From Verrucomicrobiota bacterium (GTDB lineage Bacteria; Verrucomicrobiota; Verrucomicrobiia; Chthoniobacterales; UBA10450), in assembly GCA_003217875.1 (NCBI GenBank), contig QHMR01000134.1:1-35980 (forward strand): a DNA stretch of 35,980 bases, read 5' to 3'. The translations under genes were made by a program, and so were the position numbers. This document shows, in pieces, positions 1-35,980 of this stretch; within the stretch, counting starts at the first letter, position 1; each line of letters starts with the position of its first letter. Below the pieces are notes generated by a model that ran no database searches, was not told the origin of the DNA, and was given only the letters and a program-made list of their open reading frames with translations.

Positions 1-1147
1 CAAACTCTACGCGATTTACACCACGCGTGGAACCAAAGCTGGATTGGATAATTCCGGCGTCACCAGGGAGCGTTGGATTCAAGCAAACATCCTTGTAGTT
101 CAGCAATGTGAAGGTTGCTCCGCCATCTGTGGATTTCCACAGTCCGTAGGGCGGCAGGCCTGGAGCAAGAGTCACCACGCCGCCGCTCAAGACGGAGCTA
201 ACTCCGCGCACTGCCCGAGTGGAGCCGACATAGATGACATTCGGGTTGTTAGAATCGATAATGATCGATGAGATTGCGCGTCCATCGAAAGCCGGCCCGC
301 TGTATGCAGGAGCTGTCCGGAAGCCTCCGGTCCCGAAGATCGCGTTGCAGTTAACGCCCGTGCCAGCCGGCACGTCCGTATGCGCGGCAAGATGCGTCCA
401 TGTGTCCCCACCATTCGTCGTTTTGTAAATCCCGAAACCGGCCTCCGAATCGGCCGATGCATGCGACTCGCCCGTTCCAGCGTAGAGCGTGTTCCCCGTC
501 GGATCAGTCGGGTCAATGACTAATGTTCCAATTGCGTTCGTGGCGAAACTGCCTGAGATGAAATGCCAATTTTGGGAAGGGGTCGTATCGAGCGCATGGT
601 TCGTTTTCCAAATACCTCCTCCAGCTGCTGCAAGGTAAAGAGTGCAGTGATCCTGGCTGCAGTTGGGTGCGAGAGCAAGGCCGGTAACTCGACCGGACGT
701 TGTGTAGGGGGCCCCGCTAAAGGTCAACACGTCGGGATCATTTGCCGAGCTTGGACCAACGAGCGTCCATTGGGCAAGCGGTTGCGTTGCTCTAGCCAAA
801 GCCCTCGCTGTGGCATGGGACCAAGCCGCATGAGCTGTGCGCGTCAATTCAAATGGGACATATGCGGCGGGGTAAGCACGATTCGCGTACTCTTCGTCGG
901 CTGCGGCCGTTGGCCCGCCTTCTCGCTCAGGGCCAGGCAAGGCCAGTTTATTTCGAAGGAATTGAGCACGCGCTTCTCTAAATTTATTGATCGCGCTTTT
1001 GTTGTCTACTTTTCCCAATAACAATGGGCCGGACGGTTTCACCGCGACGAAAGCAATTGCGGCCGATGCGGACATTAGCGTGACCGCAGTTGCAAAACGC
1101 AGATGCGATACGAGACGGTTACGAGTAAAATACTGAGGACTTTTCAT
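1..1147 (-). CDS. Secreted Asp-box (BNR/sortilin-like) repeat protein, 3' end cut off by window edge
   Basis: The minus strand is open from an ATG at 1147 to base 1, giving 382 codons with no stop. The translation is closely similar, almost colinear, to the N-terminal 380 residues of the 926-residue protein at 1960-4740. Both share a basic start, a hydrophobic signal segment (about residues 16-36), the phrase LPGPEREGGP and Asp-box motifs such as GIYKTTNGGDTW (about 235) and GLWKSTDGGATF (about 335). Asp-box motifs form beta-propeller blades in sialidase-, sortilin- and YCF48-like proteins, and an extracytoplasmic role is inferred; the ligand or substrate is unknown. The reading frame is undamaged, so this is a second intact gene copy and not a remnant, at least for the visible part. 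The start matches that of the paralogue. Confidence 0.9.
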   Translation of the reverse strand, partial: MKSPQYFTRNRLVSHLRFATAVTLMSASAAIAFVAVKPSGPLLLGKVDNKSAINKFREARAQFLRNKLALPGPEREGGPTAAADEEYANRAYPAAYVPFELTRTAHAAWSHATARALARATQPLAQWTLVGPSSANDPDVLTFSGAPYTTSGRVTGLALAPNCSQDHCTLYLAAAGGGIWKTNHALDTTPSQNWHFISGSFATNAIGTLVIDPTDPTGNTLYAGTGESHASADSEAGFGIYKTTNGGDTWTHLAAHTDVPAGTGVNCNAIFGTGGFRTAPAYSGPAFDGRAISSIIIDSNNPNVIYVGSTRAVRGVSSVLSGGVVTLAPGLPPYGLWKSTDGGATFTLLNYKDVCLNPTLPGDAGIIQSSFGSTRGVNRVEF

Positions 1148-1503
1148 ATGTTTTCAGGTGAGTTGGAGGTTGAACTTTTCAGGGCGACTGACACCCGCCA
1201 GTTTGTCAAAATGAAGAAACAAAAGTCAAGCCTTTTTTTCCCTTTTTCTCGGATTCAGCTAATCAGTCGCCCTGGCGCGAGCGCGATGAGACGTAACGCG
1301 TTGTCTCTTAGCTCGCTTTAGCTAAACACTCTTGTCGCGCTCACGCCTACTGCGGCTCACATGACAACTTCGAGCGCAGTGTTCGCCGTGCAGGTTGGTG
1401 CACTTGTCGTGTTCGCAAATCGAAGCTTTCGCGCCACGGTGATTTTGCCCTTTCGATTACAGGCAACTTGACCCCACTGCCATGCGAGAGTGAAGGATTG
1501 CCC
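1148..1503. other. Intergenic gap (356 nt), 5' region of the left Asp-box gene
   Basis: No convincing gene. The first 45 nt upstream of the start at 1147 partly resemble the corresponding region upstream of the paralogue at 4740, so the duplication included some leader sequence. A pyrimidine tract (about 1229-1247) and small inverted repeats (GAGAC at 1288-1292 with GTCTC at 1303-1307) are present. The segment AACGCGTTGTC inside the latter resembles part of the dispersed repeats at 21717 and 27498, but the match is too short to call a copy. Confidence 0.5.
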
Positions 1504-1935
1504 TCAGCGAACGCCGGTATCGATATCCATATCTACGCGGGCAATCTGATTTGAGGTAACCGTGAAAGCTTGCGGTTTCGCCCGGAGGTGGCCCTTAGGC
1601 AGGCGTCCTTGCACATCGAGAATGTAGTCGCCAGGTGGCAGTGCGAGACGATAGTTTCCATTTCCGTCTGCCGTTACACGCGCAATTTCTTTTTTGCCGT
1701 CCTGGCTCAAGATGATCAGCGGATATTCGGCGTAGTTTCCGGCGCTGAACTTTGGCGGGGTTCCCTCGGCAAGCTCAACATCTTTAAACGCGAGGATCCT
1801 CAAACGTCCTTCAAGGAAACCCGGCACAGCGTTATCGGATGCCAAACAGCCGGCCGGAACCAAGAAAACGCAAGCTAAAAGCAGGGATCTGAGACGCACG
1901 ACGTACAAAAAATGGGCGGGATAGTTTCTCACCAT
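1504..1935 (-). CDS. Small secreted protein with carboxypeptidase-regulatory-like fold
   Basis: The product is 143 residues. An N-terminal hydrophobic segment (about 15-32, LRSLLLACVFLVPAGCLAS) looks like a signal peptide. The Cys in PAGC could be a lipidation site, but proline at -3 makes the lipobox imperfect. The mature part has the pattern of a transthyretin/carboxypeptidase-regulatory-like beta-sandwich, with the phrase VTADGNGNYRLALPPGDYILDV (about 87-108) typical of that fold. The gene begins 24 nt downstream of the stop of the large Asp-box gene on the same strand, so co-transcription is likely. A GTG at codon 12 or 13 is an alternative start. The specific function is not recognisable. 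Confidence 0.75.
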   Translation of the reverse strand: MVRNYPAHFLYVVRLRSLLLACVFLVPAGCLASDNAVPGFLEGRLRILAFKDVELAEGTPPKFSAGNYAEYPLIILSQDGKKEIARVTADGNGNYRLALPPGDYILDVQGRLPKGHLRAKPQAFTVTSNQIARVDMDIDTGVR

Positions 1936-1959
1936 CCCGCCCAGGCTACAAACTAGACC

Positions 1960-4740
1960 TTACGGCAATGTCAGCTTCCAGGCGCTGCGCCCGTGCGTGG
2001 CCGCGTACAGGACCCGCGCACTGGGCACGATCGTCAGACCGGCGACTTCGACCATAGGAAGTCCAGTGCCTGCGACCACCCAATCGGACGAACCGTTCGC
2101 GCGTCTCAGGACACCCCAATCGTTCGAAACATATAGGTCACCGTTCGAATCATGAACGATGTCTGTCGCCGGGAAGTCCGGGAAAGCCGTCGGGCCCGAG
2201 CCATCAAGATTCGTCCAAGTCGCGGTGCCGCCAATCGGATCGTAGGTCACTGAGAAGACGTGCCCTGGCGTCGTCGGCGTCAGCGAGCTATAGCTCGAAT
2301 AGCAAATCCAGGCGTGATTCGCATTTGCCGGATCGACATAGACACCGCTAACGAAACGGTTCGGGTCATTTGAAGCGAGTGAGTCAAGCCGCGTGTAGTG
2401 CACAGAACCAGCGGCAGCATCGGCGTTACTGGAGATGAAGACACGGCCAGTCGTGGTTGCTGCCCAGAGGGTACCTGTGTTACTGGGCGTGCGCTCGACC
2501 GCAGCGACGTTACCGCCGGCGCGGTCGCCCCAGGCCGAAGAGGTTAGCGAGGCCGATGGAACGCCATCTCCGATTCTGACGAAGTCACCGCATCCAGGCT
2601 GATTTCCGGCCGTGGTGAACTCAGGGCAGTTGGCCTCGAGCGTCGCCTGGTTGCCGCCCCAGTCCTGCGTCCGCCACACGCTTGTCAGCCCAACGAAGAT
2701 AGTTCCAGCAACAGACGGATCTGCGGCGGAGTTGACGACGTTAAAACCCGACTGGCCACCGTCACCGTAGATAATTTGGGGCCAAGTCACGGCCGAGCCG
2801 GTTGTCTCAAATGTGCCGTTGTCCTGTGTGCCGCCTTGAAGATGCTTAGGATTATCAGCAGCAACAGACAGGCTCTGGAACTGCAAAGTCGAAAGTCCCT
2901 TGTTCAGATTGTAGAGGTACGTCGGCACTGCCGAGAGTAGTTGCTGGCAGAGCGCCAGGTCCGTTCCGGTGAGCCCGCGATAAGTGGTGCACTGCCCTGA
3001 GATGTCCGCGAAAGCTCCGCTCGAACGCATGAGACCGCCATCCCCACCAAAGATTGCTGAATTGGTCCCCGGGATCTCCACGATCGCGTGACTATCCGGG
3101 TGCTGACCGTTCGGCGCGATCGGATTCGGCTGACAACAGCTGCCGGGCGGAGTTGGATTTGTGGTAGCGTCCCATGTCATGTCGGTAAATGACGCACCCG
3201 CGTCGGCCGAGCGGATAAACGCGCGACCGTTTGTCGTAAAGCCGTAGCTCCCGTAGGAGTACGAACCACCGAGATAGACCACGTCGGGCTTGCCCGGCGG
3301 AGAGTAAACCACGTTGTCATACCAGCACTGACCCGTACAGTAGTCTTCGTTCTGTGTCGTTGTCAGATCGGTGAACGTCGGCGACCCAGTCGCAACGTCG
3401 TCACTGCGATAGAAACGCGCAGCCGGTGATCCCGTGTTGCCATCGCCAACATACATGCGCGTGGTCCCGCTTCCCAACAGCGTCACGGCAAACTCGGCCC
3501 GATCATTAATATTATTGGGAGCGAGCGCCGTCTTAATCTGCGTCCAATTGGCGCCATCGTCGTTTGAGCGCCAGACGCCTCCGCCACTTGCAGTCAGCCT
3601 CGGGAATGCGGCCGCATAGAGCGTCGTGTTCGTCGCGTAGTTCGGGTCAAATTCGACGTCGTTGACGCCGCGTGCAGAGCCGAAGCTCGCCTGGATTTTC
3701 CCGGCGTCTCCTGGCAGGGCCGGGTTGAGACAAACACCCTCGGGTGCTAAGAGAGCGAAGGTCGCGCCGCCATCAGTGGATTTCCACAGCCCGTACGGCG
3801 GGAGACCGGGAGCAAGCGTGACGCCACCACCCGTGACCGAACTGACTCCACGAACAGCGCGAGTTGAACCCACATACATGGTGTTGCCCCTAACCACAAT
3901 CGATGAAGTCGCGCGGCCGTCGAAGGCTGGGCCGGTATAGGCAGGTGCATCACCGCAAGGCGTCGCCATCACCGGAACGGTCGTGTTCGCGGCTAAATGT
4001 GTCCATGTGTTACCGCCATCCGTTGATTTGTAAATGCCAAAACCGGCTTCCGAATCACCCGACGCGTTCGGCTCGCCGGTCCCCGCGTAAAGCGCGCCGG
4101 TCGCGGCGTCGTAGGTTAGCGTTCCGATCGCATTTGTCGCGAAGCTGCCGGAGACAAACGTCCAGTCGGCCCTACTGCCGGCAAGTGCATTAGTCGTACG
4201 CCAGACCCCGCCGCCCGCTGCTGCCGCCCAAACCCGGCACCTCCTCGTGTTGCAGCTTGGGTCCACGGCAAGGGCAGTGATGCGTCCGGATGTGGTGTAA
4301 GCGGCGCCACTAAAAGTTAGAATATCCGGAGCATTCGAGGTGCTGGGTCCCGCAAGAGTCCACGCGCCAAGCGCGTTCGCGGCCTCCCGCCCAGACCTTC
4401 CTCTGACACTAGCCCAGGCGGCATGCGCGTTCCGCCTCAATGCAATCGGGATATCGGTGGCGGGCAAGGCTCGCTTCGCGTAATCCTCTTCAGCTGCGGA
4501 TACCGGCCCGCCTTCTCGTTCAGGCCCAGGCAAGGTCATTTTGCTTCGAAATAACTCAGCGCGATTTTGACGTAATTTATCGATCCCACCTTTGTTTTCT
4601 GCTTTCGCCAGAAACACTGGACCGGACGGTTTCACCGCGACGAATGCCGTTGCGGCTGCCGCAGACATAAGGGTGACCACAGTTGCGATACGCAGGTGCG
4701 ATAGGAGACGATTTCGAGGAGACGAACGCGGAATTTTCAT
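1960..4740 (-). CDS. Large secreted Asp-box/BNR (sortilin- or VPS10-like) beta-propeller protein
   Basis: The product is 926 residues. A basic N-terminus and hydrophobic segment (about 16-36) indicate export. Asp-box motifs recur: GIYKSTDGGNTW (about 233), GLWKSTDGGATF (about 317), GVWRSNDDGANW (about 388) and FIRSADAGASF (about 505). The C-terminus contains ATHGRSAWKL, the terminal phrase of many WD40/YVTN/BNR-like proteins. These features predict one or two beta-propellers outside the cytoplasm. Several paired cysteines fit an oxidising location. Catalytic residues of sialidases or xyloglucanases are not evident, so enzymatic activity is not claimed. It is followed by the 143-residue gene and then by a paralogue at 1-1147, forming a tandem cluster. 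The start is supported by conservation with the paralogue. Confidence 0.9.
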   Translation of the reverse strand: MKIPRSSPRNRLLSHLRIATVVTLMSAAAATAFVAVKPSGPVFLAKAENKGGIDKLRQNRAELFRSKMTLPGPEREGGPVSAAEEDYAKRALPATDIPIALRRNAHAAWASVRGRSGREAANALGAWTLAGPSTSNAPDILTFSGAAYTTSGRITALAVDPSCNTRRCRVWAAAAGGGVWRTTNALAGSRADWTFVSGSFATNAIGTLTYDAATGALYAGTGEPNASGDSEAGFGIYKSTDGGNTWTHLAANTTVPVMATPCGDAPAYTGPAFDGRATSSIVVRGNTMYVGSTRAVRGVSSVTGGGVTLAPGLPPYGLWKSTDGGATFALLAPEGVCLNPALPGDAGKIQASFGSARGVNDVEFDPNYATNTTLYAAAFPRLTASGGGVWRSNDDGANWTQIKTALAPNNINDRAEFAVTLLGSGTTRMYVGDGNTGSPAARFYRSDDVATGSPTFTDLTTTQNEDYCTGQCWYDNVVYSPPGKPDVVYLGGSYSYGSYGFTTNGRAFIRSADAGASFTDMTWDATTNPTPPGSCCQPNPIAPNGQHPDSHAIVEIPGTNSAIFGGDGGLMRSSGAFADISGQCTTYRGLTGTDLALCQQLLSAVPTYLYNLNKGLSTLQFQSLSVAADNPKHLQGGTQDNGTFETTGSAVTWPQIIYGDGGQSGFNVVNSAADPSVAGTIFVGLTSVWRTQDWGGNQATLEANCPEFTTAGNQPGCGDFVRIGDGVPSASLTSSAWGDRAGGNVAAVERTPSNTGTLWAATTTGRVFISSNADAAAGSVHYTRLDSLASNDPNRFVSGVYVDPANANHAWICYSSYSSLTPTTPGHVFSVTYDPIGGTATWTNLDGSGPTAFPDFPATDIVHDSNGDLYVSNDWGVLRRANGSSDWVVAGTGLPMVEVAGLTIVPSARVLYAATHGRSAWKLTLP

Positions 4741-4994
4741 ATGTTTGGAGATGCTAATTGAAGTTGAACCTTTATCGAGTTTGGGGACTTCAGATTCGGA
4801 GTTAGAACGAGACCGTCAAGAATTTTTGGTATTACATTTTTGTAATGTTGAGCCGAACGTTGGACTCGCCTAAATCCCTTGCTTGGTATGTTCGTCAATA
4901 TCGCTGAAGCTAGGAGCTGACTTCTAACGATTTTGGACGTCCTGCTTCTTAATTTTTCCTTCTAAATTTCTCCCGTCTTATTCACCCTCTGCTT

Positions 4995-5579
4995 ATGAAA
5001 ATTCTTCTCGCTGGAATTCTCGGTGGAATCGTCATGTTCATCTGGACATCGATCGCCCACATGGCGCTGCCCCTCGGCGAAGCTGGCATCCGCGAAATTC
5101 CAAACGAATCAGCCGCGCTCAGTACGATGCAGAGCAATATCGGTGAGAACACCGGCCTTTATATTTTTCCCGGTCTTGGCGTAAGCAAAGATGCCAGCCG
5201 ACAGGAAAAGAGCGAAGCCATGAAGCACATGAGCGAAAAAATGGCGGCGAATCCTTCAGGCATTCTCATGTATCACGCACCCGGTCGTCCGTTCGCGCTT
5301 GGCAAATCGCTCGGAATCGAATTCGGCACCGAATTGCTTGAATCGATCCTGGTGGTGTTCCTTTTGGCCCAGACGCGTATTGGGAGCTTTCCCGGTCGGG
5401 TCGGTTTCGTGCTTGTCGCCGGAATCCTGGCGGCTATTTCGACCAACGTTTCCTACTGGAACTGGTACGGCTTCCCCTGTGTTTATACTGTCAGCTACAT
5501 GCTCATCCAGATCGTTGGCTTTTTGCTTGTAGGAATTGTTGCTGCGCTGGTGTTGCCAAAACGCACTCCTGCAATCTGA
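4995..5579 (+). CDS. Multi-pass inner-membrane protein, function unknown
   Basis: The product is 194 residues with a hydrophobic N-terminal segment (about 2-24), a long polar extracytoplasmic-type stretch (about 30-105) and three further hydrophobic helices (about 112-127, 132-152 and 163-187). Four membrane passes are likely. No catalytic motif was seen and I do not recognise a named family. It is divergent from the large Asp-box gene (254-nt gap) and convergent with the gene at 5625. The ATG is the first in frame after an AT-rich leader; no clear ribosome-binding site is visible. Confidence 0.8.
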   Translation: MKILLAGILGGIVMFIWTSIAHMALPLGEAGIREIPNESAALSTMQSNIGENTGLYIFPGLGVSKDASRQEKSEAMKHMSEKMAANPSGILMYHAPGRPFALGKSLGIEFGTELLESILVVFLLAQTRIGSFPGRVGFVLVAGILAAISTNVSYWNWYGFPCVYTVSYMLIQIVGFLLVGIVAALVLPKRTPAI

Positions 5580-5624
5580 AGGGGGATAATTGAGAACTGG
5601 TTACTGAGGAACTGACGCAAATCG

Positions 5625-6077
5625 CTAAGATTTCGTGCGAAGTTCCCGTACGGTCAGCGCCGGTCTGCCGCGTACAGTTCCATACGTCGCATCAGCTTTA
5701 TCATCGCTGCGGCTGAAACGCCGTTCCTTGGTCGTGTTCTCCGCTGTCCACGTGGAGCCAGCGGCGTTGGCCTTTAGAAATCTCATGATTTCTTTTTCGG
5801 AAAGATCGGTGCCCTTAACGTGGAAATACGTTTCCGAGACGCTTCGGCCATTAGCAAAGGTCACGTCATAGAGATAGCGATCCTTGTGGTAAAGGACACT
5901 CACGGTTCCGTCGTCCCGCAGGCGCCGCTGTAGTATTGAGCCATAAGAATCTTCAATTCTATCTGCGCTGTCCCCTAAATTCGCCCAACTGCAGCTCACG
6001 GTTGCGAGAATAGCCAGAACAATGACACTGGATTGACTACAAATGAGTGGCAACCTCGATACTCGAGAATTTTCCAT
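5625..6077 (-). CDS. Hypothetical small secreted protein
   Basis: The product is 150 residues. A hydrophobic stretch (about 9-30, ending SCSWA) reads as a signal peptide, and the rest is polar and mixed alpha/beta with no motif I recognise. Its 5' end overlaps the divergent GNAT gene by 35 nt. A TTG at codon 9 is a plausible alternative start that would shorten the signal peptide and remove most of the overlap. Its 3' end lies 45 nt from the convergent membrane protein gene. Coding character is supported by length and by the signal peptide. Confidence 0.65.
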   Translation of the reverse strand: MENSRVSRLPLICSQSSVIVLAILATVSCSWANLGDSADRIEDSYGSILQRRLRDDGTVSVLYHKDRYLYDVTFANGRSVSETYFHVKGTDLSEKEIMRFLKANAAGSTWTAENTTKERRFSRSDDKADATYGTVRGRPALTVRELRTKS

Positions 6078-6468
6078 TAAAGATTACGACGCAGCGATCG
6101 GAATCTGGCGTCGAGTTGAAGGCCTTGAGATCGCCGAGGGCGATGACAGAGAAGGCATCGCTCAGTTTCTCACGCGCAACCCAGGGCTCAGTAGAGTAGC
6201 GATTGATGGAGCGGCAGTTGTTGGAGTCGCCTTGTGCGGACACGACAGACGTCGCGGACATGTTTATCACCTGGCAGTCGATCCTGCCTATCAGGGATGC
6301 GGGCTGGGCAAGCGTCTGCTGGACGAATGCCTCAATGGCTTGCGCAGCGCTGGAGTGAAACGCGTTATTATCATGGTAGCCGACGATAACCAGCGTGGCG
6401 CTGAGTTCTGGAAACGTCAGGGTTGGGAGGAAATTTCTAGCGCCATCCTAATGGGAGTCGATCTGTAG
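6043..6468 (+). CDS. GNAT-family N-acetyltransferase
   Basis: The product is 141 residues, the usual length of a single GNAT domain. The acetyl-CoA-binding motif A is clear: LAVDPAYQGCGLGKRLL (about 79-95) with the Q-x-x-G-x-G signature, preceded by the beta-4 strand GHVYHLAV. The C-terminal ADDNQRGAEFWKRQGWEE matches motif B, with the usual N..A..F/Y-x-x-x-G-(F/W) pattern. It resembles RimI/YpeA-type enzymes that acetylate small amines or protein N-termini; the substrate cannot be told from sequence. The 5' end overlaps the divergent gene at 5625-6077. It reads in the same direction as the isomerase gene 55 nt downstream. Confidence 0.88.
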   Translation: MSGNLDTREFSIKDYDAAIGIWRRVEGLEIAEGDDREGIAQFLTRNPGLSRVAIDGAAVVGVALCGHDRRRGHVYHLAVDPAYQGCGLGKRLLDECLNGLRSAGVKRVIIMVADDNQRGAEFWKRQGWEEISSAILMGVDL

Positions 6469-6523
6469 AAAAATTCAGCGATAGTAAACGAAGGGGTTAG
6501 AGCCCAGATCATAGCCACACCGT

Positions 6524-7639
6524 GTGAAAGTAGGCGGCAGACATTTTCGGACGATCTGGCCGAAACCAGATGATGAATGCATTGTGCAGTTGATCGATCA
6601 GCGGTTCTTGCCGCATCGCTTCGTTATTGAAGAAGTCCGCACAGTCGAGCAGATGGCGACGGCTATTCGCGAAATGCATGTTCGCGGAGCGGGATTGATC
6701 GGTGCGAGCGCCGGATTTGGAATGTACTTGGCGGCAATTGAGGCCGCGTTGCATGCCGAACTCTCAGAATTCAATCAACACATGGCCCGAGCAGCGGCAC
6801 AACTCGAGGCAACCAGACCGACGGCAGTGAATCTTTCGCGGGCAGTCGAGCGTCAGCTAATGAGTATTAGCGAAGGGAAAACCGCGCAGGAGAAGAGCCT
6901 GCTCGCTCTGCGCACGGCCAGATTAATTGCCGAAGAAGATGAAGAGCACTGTCGGATGATTGGGCAGCACGGATTAGGGCTTATTCAGCAAATTGCGAGA
7001 AACAAAAGCGGCAAGCCCGTGAATGTGCTTACACATTGCAACGCGGGATGGCTCGCCTTTGTGGATTACGGTTCTGCTACGGCACCGATCTATGCCGCAT
7101 ACGATAGCGGCGTACCGCTCCACATATGGGTCGCCGAGACCAGGCCTAGAAATCAGGGCTCGAAACTTACAGCTTGGGAGCTGGGCGAGCACGGCGTGCC
7201 ACATACGGTGATTGCGGACAGCGCGGCCGGGCATCTAATGCAACATGGCGAAGTCGATCTGGTAATTGTCGGAACGGACCGCACGACTTGCACAGGAGAT
7301 GTTGCAAACAAGATCGGGACGTATTTAAAGGCATTGGCGGCAAAGGATAATAATGTCCCTTTCTATGTAGCATTGCCTTCCTCTTCGCTTGATTGGAGCA
7401 TGCGGGATGGTTTGAAAGAAATTCCAATCGAAGAACGCGGCGCGGACGAGATAAAACACGCGCACGGCTGGCTAGCAGGACGACAAGTGGACGTGTGCGT
7501 TGCGCCAGAGAGAAGTCCCGCTGCAAACTATGGTTTCGATGTTACACCGAGACATCTGGTAAGCGGACTAATTACCGAGCGAGGCGTGTGCGAGGCTAAT
7601 GAGAAAAGTATTCGCGTACTTTTTCCCGAACACGCCTGA
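6524..7639 (+). CDS. mtnA: MtnA-like S-methyl-5-thioribose-1-phosphate (or 5-deoxyribose-1-phosphate) isomerase
   Basis: The product is 371 residues of the eIF2B/MtnA family, which converts aldose-1-phosphates (5-methylthioribose-1-P, 5-deoxyribose-1-P) to ketose-1-phosphates. Visible family motifs are VRGAGLIG (53-60), LTHCNAGWLA with the catalytic-type Cys172, ETRPRNQGSKLTAWEL, and IVGTDRTTCTGDVANKIGTY with the catalytic-type Asp252. The second Pro of the usual RGAP motif is Gly here, and the CNTG motif reads CNAG, so the protein is somewhat divergent. Start is a GTG. Its stop overlaps the ATG of the class II aldolase (TGATG), indicating translational coupling. No MtnK kinase, phosphorylase or later methionine-salvage gene is adjacent, so the pathway could be methionine salvage or a DHAP-shunt type disposal of 5-deoxy- or methylthio-pentoses. 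Confidence 0.85.
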   Translation: MKVGGRHFRTIWPKPDDECIVQLIDQRFLPHRFVIEEVRTVEQMATAIREMHVRGAGLIGASAGFGMYLAAIEAALHAELSEFNQHMARAAAQLEATRPTAVNLSRAVERQLMSISEGKTAQEKSLLALRTARLIAEEDEEHCRMIGQHGLGLIQQIARNKSGKPVNVLTHCNAGWLAFVDYGSATAPIYAAYDSGVPLHIWVAETRPRNQGSKLTAWELGEHGVPHTVIADSAAGHLMQHGEVDLVIVGTDRTTCTGDVANKIGTYLKALAAKDNNVPFYVALPSSSLDWSMRDGLKEIPIEERGADEIKHAHGWLAGRQVDVCVAPERSPAANYGFDVTPRHLVSGLITERGVCEANEKSIRVLFPEHA

Positions 7640-8289
7640 TGAGCAAATACGTAAGGTTCACTTGTGAATGCATGCGTCCGGAGATCACACCGTTCCCGGG
7701 GTTTGCCGAATTAAACGCGTACAGACGGAAGCTTTGTGAGCTTCAATTGATCGGCATGGATTCAAATGCGATCGGGTTTGGCAATTTGAGCACAAGGGAG
7801 GACGTGACCCACAATTTTTATATCACCGGTTCCGCGACCGGTGGAAAATCAGAGCTGACGTCCGCGGATTGTGTAAGAGTGGTGGCCTACGATTTCGAAA
7901 GAAACTGGCTCCGATACGAGGGGTCCGCGATTCCCTCATCAGAGTCGCTGACCCACGCCGCGGTTTACGAATCAGATACAAAGGCTGGTGCGGTTATTCA
8001 TTGCCACGACCTAAAATTATGGACGGTCCTCCTGGATCAGATTCCGACAAGCTCGAATTCTGTTAAGTCCGGCACCCGCGAGATGGCGCACGAAGTAATG
8101 CGCCTCTTCAGGGTTACGGATTTACACAGGAGAAGGATTCTCGTGATGGCCGGGCACGAAGGAGGCATCATCACCTTCGGCAGAAATCTTGAAGACGCAT
8201 TTACCGTTCTAATGGACGCGCGAATGGAATCATCTACTAGCGTTGACAGCGCCTTCCATCAACGTACTCATGCGCGCGATGAGAGATGA
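7639..8289 (+). CDS. Class II aldolase/adducin-family protein coupled to the MtnA-like isomerase
   Basis: The product is 216 residues, the length of FucA/AraD/MtnB-type enzymes. It keeps the pocket residues of the class: Glu102 in SSES, His121 and His123 in HCHD, and a third probable metal ligand His173 in GHEGG. Family members are metal-dependent and act on phosphorylated ketoses, either as aldolases (fuculose-1-P, or 5-deoxyribulose-1-P in the DHAP shunt) or as dehydratases (MtnB). HCHD instead of the usual HxHS, and GHEGG instead of N/R-HG, set it apart from textbook members. Start overlaps the mtnA stop by one base; an in-frame ATG at codon 12 is an alternative. The product of the upstream isomerase is the logical substrate, which is inference. 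Confidence 0.82.
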
Positions 8290-9174
8290 GTTTCCTGAAC
8301 CGACCCAACTGCAGGCCGTTTCTCGTCGAAGATTTCTTCAGATCAGTTTAGTAGGCGGAGCCACGCTTTTGGCCGGGAAATCCGATGTAATTTTCGGAGC
8401 TGACACTTCAAACACATCGAAAATGGCTACCAACACGACTTTTACGTTGGGCGGCGATCTGCCGGTCAACCGGCTCGGTTTTGGAGCAATGCGTGTCACC
8501 GGACAAGGCATTTGGGGTTGGCCGCCTGATCGAAAGAACGCGCTCAAAGTTCTCAGACGCGCCGTCGAACTCGGTGTGAACCTGATAGATACTGCTGACG
8601 CATACGGGCCTGATACAAGCGAACTGCTCATAGCCGAGGCGCTTTATCCTTATCCAAAAGGGCTTGTCATCGCGACGAAAGGCGGTCTGACCCGGCCCGG
8701 ACCTGGCCAGTGGGTGCCAAACGGACAACCTGAACATCTCAAGCAAGCCGTCGACGGAAGTCTGAAGCGCCTGCGGTTGGAGCGCATCGATTTATATCAA
8801 TTGCACACCGTCGATCCCAAAGTTCCCATTGAAGAATCCGTCGGCGCGCTCAAACAAATGCAAGATGCAACATTGAGGACCGCAAATCGGAAAACGTTTT
8901 AGCCCATTGCGAGAACGAGAATGTCGGTTTTCTGCCATGGTTCCCAATTGGAGGAGGAGGCGGTTTGAAACCCGAGAATCCGCTGAATGCGGCGGCAAAG
9001 GCGCACAGAGTGAGCGTTGTTCAAGTCGCGCTGGCCTGGCTTCTGGAGCGATCACACGTGATGCTGCCCATCCCCGGGACATCGTCTGTTGCGCATTTGG
9101 AAGAAAATGTCGCTGCCGCAAAGCTCAAGTTAACTCCCGAAGAATGGAAAGCGATTGATGCGCTGGCCAGTTGA
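8270..9174 (+). pseudogene. Tat-signal aldo/keto reductase, broken by an internal out-of-frame deletion
   Basis: The first part encodes a twin-arginine-type signal ([10 protein letters not shown]) followed by an AKR barrel start ([32 protein letters not shown]) with all four usual AKR tetrad residues. After KQMQD (about 8866) the frame stops at 8902. In another frame, from about 8869 to the stop at 9172-9174, the typical AKR C-terminal half continues without interruption ([18 protein letters not shown], then FLPWFPIGGGG, then KPENPLNAAAKAH). Compared with AKR family members, some 35 residues carrying a central strand and helix are missing at the junction, and the deletion is not a multiple of three. 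The start is uncertain: ATG at 8270 or 8279, both overlapping the aldolase gene, or an ATG near 8423 lacking the Tat signal. Confidence 0.85.
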
Positions 9175-9300
9175 GGCCTGGGCTGCTGCCTTGCCATGCG
9201 GGGAGCAGAAGGTCTTCACCCCCAATAATTCGGCGGAGATAAATCCAGAAGTTAATGCGCACCGCGCCCGCCAACGCGGACAGCCCTTCATGTGTCAGCC

Positions 9301-9825
9301 TTAAGGAGTCGGGAAGGGAGTGATAGTCGGCAGAGGAGTGATACTCGGTGTCCCGGTAGGAGCGGGAGTAGGGGTAACAAACACGATGTTGCCACCTCCA
9401 CCTCCGCCGCCTTCATTGGACTCTTTCCGATAGCTGATGAAAAGCGTGGCACCCGTTATGGGCGCGATCGTCACTTGAGCCGGACCCGCGATTATCACTC
9501 GATTAACAATTTCCGGAGAATTTTGCGAACTGGCTCCTGTACTTAAACTGGCTCCTGTACTTAAGTCGATTCGGGTCGCGGTGAGAACATTCGCCGTCCC
9601 AGTATTCTCGGTGTCACCGGTGAGCTTGACCGAAACGACGCCGCGATCAGTTCCTCCTTCCTGGGAAAAATTCGTGATCTTGAGAAAATGATCGTCAGGA
9701 ACCGTGATTACCAGAGGCGAACTCGTGCCGGTGATAATCCTGCTCTTGAAAGGATTGGCAAACGCAAGGTTTGCAGCAGCCAGTACAATTAGGGTGATCC
9801 CACATCGGACAGCGAGCGTTTTCAT
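9301..9825 (-). CDS. Secreted protein with Thr/Pro-rich tail
   Basis: The product is 174 residues. A signal peptide is clear (about 1-23, ending NLAFA). The middle is beta-rich (VISVPDDHFLKI-like strands), followed by a glycine run (about 139-145) and a C-terminal Thr/Pro repeat tail (about 150-174) of the kind used as wall- or surface-spanning linkers. A tandem 18-nt duplication lengthens the middle by six residues (LSTGAS twice). No named family was recognised. It is convergent with the broken AKR and divergent from the DUF2846-like pair. Confidence 0.7.
   Translation of the reverse strand: MKTLAVRCGITLIVLAAANLAFANPFKSRIITGTSSPLVITVPDDHFLKITNFSQEGGTDRGVVSVKLTGDTENTGTANVLTATRIDLSTGASLSTGASSQNSPEIVNRVIIAGPAQVTIAPITGATLFISYRKESNEGGGGGGGNIVFVTPTPAPTGTPSITPLPTITPFPTP
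9529..9564. repeat. Perfect 18-nt tandem duplication inside a coding region
   Basis: Two identical head-to-tail copies of an 18-nt unit (9529-9546 and 9547-9564) encode LSTGAS twice in the secreted protein at 9301-9825. The unit is a multiple of three, so the frame is kept. Perfect identity suggests a recent slippage event. Confidence 0.9.
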
Positions 9826-9971
9826 GTTTGAAGAGATACACGTGGTACTCGCTTCAGCAAGCTCGAAATGGCGGCCGGGCCATACTCACAATGGTCGCAA
9901 TCTCCTCGCTGGTAGTTGTTGAGATTAACCGGTCCGCGTGATCATTCCAGCCGCGACCCGGAGCAAATTCG

Positions 9972-9980
9972 TGCTATAAT
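9972..9980 (+). promoter_or_regulatory. Extended -10 promoter candidate directly before the first DUF2846-like gene
   Basis: TGCTATAAT is a perfect extended -10 (TGN-TATAAT) ending 7 nt before the ATG at 9987. Transcription would be expected to begin at about 9986-9988, on or next to the start codon, predicting a leaderless mRNA. No good -35 box is visible, as is common with extended -10 promoters. Confidence 0.5.
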
Positions 9981-9986
9981 GAGCGG

Positions 9987-10397
9987 ATGACCAGCTTGAC
10001 CAACTACATCAGCAGATTCCTGTTCGTCCTCGTTCTCGTCTCTGCGGTCTCAATTGGCAGCATCGCCGGTCAACCCGCCGGACTCCTGATCGTGGACAGA
10101 GTGCCGAACTTCGGATGGAACATTGGTGTTCACCTCCAGATCGATGGCAGAGACGTGGCAAACATCGTGCAAGGTCGCCGCTACCACGGTTTTTTGCCCG
10201 CGGGACAGCATGTTTTGACCGTGTCGCCGGTGCCAAACACCGATCTTCGCATCCCCACGTCGATAACGGTGAACGTACAGCCGGGGGGGACGTATGTATT
10301 TAATGCGATGTGGGATTCGAGGATGGTTTTTCTCCGCCCACCAGGGGTGCTGTTGTCCCCCGGAGAGTTGTGGCAACTTCCCAAGTGGCCTCGCTGA
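9987..10397 (+). CDS. Secreted DUF2846/PEGA-like small protein, copy 1
   Basis: The product is 136 residues. A signal peptide (about 1-28, ending IAG) precedes a compact beta-domain with the pattern LLIVDRVPNFGWN, LQIDGRDVANIVQGRRY, PAGQHVLTVSP and VQPGGTYVFNA. This strand-turn pattern (Ile-Asp-Gly, then Pro-Ala-Gly-x-His, then Pro-Gly-x-Thr-Tyr) is shared by PEGA and DUF2846 domains, which are found on exported proteins and are thought to bind or sit at the cell surface. It is paralogous to the gene at 10500-10886, about 100 nt downstream on the same strand. The TATAAT box lies just upstream. Confidence 0.75.
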   Translation: MTSLTNYISRFLFVLVLVSAVSIGSIAGQPAGLLIVDRVPNFGWNIGVHLQIDGRDVANIVQGRRYHGFLPAGQHVLTVSPVPNTDLRIPTSITVNVQPGGTYVFNAMWDSRMVFLRPPGVLLSPGELWQLPKWPR

Positions 10398-10499
10398 CTC
10401 GTAAGGTCTTCCGTCAGAAGTACAACCGACGGGGTTTTAATCCGGAAGTTAATGAACGCGGCGATAGCCAAAAACGAGCCCTGAGCGTAGCATGAGGCC

Positions 10500-10886
10500 A
10501 TGAGGCCTAGATACACCTCCGTCACCATACTTTTTCTCATTCTTGTTTTTGTTTGCATAGCCTCGGTCGGAACCGCCGCCGCTCAGCCGGGTGGACGTCT
10601 TATTGTTTTGAGAGCTCCGAATTTTGGATGGAACTTGGCTCTCAATCTTCAGGTCGATGGCAGAACGGTCGCGAATGTTGTGCAGGGACGTCGCTACGAT
10701 CATTTTGTGCCAGCGGGACGTCATGTACTGACGGCCTCGGCCGTGCCAAACTACTACTTCTATCAGCCGACATCGACCGTGCTCAACGTGCGGCCCGGGC
10801 AGACGTACGTATTCACGGCAATATGGCAGGACACGGATCGTGTTGTTCTCGTCCCATCAGCCCTGCCTCCGGGACAGGCATACTAG
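10500..10886 (+). CDS. Secreted DUF2846/PEGA-like small protein, copy 2
   Basis: The product is 128 residues, clearly paralogous to the preceding gene: the blocks APNFGWNLALNLQVDG, TVANVVQGRRY, PAGRHVLTASAVPN and RPGQTYVFTAIW align without gaps. A signal peptide occupies about residues 1-28 (ending AAA). The C-termini differ. The 102-nt spacer holds a weak stem (CCGTC/GACGG around 10410-10430) followed by GGTTTT, possibly a terminator for copy 1. Function is unknown; the tandem arrangement points to local duplication and divergence. Confidence 0.75.
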   Translation: MRPRYTSVTILFLILVFVCIASVGTAAAQPGGRLIVLRAPNFGWNLALNLQVDGRTVANVVQGRRYDHFVPAGRHVLTASAVPNYYFYQPTSTVLNVRPGQTYVFTAIWQDTDRVVLVPSALPPGQAY

Positions 10887-11015
10887 ACCGAACACACTGC
10901 TCAACTGAAAGCGGTCTAACTGCAGTGAAGCTTCGCAGTCTGCCAAGTCGAACGCACTCGTCGTTGCGATGGTTAGCTGCCAATAAGTTCGTTATTCCTC
11001 GGAACTTGACGGCCG

Positions 11016-11309
11016 CTATTTGATCTTCGCCAGAATTTTTTCCATCTCGTTCCGGCGGAAGGCGCGCAGCGTGTGGCTCTTGACGTTGCCGAGCGAGCCG
11101 ATCTTAAGCATGAACGCGCTTATCGTCTCATTATCCGGCGCATCGAATATCACCTCAGCGTCGTAAGCGCCCATCGTCCAGAACTCCTCCACGACCTTCA
11201 TCCCCATTTTTTCCGCCTCCGCCAACGCGGCGTCGCCGCACTTAACGGTGTCTTTGATGTTTCGAATACCCTGGTCCGTAAACTGAATCAGACCGACATA
11301 AGTAGCCAT
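11016..11309 (-). CDS. GYD-domain protein
   Basis: The product is 97 residues, matching the GYD family in length and layout: MATYVGLIQFTDQGIRNIKDT at the N-terminus, then a central GAYDAEVIFDAPDNETISAFMLKIGSLGNVKSHTLRAF that contains the family's name-giving motif (here GAYD). The family is small, cytosolic and ferredoxin-like in fold, with no agreed function. A good ribosome-binding site (AAAGGAG, 9 nt before the ATG) supports the start, one of few strong ones here. It stands alone, convergent with copy 2 of the DUF2846-like pair. Confidence 0.9.
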   Translation of the reverse strand: MATYVGLIQFTDQGIRNIKDTVKCGDAALAEAEKMGMKVVEEFWTMGAYDAEVIFDAPDNETISAFMLKIGSLGNVKSHTLRAFRRNEMEKILAKIK

Positions 11310-11445
11310 AATGTGTTACTCCTTTCGTGATGTGTGAAAGATTATTGGGAAACTTCCTCCGCGCAAAGGTACAGAAGACTTGTTGCGTACCGCCGTTGCA
11401 GATCAAAATAATACGCAGATGTCGCGTCATTAAACTGATCTAGCG

Positions 11446-11943
11446 ATGGAACCTAGCGAAGCTCTTGGCATTGCAGCGCAAATCGCCGTTACGCTGGCGG
11501 GTTTTGCCGGTGTCGTGGTCGTTTTTCGACGGGAATCGATTCACGAATGGTTGCCGGTCGACAAACTCCGGCTTCGGCTGCTCCTGACGAATTCAATCCT
11601 TCCACTGGTATTGTGCATGATCGGGATCCTGTTGCTGACGATCAGGCCCGTGTCGACAGGCATCTGGAGATGGTGCAGCGGCTTTGCCTTCGTCGTTTCT
11701 TTGGTCTTTGCCGTCACTATGATGAAGCTGTTTCGCCGCCTGGATCTGCGGGAGATACAACGTGAGCGCGTCACTCGGTTTGTTTTTTATCTGTTCGGAA
11801 CCTTGGGCATAGCAGCAAACCTCTTGCAATTATACAACGCTGCCTTACTCGGCGTATTCTGGCCATTCTTTACTGGCATTGTCGTTCAACTTCTCACCGC
11901 GATATTCCAATTTGCGCGGATGATTCTCCTGCGCCCCGACTAG
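11446..11943 (+). CDS. Four-helix membrane protein, function unknown
   Basis: The product is 165 residues with hydrophobic segments at about 7-27, 44-66, 74-91 and 112-160 (the last probably two helices). Charged loops (RRESIHEWLPVDKLRLR and RRLDLREIQRERVTR) separate them, giving a four- or five-helix protein. No signature motif was recognised. It is convergent with the KirBac gene; the 42-nt gap contains a short perfect hairpin (11966-11978, TGCCG/CGGCA with a 3-nt loop) that could end transcription but lacks a T-tract. Confidence 0.75.
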   Translation: MEPSEALGIAAQIAVTLAGFAGVVVVFRRESIHEWLPVDKLRLRLLLTNSILPLVLCMIGILLLTIRPVSTGIWRWCSGFAFVVSLVFAVTMMKLFRRLDLREIQRERVTRFVFYLFGTLGIAANLLQLYNAALLGVFWPFFTGIVVQLLTAIFQFARMILLRPD

Positions 11944-11985
11944 ATCGACCGTATCGATTCGAACGTGCCGTAGCGGCAAACCCTA

Positions 11986-12858
11986 CTAGGCCGGCTCGAT
12001 ATCGTGAAGCCGGCCGTAATCAACCGTAAGCCGTCCGCCACCGTGCTCGGTGTAGATTTCGACAAACCGATGGCCGAATTGAATATCGCGCCAGCTATAA
12101 TCCTTCTGCGTTTGAACCGAGGCCGCGATCACCGGGTCGATCCCAACGACGGACACTATAAACAGCGCACGCCTGGCCTTCAGAGATTCAAAGGTCTCGC
12201 CGCAAAGCGGGCTCTTGTCGTCGATCGTGTGCCGCAAAGTCAGTGCCGCGGGAAAAACCGTCAGCCGATCGAAATGGAGTTTGAGGACATAAAAGTAGCG
12301 GAAATCTCCGCCTTCGAGCAATGGCTCGTCGCGCGAAAACATGATCCGGAACTCCGCCTCCACCATGCTGTGCTGATTTTCGTTGCCAATGCGAACCATC
12401 AGCGTCGGCTTCCCATTCAACGGCGCAACGACCATGGAATTGCTGAACACGACGCGCGCAATCGGTCGCGAAAAGCGCACGAAGATTAGGCCGGTCATCA
12501 CCGCGAGCAAAAATATCCCGGTCATGATTTCAACGGTGCTGACGATGTGGCCATAAAGCGTTTGCGGATACATGTGGCCATACCCGACAGTCGCGAGCGT
12601 TTGCACACTAAAAAAGAAGCAATCAAAAAACCAATGCCCACCCGTGCTGCCAGCGATGCTGTCTTGCTGGAGACTGTACAGGGCCGCGAAAACGAGATTT
12701 AGCCCGATATACAGACTAGCGACAAACGCTGCGAACTGTGGCCATCTCAACCCAATCAGCCACCGATAGACATCGCGCCACCGCCAGGCGTCTGTGCCGA
12801 CCTTAACAAACTCGACCTGACCAGCGCGGAGCGAAACTTGATTGTGCCTTCTCCTCAC
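11986..12858 (-). CDS. KirBac-type inward-rectifier potassium channel
   Basis: The product is 290 residues, as expected for a KirBac subunit. It has an amphipathic slide-helix region (WRWRDVYRWLIGLRW, about 25-39), TM1 (about 41-62), the pore helix and selectivity filter TVGYGH (90-95), TM2 (about 104-128), and a C-terminal immunoglobulin-like cytoplasmic domain (about 138-285) with the family phrases MVRIGNENQHSMVEAEFRI and LTLRHTIDDKSPL. It should form a tetrameric K+ channel in the inner membrane. The start codon is GTG. It begins 6 nt after the upstream hydrolase stop, so the two are probably one transcript. Confidence 0.95.
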   Translation of the reverse strand: MRRRHNQVSLRAGQVEFVKVGTDAWRWRDVYRWLIGLRWPQFAAFVASLYIGLNLVFAALYSLQQDSIAGSTGGHWFFDCFFFSVQTLATVGYGHMYPQTLYGHIVSTVEIMTGIFLLAVMTGLIFVRFSRPIARVVFSNSMVVAPLNGKPTLMVRIGNENQHSMVEAEFRIMFSRDEPLLEGGDFRYFYVLKLHFDRLTVFPAALTLRHTIDDKSPLCGETFESLKARRALFIVSVVGIDPVIAASVQTQKDYSWRDIQFGHRFVEIYTEHGGGRLTVDYGRLHDIEPA

Positions 12859-12864
12859 GTTGAT

Positions 12865-13473
12865 CTAATCCGCAGGCACGATCAATCCGTCAACAAATTC
12901 AGCGATGGCCCTGAAGATCTGTTGATCAATATCTTCCTGCGTTTGGCCGCTGGCTTGAAGCAGGCGTTTCGGTGCGCGCAAGGAATGGTCGCCGCCTTCA
13001 ACGAGATGCAAAAAGTTTGGTGCTTTCATCTCTGATCGCACGCGCTCCAACAGATCCAGCGGGCAAAGCGAATCGCGAGTGCCTTGCACAAACAGAATTG
13101 GAGTCGTGAGAGCGCGCAAAACTTGGTCGCGGAGTTTTGTGCGATCGCCCATCGCACAGAGCGGATATCCAAGGCAAACTACTCCTTCCACATTTTCTTC
13201 GAGTGATAAATGACATCCAACCCGGCCGCCCATGCTCTTGCCGGCCAGGATCGTGATGGCAGGCTCATATCTCTCGCGCGCCTGGCTTAATGCCTTTCGG
13301 TGTGCTGCGATTAATTGTGGCAATGAATCGGGGCGTTTTCGGCCATCGCGCATGTAGTTGTAATCGAAGGTTTCGACGGTCCCGATTGCGGACAAACGCT
13401 CTTTCCAATTTTGCATCCAGGGATGCGAGGAAGGCGCTCCTGCACCTGGAGCAAACAAAAGCAATGGTGTCAT
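12865..13473 (-). CDS. Alpha/beta hydrolase (Tex30/KANL3-like)
   Basis: The product is 202 residues of the compact alpha/beta hydrolase type. It opens with the oxyanion-strand phrase LLLFAPGAGAPSSHPWM. The nucleophile elbow is GKSMGG with Ser80; Asp134 (GTRDSLCP) and His163 (GGDHSL) complete a plausible catalytic triad. The family resembles TEX30/KANL3 proteins, with few known substrates. No signal peptide is present, so it is cytosolic. The KirBac gene follows after 6 nt. It may serve an unrelated housekeeping role; the pairing does not by itself suggest a function. Confidence 0.85.
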   Translation of the reverse strand: MTPLLLFAPGAGAPSSHPWMQNWKERLSAIGTVETFDYNYMRDGRKRPDSLPQLIAAHRKALSQARERYEPAITILAGKSMGGRVGCHLSLEENVEGVVCLGYPLCAMGDRTKLRDQVLRALTTPILFVQGTRDSLCPLDLLERVRSEMKAPNFLHLVEGGDHSLRAPKRLLQASGQTQEDIDQQIFRAIAEFVDGLIVPAD

Positions 13474-13563
13474 TCCTTGCAGTCGCCTCGTAAGCGGGAA
13501 AGCCTACGCTGTACTCAACAGCTCTGAAAGCTTTTCAGAAACCTTACGTGGAAGCCCGGATGA

Positions 13564-14262
13564 CTAGGAGAACAATCTCGGCAAGACGTTGGCAACGAAG
13601 TCGACCAAACCGTGGCCAACCATGTTGGCCACCAGATCACGGCGCCACAAATAGAAAACGGTCATGATTGCCCCTGCCGCGAAGGCGATAAGAATGTTAG
13701 CCGCGCCGCCTGACCAATGGCCAAGCGAAAAAATGACCAGCGGAATTGTGACCGACCAAAAGCGTCCAACACCAAGCATCTGCAAGCGTTCGATCGCATA
13801 ACCGCGGTAAAATAATTCTTCTACCACGCCAGCCCGGAAAACAATGAGTGTAATTAACCAGAGCGGCAATTTCTCGAATGCGGCAGAGCCCGGACCATGC
13901 CCGTACTCGGTAACGTAAGCCAGTCCCCCAACGATCGCTGCCGATACAACGGCGATGACGAGCCCCCACAAAATCGACTTCCACCAGCGAGCCGTGCCGA
14001 GGCCAATAGAGCGCATCGGCAAACGTTCGCCGCGGCGCACAATCACCAGGAGAGCGGCCGCACTCGCCCAGATCAGCGTTTCCTTTAGAATTGCTGATGC
14101 AACGGTGATTTCGGGTACAAAAAACACGAACGCATGGCGAATTAGTACCATCGCGAACAACGCTAGGGACAGGCTTACCCAGGTCACGCGGGAAACGTTA
14201 GCGGCCATTGACGGCCTGTCGGTCATGAGAAAGGACGACGCTTCAATGCTGTCTCTTTCCAT
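13564..14262 (-). CDS. CPBP-family intramembrane metalloprotease (CAAX protease-like, ABI)
   Basis: The product is 232 residues with about six to eight hydrophobic helices. The three conserved motifs of the family are visible: VEELFYRG with Glu148/Glu149 and Arg153, FSLGH with His182, and HGLVDFVANV with His217. These form the metal-binding, membrane-embedded catalytic site of CAAX-type and bacteriocin-immunity-type proteases. The bacterial substrate is unknown. In-frame ATGs at codons 13 and 19 are alternative starts. A small hairpin (CTGAAA/TTTCAG, 13524-13538) lies in the 90-nt gap before the hydrolase gene. Confidence 0.9.
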   Translation of the reverse strand: MERDSIEASSFLMTDRPSMAANVSRVTWVSLSLALFAMVLIRHAFVFFVPEITVASAILKETLIWASAAALLVIVRRGERLPMRSIGLGTARWWKSILWGLVIAVVSAAIVGGLAYVTEYGHGPGSAAFEKLPLWLITLIVFRAGVVEELFYRGYAIERLQMLGVGRFWSVTIPLVIFSLGHWSGGAANILIAFAAGAIMTVFYLWRRDLVANMVGHGLVDFVANVLPRLFS

Positions 14263-14361
14263 GGCTTTCCATTGAGATGTCGCCCGAGACAGTTTGGATT
14301 CAAGAAATCAGAAGATTCTTTTCTTCCGCGTCGAATCCACTTTGCGCAATTACCCGTCGCT

Positions 14362-15654
14362 CTATTGCACCGTCACAAGCGTGCCGACGGGCAGTTCAGA
14401 GAAAAACTTGCGAGCAGCTTCCTCCGGCAACCGAATGCAGCCATGCGATGCTGGGTAATTCGGCACGTACCCCGCGTGCATGCCAAAATCGAGACAGCTC
14501 AGTCGCATGAAATACGGCATCTCGACATGGTAGATCGTGGAACGATGGTTTCGTTCCTTATTAGTGATCACAAATTCGCCCCTTTTCGTCGAATAACCTG
14601 ATCGGCCAGTCGAACATTGCGCGCGATACACCGGCACGCCGTTTTTAACGAGGGCGACCCGCTGTAAACCGAGAGAAATTTCGAGGCGCAACCGATCGGG
14701 CGATGGTCCGCCGCCGAGAAGGATTTGTGCGGCGCGCCAGTGACCTGTCTCTGCGGCAACGTCCAACGCGGACATCTTGTTCCGGCTCGTCAGTCGGTTC
14801 CGGGTGGCACCTGCATCGAGCAGAGCGCGAAGGTAGTCGTCCTGTCCAAGCCCCGCGGCAAGCATCACGACGGTAAGATTTCTGTCTTCTTCCACGTAGC
14901 TGCGAAGCGATTGCGAAGAAAGCAGCGCTAGAAAATCCTTATCACAATGCGACGGCAAAACGGTGTTGGGATCTGCTCCACAAGTGAGGAGTGTGTTGAA
15001 AAGAGAGGAGTTGTTTCCCGCGATGGAATACGCAAGAAACGGCACCTTCTTGCCCTCTGGCGTCGGAGGCACTGAATGTTTGCCGAGAACCAACCGGATT
15101 TGTTCCTTCTTCCCGGCTTGTAGCGCCGCGATCAGAGCGCGTCGCGTACTGCTTGTCCACTCTGGCATGACGGGCAAGCGCTCCAGCACTGTCTCGATAA
15201 TCTCCCGGTTTCCACCGTCGAGCGCCATTCCCAGAAGATCGCGCCCGTCGTTGGTCGGCGCTTCCGCATGAAGATTGTCAGTACGTGCGAGGAGCAGTTG
15301 GAACATTTCGGCATTGCCGTACATCGCTGCCGCCATCAGCGGCGTAAAACCATTCTTATCGGCAAGATCAACCAACGCACCGGCGTCAAGGAGCCGATGC
15401 GCCGTTTTCCAATCCTGTTGCGATGTTGCGATCAGCAACGGCGTGCGTCCTTGCGCATCGCGCCCGTTTGGATCGACATGTTCGATCAAGCACAGGTCGA
15501 TCAGCGAATCGCGCTGAATGGTGACCGCGCGAACCAGTTCCTCGGGAGAGATGGAGATGCGCGCAGGCGGCTCAGGGCCAACCGCTATAGACCAAAACAA
15601 TATCAAAAACACGACGCCTGCCGCGAAGACGAACCGCCTCTTGAACGCACGCAT
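14362..15654 (-). CDS. Membrane-anchored ankyrin-repeat / L,D-transpeptidase (YkuD) fusion
   Basis: From the ATG at 15654 the product is 430 residues. An N-terminal signal-anchor (about 5-23) places the rest in the periplasm. Residues about 60-315 hold ankyrin-type repeats (for example GRTPLLIATSQQDWKTAHRL, then GFTPLMAAAMYGNAEMFQLL and ALDVAAETGHWRAAQILL). Residues about 325-430 are a YkuD domain with His393 (GMHAG) and the catalytic signature SHGCIRL (His404, Cys406). YkuD enzymes make 3-3 peptidoglycan cross-links or attach lipoproteins. The frame stays open to 15813, but that extension would overlap the divergent htrA start and lacks a signal; the ATG at 15654 begins exactly at the basic-then-hydrophobic anchor. 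The ankyrin block suggests a protein-docking module. Confidence 0.9.
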   Translation of the reverse strand: MRAFKRRFVFAAGVVFLILFWSIAVGPEPPARISISPEELVRAVTIQRDSLIDLCLIEHVDPNGRDAQGRTPLLIATSQQDWKTAHRLLDAGALVDLADKNGFTPLMAAAMYGNAEMFQLLLARTDNLHAEAPTNDGRDLLGMALDGGNREIIETVLERLPVMPEWTSSTRRALIAALQAGKKEQIRLVLGKHSVPPTPEGKKVPFLAYSIAGNNSSLFNTLLTCGADPNTVLPSHCDKDFLALLSSQSLRSYVEEDRNLTVVMLAAGLGQDDYLRALLDAGATRNRLTSRNKMSALDVAAETGHWRAAQILLGGGPSPDRLRLEISLGLQRVALVKNGVPVYRAQCSTGRSGYSTKRGEFVITNKERNHRSTIYHVEMPYFMRLSCLDFGMHAGYVPNYPASHGCIRLPEEAARKFFSELPVGTLVTVQ

Positions 15655-15799
15655 AAACACAGTTGGGCCGGTAATTATACGCGATTCGCCAAGAAATGTA
15701 GTACTGCGACGATTGAATTGCGAGCGCACCTTTGAGTAAGCAGGAATTGGACGTGTCCAGTTGAACGTTGCATGTTCAGTGCTGTCCAAATTCAAACCG

Positions 15800-17266
15800 A
15801 TGCGCTTAGCCATTTTGTCCCTGTGCGTTGCATTCAGTACATCGTTCGCAGCGCAACCCGAGGCCGGCCCAACTTCCAGTGTTCCCCCGGCTGCGGCGGA
15901 GGCCGGGAAGGACGTGGTTCACCAACTGAACAATGCTTTTGCCAAAGTCTTCGAAACCGTGGCGCCGAGCGTTGTCATTATCGAGATTTCCAAGAAGAAT
16001 GAAATCAGCGAAAGCTCGCCCTTGGACGACCTGTTCTTTCAAGGACCGCCCGATGAAAACAATCCGCGGCGAAATCCGGGTGGGGTACGTCCGGTCCAAA
16101 GCGAAGGCTCTGGTTTCATCGTGCGGCCCGATGGCTACATCTTCACGAATTTTCACGTAGTGGAAGGCGCGGACAAAATCGACGTGAAGTTGAGAGACGG
16201 ACGGAATTTTCCAGCAACGGTGGTGGGCACTGACGAGAAAACGGATGTCGCTGTCATTAAGATTGACGCGAAAGATTTGCCGGTCGTCCAGCTTGGTGAC
16301 AGTAATGCTGTGCGGGTTGGGCAGTTTGCGTTTGCCATCGGCGCGCCATTCAAGCTCGATTATACATTCACCTATGGAGTGATCAGCGGCAAAGGCCGAA
16401 GCAAATTGTTTCAGACAGGCGGCTACTCCATCTCGGATTATTTGCAGACTGACGCCTCAATTAATCCGGGAAACAGCGGTGGCCCACTTTGCGACATTGA
16501 TGGCAAAGTGATTGGGATGAACACGCTGATCAACGGCATGAACCGGGGGCTGGGCTTTGCAATTCCAATCAATATGGCAAAGGAAATCGGCACAGAGCTG
16601 GTCGCCGGCCACAAGATCACAAGGCCCTGGCTGGGCATTCGCATCGAGACGCTGGGCGACGACCCGACAATCCGGGATTTGTTTAAGGGCGCCGAAAAAG
16701 GAGTGGTGGTCCGTACCATCGAAGCCGATGCGCCTGCTTCCAAAAGTGATTTGCACCCGTTCGACGTGATCACCCAGGTGGATGGAACGCCGATCGAAAC
16801 AGACTCGCAGCTTCAGCACGAGATTTTAAAAAAGAAGGTCGGCCAAAATGTCCAGCTGACTGTTTGGCGCAAAGGTCAGACCATAAAAGTCCCCATCAAA
16901 ACCGGTGAATTGCCGAATGAGATTGCGCGAACATCAAATGCGTTGCCGACCCAGCCGCGGCAACCGTCACAGGAAAATGTCGGCAAATTTGGCTTGCAGG
17001 TGCAGGAATTGACGAAGGAAGTTGCGGAACGTCTGCATCTCCCCGTCGACAAAGGTGTGATCGTAACGGATGTGGAGGACAACAGCATCGCTGCGGCCCA
17101 GGACATCCAGCGCGAAGATGTCATTACGGAAGTGGACGGCAAACCCGTCACGAACGTGCAATCCTTCCGCGAAGCGCTGAACAAAGCCGATCCAAAACGC
17201 GGCGTTCTCCTTTACCTCGATCGCAAAGGCAGCAAAACTTTCGCCGTGCTTAAAGCAGGCGGTTAA
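15800..17266 (+). CDS. htrA: Periplasmic serine protease of the DegP/DegQ (HtrA) family
   Basis: From ATG 15800 the product is 489 residues. A signal peptide (about 1-18, MRLAILSL to SFAAQ) leads to a trypsin-like domain with an intact triad: His119 (TNFHVV), Asp149 (KTDVAVIK) and Ser226 (GNSGGPL). Two PDZ domains follow (about 285-380 and 400-489). This is the standard DegP/DegQ/MucD layout for refolding or degrading misfolded envelope proteins. The open frame extends to a TTG at 15761, but the ATG gives a canonical signal peptide. It is divergent from the ankyrin-transpeptidase gene across 145 nt. It provides an active reference for the inactive homologue at 24468-25523. Confidence 0.95.
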   Translation: MRLAILSLCVAFSTSFAAQPEAGPTSSVPPAAAEAGKDVVHQLNNAFAKVFETVAPSVVIIEISKKNEISESSPLDDLFFQGPPDENNPRRNPGGVRPVQSEGSGFIVRPDGYIFTNFHVVEGADKIDVKLRDGRNFPATVVGTDEKTDVAVIKIDAKDLPVVQLGDSNAVRVGQFAFAIGAPFKLDYTFTYGVISGKGRSKLFQTGGYSISDYLQTDASINPGNSGGPLCDIDGKVIGMNTLINGMNRGLGFAIPINMAKEIGTELVAGHKITRPWLGIRIETLGDDPTIRDLFKGAEKGVVVRTIEADAPASKSDLHPFDVITQVDGTPIETDSQLQHEILKKKVGQNVQLTVWRKGQTIKVPIKTGELPNEIARTSNALPTQPRQPSQENVGKFGLQVQELTKEVAERLHLPVDKGVIVTDVEDNSIAAAQDIQREDVITEVDGKPVTNVQSFREALNKADPKRGVLLYLDRKGSKTFAVLKAGG

Positions 17267-17270
17267 CGCA

Positions 17271-17331
17271 CTGTAGCCATGACGCTGTGGGCCGTTAGAT
17301 AGGGCGACCGGCCACGGGCCGGTGGCTACAG
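17271..17331. repeat. Nested inverted-repeat element between convergent genes
   Basis: A 9-bp perfect outer inverted repeat (CTGTAGCCA at 17271-17279, TGGCTACAG at 17323-17331) encloses a 7-bp inner hairpin (ACCGGCC at 17307-17313, GGCCGGT at 17317-17323, 3-nt loop). It fills almost the whole 95-nt gap between htrA and the GDYXXLXY gene, which converge here. It could fold into a strong RNA structure in either direction, acting as a bidirectional terminator without a T-tract, or it could be a REP-like dispersed element. Confidence 0.7.
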
Positions 17332-17361
17332 AAGATTGCAAGTCGCGCAAATCGATTCTGC

Positions 17362-17916
17362 TCATTGCGGCGAATGCGCGCGGAGATACTCAGATAACGG
17401 CTGGTTATCGATGTAGAGCTGATCGAGGGCTGCGTCCCCACGGCGCACGCGAACTGTGACGTAGGCATTCTGATTGTCGCGGCGATTGTTCTCCACATAT
17501 GCGTGTTCCGCTGCGGCTGCGTTTGCTTCGGCAACCCAGAATTTGTTGAACGGGAAACGCACCTGCTGTTTGCCTCCCCACCACCAGACTGATTCAACCG
17601 GAACGGCATCGTCGGTTCCCGCCGCTTCGGTTGTGAGATGGTCAATCTCGGCAAAACCATCTGTGCTTTGCTTGAGCACAGCGTACACGGGCTTATTACC
17701 TGCTTCGAATTTCGCAGGCGCAGCGAATTCCTCCGCAGTGAAACGTAACGCGATGTATCGGCCGCGGATCACATCGACCGGATCAACGGGCGCAGTGCGG
17801 AATTTCCAGATGCGACCCTGTTTAAGGGTTTGGTCGCGTTGCCAGACCATCGTGGCCGGCACAGCTAATTGCGCAAGCGCCACCACGCCGAAAATCAGAA
17901 TCCGTAACATCTTCAT
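17362..17916 (-). CDS. GDYXXLXY-family membrane-anchored protein
   Basis: The product is 184 residues. One N-terminal hydrophobic segment (about 4-24) is followed by an extracytoplasmic domain. The segment VDVIRGRYIALRF (about 47-59) matches, in degenerate form, the GDYxxLxY motif naming the family. The C-terminal part includes VTVRVRRGDAALDQLYIDNQPL. Proteins of this family are usually encoded next to DUF2157/DUF4401 membrane proteins, exactly as here: the start overlaps the stop of the upstream DUF2157 gene by 4 nt. The pair probably acts together in the membrane; the function is unknown. Confidence 0.85.
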   Translation of the reverse strand: MKMLRILIFGVVALAQLAVPATMVWQRDQTLKQGRIWKFRTAPVDPVDVIRGRYIALRFTAEEFAAPAKFEAGNKPVYAVLKQSTDGFAEIDHLTTEAAGTDDAVPVESVWWWGGKQQVRFPFNKFWVAEANAAAAEHAYVENNRRDNQNAYVTVRVRRGDAALDQLYIDNQPLSEYLRAHSPQ

Positions 17917-19259
17917 GATGCGGTCCGTCGTTTAAACAACAGCAAGTTGGCAACGAGAAATCCCACGCCCACAATGATGAAGCCGACTCCGCGAGCGACA
18001 AAGCTGAGGTCATTATCAAAGAAACGGCAGATCGCCAGCGCAGCGATCAGTAGAAGCCCAAAGTTTGCGCGGGCGATGCTATTTGTGCGGATGCCGCGGG
18101 CGAGAATGTCGATCCCGAGCAAGAGCGCGTAGCAGTTCATGACCGTGCCAGCTGCGAACGAGCAGCGTGTGCTTCGCCATCTGTCGTTTGGAAATTCGCA
18201 CAGATGAGTGATGGCCCACGCGATGGCGGTGACGATCGGAAAAAGAGCCGCTGAAAGACTAAACTCAGCGCGTCGACGCAGAAGATCGAAACTCGCCAGA
18301 CAAACAGCAGCAATTGGAAATAGCAGTTCGACAACCACTGCCAGATTCGCCGCCGAAGTGCGTGGAACCGACGCGACACGGTACGTCATGTGCCAGTTTG
18401 ATTCAAAGCTGAGCACAATCGTAACGACACCGATCGCAATTCCACCGAGCAATGCGAGCAAATGCAAACGTCCAGCCGGCTGCGGGAAAAATTTGATTCC
18501 GCAGAGATAAATCGCTGTCGCCAGTCCCGCATACGCGATTGCGCCGACATTGGCGTCTGCGAAATCTGCAGTGGCGCCAACGCCGAACATTGCCGCGAGC
18601 GCCACGGTGATTACGAGTGTGGCCGTTTCCCGGCTGTCACAATCAGACCGAAAACGAATCGCAACATACGGAATCACCAGCGTCAAAAGAAACCAGAAGA
18701 GCAGCGGGTTTCCTGCCGACGAAGCGGGTCCCCACCGCGCAAACAGCCACAGAACGCAGCCAATTACATACGCAATCACGCCAAGACTGGTGCGTAACAG
18801 ATAAACGATCACGATGCTCAATAACAACCATGTGCGCATGAAGTCGGCGAAGGTTCCCTGCACTTGATACGTTTGGCTGATCAGCGAAATAGCTGTGGCT
18901 ACTGCCGCCACATCGAAAATGGCGGCAGCTTCGCGCCACGGCCGCGATTCATTCCTCCGCATCAACGTGAACACGACCAAAGCTTGCGCGATGAGAAGCG
19001 GCAGGAACGCGACTCCTGCGCGGGTGGCGCGGCTTAAGTCATCCCAATTGTGCGCGATGAGCAGAATGATTCCCGCGGCAACTAACGCCGACCCGAGCGC
19101 TGCCAATATAACGAACGCGAAGTTGACTCGGGGTTGATCATGCTCGTAATAGCCGTCAATTGCTCGAGCGTTTTCAGAGCTGATCACGCCGCTGGCTACT
19201 AATTCTGGAAGCTGCGATCGCAGCCAGCGAATTGCCCGCCGATTTCTGACGCCTGCCAC
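17913..19259 (-). CDS. DUF2157/DUF4401-type polytopic membrane protein
   Basis: The product is 448 residues. A short cytoplasmic N-terminal region (about 1-45, RWLRSQLPELVASGVISSENARAIDGYY) is the characteristic start of DUF2157 proteins. About 12 hydrophobic helices follow from residue 46 to 442, consistent with the DUF2157-DUF4401 architecture. The family's role is unknown. It is translationally coupled (4-nt overlap) to the GDYXXLXY gene. No cofactor-binding motif was seen. Confidence 0.88.
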   Translation of the reverse strand: MAGVRNRRAIRWLRSQLPELVASGVISSENARAIDGYYEHDQPRVNFAFVILAALGSALVAAGIILLIAHNWDDLSRATRAGVAFLPLLIAQALVVFTLMRRNESRPWREAAAIFDVAAVATAISLISQTYQVQGTFADFMRTWLLLSIVIVYLLRTSLGVIAYVIGCVLWLFARWGPASSAGNPLLFWFLLTLVIPYVAIRFRSDCDSRETATLVITVALAAMFGVGATADFADANVGAIAYAGLATAIYLCGIKFFPQPAGRLHLLALLGGIAIGVVTIVLSFESNWHMTYRVASVPRTSAANLAVVVELLFPIAAVCLASFDLLRRRAEFSLSAALFPIVTAIAWAITHLCEFPNDRWRSTRCSFAAGTVMNCYALLLGIDILARGIRTNSIARANFGLLLIAALAICRFFDNDLSFVARGVGFIIVGVGFLVANLLLFKRRTAS

Positions 19260-19308
19260 GCGCCAGATTCAATCAGAATCGGTGTTGATCTGAAAGCGAA
19301 TTGTGCGC

Positions 19309-19530
19309 CTAGCTTTTTCGGCTGCCGACAATCACCAGCACGACTCCGCCGACCAGACAGATTCCGCTGGCGACCGGCGGAAAAGCGATCCCGTGACTCT
19401 CTTTGTGAGTGATTTCAAGCGGGCCTAATTGGGCGTCTTTCTTTTGTGTGGTCCAACCCAAACCGCCCCAGGCAAAGCCGATCACGCCGACAATGATCAG
19501 AACGATGCCGATGATTGCGGCTGGTTTCAC
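19309..19530 (-). CDS. Small two-TM membrane protein, DUF3185-like
   Basis: The product is 73 residues with two hydrophobic helices (about 4-24 and 49-69) separated by a polar loop (TTQKKDAQLGPLEITHKESHG). This arrangement, including IIGIVLIIVGVIGFAWGG at the N-terminus and a short basic C-terminus, is typical of DUF3185 proteins. It lies 10 nt downstream of the 49-residue gene and is almost certainly co-transcribed with it. The function is unknown. Confidence 0.8.
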   Translation of the reverse strand: MKPAAIIGIVLIIVGVIGFAWGGLGWTTQKKDAQLGPLEITHKESHGIAFPPVASGICLVGGVVLVIVGSRKS

Positions 19531-19540
19531 GATGCCGAGC

Positions 19541-19690
19541 TTACAATGGCCGCCGACCTGAGAGCAATTGAATGATCAGCACCACAATTGCAATTACGAG
19601 CAGGATATGAATGAACCCGCCCAGCGTGTAGGAGCTGACCAACCCAAGCAGCCAGAGCACCAGCAAGATCACAAATATTGTCCACAACAT
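19541..19690 (-). CDS. 49-residue membrane protein of the lmo0937/DUF5670 type
   Basis: An ATG at 19690 and a TAA at 19541-19543 frame 49 codons. The product consists of two hydrophobic helices (about 3-20 and 25-43) around a short SSYTLGGF turn and ends in a basic SGRRPL. MLWTIFVILLVLWLLG followed by a Gly-Gly turn and IHILLVIAIVVLII is the pattern of lmo0937-family proteins, common in bacteria and often linked to general stress regulons. A purine-rich AAAGGAAA lies about 7 nt before the ATG. The next gene follows after 10 nt. Confidence 0.85.
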   Translation of the reverse strand: MLWTIFVILLVLWLLGLVSSYTLGGFIHILLVIAIVVLIIQLLSGRRPL

Positions 19691-19878
19691 AGAGGTTTCC
19701 TTTCGGTTAAGTCATACCTACCTTCGCGCGAGGCAGTTCTGCTGCGCTTATCGAAGTCAAATTTTTTTGTGACGCTTTGGCGTTGATCGGTTGAACGGCT
19801 CTAGAGCCGACGCGCTATGAGAAACTGGCGAGGTTGCCCGCATTGGAAAACGCAAATGCGTTCGAAGACTAGTTTTCG

Positions 19879-23959
<4,081 letters not shown>

Positions 23960-24467
23960 TCTTTTTCTGACCTACAAACTGCACCGGCGAGGGAGATGCC
24001 AGAGATAGATCGCATCAATCTAAGAAACACTTAGCAAGAGCTTTCTTTGCCATGCCAAGCGCGTGCGCTATTTTTGCGGCTTCGTTCTCAAGGGAAATGA
24101 CTGTCCGCAATGGGACCTCCAGATCCGTTCCAGCAACCCACTCAGCAACGCGAGCGACATCGCTGTGGTTGCGACTGACAATGCCTTCTGTGGAGCCCTG
24201 AAGAATGCGAATTCTATGCTTACAATGCATCCCATTCTCCCCGGCAGGGCACGTGCAATACGCAGATAAATTTGTGCGGTTCCGTCGAAACGAGACGTGG
24301 CACGGTTCGGGTGCCGACCCTTGGACTAGAAATTCGACTGCGTCAACCGGCTTTGTGAACGGCGATCATCACGGATACCGGGGAGACTTTGCAAGCTTTT
24401 TATCAACTCTGGGCAGAAGCGAGAGCAAGACGCTTTCGTCTAAGATGTGAGAGGCACTCCGAGCAGC
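23960..24467. other. Intergenic gap (508 nt) between ligA and the pseudo-HtrA gene
   Basis: The two flanking genes converge. The gap holds one weak candidate ORF on the minus strand (24015-24230) and otherwise no motif, hairpin or coding pattern I can support. It may contain decayed coding sequence. Confidence 0.4.
24015..24230 (-). CDS. Doubtful small ORF, 71 residues
   Basis: The translation is free of low-complexity sequence and ends in a helix-like stretch (LENEAAKIAHALGMAKKALAKC), giving it more protein-like character than neighbouring shadow frames. There is no recognisable family, no signal or membrane segment, and no clear ribosome-binding site. It could be a small cytosolic protein or the remains of one. 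Confidence 0.25.
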   Translation of the reverse strand: MHCKHRIRILQGSTEGIVSRNHSDVARVAEWVAGTDLEVPLRTVISLENEAAKIAHALGMAKKALAKCFLD

Positions 24468-25523
24468 TTACGGCGTGCGCGGCACCTCTGAGCTAAGCGA
24501 GAGCGGAATAGCCTGATTCCCCGCAGGTGTGGCGGGGGAGGCAAGCAATGGCCCGGTTCGGCTGGCCGGATGAAGTGTCGCCTGCACATGGAAAGTCAGT
24601 TTTTGATTCCCCCGCATCACAGTGATCGGGACGGTATCGCCTGCAGTGACGAAGAACGAGGCATCGAGCACATCTTCTGGTTGAGTCACTTTTTTCTGAC
24701 CTACTTGTAAGAGAATATCTCCGGATTTGATTCCGGAACGGGCGGCCGGCGTTTCCTCCATGATCTGCGTCATTTCCGCACGTGAACCTTCCACCGGTTG
24801 AGCCGCCTCCGAAACGTTAATCCCAACCCAGCCGTGTCTGGCCTCGCCGAAACGAACAAAATCGCTGCGGATTTTCTCCGCTGCTTCGATCGGCACCGCA
24901 TAACACGCCGACTTGTTTTCGAGACTGCTAACCACGATGCCAACGACTTCCCCTTTCATGTTCAAGAGCGGCGCTCCAGCTTCTCCGCGTTGCGTCGGCA
25001 GATTCAGGCGCACGTGAGTCGTGGAAAAATAACGGCCCAGATATTTTCGATCGAATCCCGCGACCAACCCGAAGCTAGGCGTTTCCGGCAGATCTAAAGG
25101 ATAACCAATCGCCACGACAGGAGCCGCGACTTCCAGTTCTTCGGATTTACCGACCGGCAGCGCTGGAGTGGTCTCTTCGACCTTTAACATCGCGGTCCCA
25201 CTGCGGATATCTGCCAAAAGTTGGCGCGCCGGATATTTCTTACCGCCGAATTCGATGGTGAAATTGCCCGCCTCTCCTCCCACTGTATATGCGGTATAAA
25301 GCGTGCCGGTCGGGTCGATAAAAAATCCGGTGCCGCAAATTTCGCTGTGTTCATCGGCCCCATGAATTTTGACGACCGCCTTGGCGGCTCGCGCAAAGAT
25401 GTCCTTGACGTGCTGGCTTATTGCCGTGGCGGACTGCTCCTGCGCACAGAGCAAACTCCCGCCTGAGAAGAAAATCAGCGCGAGGGCAACTATTCTGTGC
25501 TTAGAATCTGAAAGTGGGCTCAT
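24468..25523 (-). CDS. Catalytically dead HtrA-like protein (pseudoprotease) with PDZ domain
   Basis: The product is 351 residues. It has a signal peptide (about 10-27), a trypsin-like HtrA domain (about 35-225), one PDZ domain (about 230-315, QIMEETPAARSGIKSGDILLQVG) and a Pro/Ser-rich tail. Aligned with the active HtrA at 15800, all three catalytic positions are replaced: His to Thr80 (TAYTVGG for TNFHVVEG), Asp to Gly109 (RSGTAML for KTDVAVI), and Ser to Ala182 (GEAGAP for GNSGGP). The fold-defining parts (GTGFFIDPTG, APLLNMKGEVVGIV) remain, so the gene is intact but the protein should be inactive as a protease. Its start overlaps the putative anti-sigma gene by 23 nt. A binding or sensing role in the periplasm is inferred. 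Confidence 0.9.
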   Translation of the reverse strand: MSPLSDSKHRIVALALIFFSGGSLLCAQEQSATAISQHVKDIFARAAKAVVKIHGADEHSEICGTGFFIDPTGTLYTAYTVGGEAGNFTIEFGGKKYPARQLLADIRSGTAMLKVEETTPALPVGKSEELEVAAPVVAIGYPLDLPETPSFGLVAGFDRKYLGRYFSTTHVRLNLPTQRGEAGAPLLNMKGEVVGIVVSSLENKSACYAVPIEAAEKIRSDFVRFGEARHGWVGINVSEAAQPVEGSRAEMTQIMEETPAARSGIKSGDILLQVGQKKVTQPEDVLDASFFVTAGDTVPITVMRGNQKLTFHVQATLHPASRTGPLLASPATPAGNQAIPLSLSSEVPRTP

Positions 25524-25989
25524 AACTCACGGGGACGCTATCGAGCACGTAACGCGGAGGGGCGGCTCGGTGAGTCTGGGCGCTTTCATGAAAACTGCGA
25601 ACCGGCTGCGTCCTGAGAATCTGTGTGGCGACCGGAGATGCGAGGCTCCATTCTCCTTCGGTATTCGCCGGCACCGATATGGCCGGCGGGCTCTGGAGAG
25701 CGACACGAGCCGTCTCGGGCTGCTGATAAATCTTCACTGAAATTATGGCGGCACAAAGCAGGACAGCCGTGACGGCAGCGGGATAGGAGGTTAAAGAACG
25801 AACATCCAGTTGCAACATGAAGTTGTGAGCGCGTTCCAGGCAAATGCGCCAAAGCGGCTGGCGAAGCAATTCATCACGCTGCCGGCGATGAAATTCATGC
25901 AGGAAATTCTCAAAGTAGGCAGGCGGCGGCTGCTCGTAACGCTTCAACCGAAGCAGTCTCGCGATTTCGCTATCGTTAAATTCCTCCAT
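25501..25989 (-). CDS. Putative one-TM anti-sigma factor
   Basis: The product is 162 residues with a charged cytoplasmic-type N-terminal region (1-66, with LLRLKRYEQPPPAYFENFLHEFHRRQRDELL), one hydrophobic helix (about 68-86), and a Pro/Ser/Thr-rich extracytoplasmic tail. The gene lies 12 nt downstream of an ECF sigma gene and overlaps the next, so sigma-anti-sigma pairing is inferred from position and topology. The zinc-binding HxxxCxxC motif of ZAS anti-sigma factors is absent, and no family match is certain. Confidence 0.65.
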   Translation of the reverse strand: MEEFNDSEIARLLRLKRYEQPPPAYFENFLHEFHRRQRDELLRQPLWRICLERAHNFMLQLDVRSLTSYPAAVTAVLLCAAIISVKIYQQPETARVALQSPPAISVPANTEGEWSLASPVATQILRTQPVRSFHESAQTHRAAPPRYVLDSVPVSYEPTFRF

Positions 25990-26001
25990 TTTCAGTGCCG
26001 G

Positions 26002-26688
26002 TTAAGAAACAGGATTTTTCCGAAATTCATCCAGATAATTTTGCAATTGTCGATTCGCGTAGAAGAGCCTGGAACGTACTGTTCCTTCTGAAACTCGCAA
26101 GATTTTACTGATCTCTGCGTGGGGCATCCCTTGAATATGAAACATGGTGACCACGGCTCTGTGTTCATCAGACAATTTCATCATGGCCTCGTTCAATCTT
26201 CGCTGCAGCTCCGAAAGATCAGCTTCTCGTACTGGACTACTCGTTGCCGTTAGTTCCAGGAATTCCTTGTCGTTGTGAATGCTCGCGTCCACGTCATCCA
26301 GACTCAGTTGAAATCGGCGGCCGCGCTTCTTGAGAAAATTCAGGGTCATATTTACCGCGATCGAATGAATCCAGGTGTAAAAAGACGATTTGCCGCGGAA
26401 TCCGCGGATTGCTTTGTACGCTTTGGCAAAGATATCCTGCAAAAGATCGTTCGTATCCTCGTGGTTCGAGGTCATGTTGTACACCAGGCCGTAGAGACGC
26501 GGCGTGTATTTGATGACTAGTTCGTCAAAAGCGCTGGCATCGCCCGACTGCGTGCGCTTGACCAACTCCTGATCTGGGTCGGTTCTCGGCTGGTCCATCG
26601 CGTCGCGCTTAGATTTAGCACGAGCCTCAAGACCCGACGACAACAAATCAGAGATCCGGCGAGCAGGTAATGCGACTGAGGCATTCAT
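26002..26688 (-). CDS. ECF-type RNA polymerase sigma factor
   Basis: The product is 228 residues. Sigma region 2 spans about 46-115: FDELVIKYTPRLYGLVYNMTSN, then EDTNDLLQDIFAKAYKAIRGFRGKSSFYTWIHSIAVNMTLNFLKK, the canonical region 2.2-2.4 pattern. Region 4 spans about 155-215: LNEAMMKLSDEHRAVVTMFHIQGMPHAEISKILRVSEGTVRSRLFYANRQLQNYL. Region 3 is absent, as in all ECF (group 4) sigma factors, and RpoE-like members respond to envelope stress. The N-terminal 30 residues are an unusual extension; an ATG at codon 31 (26598) is an equally good start. It is followed by the putative anti-sigma gene after 12 nt. Confidence 0.95.
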   Translation of the reverse strand: MNASVALPARRISDLLSSGLEARAKSKRDAMDQPRTDPDQELVKRTQSGDASAFDELVIKYTPRLYGLVYNMTSNHEDTNDLLQDIFAKAYKAIRGFRGKSSFYTWIHSIAVNMTLNFLKKRGRRFQLSLDDVDASIHNDKEFLELTATSSPVREADLSELQRRLNEAMMKLSDEHRAVVTMFHIQGMPHAEISKILRVSEGTVRSRLFYANRQLQNYLDEFRKNPVS

Positions 26689-26714
26689 CTTTTGTTCACA
26701 CGCAGTGATCCGGA

Positions 26715-27413
26715 TCAGCGCCGGTCGCGCAGGGAAAGCAGCCAGAGCAAGTTACCCAGCGCAGCGATAAATGCCGCAACGTAAGTGAGCGCGGCCGCGT
26801 TCAAGACGCTGTTCACACCCGCAGCTTCCTGTCCTGGCTGAACGATTCCCATTTCACGCAAAATAATTTTCGCTCGGTGCGAAGCATCGAATTCCACCGG
26901 TAACGTAATCAATTGGAAAACGACCAGGACCAGGTAGCAGTAAATGCCGAGTGTAATCAGACCGGTGATCCCAAAGAAAAGGCCGCCGATGATGATGAAC
27001 GGCAGCAGTTGCGACGCGATCATCGTCACGGGCACGATCGCCATTCGCGCTTTCAGCGGCGCGTACGCCCTGGCGTGTTGAATGGCGTGACCGGTCTCGT
27101 GCGCAGCTATCCCCAGCGCTGCTACCGAAGGAGTATGATAAACATTACTCGACAGGTGCAGTTTCTTATCCCTCGGATCGTAATGGTCTCCGAGAAAATC
27201 ATTAGTTTCCACAACCTCCACATCACGTATTTGCGCCGCCTGCAGAATTTCTTGCGCGCACTCGGCGCCTGTGATGTTGGAGCTTGCTCGCACCTCGCCC
27301 CATTTCCGGAACGCGCTGGTTACACGAATCTGCGCCCAAATTCCCAGAATCAACGGAACGCCGATGTAGAGCAGCCAGTGAGATCCAAGACCGAAACCGT
27401 AGGGATAAAACAT
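26715..27413 (-). CDS. Membrane-bound zinc metallopeptidase (YugP/DUF232 type)
   Basis: The product is 232 residues. An N-terminal membrane segment (about 10-28) precedes the zinc motif HETGH (about 104-108), and two to three C-terminal helices follow (about 130-175 and 205-225). The segment LPVEFDASHRAK after the second helix is the conserved third block of the family, probably carrying the third ligand. The family (Zn_peptidase_2) is widespread and its substrates are not defined. Its stop lies 26 nt upstream of the ECF sigma gene on the same strand, so it may be the first gene of the sigma operon. Confidence 0.92.
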   Translation of the reverse strand: MFYPYGFGLGSHWLLYIGVPLILGIWAQIRVTSAFRKWGEVRASSNITGAECAQEILQAAQIRDVEVVETNDFLGDHYDPRDKKLHLSSNVYHTPSVAALGIAAHETGHAIQHARAYAPLKARMAIVPVTMIASQLLPFIIIGGLFFGITGLITLGIYCYLVLVVFQLITLPVEFDASHRAKIILREMGIVQPGQEAAGVNSVLNAAALTYVAAFIAALGNLLWLLSLRDRR

Positions 27414-27497
27414 ATCGAGCTTAAATTTAACGCGGCGAAGCGACTTGTCACTTTGCCGCAGGGAAATTAGACGCCGGGAGACGCTGCGCGTTCATTC

Positions 27498-27582
27498 GGT
27501 GGATCGGCTTCTCTGAAGACGATGCCAAATTTGCCGGCGAGGCCATTTGTTGCCAACGCGATGAGGACAACGCGTTCCACCT
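27498..27582. repeat. Dispersed intergenic repeat, copy B
   Basis: The ends match copy A at 21717-21774 (reverse-complemented: AGGTGGAACGCGTTGTCCTCA at one side, GAGAAGCCGATCCACC at the other), while the centre is about 27 nt longer. Its ends GGTGGA and TCCACC form a terminal inverted repeat. It lies between the M24 peptidase and the Zn metallopeptidase genes and reaches the stop codon of the former. Confidence 0.75.
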
Positions 27583-28714
27583 AGATTTCCAACTGCTTGG
27601 GAAATCGCGACAGAATTTTGCAGCCCGTTTTCGTAACCAAAACCACGTCTTCCAGGCGCACTCCGCCCAGGCCGGGATAATAAAGCCCCGGCTCAACCGT
27701 GAGCACCTGCCGATCTTTTAAAACTACTTTTTGCAGACGAGGATGCTCATGAATTTCCAATCCCAGCCCATGACCGGTGCCGTGAAAAAATCCCACGCGT
27801 CTGCCCTTGCGAATTTCGGTCGGGAAACCGCGTCTGGCGAAAAGTTCCTGGATCGCCTTATGAATCGTCATTCCATCCACGCCAGCTTTGATTTGCCTCA
27901 AGGCCAGCGCTTGCCCAGCTTTCACCGTTTCCCAAAGCTTTCGTTGTGCGTCGCTCGCGCGCCCGCGCAAGACCGTGCGGGTCATGTCGCCAAAATATCC
28001 GGTCTTCGCATCGCGTGGAAAGACATCCAGGATAATCAATGAATCCGCGTAGAGCGGTCCGAAGCCGCGCTCATGTGGATCGCAGGCCTGATCGCCACCT
28101 GCGACAATTGTGCCTAGCGAAACACCTCCTGCACGCAAAATCGCGGAGTCAATTTCGGCACGGAGGATTTCCGAAGTCAGCGTCTTACCGCGCCAGTGCA
28201 ACCGTTTTCCAGAACCCGGTTTGGACTGTTTCAACACTTCAATCGCGCGTTTGAGCCCTTTTTCCGTGATCCGCAAGGCGTGTCCCATCATTTTGATTTC
28301 CTTTTTTGATTTCGCTTCGCGCTCCGGCCAGAAGAATCCGTTTGTCGCCCGGACACGGATTTTGTTCGCGGCGAGTTCCTCCGCGTAACGAAGGGGGAAA
28401 TTTGCAGGAACAGTTGCTGATTTTACACCACGCTTTCTGAGAAAATGGGCGAGAACTTTTTCATACGGCGGCGCCTTTTTTGATTTTCCCTGTACTTCGC
28501 GCTCGATCTCGCTGAACATCACAAATTCATCGGCATCTGCTTGTTTGCGGCCACGGTCGATTTCCAAATCGCTCAAGACGAGCGTGCGCTTGCCGTTGCG
28601 CTGCAAAAAAATGAAGGGGTCAGGCGCCCAAAACTTCGTCGCGTAAAGCATGTCGGCATCAGTGTCGCTGGCCGCGACCATTAAGCGGGCGGATTTGGTC
28701 TTTGGAGTGCTCAT
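27581..28714 (-). CDS. M24-family Xaa-Pro aminopeptidase
   Basis: The product is 377 residues. The N-terminal creatinase-like domain (about 8-125) precedes a pita-bread metallopeptidase domain (about 140-370). The five metal ligands of the M24 family are all visible: Asp230 (ILDVFP), Asp243 (GYFGDMTRT), His315 (FFHGTGHGLGLEIHE), Glu341 (TVEPGLY) and Glu355 (RLEDVVLVT). A cytosolic aminopeptidase acting on Xaa-Pro peptides is likely (PepQ/PepP-like). A purine-rich AGAGGT precedes the ATG closely. Its transcript would run toward the metallopeptidase-sigma operon, but a 167-nt gap with a dispersed repeat separates them. Confidence 0.93.
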   Translation of the reverse strand: MSTPKTKSARLMVAASDTDADMLYATKFWAPDPFIFLQRNGKRTLVLSDLEIDRGRKQADADEFVMFSEIEREVQGKSKKAPPYEKVLAHFLRKRGVKSATVPANFPLRYAEELAANKIRVRATNGFFWPEREAKSKKEIKMMGHALRITEKGLKRAIEVLKQSKPGSGKRLHWRGKTLTSEILRAEIDSAILRAGGVSLGTIVAGGDQACDPHERGFGPLYADSLIILDVFPRDAKTGYFGDMTRTVLRGRASDAQRKLWETVKAGQALALRQIKAGVDGMTIHKAIQELFARRGFPTEIRKGRRVGFFHGTGHGLGLEIHEHPRLQKVVLKDRQVLTVEPGLYYPGLGGVRLEDVVLVTKTGCKILSRFPKQLEI

Positions 28715-28912
28715 GTGACCTCTATTTTTCCCCGACCAGGTCGCTTGAGCAACTTTTCGTTGACACCGTGCTTTAGATGGGTGCGCTGGGAGAACTTACT
28801 TTCTGAACTGCTTCAGCACTTTTCGGGCAGGATCTGAAGGCGCGATTCACGTCCAACCCACCCGGCTCGATTGAAGCGCGCTTTCAGCGCTTGTTTTACA
28901 TCTGATGTGATT

Positions 28913-28932
28913 CCTGGGGCGCATGCCCCAGG
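28913..28932. repeat. Perfect 8-bp hairpin in the gap between ABC transporter and M24 peptidase genes
   Basis: CCTGGGGC and GCCCCAGG flank a 4-nt loop (28921-28924). A second, smaller inverted repeat (AAGCGC/GCGCTT, about 28874-28892) and the palindrome CACCGCGGTG (about 28971-28980) lie in the same 281-nt gap. On the minus strand the structures lie directly after the ABC transporter stop (28996), so the strong one could terminate that transcript, though no T-tract follows. Confidence 0.55.
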
Positions 28933-28995
28933 TCGCGTGACAAAGCGCCCTGGACGCTGAACAAATGCGCACCGCGGTGTTAACGAGAGACCTGA

Positions 28996-31900
28996 TCAAC
29001 TCCTTCGCACGACTTCCAATTGCTTTCGCAGAATCCAAAGCAGTAGCACCAGCAATGCAAGCGTCGATGTAACCAGAACGACCGTGTTAAAGGTAAACAC
29101 GCCAAAACTGATTCCGAAATAACGTTTCTGCAGGCCGAAGAACACGTTCGGCTTTTTGCCGCGTCGATAATCATTCTGTTCCATCTCGGCCTTTGAGATC
29201 AAGTCTGACACCTTCTGGTTGACGTAGATTTGTTCGGCTGTGATCGGGCCATTCGCGTCTTTAAAGAGCGAGCGATCGAATTTCTGTCTTCCGGCGATGA
29301 CGGGGTCGAGCAGCGTGAGAAAGTGAGCGATTTCCTTCGCGGAACGTCCTTCGAGCCCCGAGAGCAATGCTAAAACATCCTTCAAGTCATTGAGACGCGC
29401 GCGTTGCTCCGGTGTGTTCACCTTGGGCGCGAGCTTTTGAATTTCGTCGTTAGCGCGGTCCTGCCGCCGCGTAAGCGGATTGAGTTTGGCTTGAGCGACA
29501 ATCACCTCTTCGTACGACCAGCGCATGGCAATGAATTGGCAGACAAGTGGCACCTGCAGCTTGCTCTCCGTCTTCACTGTTTTGTCTGTGCTTGGATGTT
29601 CCGACAACCAGTGCGAGAGCGAGTAAAGCAGACCGAGGTTCCGGTTCATGTCTTCGTACTTGATGAGTGCGCCACCCATGATGATTTGCGGAATCAAAAC
29701 GAGCGGAACAATGTTGGCCGCTGTTTTGGGGTCGGCCACCAGTGACGAGATGACCAGACCTAGCGCTACGCCACTCATCGCAGTCAGAAACATGATCGCC
29801 AGATCTATCCAGAACATTCCGCGAATTTGGAGGAGCGAGTTACCGATCAGGACAAAAAGAATACACTGAACGAGGGCAAACACCCCGAGCGTGAGGGTCT
29901 TTGAAATGACGTAGTACGACAGCCGGACTTTGATATTTCGCTCGCGTTGCAGCACCGGCCTGTCCCGGATGATGTCATCGGCGCTGTTCGTTAGCCCAAG
30001 GAACATCGCGACGATCAGACCGAGAAACAAGAACGTCGGAATGTGATAAGCAGAAGCGAAATCATATGTTCCATTCTCTGAATAGCGCAGGATGGTCGCA
30101 ATCAGCAGCGCCAGCACAGGTGAAACCCCAATGGTGATAATCAGATTGGCGCGGTTGCGCAGCTTACTTAGAAAAGAACGGCGCAGCAGTGTGCGAAATT
30201 GAGTCCATTCATCATGCCAGCGAATTGGGAGTCGCTTTCTTTGGACCGGCGCGACAGGCATCGGACCGGCCGGCTCCTGGCGCAGGGAAACTTGCTTGAC
30301 GTCCTGGATCAATCGGAACGCCTCGTACTTGTCGCGCCAGAATTCCGGCGAATAACGGCGCGCCGCGACGAGCTGACCGCGGCTGTTTTCTTCGTAAATG
30401 ATATCGCCGCTTAAATCGCGCAGCGGCGTCTCCAGCACATCAAAAATGAATTCGGGCCGTGTCGTTCCGCACGACGGGCATGCGCCCAATTCCGCACCGA
30501 ACTGATGCTGATGTTCCGCTTCGGCAAAATAGCGCAGCATGTCAGACGGCGTTCCGAAAAAAACCAGGCGCCCGCCTTTGTCGAGCAGGATTGCCTTGTG
30601 AAACATCTGAAAAATTTTCGAGCTTGGCTGGTGAATCGTGACGATGACGATTTTGTTGTGCGCCAGACCTCGAATGATTTCCATGACGTGCTCGGAATCT
30701 TTCGATGAAAGGCCGGAAGTCGGTTCGTCGAACAGATAAACGTCCGACATTCCGATCATATCGAGTCCCAGGTTCAAACGTTTCCGTTCGCCACCGCTCA
30801 ATAATTTACTCTCCGGGCTGCCGACAACGGCGTCACGGCGTTCGCCCAATCCAAGCTCGACTAGTTTAGCGTCGAGGCGCCGACTGCGGTCGCGGCGTGA
30901 GAGGTGCGGTGCTCGAATCGCTGCCGCAAACAGCAGGTTTTCTCCAATAGTGAGGTGTTCGTCGAAGGCGTCCTGCTGAGGCATGTAACTGAGGTATTGT
31001 TTCAACGCGTCGAGATTCTGATAGAGCGATTGTCCGTTAAGAATGACCTCTCCGCTGGTAGGCTGCAGCTGGCCGGCGAGCACTCTCAGTAGCGTGCTTT
31101 TTCCCGAACCGCTCGCGCCCATGACGCAGACAAGCTCGCCACGCGTGACGGGAAATGAAATTCCCTCCAAGCCAATCTCGCCTTTGCTAAAACGGTGCGT
31201 AACTTCATTCGCTTCCAGAGTGCGAATGATGTTGCGCTCTTCCTCGATGATCCGTTCCGAAAAGTTGCATCGCAGAATTTGTCCGACGTCGATTCGAATC
31301 GTATCGCCGTCCCTGAGCTGCGCGGTCGTGCGCACGGGCTCGTTGCCGACCATGATTGGCCGATCCGCTTCGATCACTTCGAGGACGCCTACCCGCTGAT
31401 CGTAATCGCAGAAAATTTTGAGCACCACGTCACCGCTCGTGCCCGGGGAAAGCAGAATATCGTCCGCTTGAAGCCGGCTCGGGTCGTTCGACACCAAATA
31501 TTCCGATTTGGAGGCCTTGAGTTGGAAGCGTCCGCCCAACGCTCGAGCGCGACGACGCAGATCGCTCAAATCCATTTCGCTGTCGTTGTGGAAGACGATC
31601 CTGTCTTCCAGCGTGGCCTCGACCTGTGTGCCGGCTTTCAATCTCACTCCGTTGAGCACGGCATTCACATCCCGCAACGCCTTCACTCGCACGTTTAATC
31701 CGAAAGTAACCCGAAGTGCGCTTTCACGCGTTCGCGAGCGTTCCAGTTCCACTTCATCCGACTCCTTATTTACACGGATGAAAATCTGTGGAAGCGAAAC
31801 GTTCTTCTTGGCGTTGAAATATTGTGCCAGCTCCTGATAGCTGAGCACCTGGTCGCCTACTAAAATGCGCTGGCCAGGATAAATTCGGCAGAAACCGCCG

Positions 31901-32334
31901 CGCACCAATGGTCTCCCGCGCACCGAGACGTTGTGCCCGCTGTAATTTTTTAACAAAATCAAATCGTGATAACGAAAGGCCATTAGCCGATCGGTTTCGC
32001 TGAGGTTCTTGAGTATGACGTCGGCCTTGCCGTTGGGTCCGAAAGAGATTGATTCCAGCGGGGACGCGCCATGCTGATAAATCGCCGGGTCCGAATCCTC
32101 TGACGCGTTGAGTTGATAAACGATGTCAATCGCCTGGGCAGCCATGCCCATCTGCGACATGAAAGAATAGAACGCCACCACTTGTTCCTGTTTCAGGCCG
32201 GCTTGCGAAATGAGATCGTAAAGTTGAACGCCGAGCATGATCTTGCGCTCGGTCGTGAGCTGCGTGCTCAACTTTTGCGCCATCGCCGACAAATCCTGCT
32301 GTTCGTAAAGCGCTTGCCGGAAAAGTTGGCGCAT
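28996..32334 (-). CDS. Very large ABCG-like ABC transporter with N-terminal FHA-like sensor regions
   Basis: The product is 1112 residues. Residues 1-110 are helical (TerB-like in pattern, weak). Residues about 110-375 contain two FHA-like beta-rich stretches (FRYHDLILLKNYSGHNVSVRGRPLV and DRPIMVGNEPVRTTAQLRDGDTIRID). The ABC ATPase follows: Walker A GASGSGKST (about 405), signature LSGGERKR (about 511), Walker B VYLFDEP and H-loop TIHQPS. An ABC2-type permease (about 730-930) has six hydrophobic helices. A polar charged region (about 940-1060) and a last TM (about 1072-1098) end the protein. ATPase-before-permease order on one chain is that of ABCG half-transporters. The FHA-like part suggests control by phosphoprotein binding, which is inference. 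The ATG is fixed by an in-frame stop 24 nt upstream. Confidence 0.9.
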   Translation of the reverse strand: MRQLFRQALYEQQDLSAMAQKLSTQLTTERKIMLGVQLYDLISQAGLKQEQVVAFYSFMSQMGMAAQAIDIVYQLNASEDSDPAIYQHGASPLESISFGPNGKADVILKNLSETDRLMAFRYHDLILLKNYSGHNVSVRGRPLVRGGFCRIYPGQRILVGDQVLSYQELAQYFNAKKNVSLPQIFIRVNKESDEVELERSRTRESALRVTFGLNVRVKALRDVNAVLNGVRLKAGTQVEATLEDRIVFHNDSEMDLSDLRRRARALGGRFQLKASKSEYLVSNDPSRLQADDILLSPGTSGDVVLKIFCDYDQRVGVLEVIEADRPIMVGNEPVRTTAQLRDGDTIRIDVGQILRCNFSERIIEEERNIIRTLEANEVTHRFSKGEIGLEGISFPVTRGELVCVMGASGSGKSTLLRVLAGQLQPTSGEVILNGQSLYQNLDALKQYLSYMPQQDAFDEHLTIGENLLFAAAIRAPHLSRRDRSRRLDAKLVELGLGERRDAVVGSPESKLLSGGERKRLNLGLDMIGMSDVYLFDEPTSGLSSKDSEHVMEIIRGLAHNKIVIVTIHQPSSKIFQMFHKAILLDKGGRLVFFGTPSDMLRYFAEAEHQHQFGAELGACPSCGTTRPEFIFDVLETPLRDLSGDIIYEENSRGQLVAARRYSPEFWRDKYEAFRLIQDVKQVSLRQEPAGPMPVAPVQRKRLPIRWHDEWTQFRTLLRRSFLSKLRNRANLIITIGVSPVLALLIATILRYSENGTYDFASAYHIPTFLFLGLIVAMFLGLTNSADDIIRDRPVLQRERNIKVRLSYYVISKTLTLGVFALVQCILFVLIGNSLLQIRGMFWIDLAIMFLTAMSGVALGLVISSLVADPKTAANIVPLVLIPQIIMGGALIKYEDMNRNLGLLYSLSHWLSEHPSTDKTVKTESKLQVPLVCQFIAMRWSYEEVIVAQAKLNPLTRRQDRANDEIQKLAPKVNTPEQRARLNDLKDVLALLSGLEGRSAKEIAHFLTLLDPVIAGRQKFDRSLFKDANGPITAEQIYVNQKVSDLISKAEMEQNDYRRGKKPNVFFGLQKRYFGISFGVFTFNTVVLVTSTLALLVLLLWILRKQLEVVRRS

Positions 32335-32413
32335 TGGTGAAACTCGCCAGTACCTGAATTAGCAAGGGCAACAAATTTGGTCCCTCCGATACGCTGCGAG
32401 GTTTGCGCAAGGC

Positions 32414-32539
32414 CCGCCGCATCCAGCGGCGGCCAGTCCGTCGCACCCGGTACGCAAGCGGGGTTACCCGCTGCACAGCGCGGTCAAGCTTATCTGCGAC
32501 GGATGAAACGATCTCGGTCATCTGGATAGTCCGGGTGCG
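32414..32539 (-). promoter_or_regulatory. Candidate structured leader RNA of the ABC transporter with competing stems
   Basis: Read on the minus strand, segment A (32539-32531, CGCACCCGG), segment B (32503-32495, TCCGTCGCA) and segment C (32450-32437, CCGGGTGCGACGGA) allow two alternative perfect 9-bp pairings, A with C or B with C, sharing four bases of C. Inside B-C lies a perfect hairpin (GCGGG/CCCGC, 32458-32471), and downstream of C another (32432-32414, 7-bp stem, 5-nt loop). The whole lies 80-205 nt before the ABC transporter start, in a 384-nt gap without a recognisable gene. It is a possible attenuator or riboswitch-like element; no known class matches. Confidence 0.4.
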
Positions 32540-32635
32540 AATTTTACGCGAAACCACCGAGCGGCGCAATGCGCAGCCACGAACATAGAAGTGGAACAAA
32601 TGACAAAATCCGAACGATGAAGCTGGAAGAAATGA

Positions 32636-32689
32636 CTAATGAACATGATTAGCGTTCCCGGCCCCGTTTTGCATTGCCAATTTGTTCAT
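32636..32689 (-). CDS. 17-residue ORF with perfect Shine-Dalgarno, possible leader peptide
   Basis: ATG at 32689, TAG at 32636-32638, product MNKLAMQNGAGNANHVH. The sequence TAAGGAGGT, fully complementary to the 16S rRNA 3' end, lies 11 nt upstream. Strong ribosome-binding sites are rare in this window, which makes it stand out. The ORF precedes the candidate structured leader and the ABC transporter on the same strand. The peptide is rich in Asn and ends in His-Val-His; no function is known. Confidence 0.4.
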   Translation of the reverse strand: MNKLAMQNGAGNANHVH

Positions 32690-32700
32690 GGTAATTTTTA

Positions 32701-32709
32701 ACCTCCTTA
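32701..32709 (-). promoter_or_regulatory. Perfect 9-nt Shine-Dalgarno (minus) / anti-Shine-Dalgarno (plus)
   Basis: On the minus strand this reads TAAGGAGGT, the ribosome-binding site of the 17-codon ORF. On the plus strand it reads ACCTCCTTA, identical to the 16S rRNA 3' end, only 9 nt before the ftsH start codon. It may affect ftsH translation, for example by pairing with a purine-rich segment of the mRNA. ftsH itself has no visible Shine-Dalgarno. Confidence 0.6.
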
Positions 32710-32718
32710 ACAGTTCCT

Positions 32719-34758
32719 ATGCCTCAATTCGATCGCAACTCACAGCGGGATAATAAATCCCGGGGCAGCGAACCCAATTTTAATTGGCGCGGCGTGATCC
32801 TCATCGTCATTGCATTCAGTCTTATCGCGATGGCGATGCTCTTTTACCGGGGCGGAATGCAGCCGGTCGAAGACGTGCCTTACAACCGTTTCCTCGAGCT
32901 GCTGGAAAACAAGCAGATCGTTAACGACAAAAACTATCCGCTCCAGCTGGTGGTCGAGGACGGCCGCCCGACCCAAACATTGCGCGGTGCTTACATCCGC
33001 CAGGGCGTAGGAGCAGCCCCATCCCAACCTGTCCCGTTTCGAACCACCGTTTACCTGAGTTTCACAAACAATTTACAGGAGAAACTCGCTGCCGCTGGCA
33101 TGCAGCCCGCCATCAAAACGGAATCAAACATGCTCGCGCAGACTGTGGTCGGTTTCCTGCCGATCGCTCTGTTCTTGCTGGTGCTTTATTTCCTGTTTCG
33201 CCAGCAAATCCGAATGGCTGGAAAAGGCGCGCTTAATTTCGGCAAGTCCAAGGCGCGCATGCTCGCGCGAGACAAAAACAAGATCACTTTCCGCGACGTC
33301 GCCGGCGTGGAGGAAGCAAAGGATGAAGTGCAGGAGCTCGTCGAGTTCTTGCGAGACCCGAAAAAATTTCAGAAACTCGGTGGCCGCATTCCAAAGGGCG
33401 TGTTGATGGTCGGCCCGCCGGGCACGGGCAAGACGCTGTTGGCTCGCGCCATCGCAGGCGAAGCCGATGTCCCGTTCTTTTCAATCAGTGGCTCGGACTT
33501 TGTTGAAATGTTTGTTGGCGTCGGCGCAAGCCGTGTTCGCGACATGTTCGAACAAGGCAAAAAGTCCGCGCCCTGCATCATTTTTATCGACGAGATTGAT
33601 GCTGTCGGGCGTCACCGTGGCCACGGCGTAGGTGGCGGCCACGACGAGCGCGAGCAAACATTGAATGCGTTGCTCGTCGAGATGGACGGGTTCGATACGC
33701 AGGAAGGCGTCATCATCATCGCGGCCACGAACCGTCCTGATGTTCTCGACCCCGCGTTATTGCGACCGGGGCGTTTCGATCGCCAGATCACTGTCAATTT
33801 GCCTGACGTGAAAGGACGCGAAGAAATTCTGCGTGTGCACGCCAAGAAAGTGAAGCTTGCCGAAGGCGTCGATCTCGCCGTGGTCGCGCGCGGCACGCCC
33901 GGTTATTCCGGCGCGGAACTGGCCAATGTGATTAACGAAGCAGCCTTGCTTGCTGCGCGCCGCGGACTAAAGGCAATCACGCTGCCCGAACTCGAAGAAG
34001 CGCGCGATAAAGTTCGCTGGGGCAAAGAACGCCGGAGCCTCGCCCTCAGCGAAAAAGAAAAAACGAATACCGCCTACCACGAGGCGGGTCACGCGCTGTT
34101 GCTCGAACTTCTTCCGCACACCGAGCCGTTGCACAAGGTAACCATTATCCCTCGCGGCCCATCACTCGGCTCAACCATGTGGTTGCCCGAGGAAGACAAA
34201 TACACCAATCGCAAAAACGAGTTGCTCGCCGGTCTCGCTGTGAGTATGGGCGGACGCGTTGCGGAGGAAATCGTCTTTGGCGACATCACCAATGGCGCGC
34301 GCGGCGACATCAAGATGGCTACGGCAATTGCGCGCCGAATGGTTTGCGAGTGGGGTATGAGCGAAAAAATGGGCATGGTCGAATATGGCGACCACGAAGA
34401 TTACGTTTTCCTCGGCCGCGACATTTCACGCGCGCGCGATTACAGCGAGGCGACCGCCGAGCAAATCGATCAGGAAGTGAAAAAACTACTCGATGACGCG
34501 TATCAACTCGCCAAGGCAACGCTCACAGCAAATCGCGATAAGCTGGAGGTAATCGCAAAAGCCTTGCTCGAATTCGAAACGCTCGACGGCTCGCAACTCA
34601 AAGAAATCGTCGAACACGGCCGGTTGATAAATCCGCCGCCAGGCGCATCGCCGCCCCCCGGCAAGAAAATGCCGGCCGAAAAACCGCCCAAGCAAGTCGT
34701 AGCCGCCCCCGACGTCACACCGCCGCTCCCCGGCGCCCTCGGCGGGGCGCCAGCGTAG
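32719..34758 (+). CDS. ftsH: ATP-dependent zinc metalloprotease FtsH
   Basis: The product is 679 residues. TM1 (about 24-43) and TM2 (about 136-156) flank a periplasmic domain. The AAA+ module contains Walker A GPPGTGKT (about 230-237), Walker [12 protein letters not shown] (about 286-296) and the second region of homology ([20 protein letters not shown]). The protease domain has HEAGH (about 454-458). The C-terminus is Pro/Lys-rich (about 630-679), longer than in E. coli FtsH. FtsH forms hexamers in the inner membrane and degrades misassembled membrane proteins and regulators. It is divergent from the ABC transporter (384-nt gap) and convergent with the integrase. The start lacks a clear Shine-Dalgarno. 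Confidence 0.98.
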
Positions 34759-34775
34759 GCGCCTCACACGTGGTG

Positions 34776-34797
34776 GTTTCGGCCGCCGCGCCGAAAC
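34776..34797 (+). terminator. Perfect 8-bp hairpin after ftsH
   Basis: GTTTCGGC (34776-34783) and GCCGAAAC (34790-34797) form a perfect stem around a 6-nt loop, 18 nt after the ftsH stop. Only a weak T-containing stretch (AATCTTG) follows, so termination efficiency is uncertain. It also separates ftsH from the convergent integrase gene. Confidence 0.55.
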
Positions 34798-34881
34798 AAT
34801 CTTGCTGTAGTGGAAGCCGTATCGGCTGCCTTGCGTCTTGCATTCGACGTTTGGAGCCAAGCGTTAACGTTTCTTTGGTTC

Positions 34882-35868
34882 TCAATCCAGCGGGCTTTTC
34901 ACGCCAACGCCCGGTCGATTCAACACGTGCGTGTAAATCATCGTCGTGCTCACGTCCTTATGTCCAAGCAACTCCTGCACCGTGCGAATATCATAGCCGC
35001 GCGTCAACAAATGCGTCGCGAAAGAATGCCGGAGGCCGTGGCAGTTCGCGCGCTTCACAATTCCCGCGGCATCGACTGCCCTTTTCAATGTAGTTTGCAA
35101 AATTCCTTCCGCGGTGTGGTGCCGTTGTTTCGCGCCCGTTCGCGGATCGATGGAAATGCGCGACGAAGGAAAAACATATTGCCAGGCCCATGCGCGTGCG
35201 GCGCTCGGGATCTTTCGACTTAACGCAAATGGAAGATGAACCCGGCCGAACCCATCTTCTACATCCTGCTCGTGTTGCGCCTTCACGCGCACGAGATGCC
35301 GGCGCAGTGGTTCAGACAGATTTAAGGGCAACATGGTGATGCGGTCTTTGCCGCCTTTCGCGTCGCGCACTGTTATCTGCGCGAGCTCGAAATCGACATC
35401 CTTGACCCGCAATCGCACGCACTCCATCAAGCGCAGGCCACTGCCGTAAAGCAACCCAGCCATCAGTTTGGGCACGCCATGCAGGTGCGCAAAGATACGT
35501 TTCACTTCCATGCGCGAGAGGACTACCGGAAGTTTCGGCGGCTTCTTCGCCCGCTCGACTTTCTCCAGCCAACCGATCTCGTGCTTAAGCACTTCTTTGT
35601 AGAGAAACAGTAATGCGCTCAGCGCCTGGTTTTGAGTAGAGGGCGCGACGTCGCGATCGCGGGCCAGATGAGTAAGGAACCGCGCGACTTCTTCTTCTGC
35701 CATTTCGGCTGGATGCCGTTTGTTGTGGTAGATAATGAACCGCTTGATCCAGTCGATATAAGCCTGCTCGGTGCGGATGGAGTAATGCTTGCGCCGGATG
35801 ACGTCTCGCACCTGATCGAGCAGTTTGGGTTTGTTTGACGCCGCCGGACTTGTTATCCTCTCAGCCAT
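34882..35868 (-). CDS. intI: Integron-type integrase (IntI-like tyrosine recombinase)
   Basis: From ATG 35868 the product is 328 residues. The N-terminal SAM-like DNA-binding domain (about 15-95, [30 protein letters not shown]) precedes the catalytic domain. All tyrosine-recombinase residues are present: Arg in [12 protein letters not shown], Lys in [18 protein letters not shown] and the nucleophile Tyr in TMIYTHV. The segment [28 protein letters not shown] is the extra I2-helix patch found only in integron integrases, and the C-terminal GVKSPLD is likewise typical. It would recombine attI and attC sites to move gene cassettes. The frame is open to 35931, but MAERITS at 35868 is a better N-terminus. 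No attC array is visible. Confidence 0.92.
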
Positions 35869-35920
35869 GGCAACGATTTTGTCCCCGCGGTTCCTAAAAT
35901 CAAGCCGGATTAGACCTCTT

Positions 35921-35980
35921 ATGAGCCACATTGATGATCTTGCCGCAGGCGTAAATGAAATGCAGCGCGCGGAGGCGCAA
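35921..35980 (+). CDS. Start of a divergent ORF, cut by the window edge
   Basis: An ATG at 35921 opens a frame of 20 codons without a stop up to the end of the window ([20 protein letters not shown]). It is divergent from the integrase gene across 52 nt. Because cassette arrays usually lie beyond the intI start, it may be a first cassette or an unrelated neighbour. Too short to identify. Confidence 0.4.

Follow-up and report, generated by a model that had tools for sequence, protein, structure and literature searches.

Genes and features at the locus

The window, i.e. the whole stretch of 35,980 nucleotides of Verrucomicrobiota DNA analyzed here, carries three adjacent genes on the minus strand (24468-26688). 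They encode, in this order, an ECF sigma factor, a protein with one transmembrane (TM) helix, P0002, and an HtrA homologue without catalytic residues, referred to below as pseudo-HtrA (table 1). The preliminary description of this DNA had given the same order, sigma factor, one-TM protein and HtrA-like protein, and it was confirmed. The genome is near Candidatus Udaeobacter, with CATPBS010000214.1 (91% identity) as the best named relative.

Table 1. Features of the locus and of the proteins compared.
Feature	Position	Strand	Description
Active HtrA paralogue	15761..17266	+	His, Asp and Ser all present; comparison protein, outside the operon
Pseudo-HtrA	24468..25523	-	351 aa ORF; Trypsin_2 and PDZ_2
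Pseudo-HtrA, putative signal peptide	about residues 1-27		read by eye
Pseudo-HtrA, predicted inactive trypsin-like domain	about residues 50-226		T80/G109/A182 replace H/D/S
Pseudo-HtrA, single PDZ domain	about residues 229-316		loop R229-H-G-W-V-G-I235
P0002, predicted one-TM anti-sigma factor, 162 aa	25501..25989	-	relatives with zf-HC2; alignments
P0002, predicted cytoplasmic helices	about residues 6-60		contain LLRLKRYEQPPPxYFxxFLxEFHRRQR
P0002, predicted TM helix	about residues 69-89		followed by disordered periplasmic region
P0002, conserved C-terminal tail			PRYVLDSVPVSYEPTFRF-COOH
Codons of the conserved tail (last 18 residues of P0002)	25504..25557	-	last part overlaps start of pseudo-HtrA gene
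ECF sigma factor, RpoE-like	26002..26688	-	Sigma70_r2 1.3e-16; TIGR02937 3e-33
Zn_peptidase_2 (YugP-like) gene	26715..27413	-	26 nt upstream of sigma gene

The sigma factor matched PF04542, PF08281 and TIGR02937, all above their cut-offs, and contains only Sigma-70 regions 2 and 4, the composition of ECF sigma factors. It also matched the RpoE model TIGR02939 (1e-39), yet below the cut-off of this model. The genes for the one-TM protein and pseudo-HtrA share 23 nt, and this overlap suggests translational coupling. The order of the three genes was retained in nearly all loci with enough upstream DNA, the exceptions being L140, which had no sigma factor match, and L261, which had neither a sigma factor nor a one-TM protein match. 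In the search upstream of the sigma gene, no clear motif that might represent an autoregulatory ECF promoter rose above the shuffled sequences, and the enriched words fell in the coding start of the sigma gene. The part of this gene that encodes an N-terminal extension (26600-26688, minus strand; RRISDLLSSGLEARAKSK) appears to be conserved among relatives at the DNA level.

Outside its own family the YugP-like gene adjoins the sigma gene in just a few relatives, among them some members of another family, and for this reason was not counted as a fourth member of the operon; where present, it may be co-transcribed. The M24 peptidase and ABC transporter genes in the neighbourhood were also kept only within the family and in some relatives. 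Elsewhere in the window, an integron integrase is encoded at the end (34882-35931, minus strand; TIGR02249, 3e-140), and two adjacent small secreted paralogues with no assigned function (9987-10397 and 10500-10886, plus strand) share the pattern NFGWN...DGR.VANVVQGRRY.

Loss of the catalytic triad in pseudo-HtrA

By descent and fold, pseudo-HtrA is a member of the HtrA family, with a trypsin-like domain followed by a PDZ domain. Its sequence matched Pfam Trypsin_2 (2.4e-16) and PDZ_2 (3.9e-11), the Do/HtrA model TIGR02037 (1.3e-39, under the cut-off of the model), and the structures of DegP, DegQ and DegS. An HtrA fold was predicted by AlphaFold2 (pLDDT 86, pTM 0.81), and the top Foldseek match of this model was Legionella DegQ (4ynn, TM 0.75). 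The view of the preliminary description that fold and PDZ domain are kept is borne out by these matches. Its assignment of the replaced residues was also exact, since alignment with the active HtrA of the window placed T80, G109 and A182 in the three triad columns.

Pseudo-HtrA lacks the His-Asp-Ser triad that defines the active enzymes, and the loss of this triad is the reason for keeping it apart from the membrane-anchored site-1 proteases of the DegS type. Its N-terminus, moreover, reads by eye as a cleavable signal peptide. The protein is thus predicted to be secreted to the periplasm and, without the cutting residues, putatively no longer cuts.

The replacements were conserved across related genomes. 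Position 109 was Gly in all 109 distinct orthologues from Chthoniobacterales, while position 80 was His in just two of them and position 182 was Ser in just one. For 156 operon members, a count that includes a few duplicate loci, no triad residue was left in 149, one was kept in seven and two in none; the Asp of the triad was never Asp. Twelve further operon members were also dead, and no orthologue in this operon position that keeps the triad was seen in either set. All three residues were present in 23 of 23 HtrAs encoded outside the operon. Eight matches from outside the class had no sigma factor neighbour, and these carried His-Asp-Ser (seven) or His-Glu-Ser (one).

Altogether, about 160 operon members were found in Chthoniobacterales, in 22 further families of the class and, beyond the class, in a single genome (G519, locus L314), and each region read from the 22 families contained a dead copy. 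Pseudo-HtrA was present in 76 of 83 genomes of the same family (30 of the 30 good ones) and in 174 of 213 genomes of the order (97 of the 112 good ones), and a class-wide profile search, read at E up to 1e-60, detected members in 127 of 385 genomes.

In comparison with close relatives the dN/dS of pseudo-HtrA was 0.07-0.09, indicating purifying selection. A tree with some long branches was computed by a quick method from 44 dead and 22 active HtrAs, and a single branch in it divided the two groups (SH-aLRT 100). These comparisons indicate that the loss of the triad is ancient and under selection. The conserved triad loss together with the dN/dS values ruled out a sequencing error or a decaying pseudogene. 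The operon was also found on a contig labelled Acidobacteriales (L056, MNGW01000145.1), in which the anti-sigma and sigma factors are about 93% identical to those of the window; this contig is probably mis-binned Verrucomicrobiota.

The one-TM protein and its C-terminal tail

P0002 itself had no family match among the Pfam and TIGR models. The one-TM protein is nevertheless assigned as an anti-sigma factor because its same-position relatives carry zf-HC2, and for P0002 this identity is taken from the relatives. The zf-HC2 motif (HxxxCxxC) was above the Pfam cut-off in the counterparts at L265, L275 and L278, and it opens the counterparts from other families of the class, so that in these relatives an N-terminal domain of the class I type is encoded beside an ECF sigma gene. 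The preliminary description had proposed an anti-sigma role for this protein, and the relatives support it.

In class I anti-sigma factors, helix 4 binds sigma region 2 and comes after a bundle of three helices, which may or may not contain Hx3Cx2C (PMC7406223). The class-wide alignment puts the zinc module ahead of the segment LKRYExP..YF..FL.EFHRR, which P0002 shares and which lies at the place of helix 4 in class I anti-sigma factors (PMC7406223). P0002 has kept this adjoining helix segment, and the zinc motif is absent. The Udaeobacter protein seems to retain just the latter part (helix 4 portion) of the class I domain. A paralogue of P0002, sought as a control, was not found in its own genome.

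The AlphaFold2 model of P0002, which shows helices at 6-60, a TM helix at 69-89 and a disordered periplasmic part, was of low confidence (mean pLDDT 59.6, with residues 94-144 below 50), and the periplasmic stretch of the anti-sigma factors was variable and disordered with the exception of the C-terminus. There, the order-level consensus was PRYVLDxxPVSYExxFxF, and the final residue was the sole invariant column in the class-wide alignment. Phe was the last residue in 151 and Tyr in five of 158 genomes (together 156 of 158), counted with L018 trimmed after SFRF, where its stop codon is lost. The L018 gene, in which about 30 residues are added behind ...SYEPSFRF, may contain an error or be a real variant. 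Among the first 146 genomes, 142 had the final Phe, against 1.8% of 835 long ORFs of the same DNA, and a hydrophobic-x-Phe ending was present in 128 against 0.8%. Complete zf-HC2 proteins encoded outside the operon mostly ended otherwise, while both operon proteins in this small sample ended in Phe, as did one soluble non-operon protein of 87 aa.

In many loci the tail codons run into the start of the next gene. Loci in which the downstream frame opens only after the stop, making an overlap impossible, were therefore examined. Twelve of 13 still ended in Phe. Both Phe codons were in use at the final position (TTC 57, TTT 49). For the final Phe, an origin as a by-product of the overlapping start codon was rejected on these grounds; the Tyr-Glu part of the tail may be such a by-product.

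Proposed tail recognition and a candidate envelope-stress module

Ligands of HtrA PDZ domains have hydrophobic residues at positions 0 and -2, e.g. WVF or YQF (PMC8545111). Most Omp85 proteins of the genomes studied end in NVGYQF, FGFAF/FSFGFAF or similar, and by sequence the anti-sigma factor likewise ends in the manner of an outer-membrane protein. In the dead HtrAs the PDZ loop R-x-G-W-x-G was retained (W232 99%, G234 100%). Because the tail is of the HtrA-PDZ ligand type and the operon partner has a PDZ domain that is probably of the matching kind, we strongly infer that the PDZ domain of the dead HtrA binds the anti-sigma tail, and regard this pairing as quite likely. In 21 of the 158 tails, position -2 holds no large hydrophobic residue, which counts against the pairing, as does the altered PDZ loop at L331 and L333, whose partners still end in Phe. 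A covariation analysis of tail against PDZ columns, at an effective number of about 79 sequences, gave no decisive signal. The tail could instead be the ligand of another PDZ protein, such as an RseP-type protease, the active HtrA or a tail-specific protease.

We consider it rather probable that the three genes form an envelope-stress module, in which an ECF sigma factor is joined by a membrane anti-sigma factor and by a pseudoprotease that derives from HtrA and is secreted. The PDZ domain would dock the periplasmic C-terminus of the anti-sigma factor, a mimic of outer-membrane proteins (hydrophobic-x-Phe-COOH) on a disordered tether. In unstressed cells the complex of pseudo-HtrA and tail would shield the anti-sigma factor in the way that RseB does for RseA; this polarity is proposed tentatively. 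Unassembled outer-membrane proteins would expose x-Phe C-termini and compete for the PDZ groove, a step to which we give about an even chance. The freed anti-sigma factor would then be cut by an active HtrA or a tail-specific protease and afterwards by an M50 site-2 protease, with release of the sigma factor; alternatively, release could follow from a change in shape of the anti-sigma factor. Other proteases could carry out this cleavage: Pfam Peptidase_M50 was matched in 16 of 16 genomes searched, and active HtrAs occur in the same genomes. In the genome of the window, the RseP model TIGR00054 gave no more than a PDZ match. The preliminary description had suggested that the dead protease may be a sensor or scaffold that binds protein termini and signals to the anti-sigma factor. 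This idea gains support from the PDZ-ligand-like anti-sigma tail. Competition for a held tail is likely to be a better account than a simple scaffold.

HtrA proteins double as chaperones, and degP belongs to sigma-E regulons. Pseudo-HtrA might accordingly be an effector, a sigma-dependent periplasmic chaperone for unfolded outer-membrane proteins which is placed in the operon for co-expression, with the tail being read by another PDZ protease (an active HtrA or an RseP-like protein). M50 proteases and active HtrAs are encoded in the same genomes, but the dead HtrA and the x-Phe tail co-occur in the three-gene unit throughout the class while other neighbours vary, and most zf-HC2 proteins outside the unit have no x-Phe ending, although this sample was small. 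A chaperone role in place of tail binding is therefore considered unlikely. A further possibility is that pseudo-HtrA acts as a positive co-factor, its PDZ domain, loaded with outer-membrane-protein termini, handing the anti-sigma factor over to an active protease. There is a precedent in MamO, a dead HtrA on which processing by the active protease MamE, also an HtrA, depends (PMC4794232), and the window also encodes an active HtrA. Taken alone, such a co-factor would leave the PDZ-ligand-like C-terminus of the anti-sigma factor unexplained, and we hold it to be more doubtful still than the chaperone.

It is very improbable that pseudo-HtrA has remained an enzyme by means of a relocated or otherwise unusual catalytic site. 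T168, H170, R172 and C207 are well conserved in the family, but the loop at 180-185 keeps the pattern GxxGxP, its nucleophile position being taken by Ala, Gly, Ile or Val, and there is no strictly conserved set of His, Ser and Asp in the class. H170 (88%), the most conserved His, lacks strictly conserved partners that could serve as nucleophile and acid. At the level of sequence conservation, a relocated triad is thus disfavoured.

In DegS and AlgW, the PDZ domain reads the C-termini of outer-membrane proteins, and the response is cleavage of the anti-sigma factor. The proposed module resembles the DegS-RseA-RseB/RpoE and AlgW-MucA-MucB systems in having an RpoE-like ECF sigma factor, a one-TM anti-sigma factor and a periplasmic protein of the HtrA type whose PDZ domain is presumably of the x-Phe-reading kind, but differs from both in that the HtrA-type protein is catalytically dead and secreted. 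Unlike them, it contains no RseB-like gene among its conserved members, and it is the anti-sigma factor itself that bears the ligand-like C-terminus. As in algU-mucABCD, the sigma factor, the anti-sigma factor and the HtrA homologue are encoded in a single operon; MucD, however, is an active protease, whereas every member here has lost the triad, and equivalents of mucB and mucC are lacking. RseB and MucB offer a parallel to the proposed shielding of a membrane anti-sigma factor by a periplasmic partner until a ligand frees it, although they are lipid-binding proteins and the partner here is a trypsin-PDZ protein. Like the magnetosome pseudoprotease MamO, pseudo-HtrA is an HtrA-type protein presumed to be without proteolysis and maintained by selection, but MamO is a metal-binding protein of magnetosomes and is encoded outside any sigma operon.

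Dead HtrAs (MamO) and sigma operons with active HtrAs (mucD) are already known. No paper linking a dead HtrA to an anti-sigma factor was found in a search of openly accessible published papers, and in our judgement the module is a novel form of ECF envelope-stress sensing. Verrucomicrobiota are abundant, poorly studied soil bacteria, and the module is a candidate for the sensing step of a sigma-E-like response in this group. It may be, with somewhat less than even chances, that throughout the class the dead HtrA senses unassembled outer-membrane proteins by their competition with a built-in anti-sigma tail, the PDZ domain on a protease fold serving purely as a receptor. If this is true, a pseudoprotease has become an envelope-stress receptor, and a PDZ reader has persisted across an entire bacterial class on a protease that is dead.

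Two loci of one family (L331 and L333, family f24) have GLLPI or GVLPI in the PDZ loop and not GWxG, and their partner still ends in Phe. These loci represent a natural test of the PDZ-tail idea.
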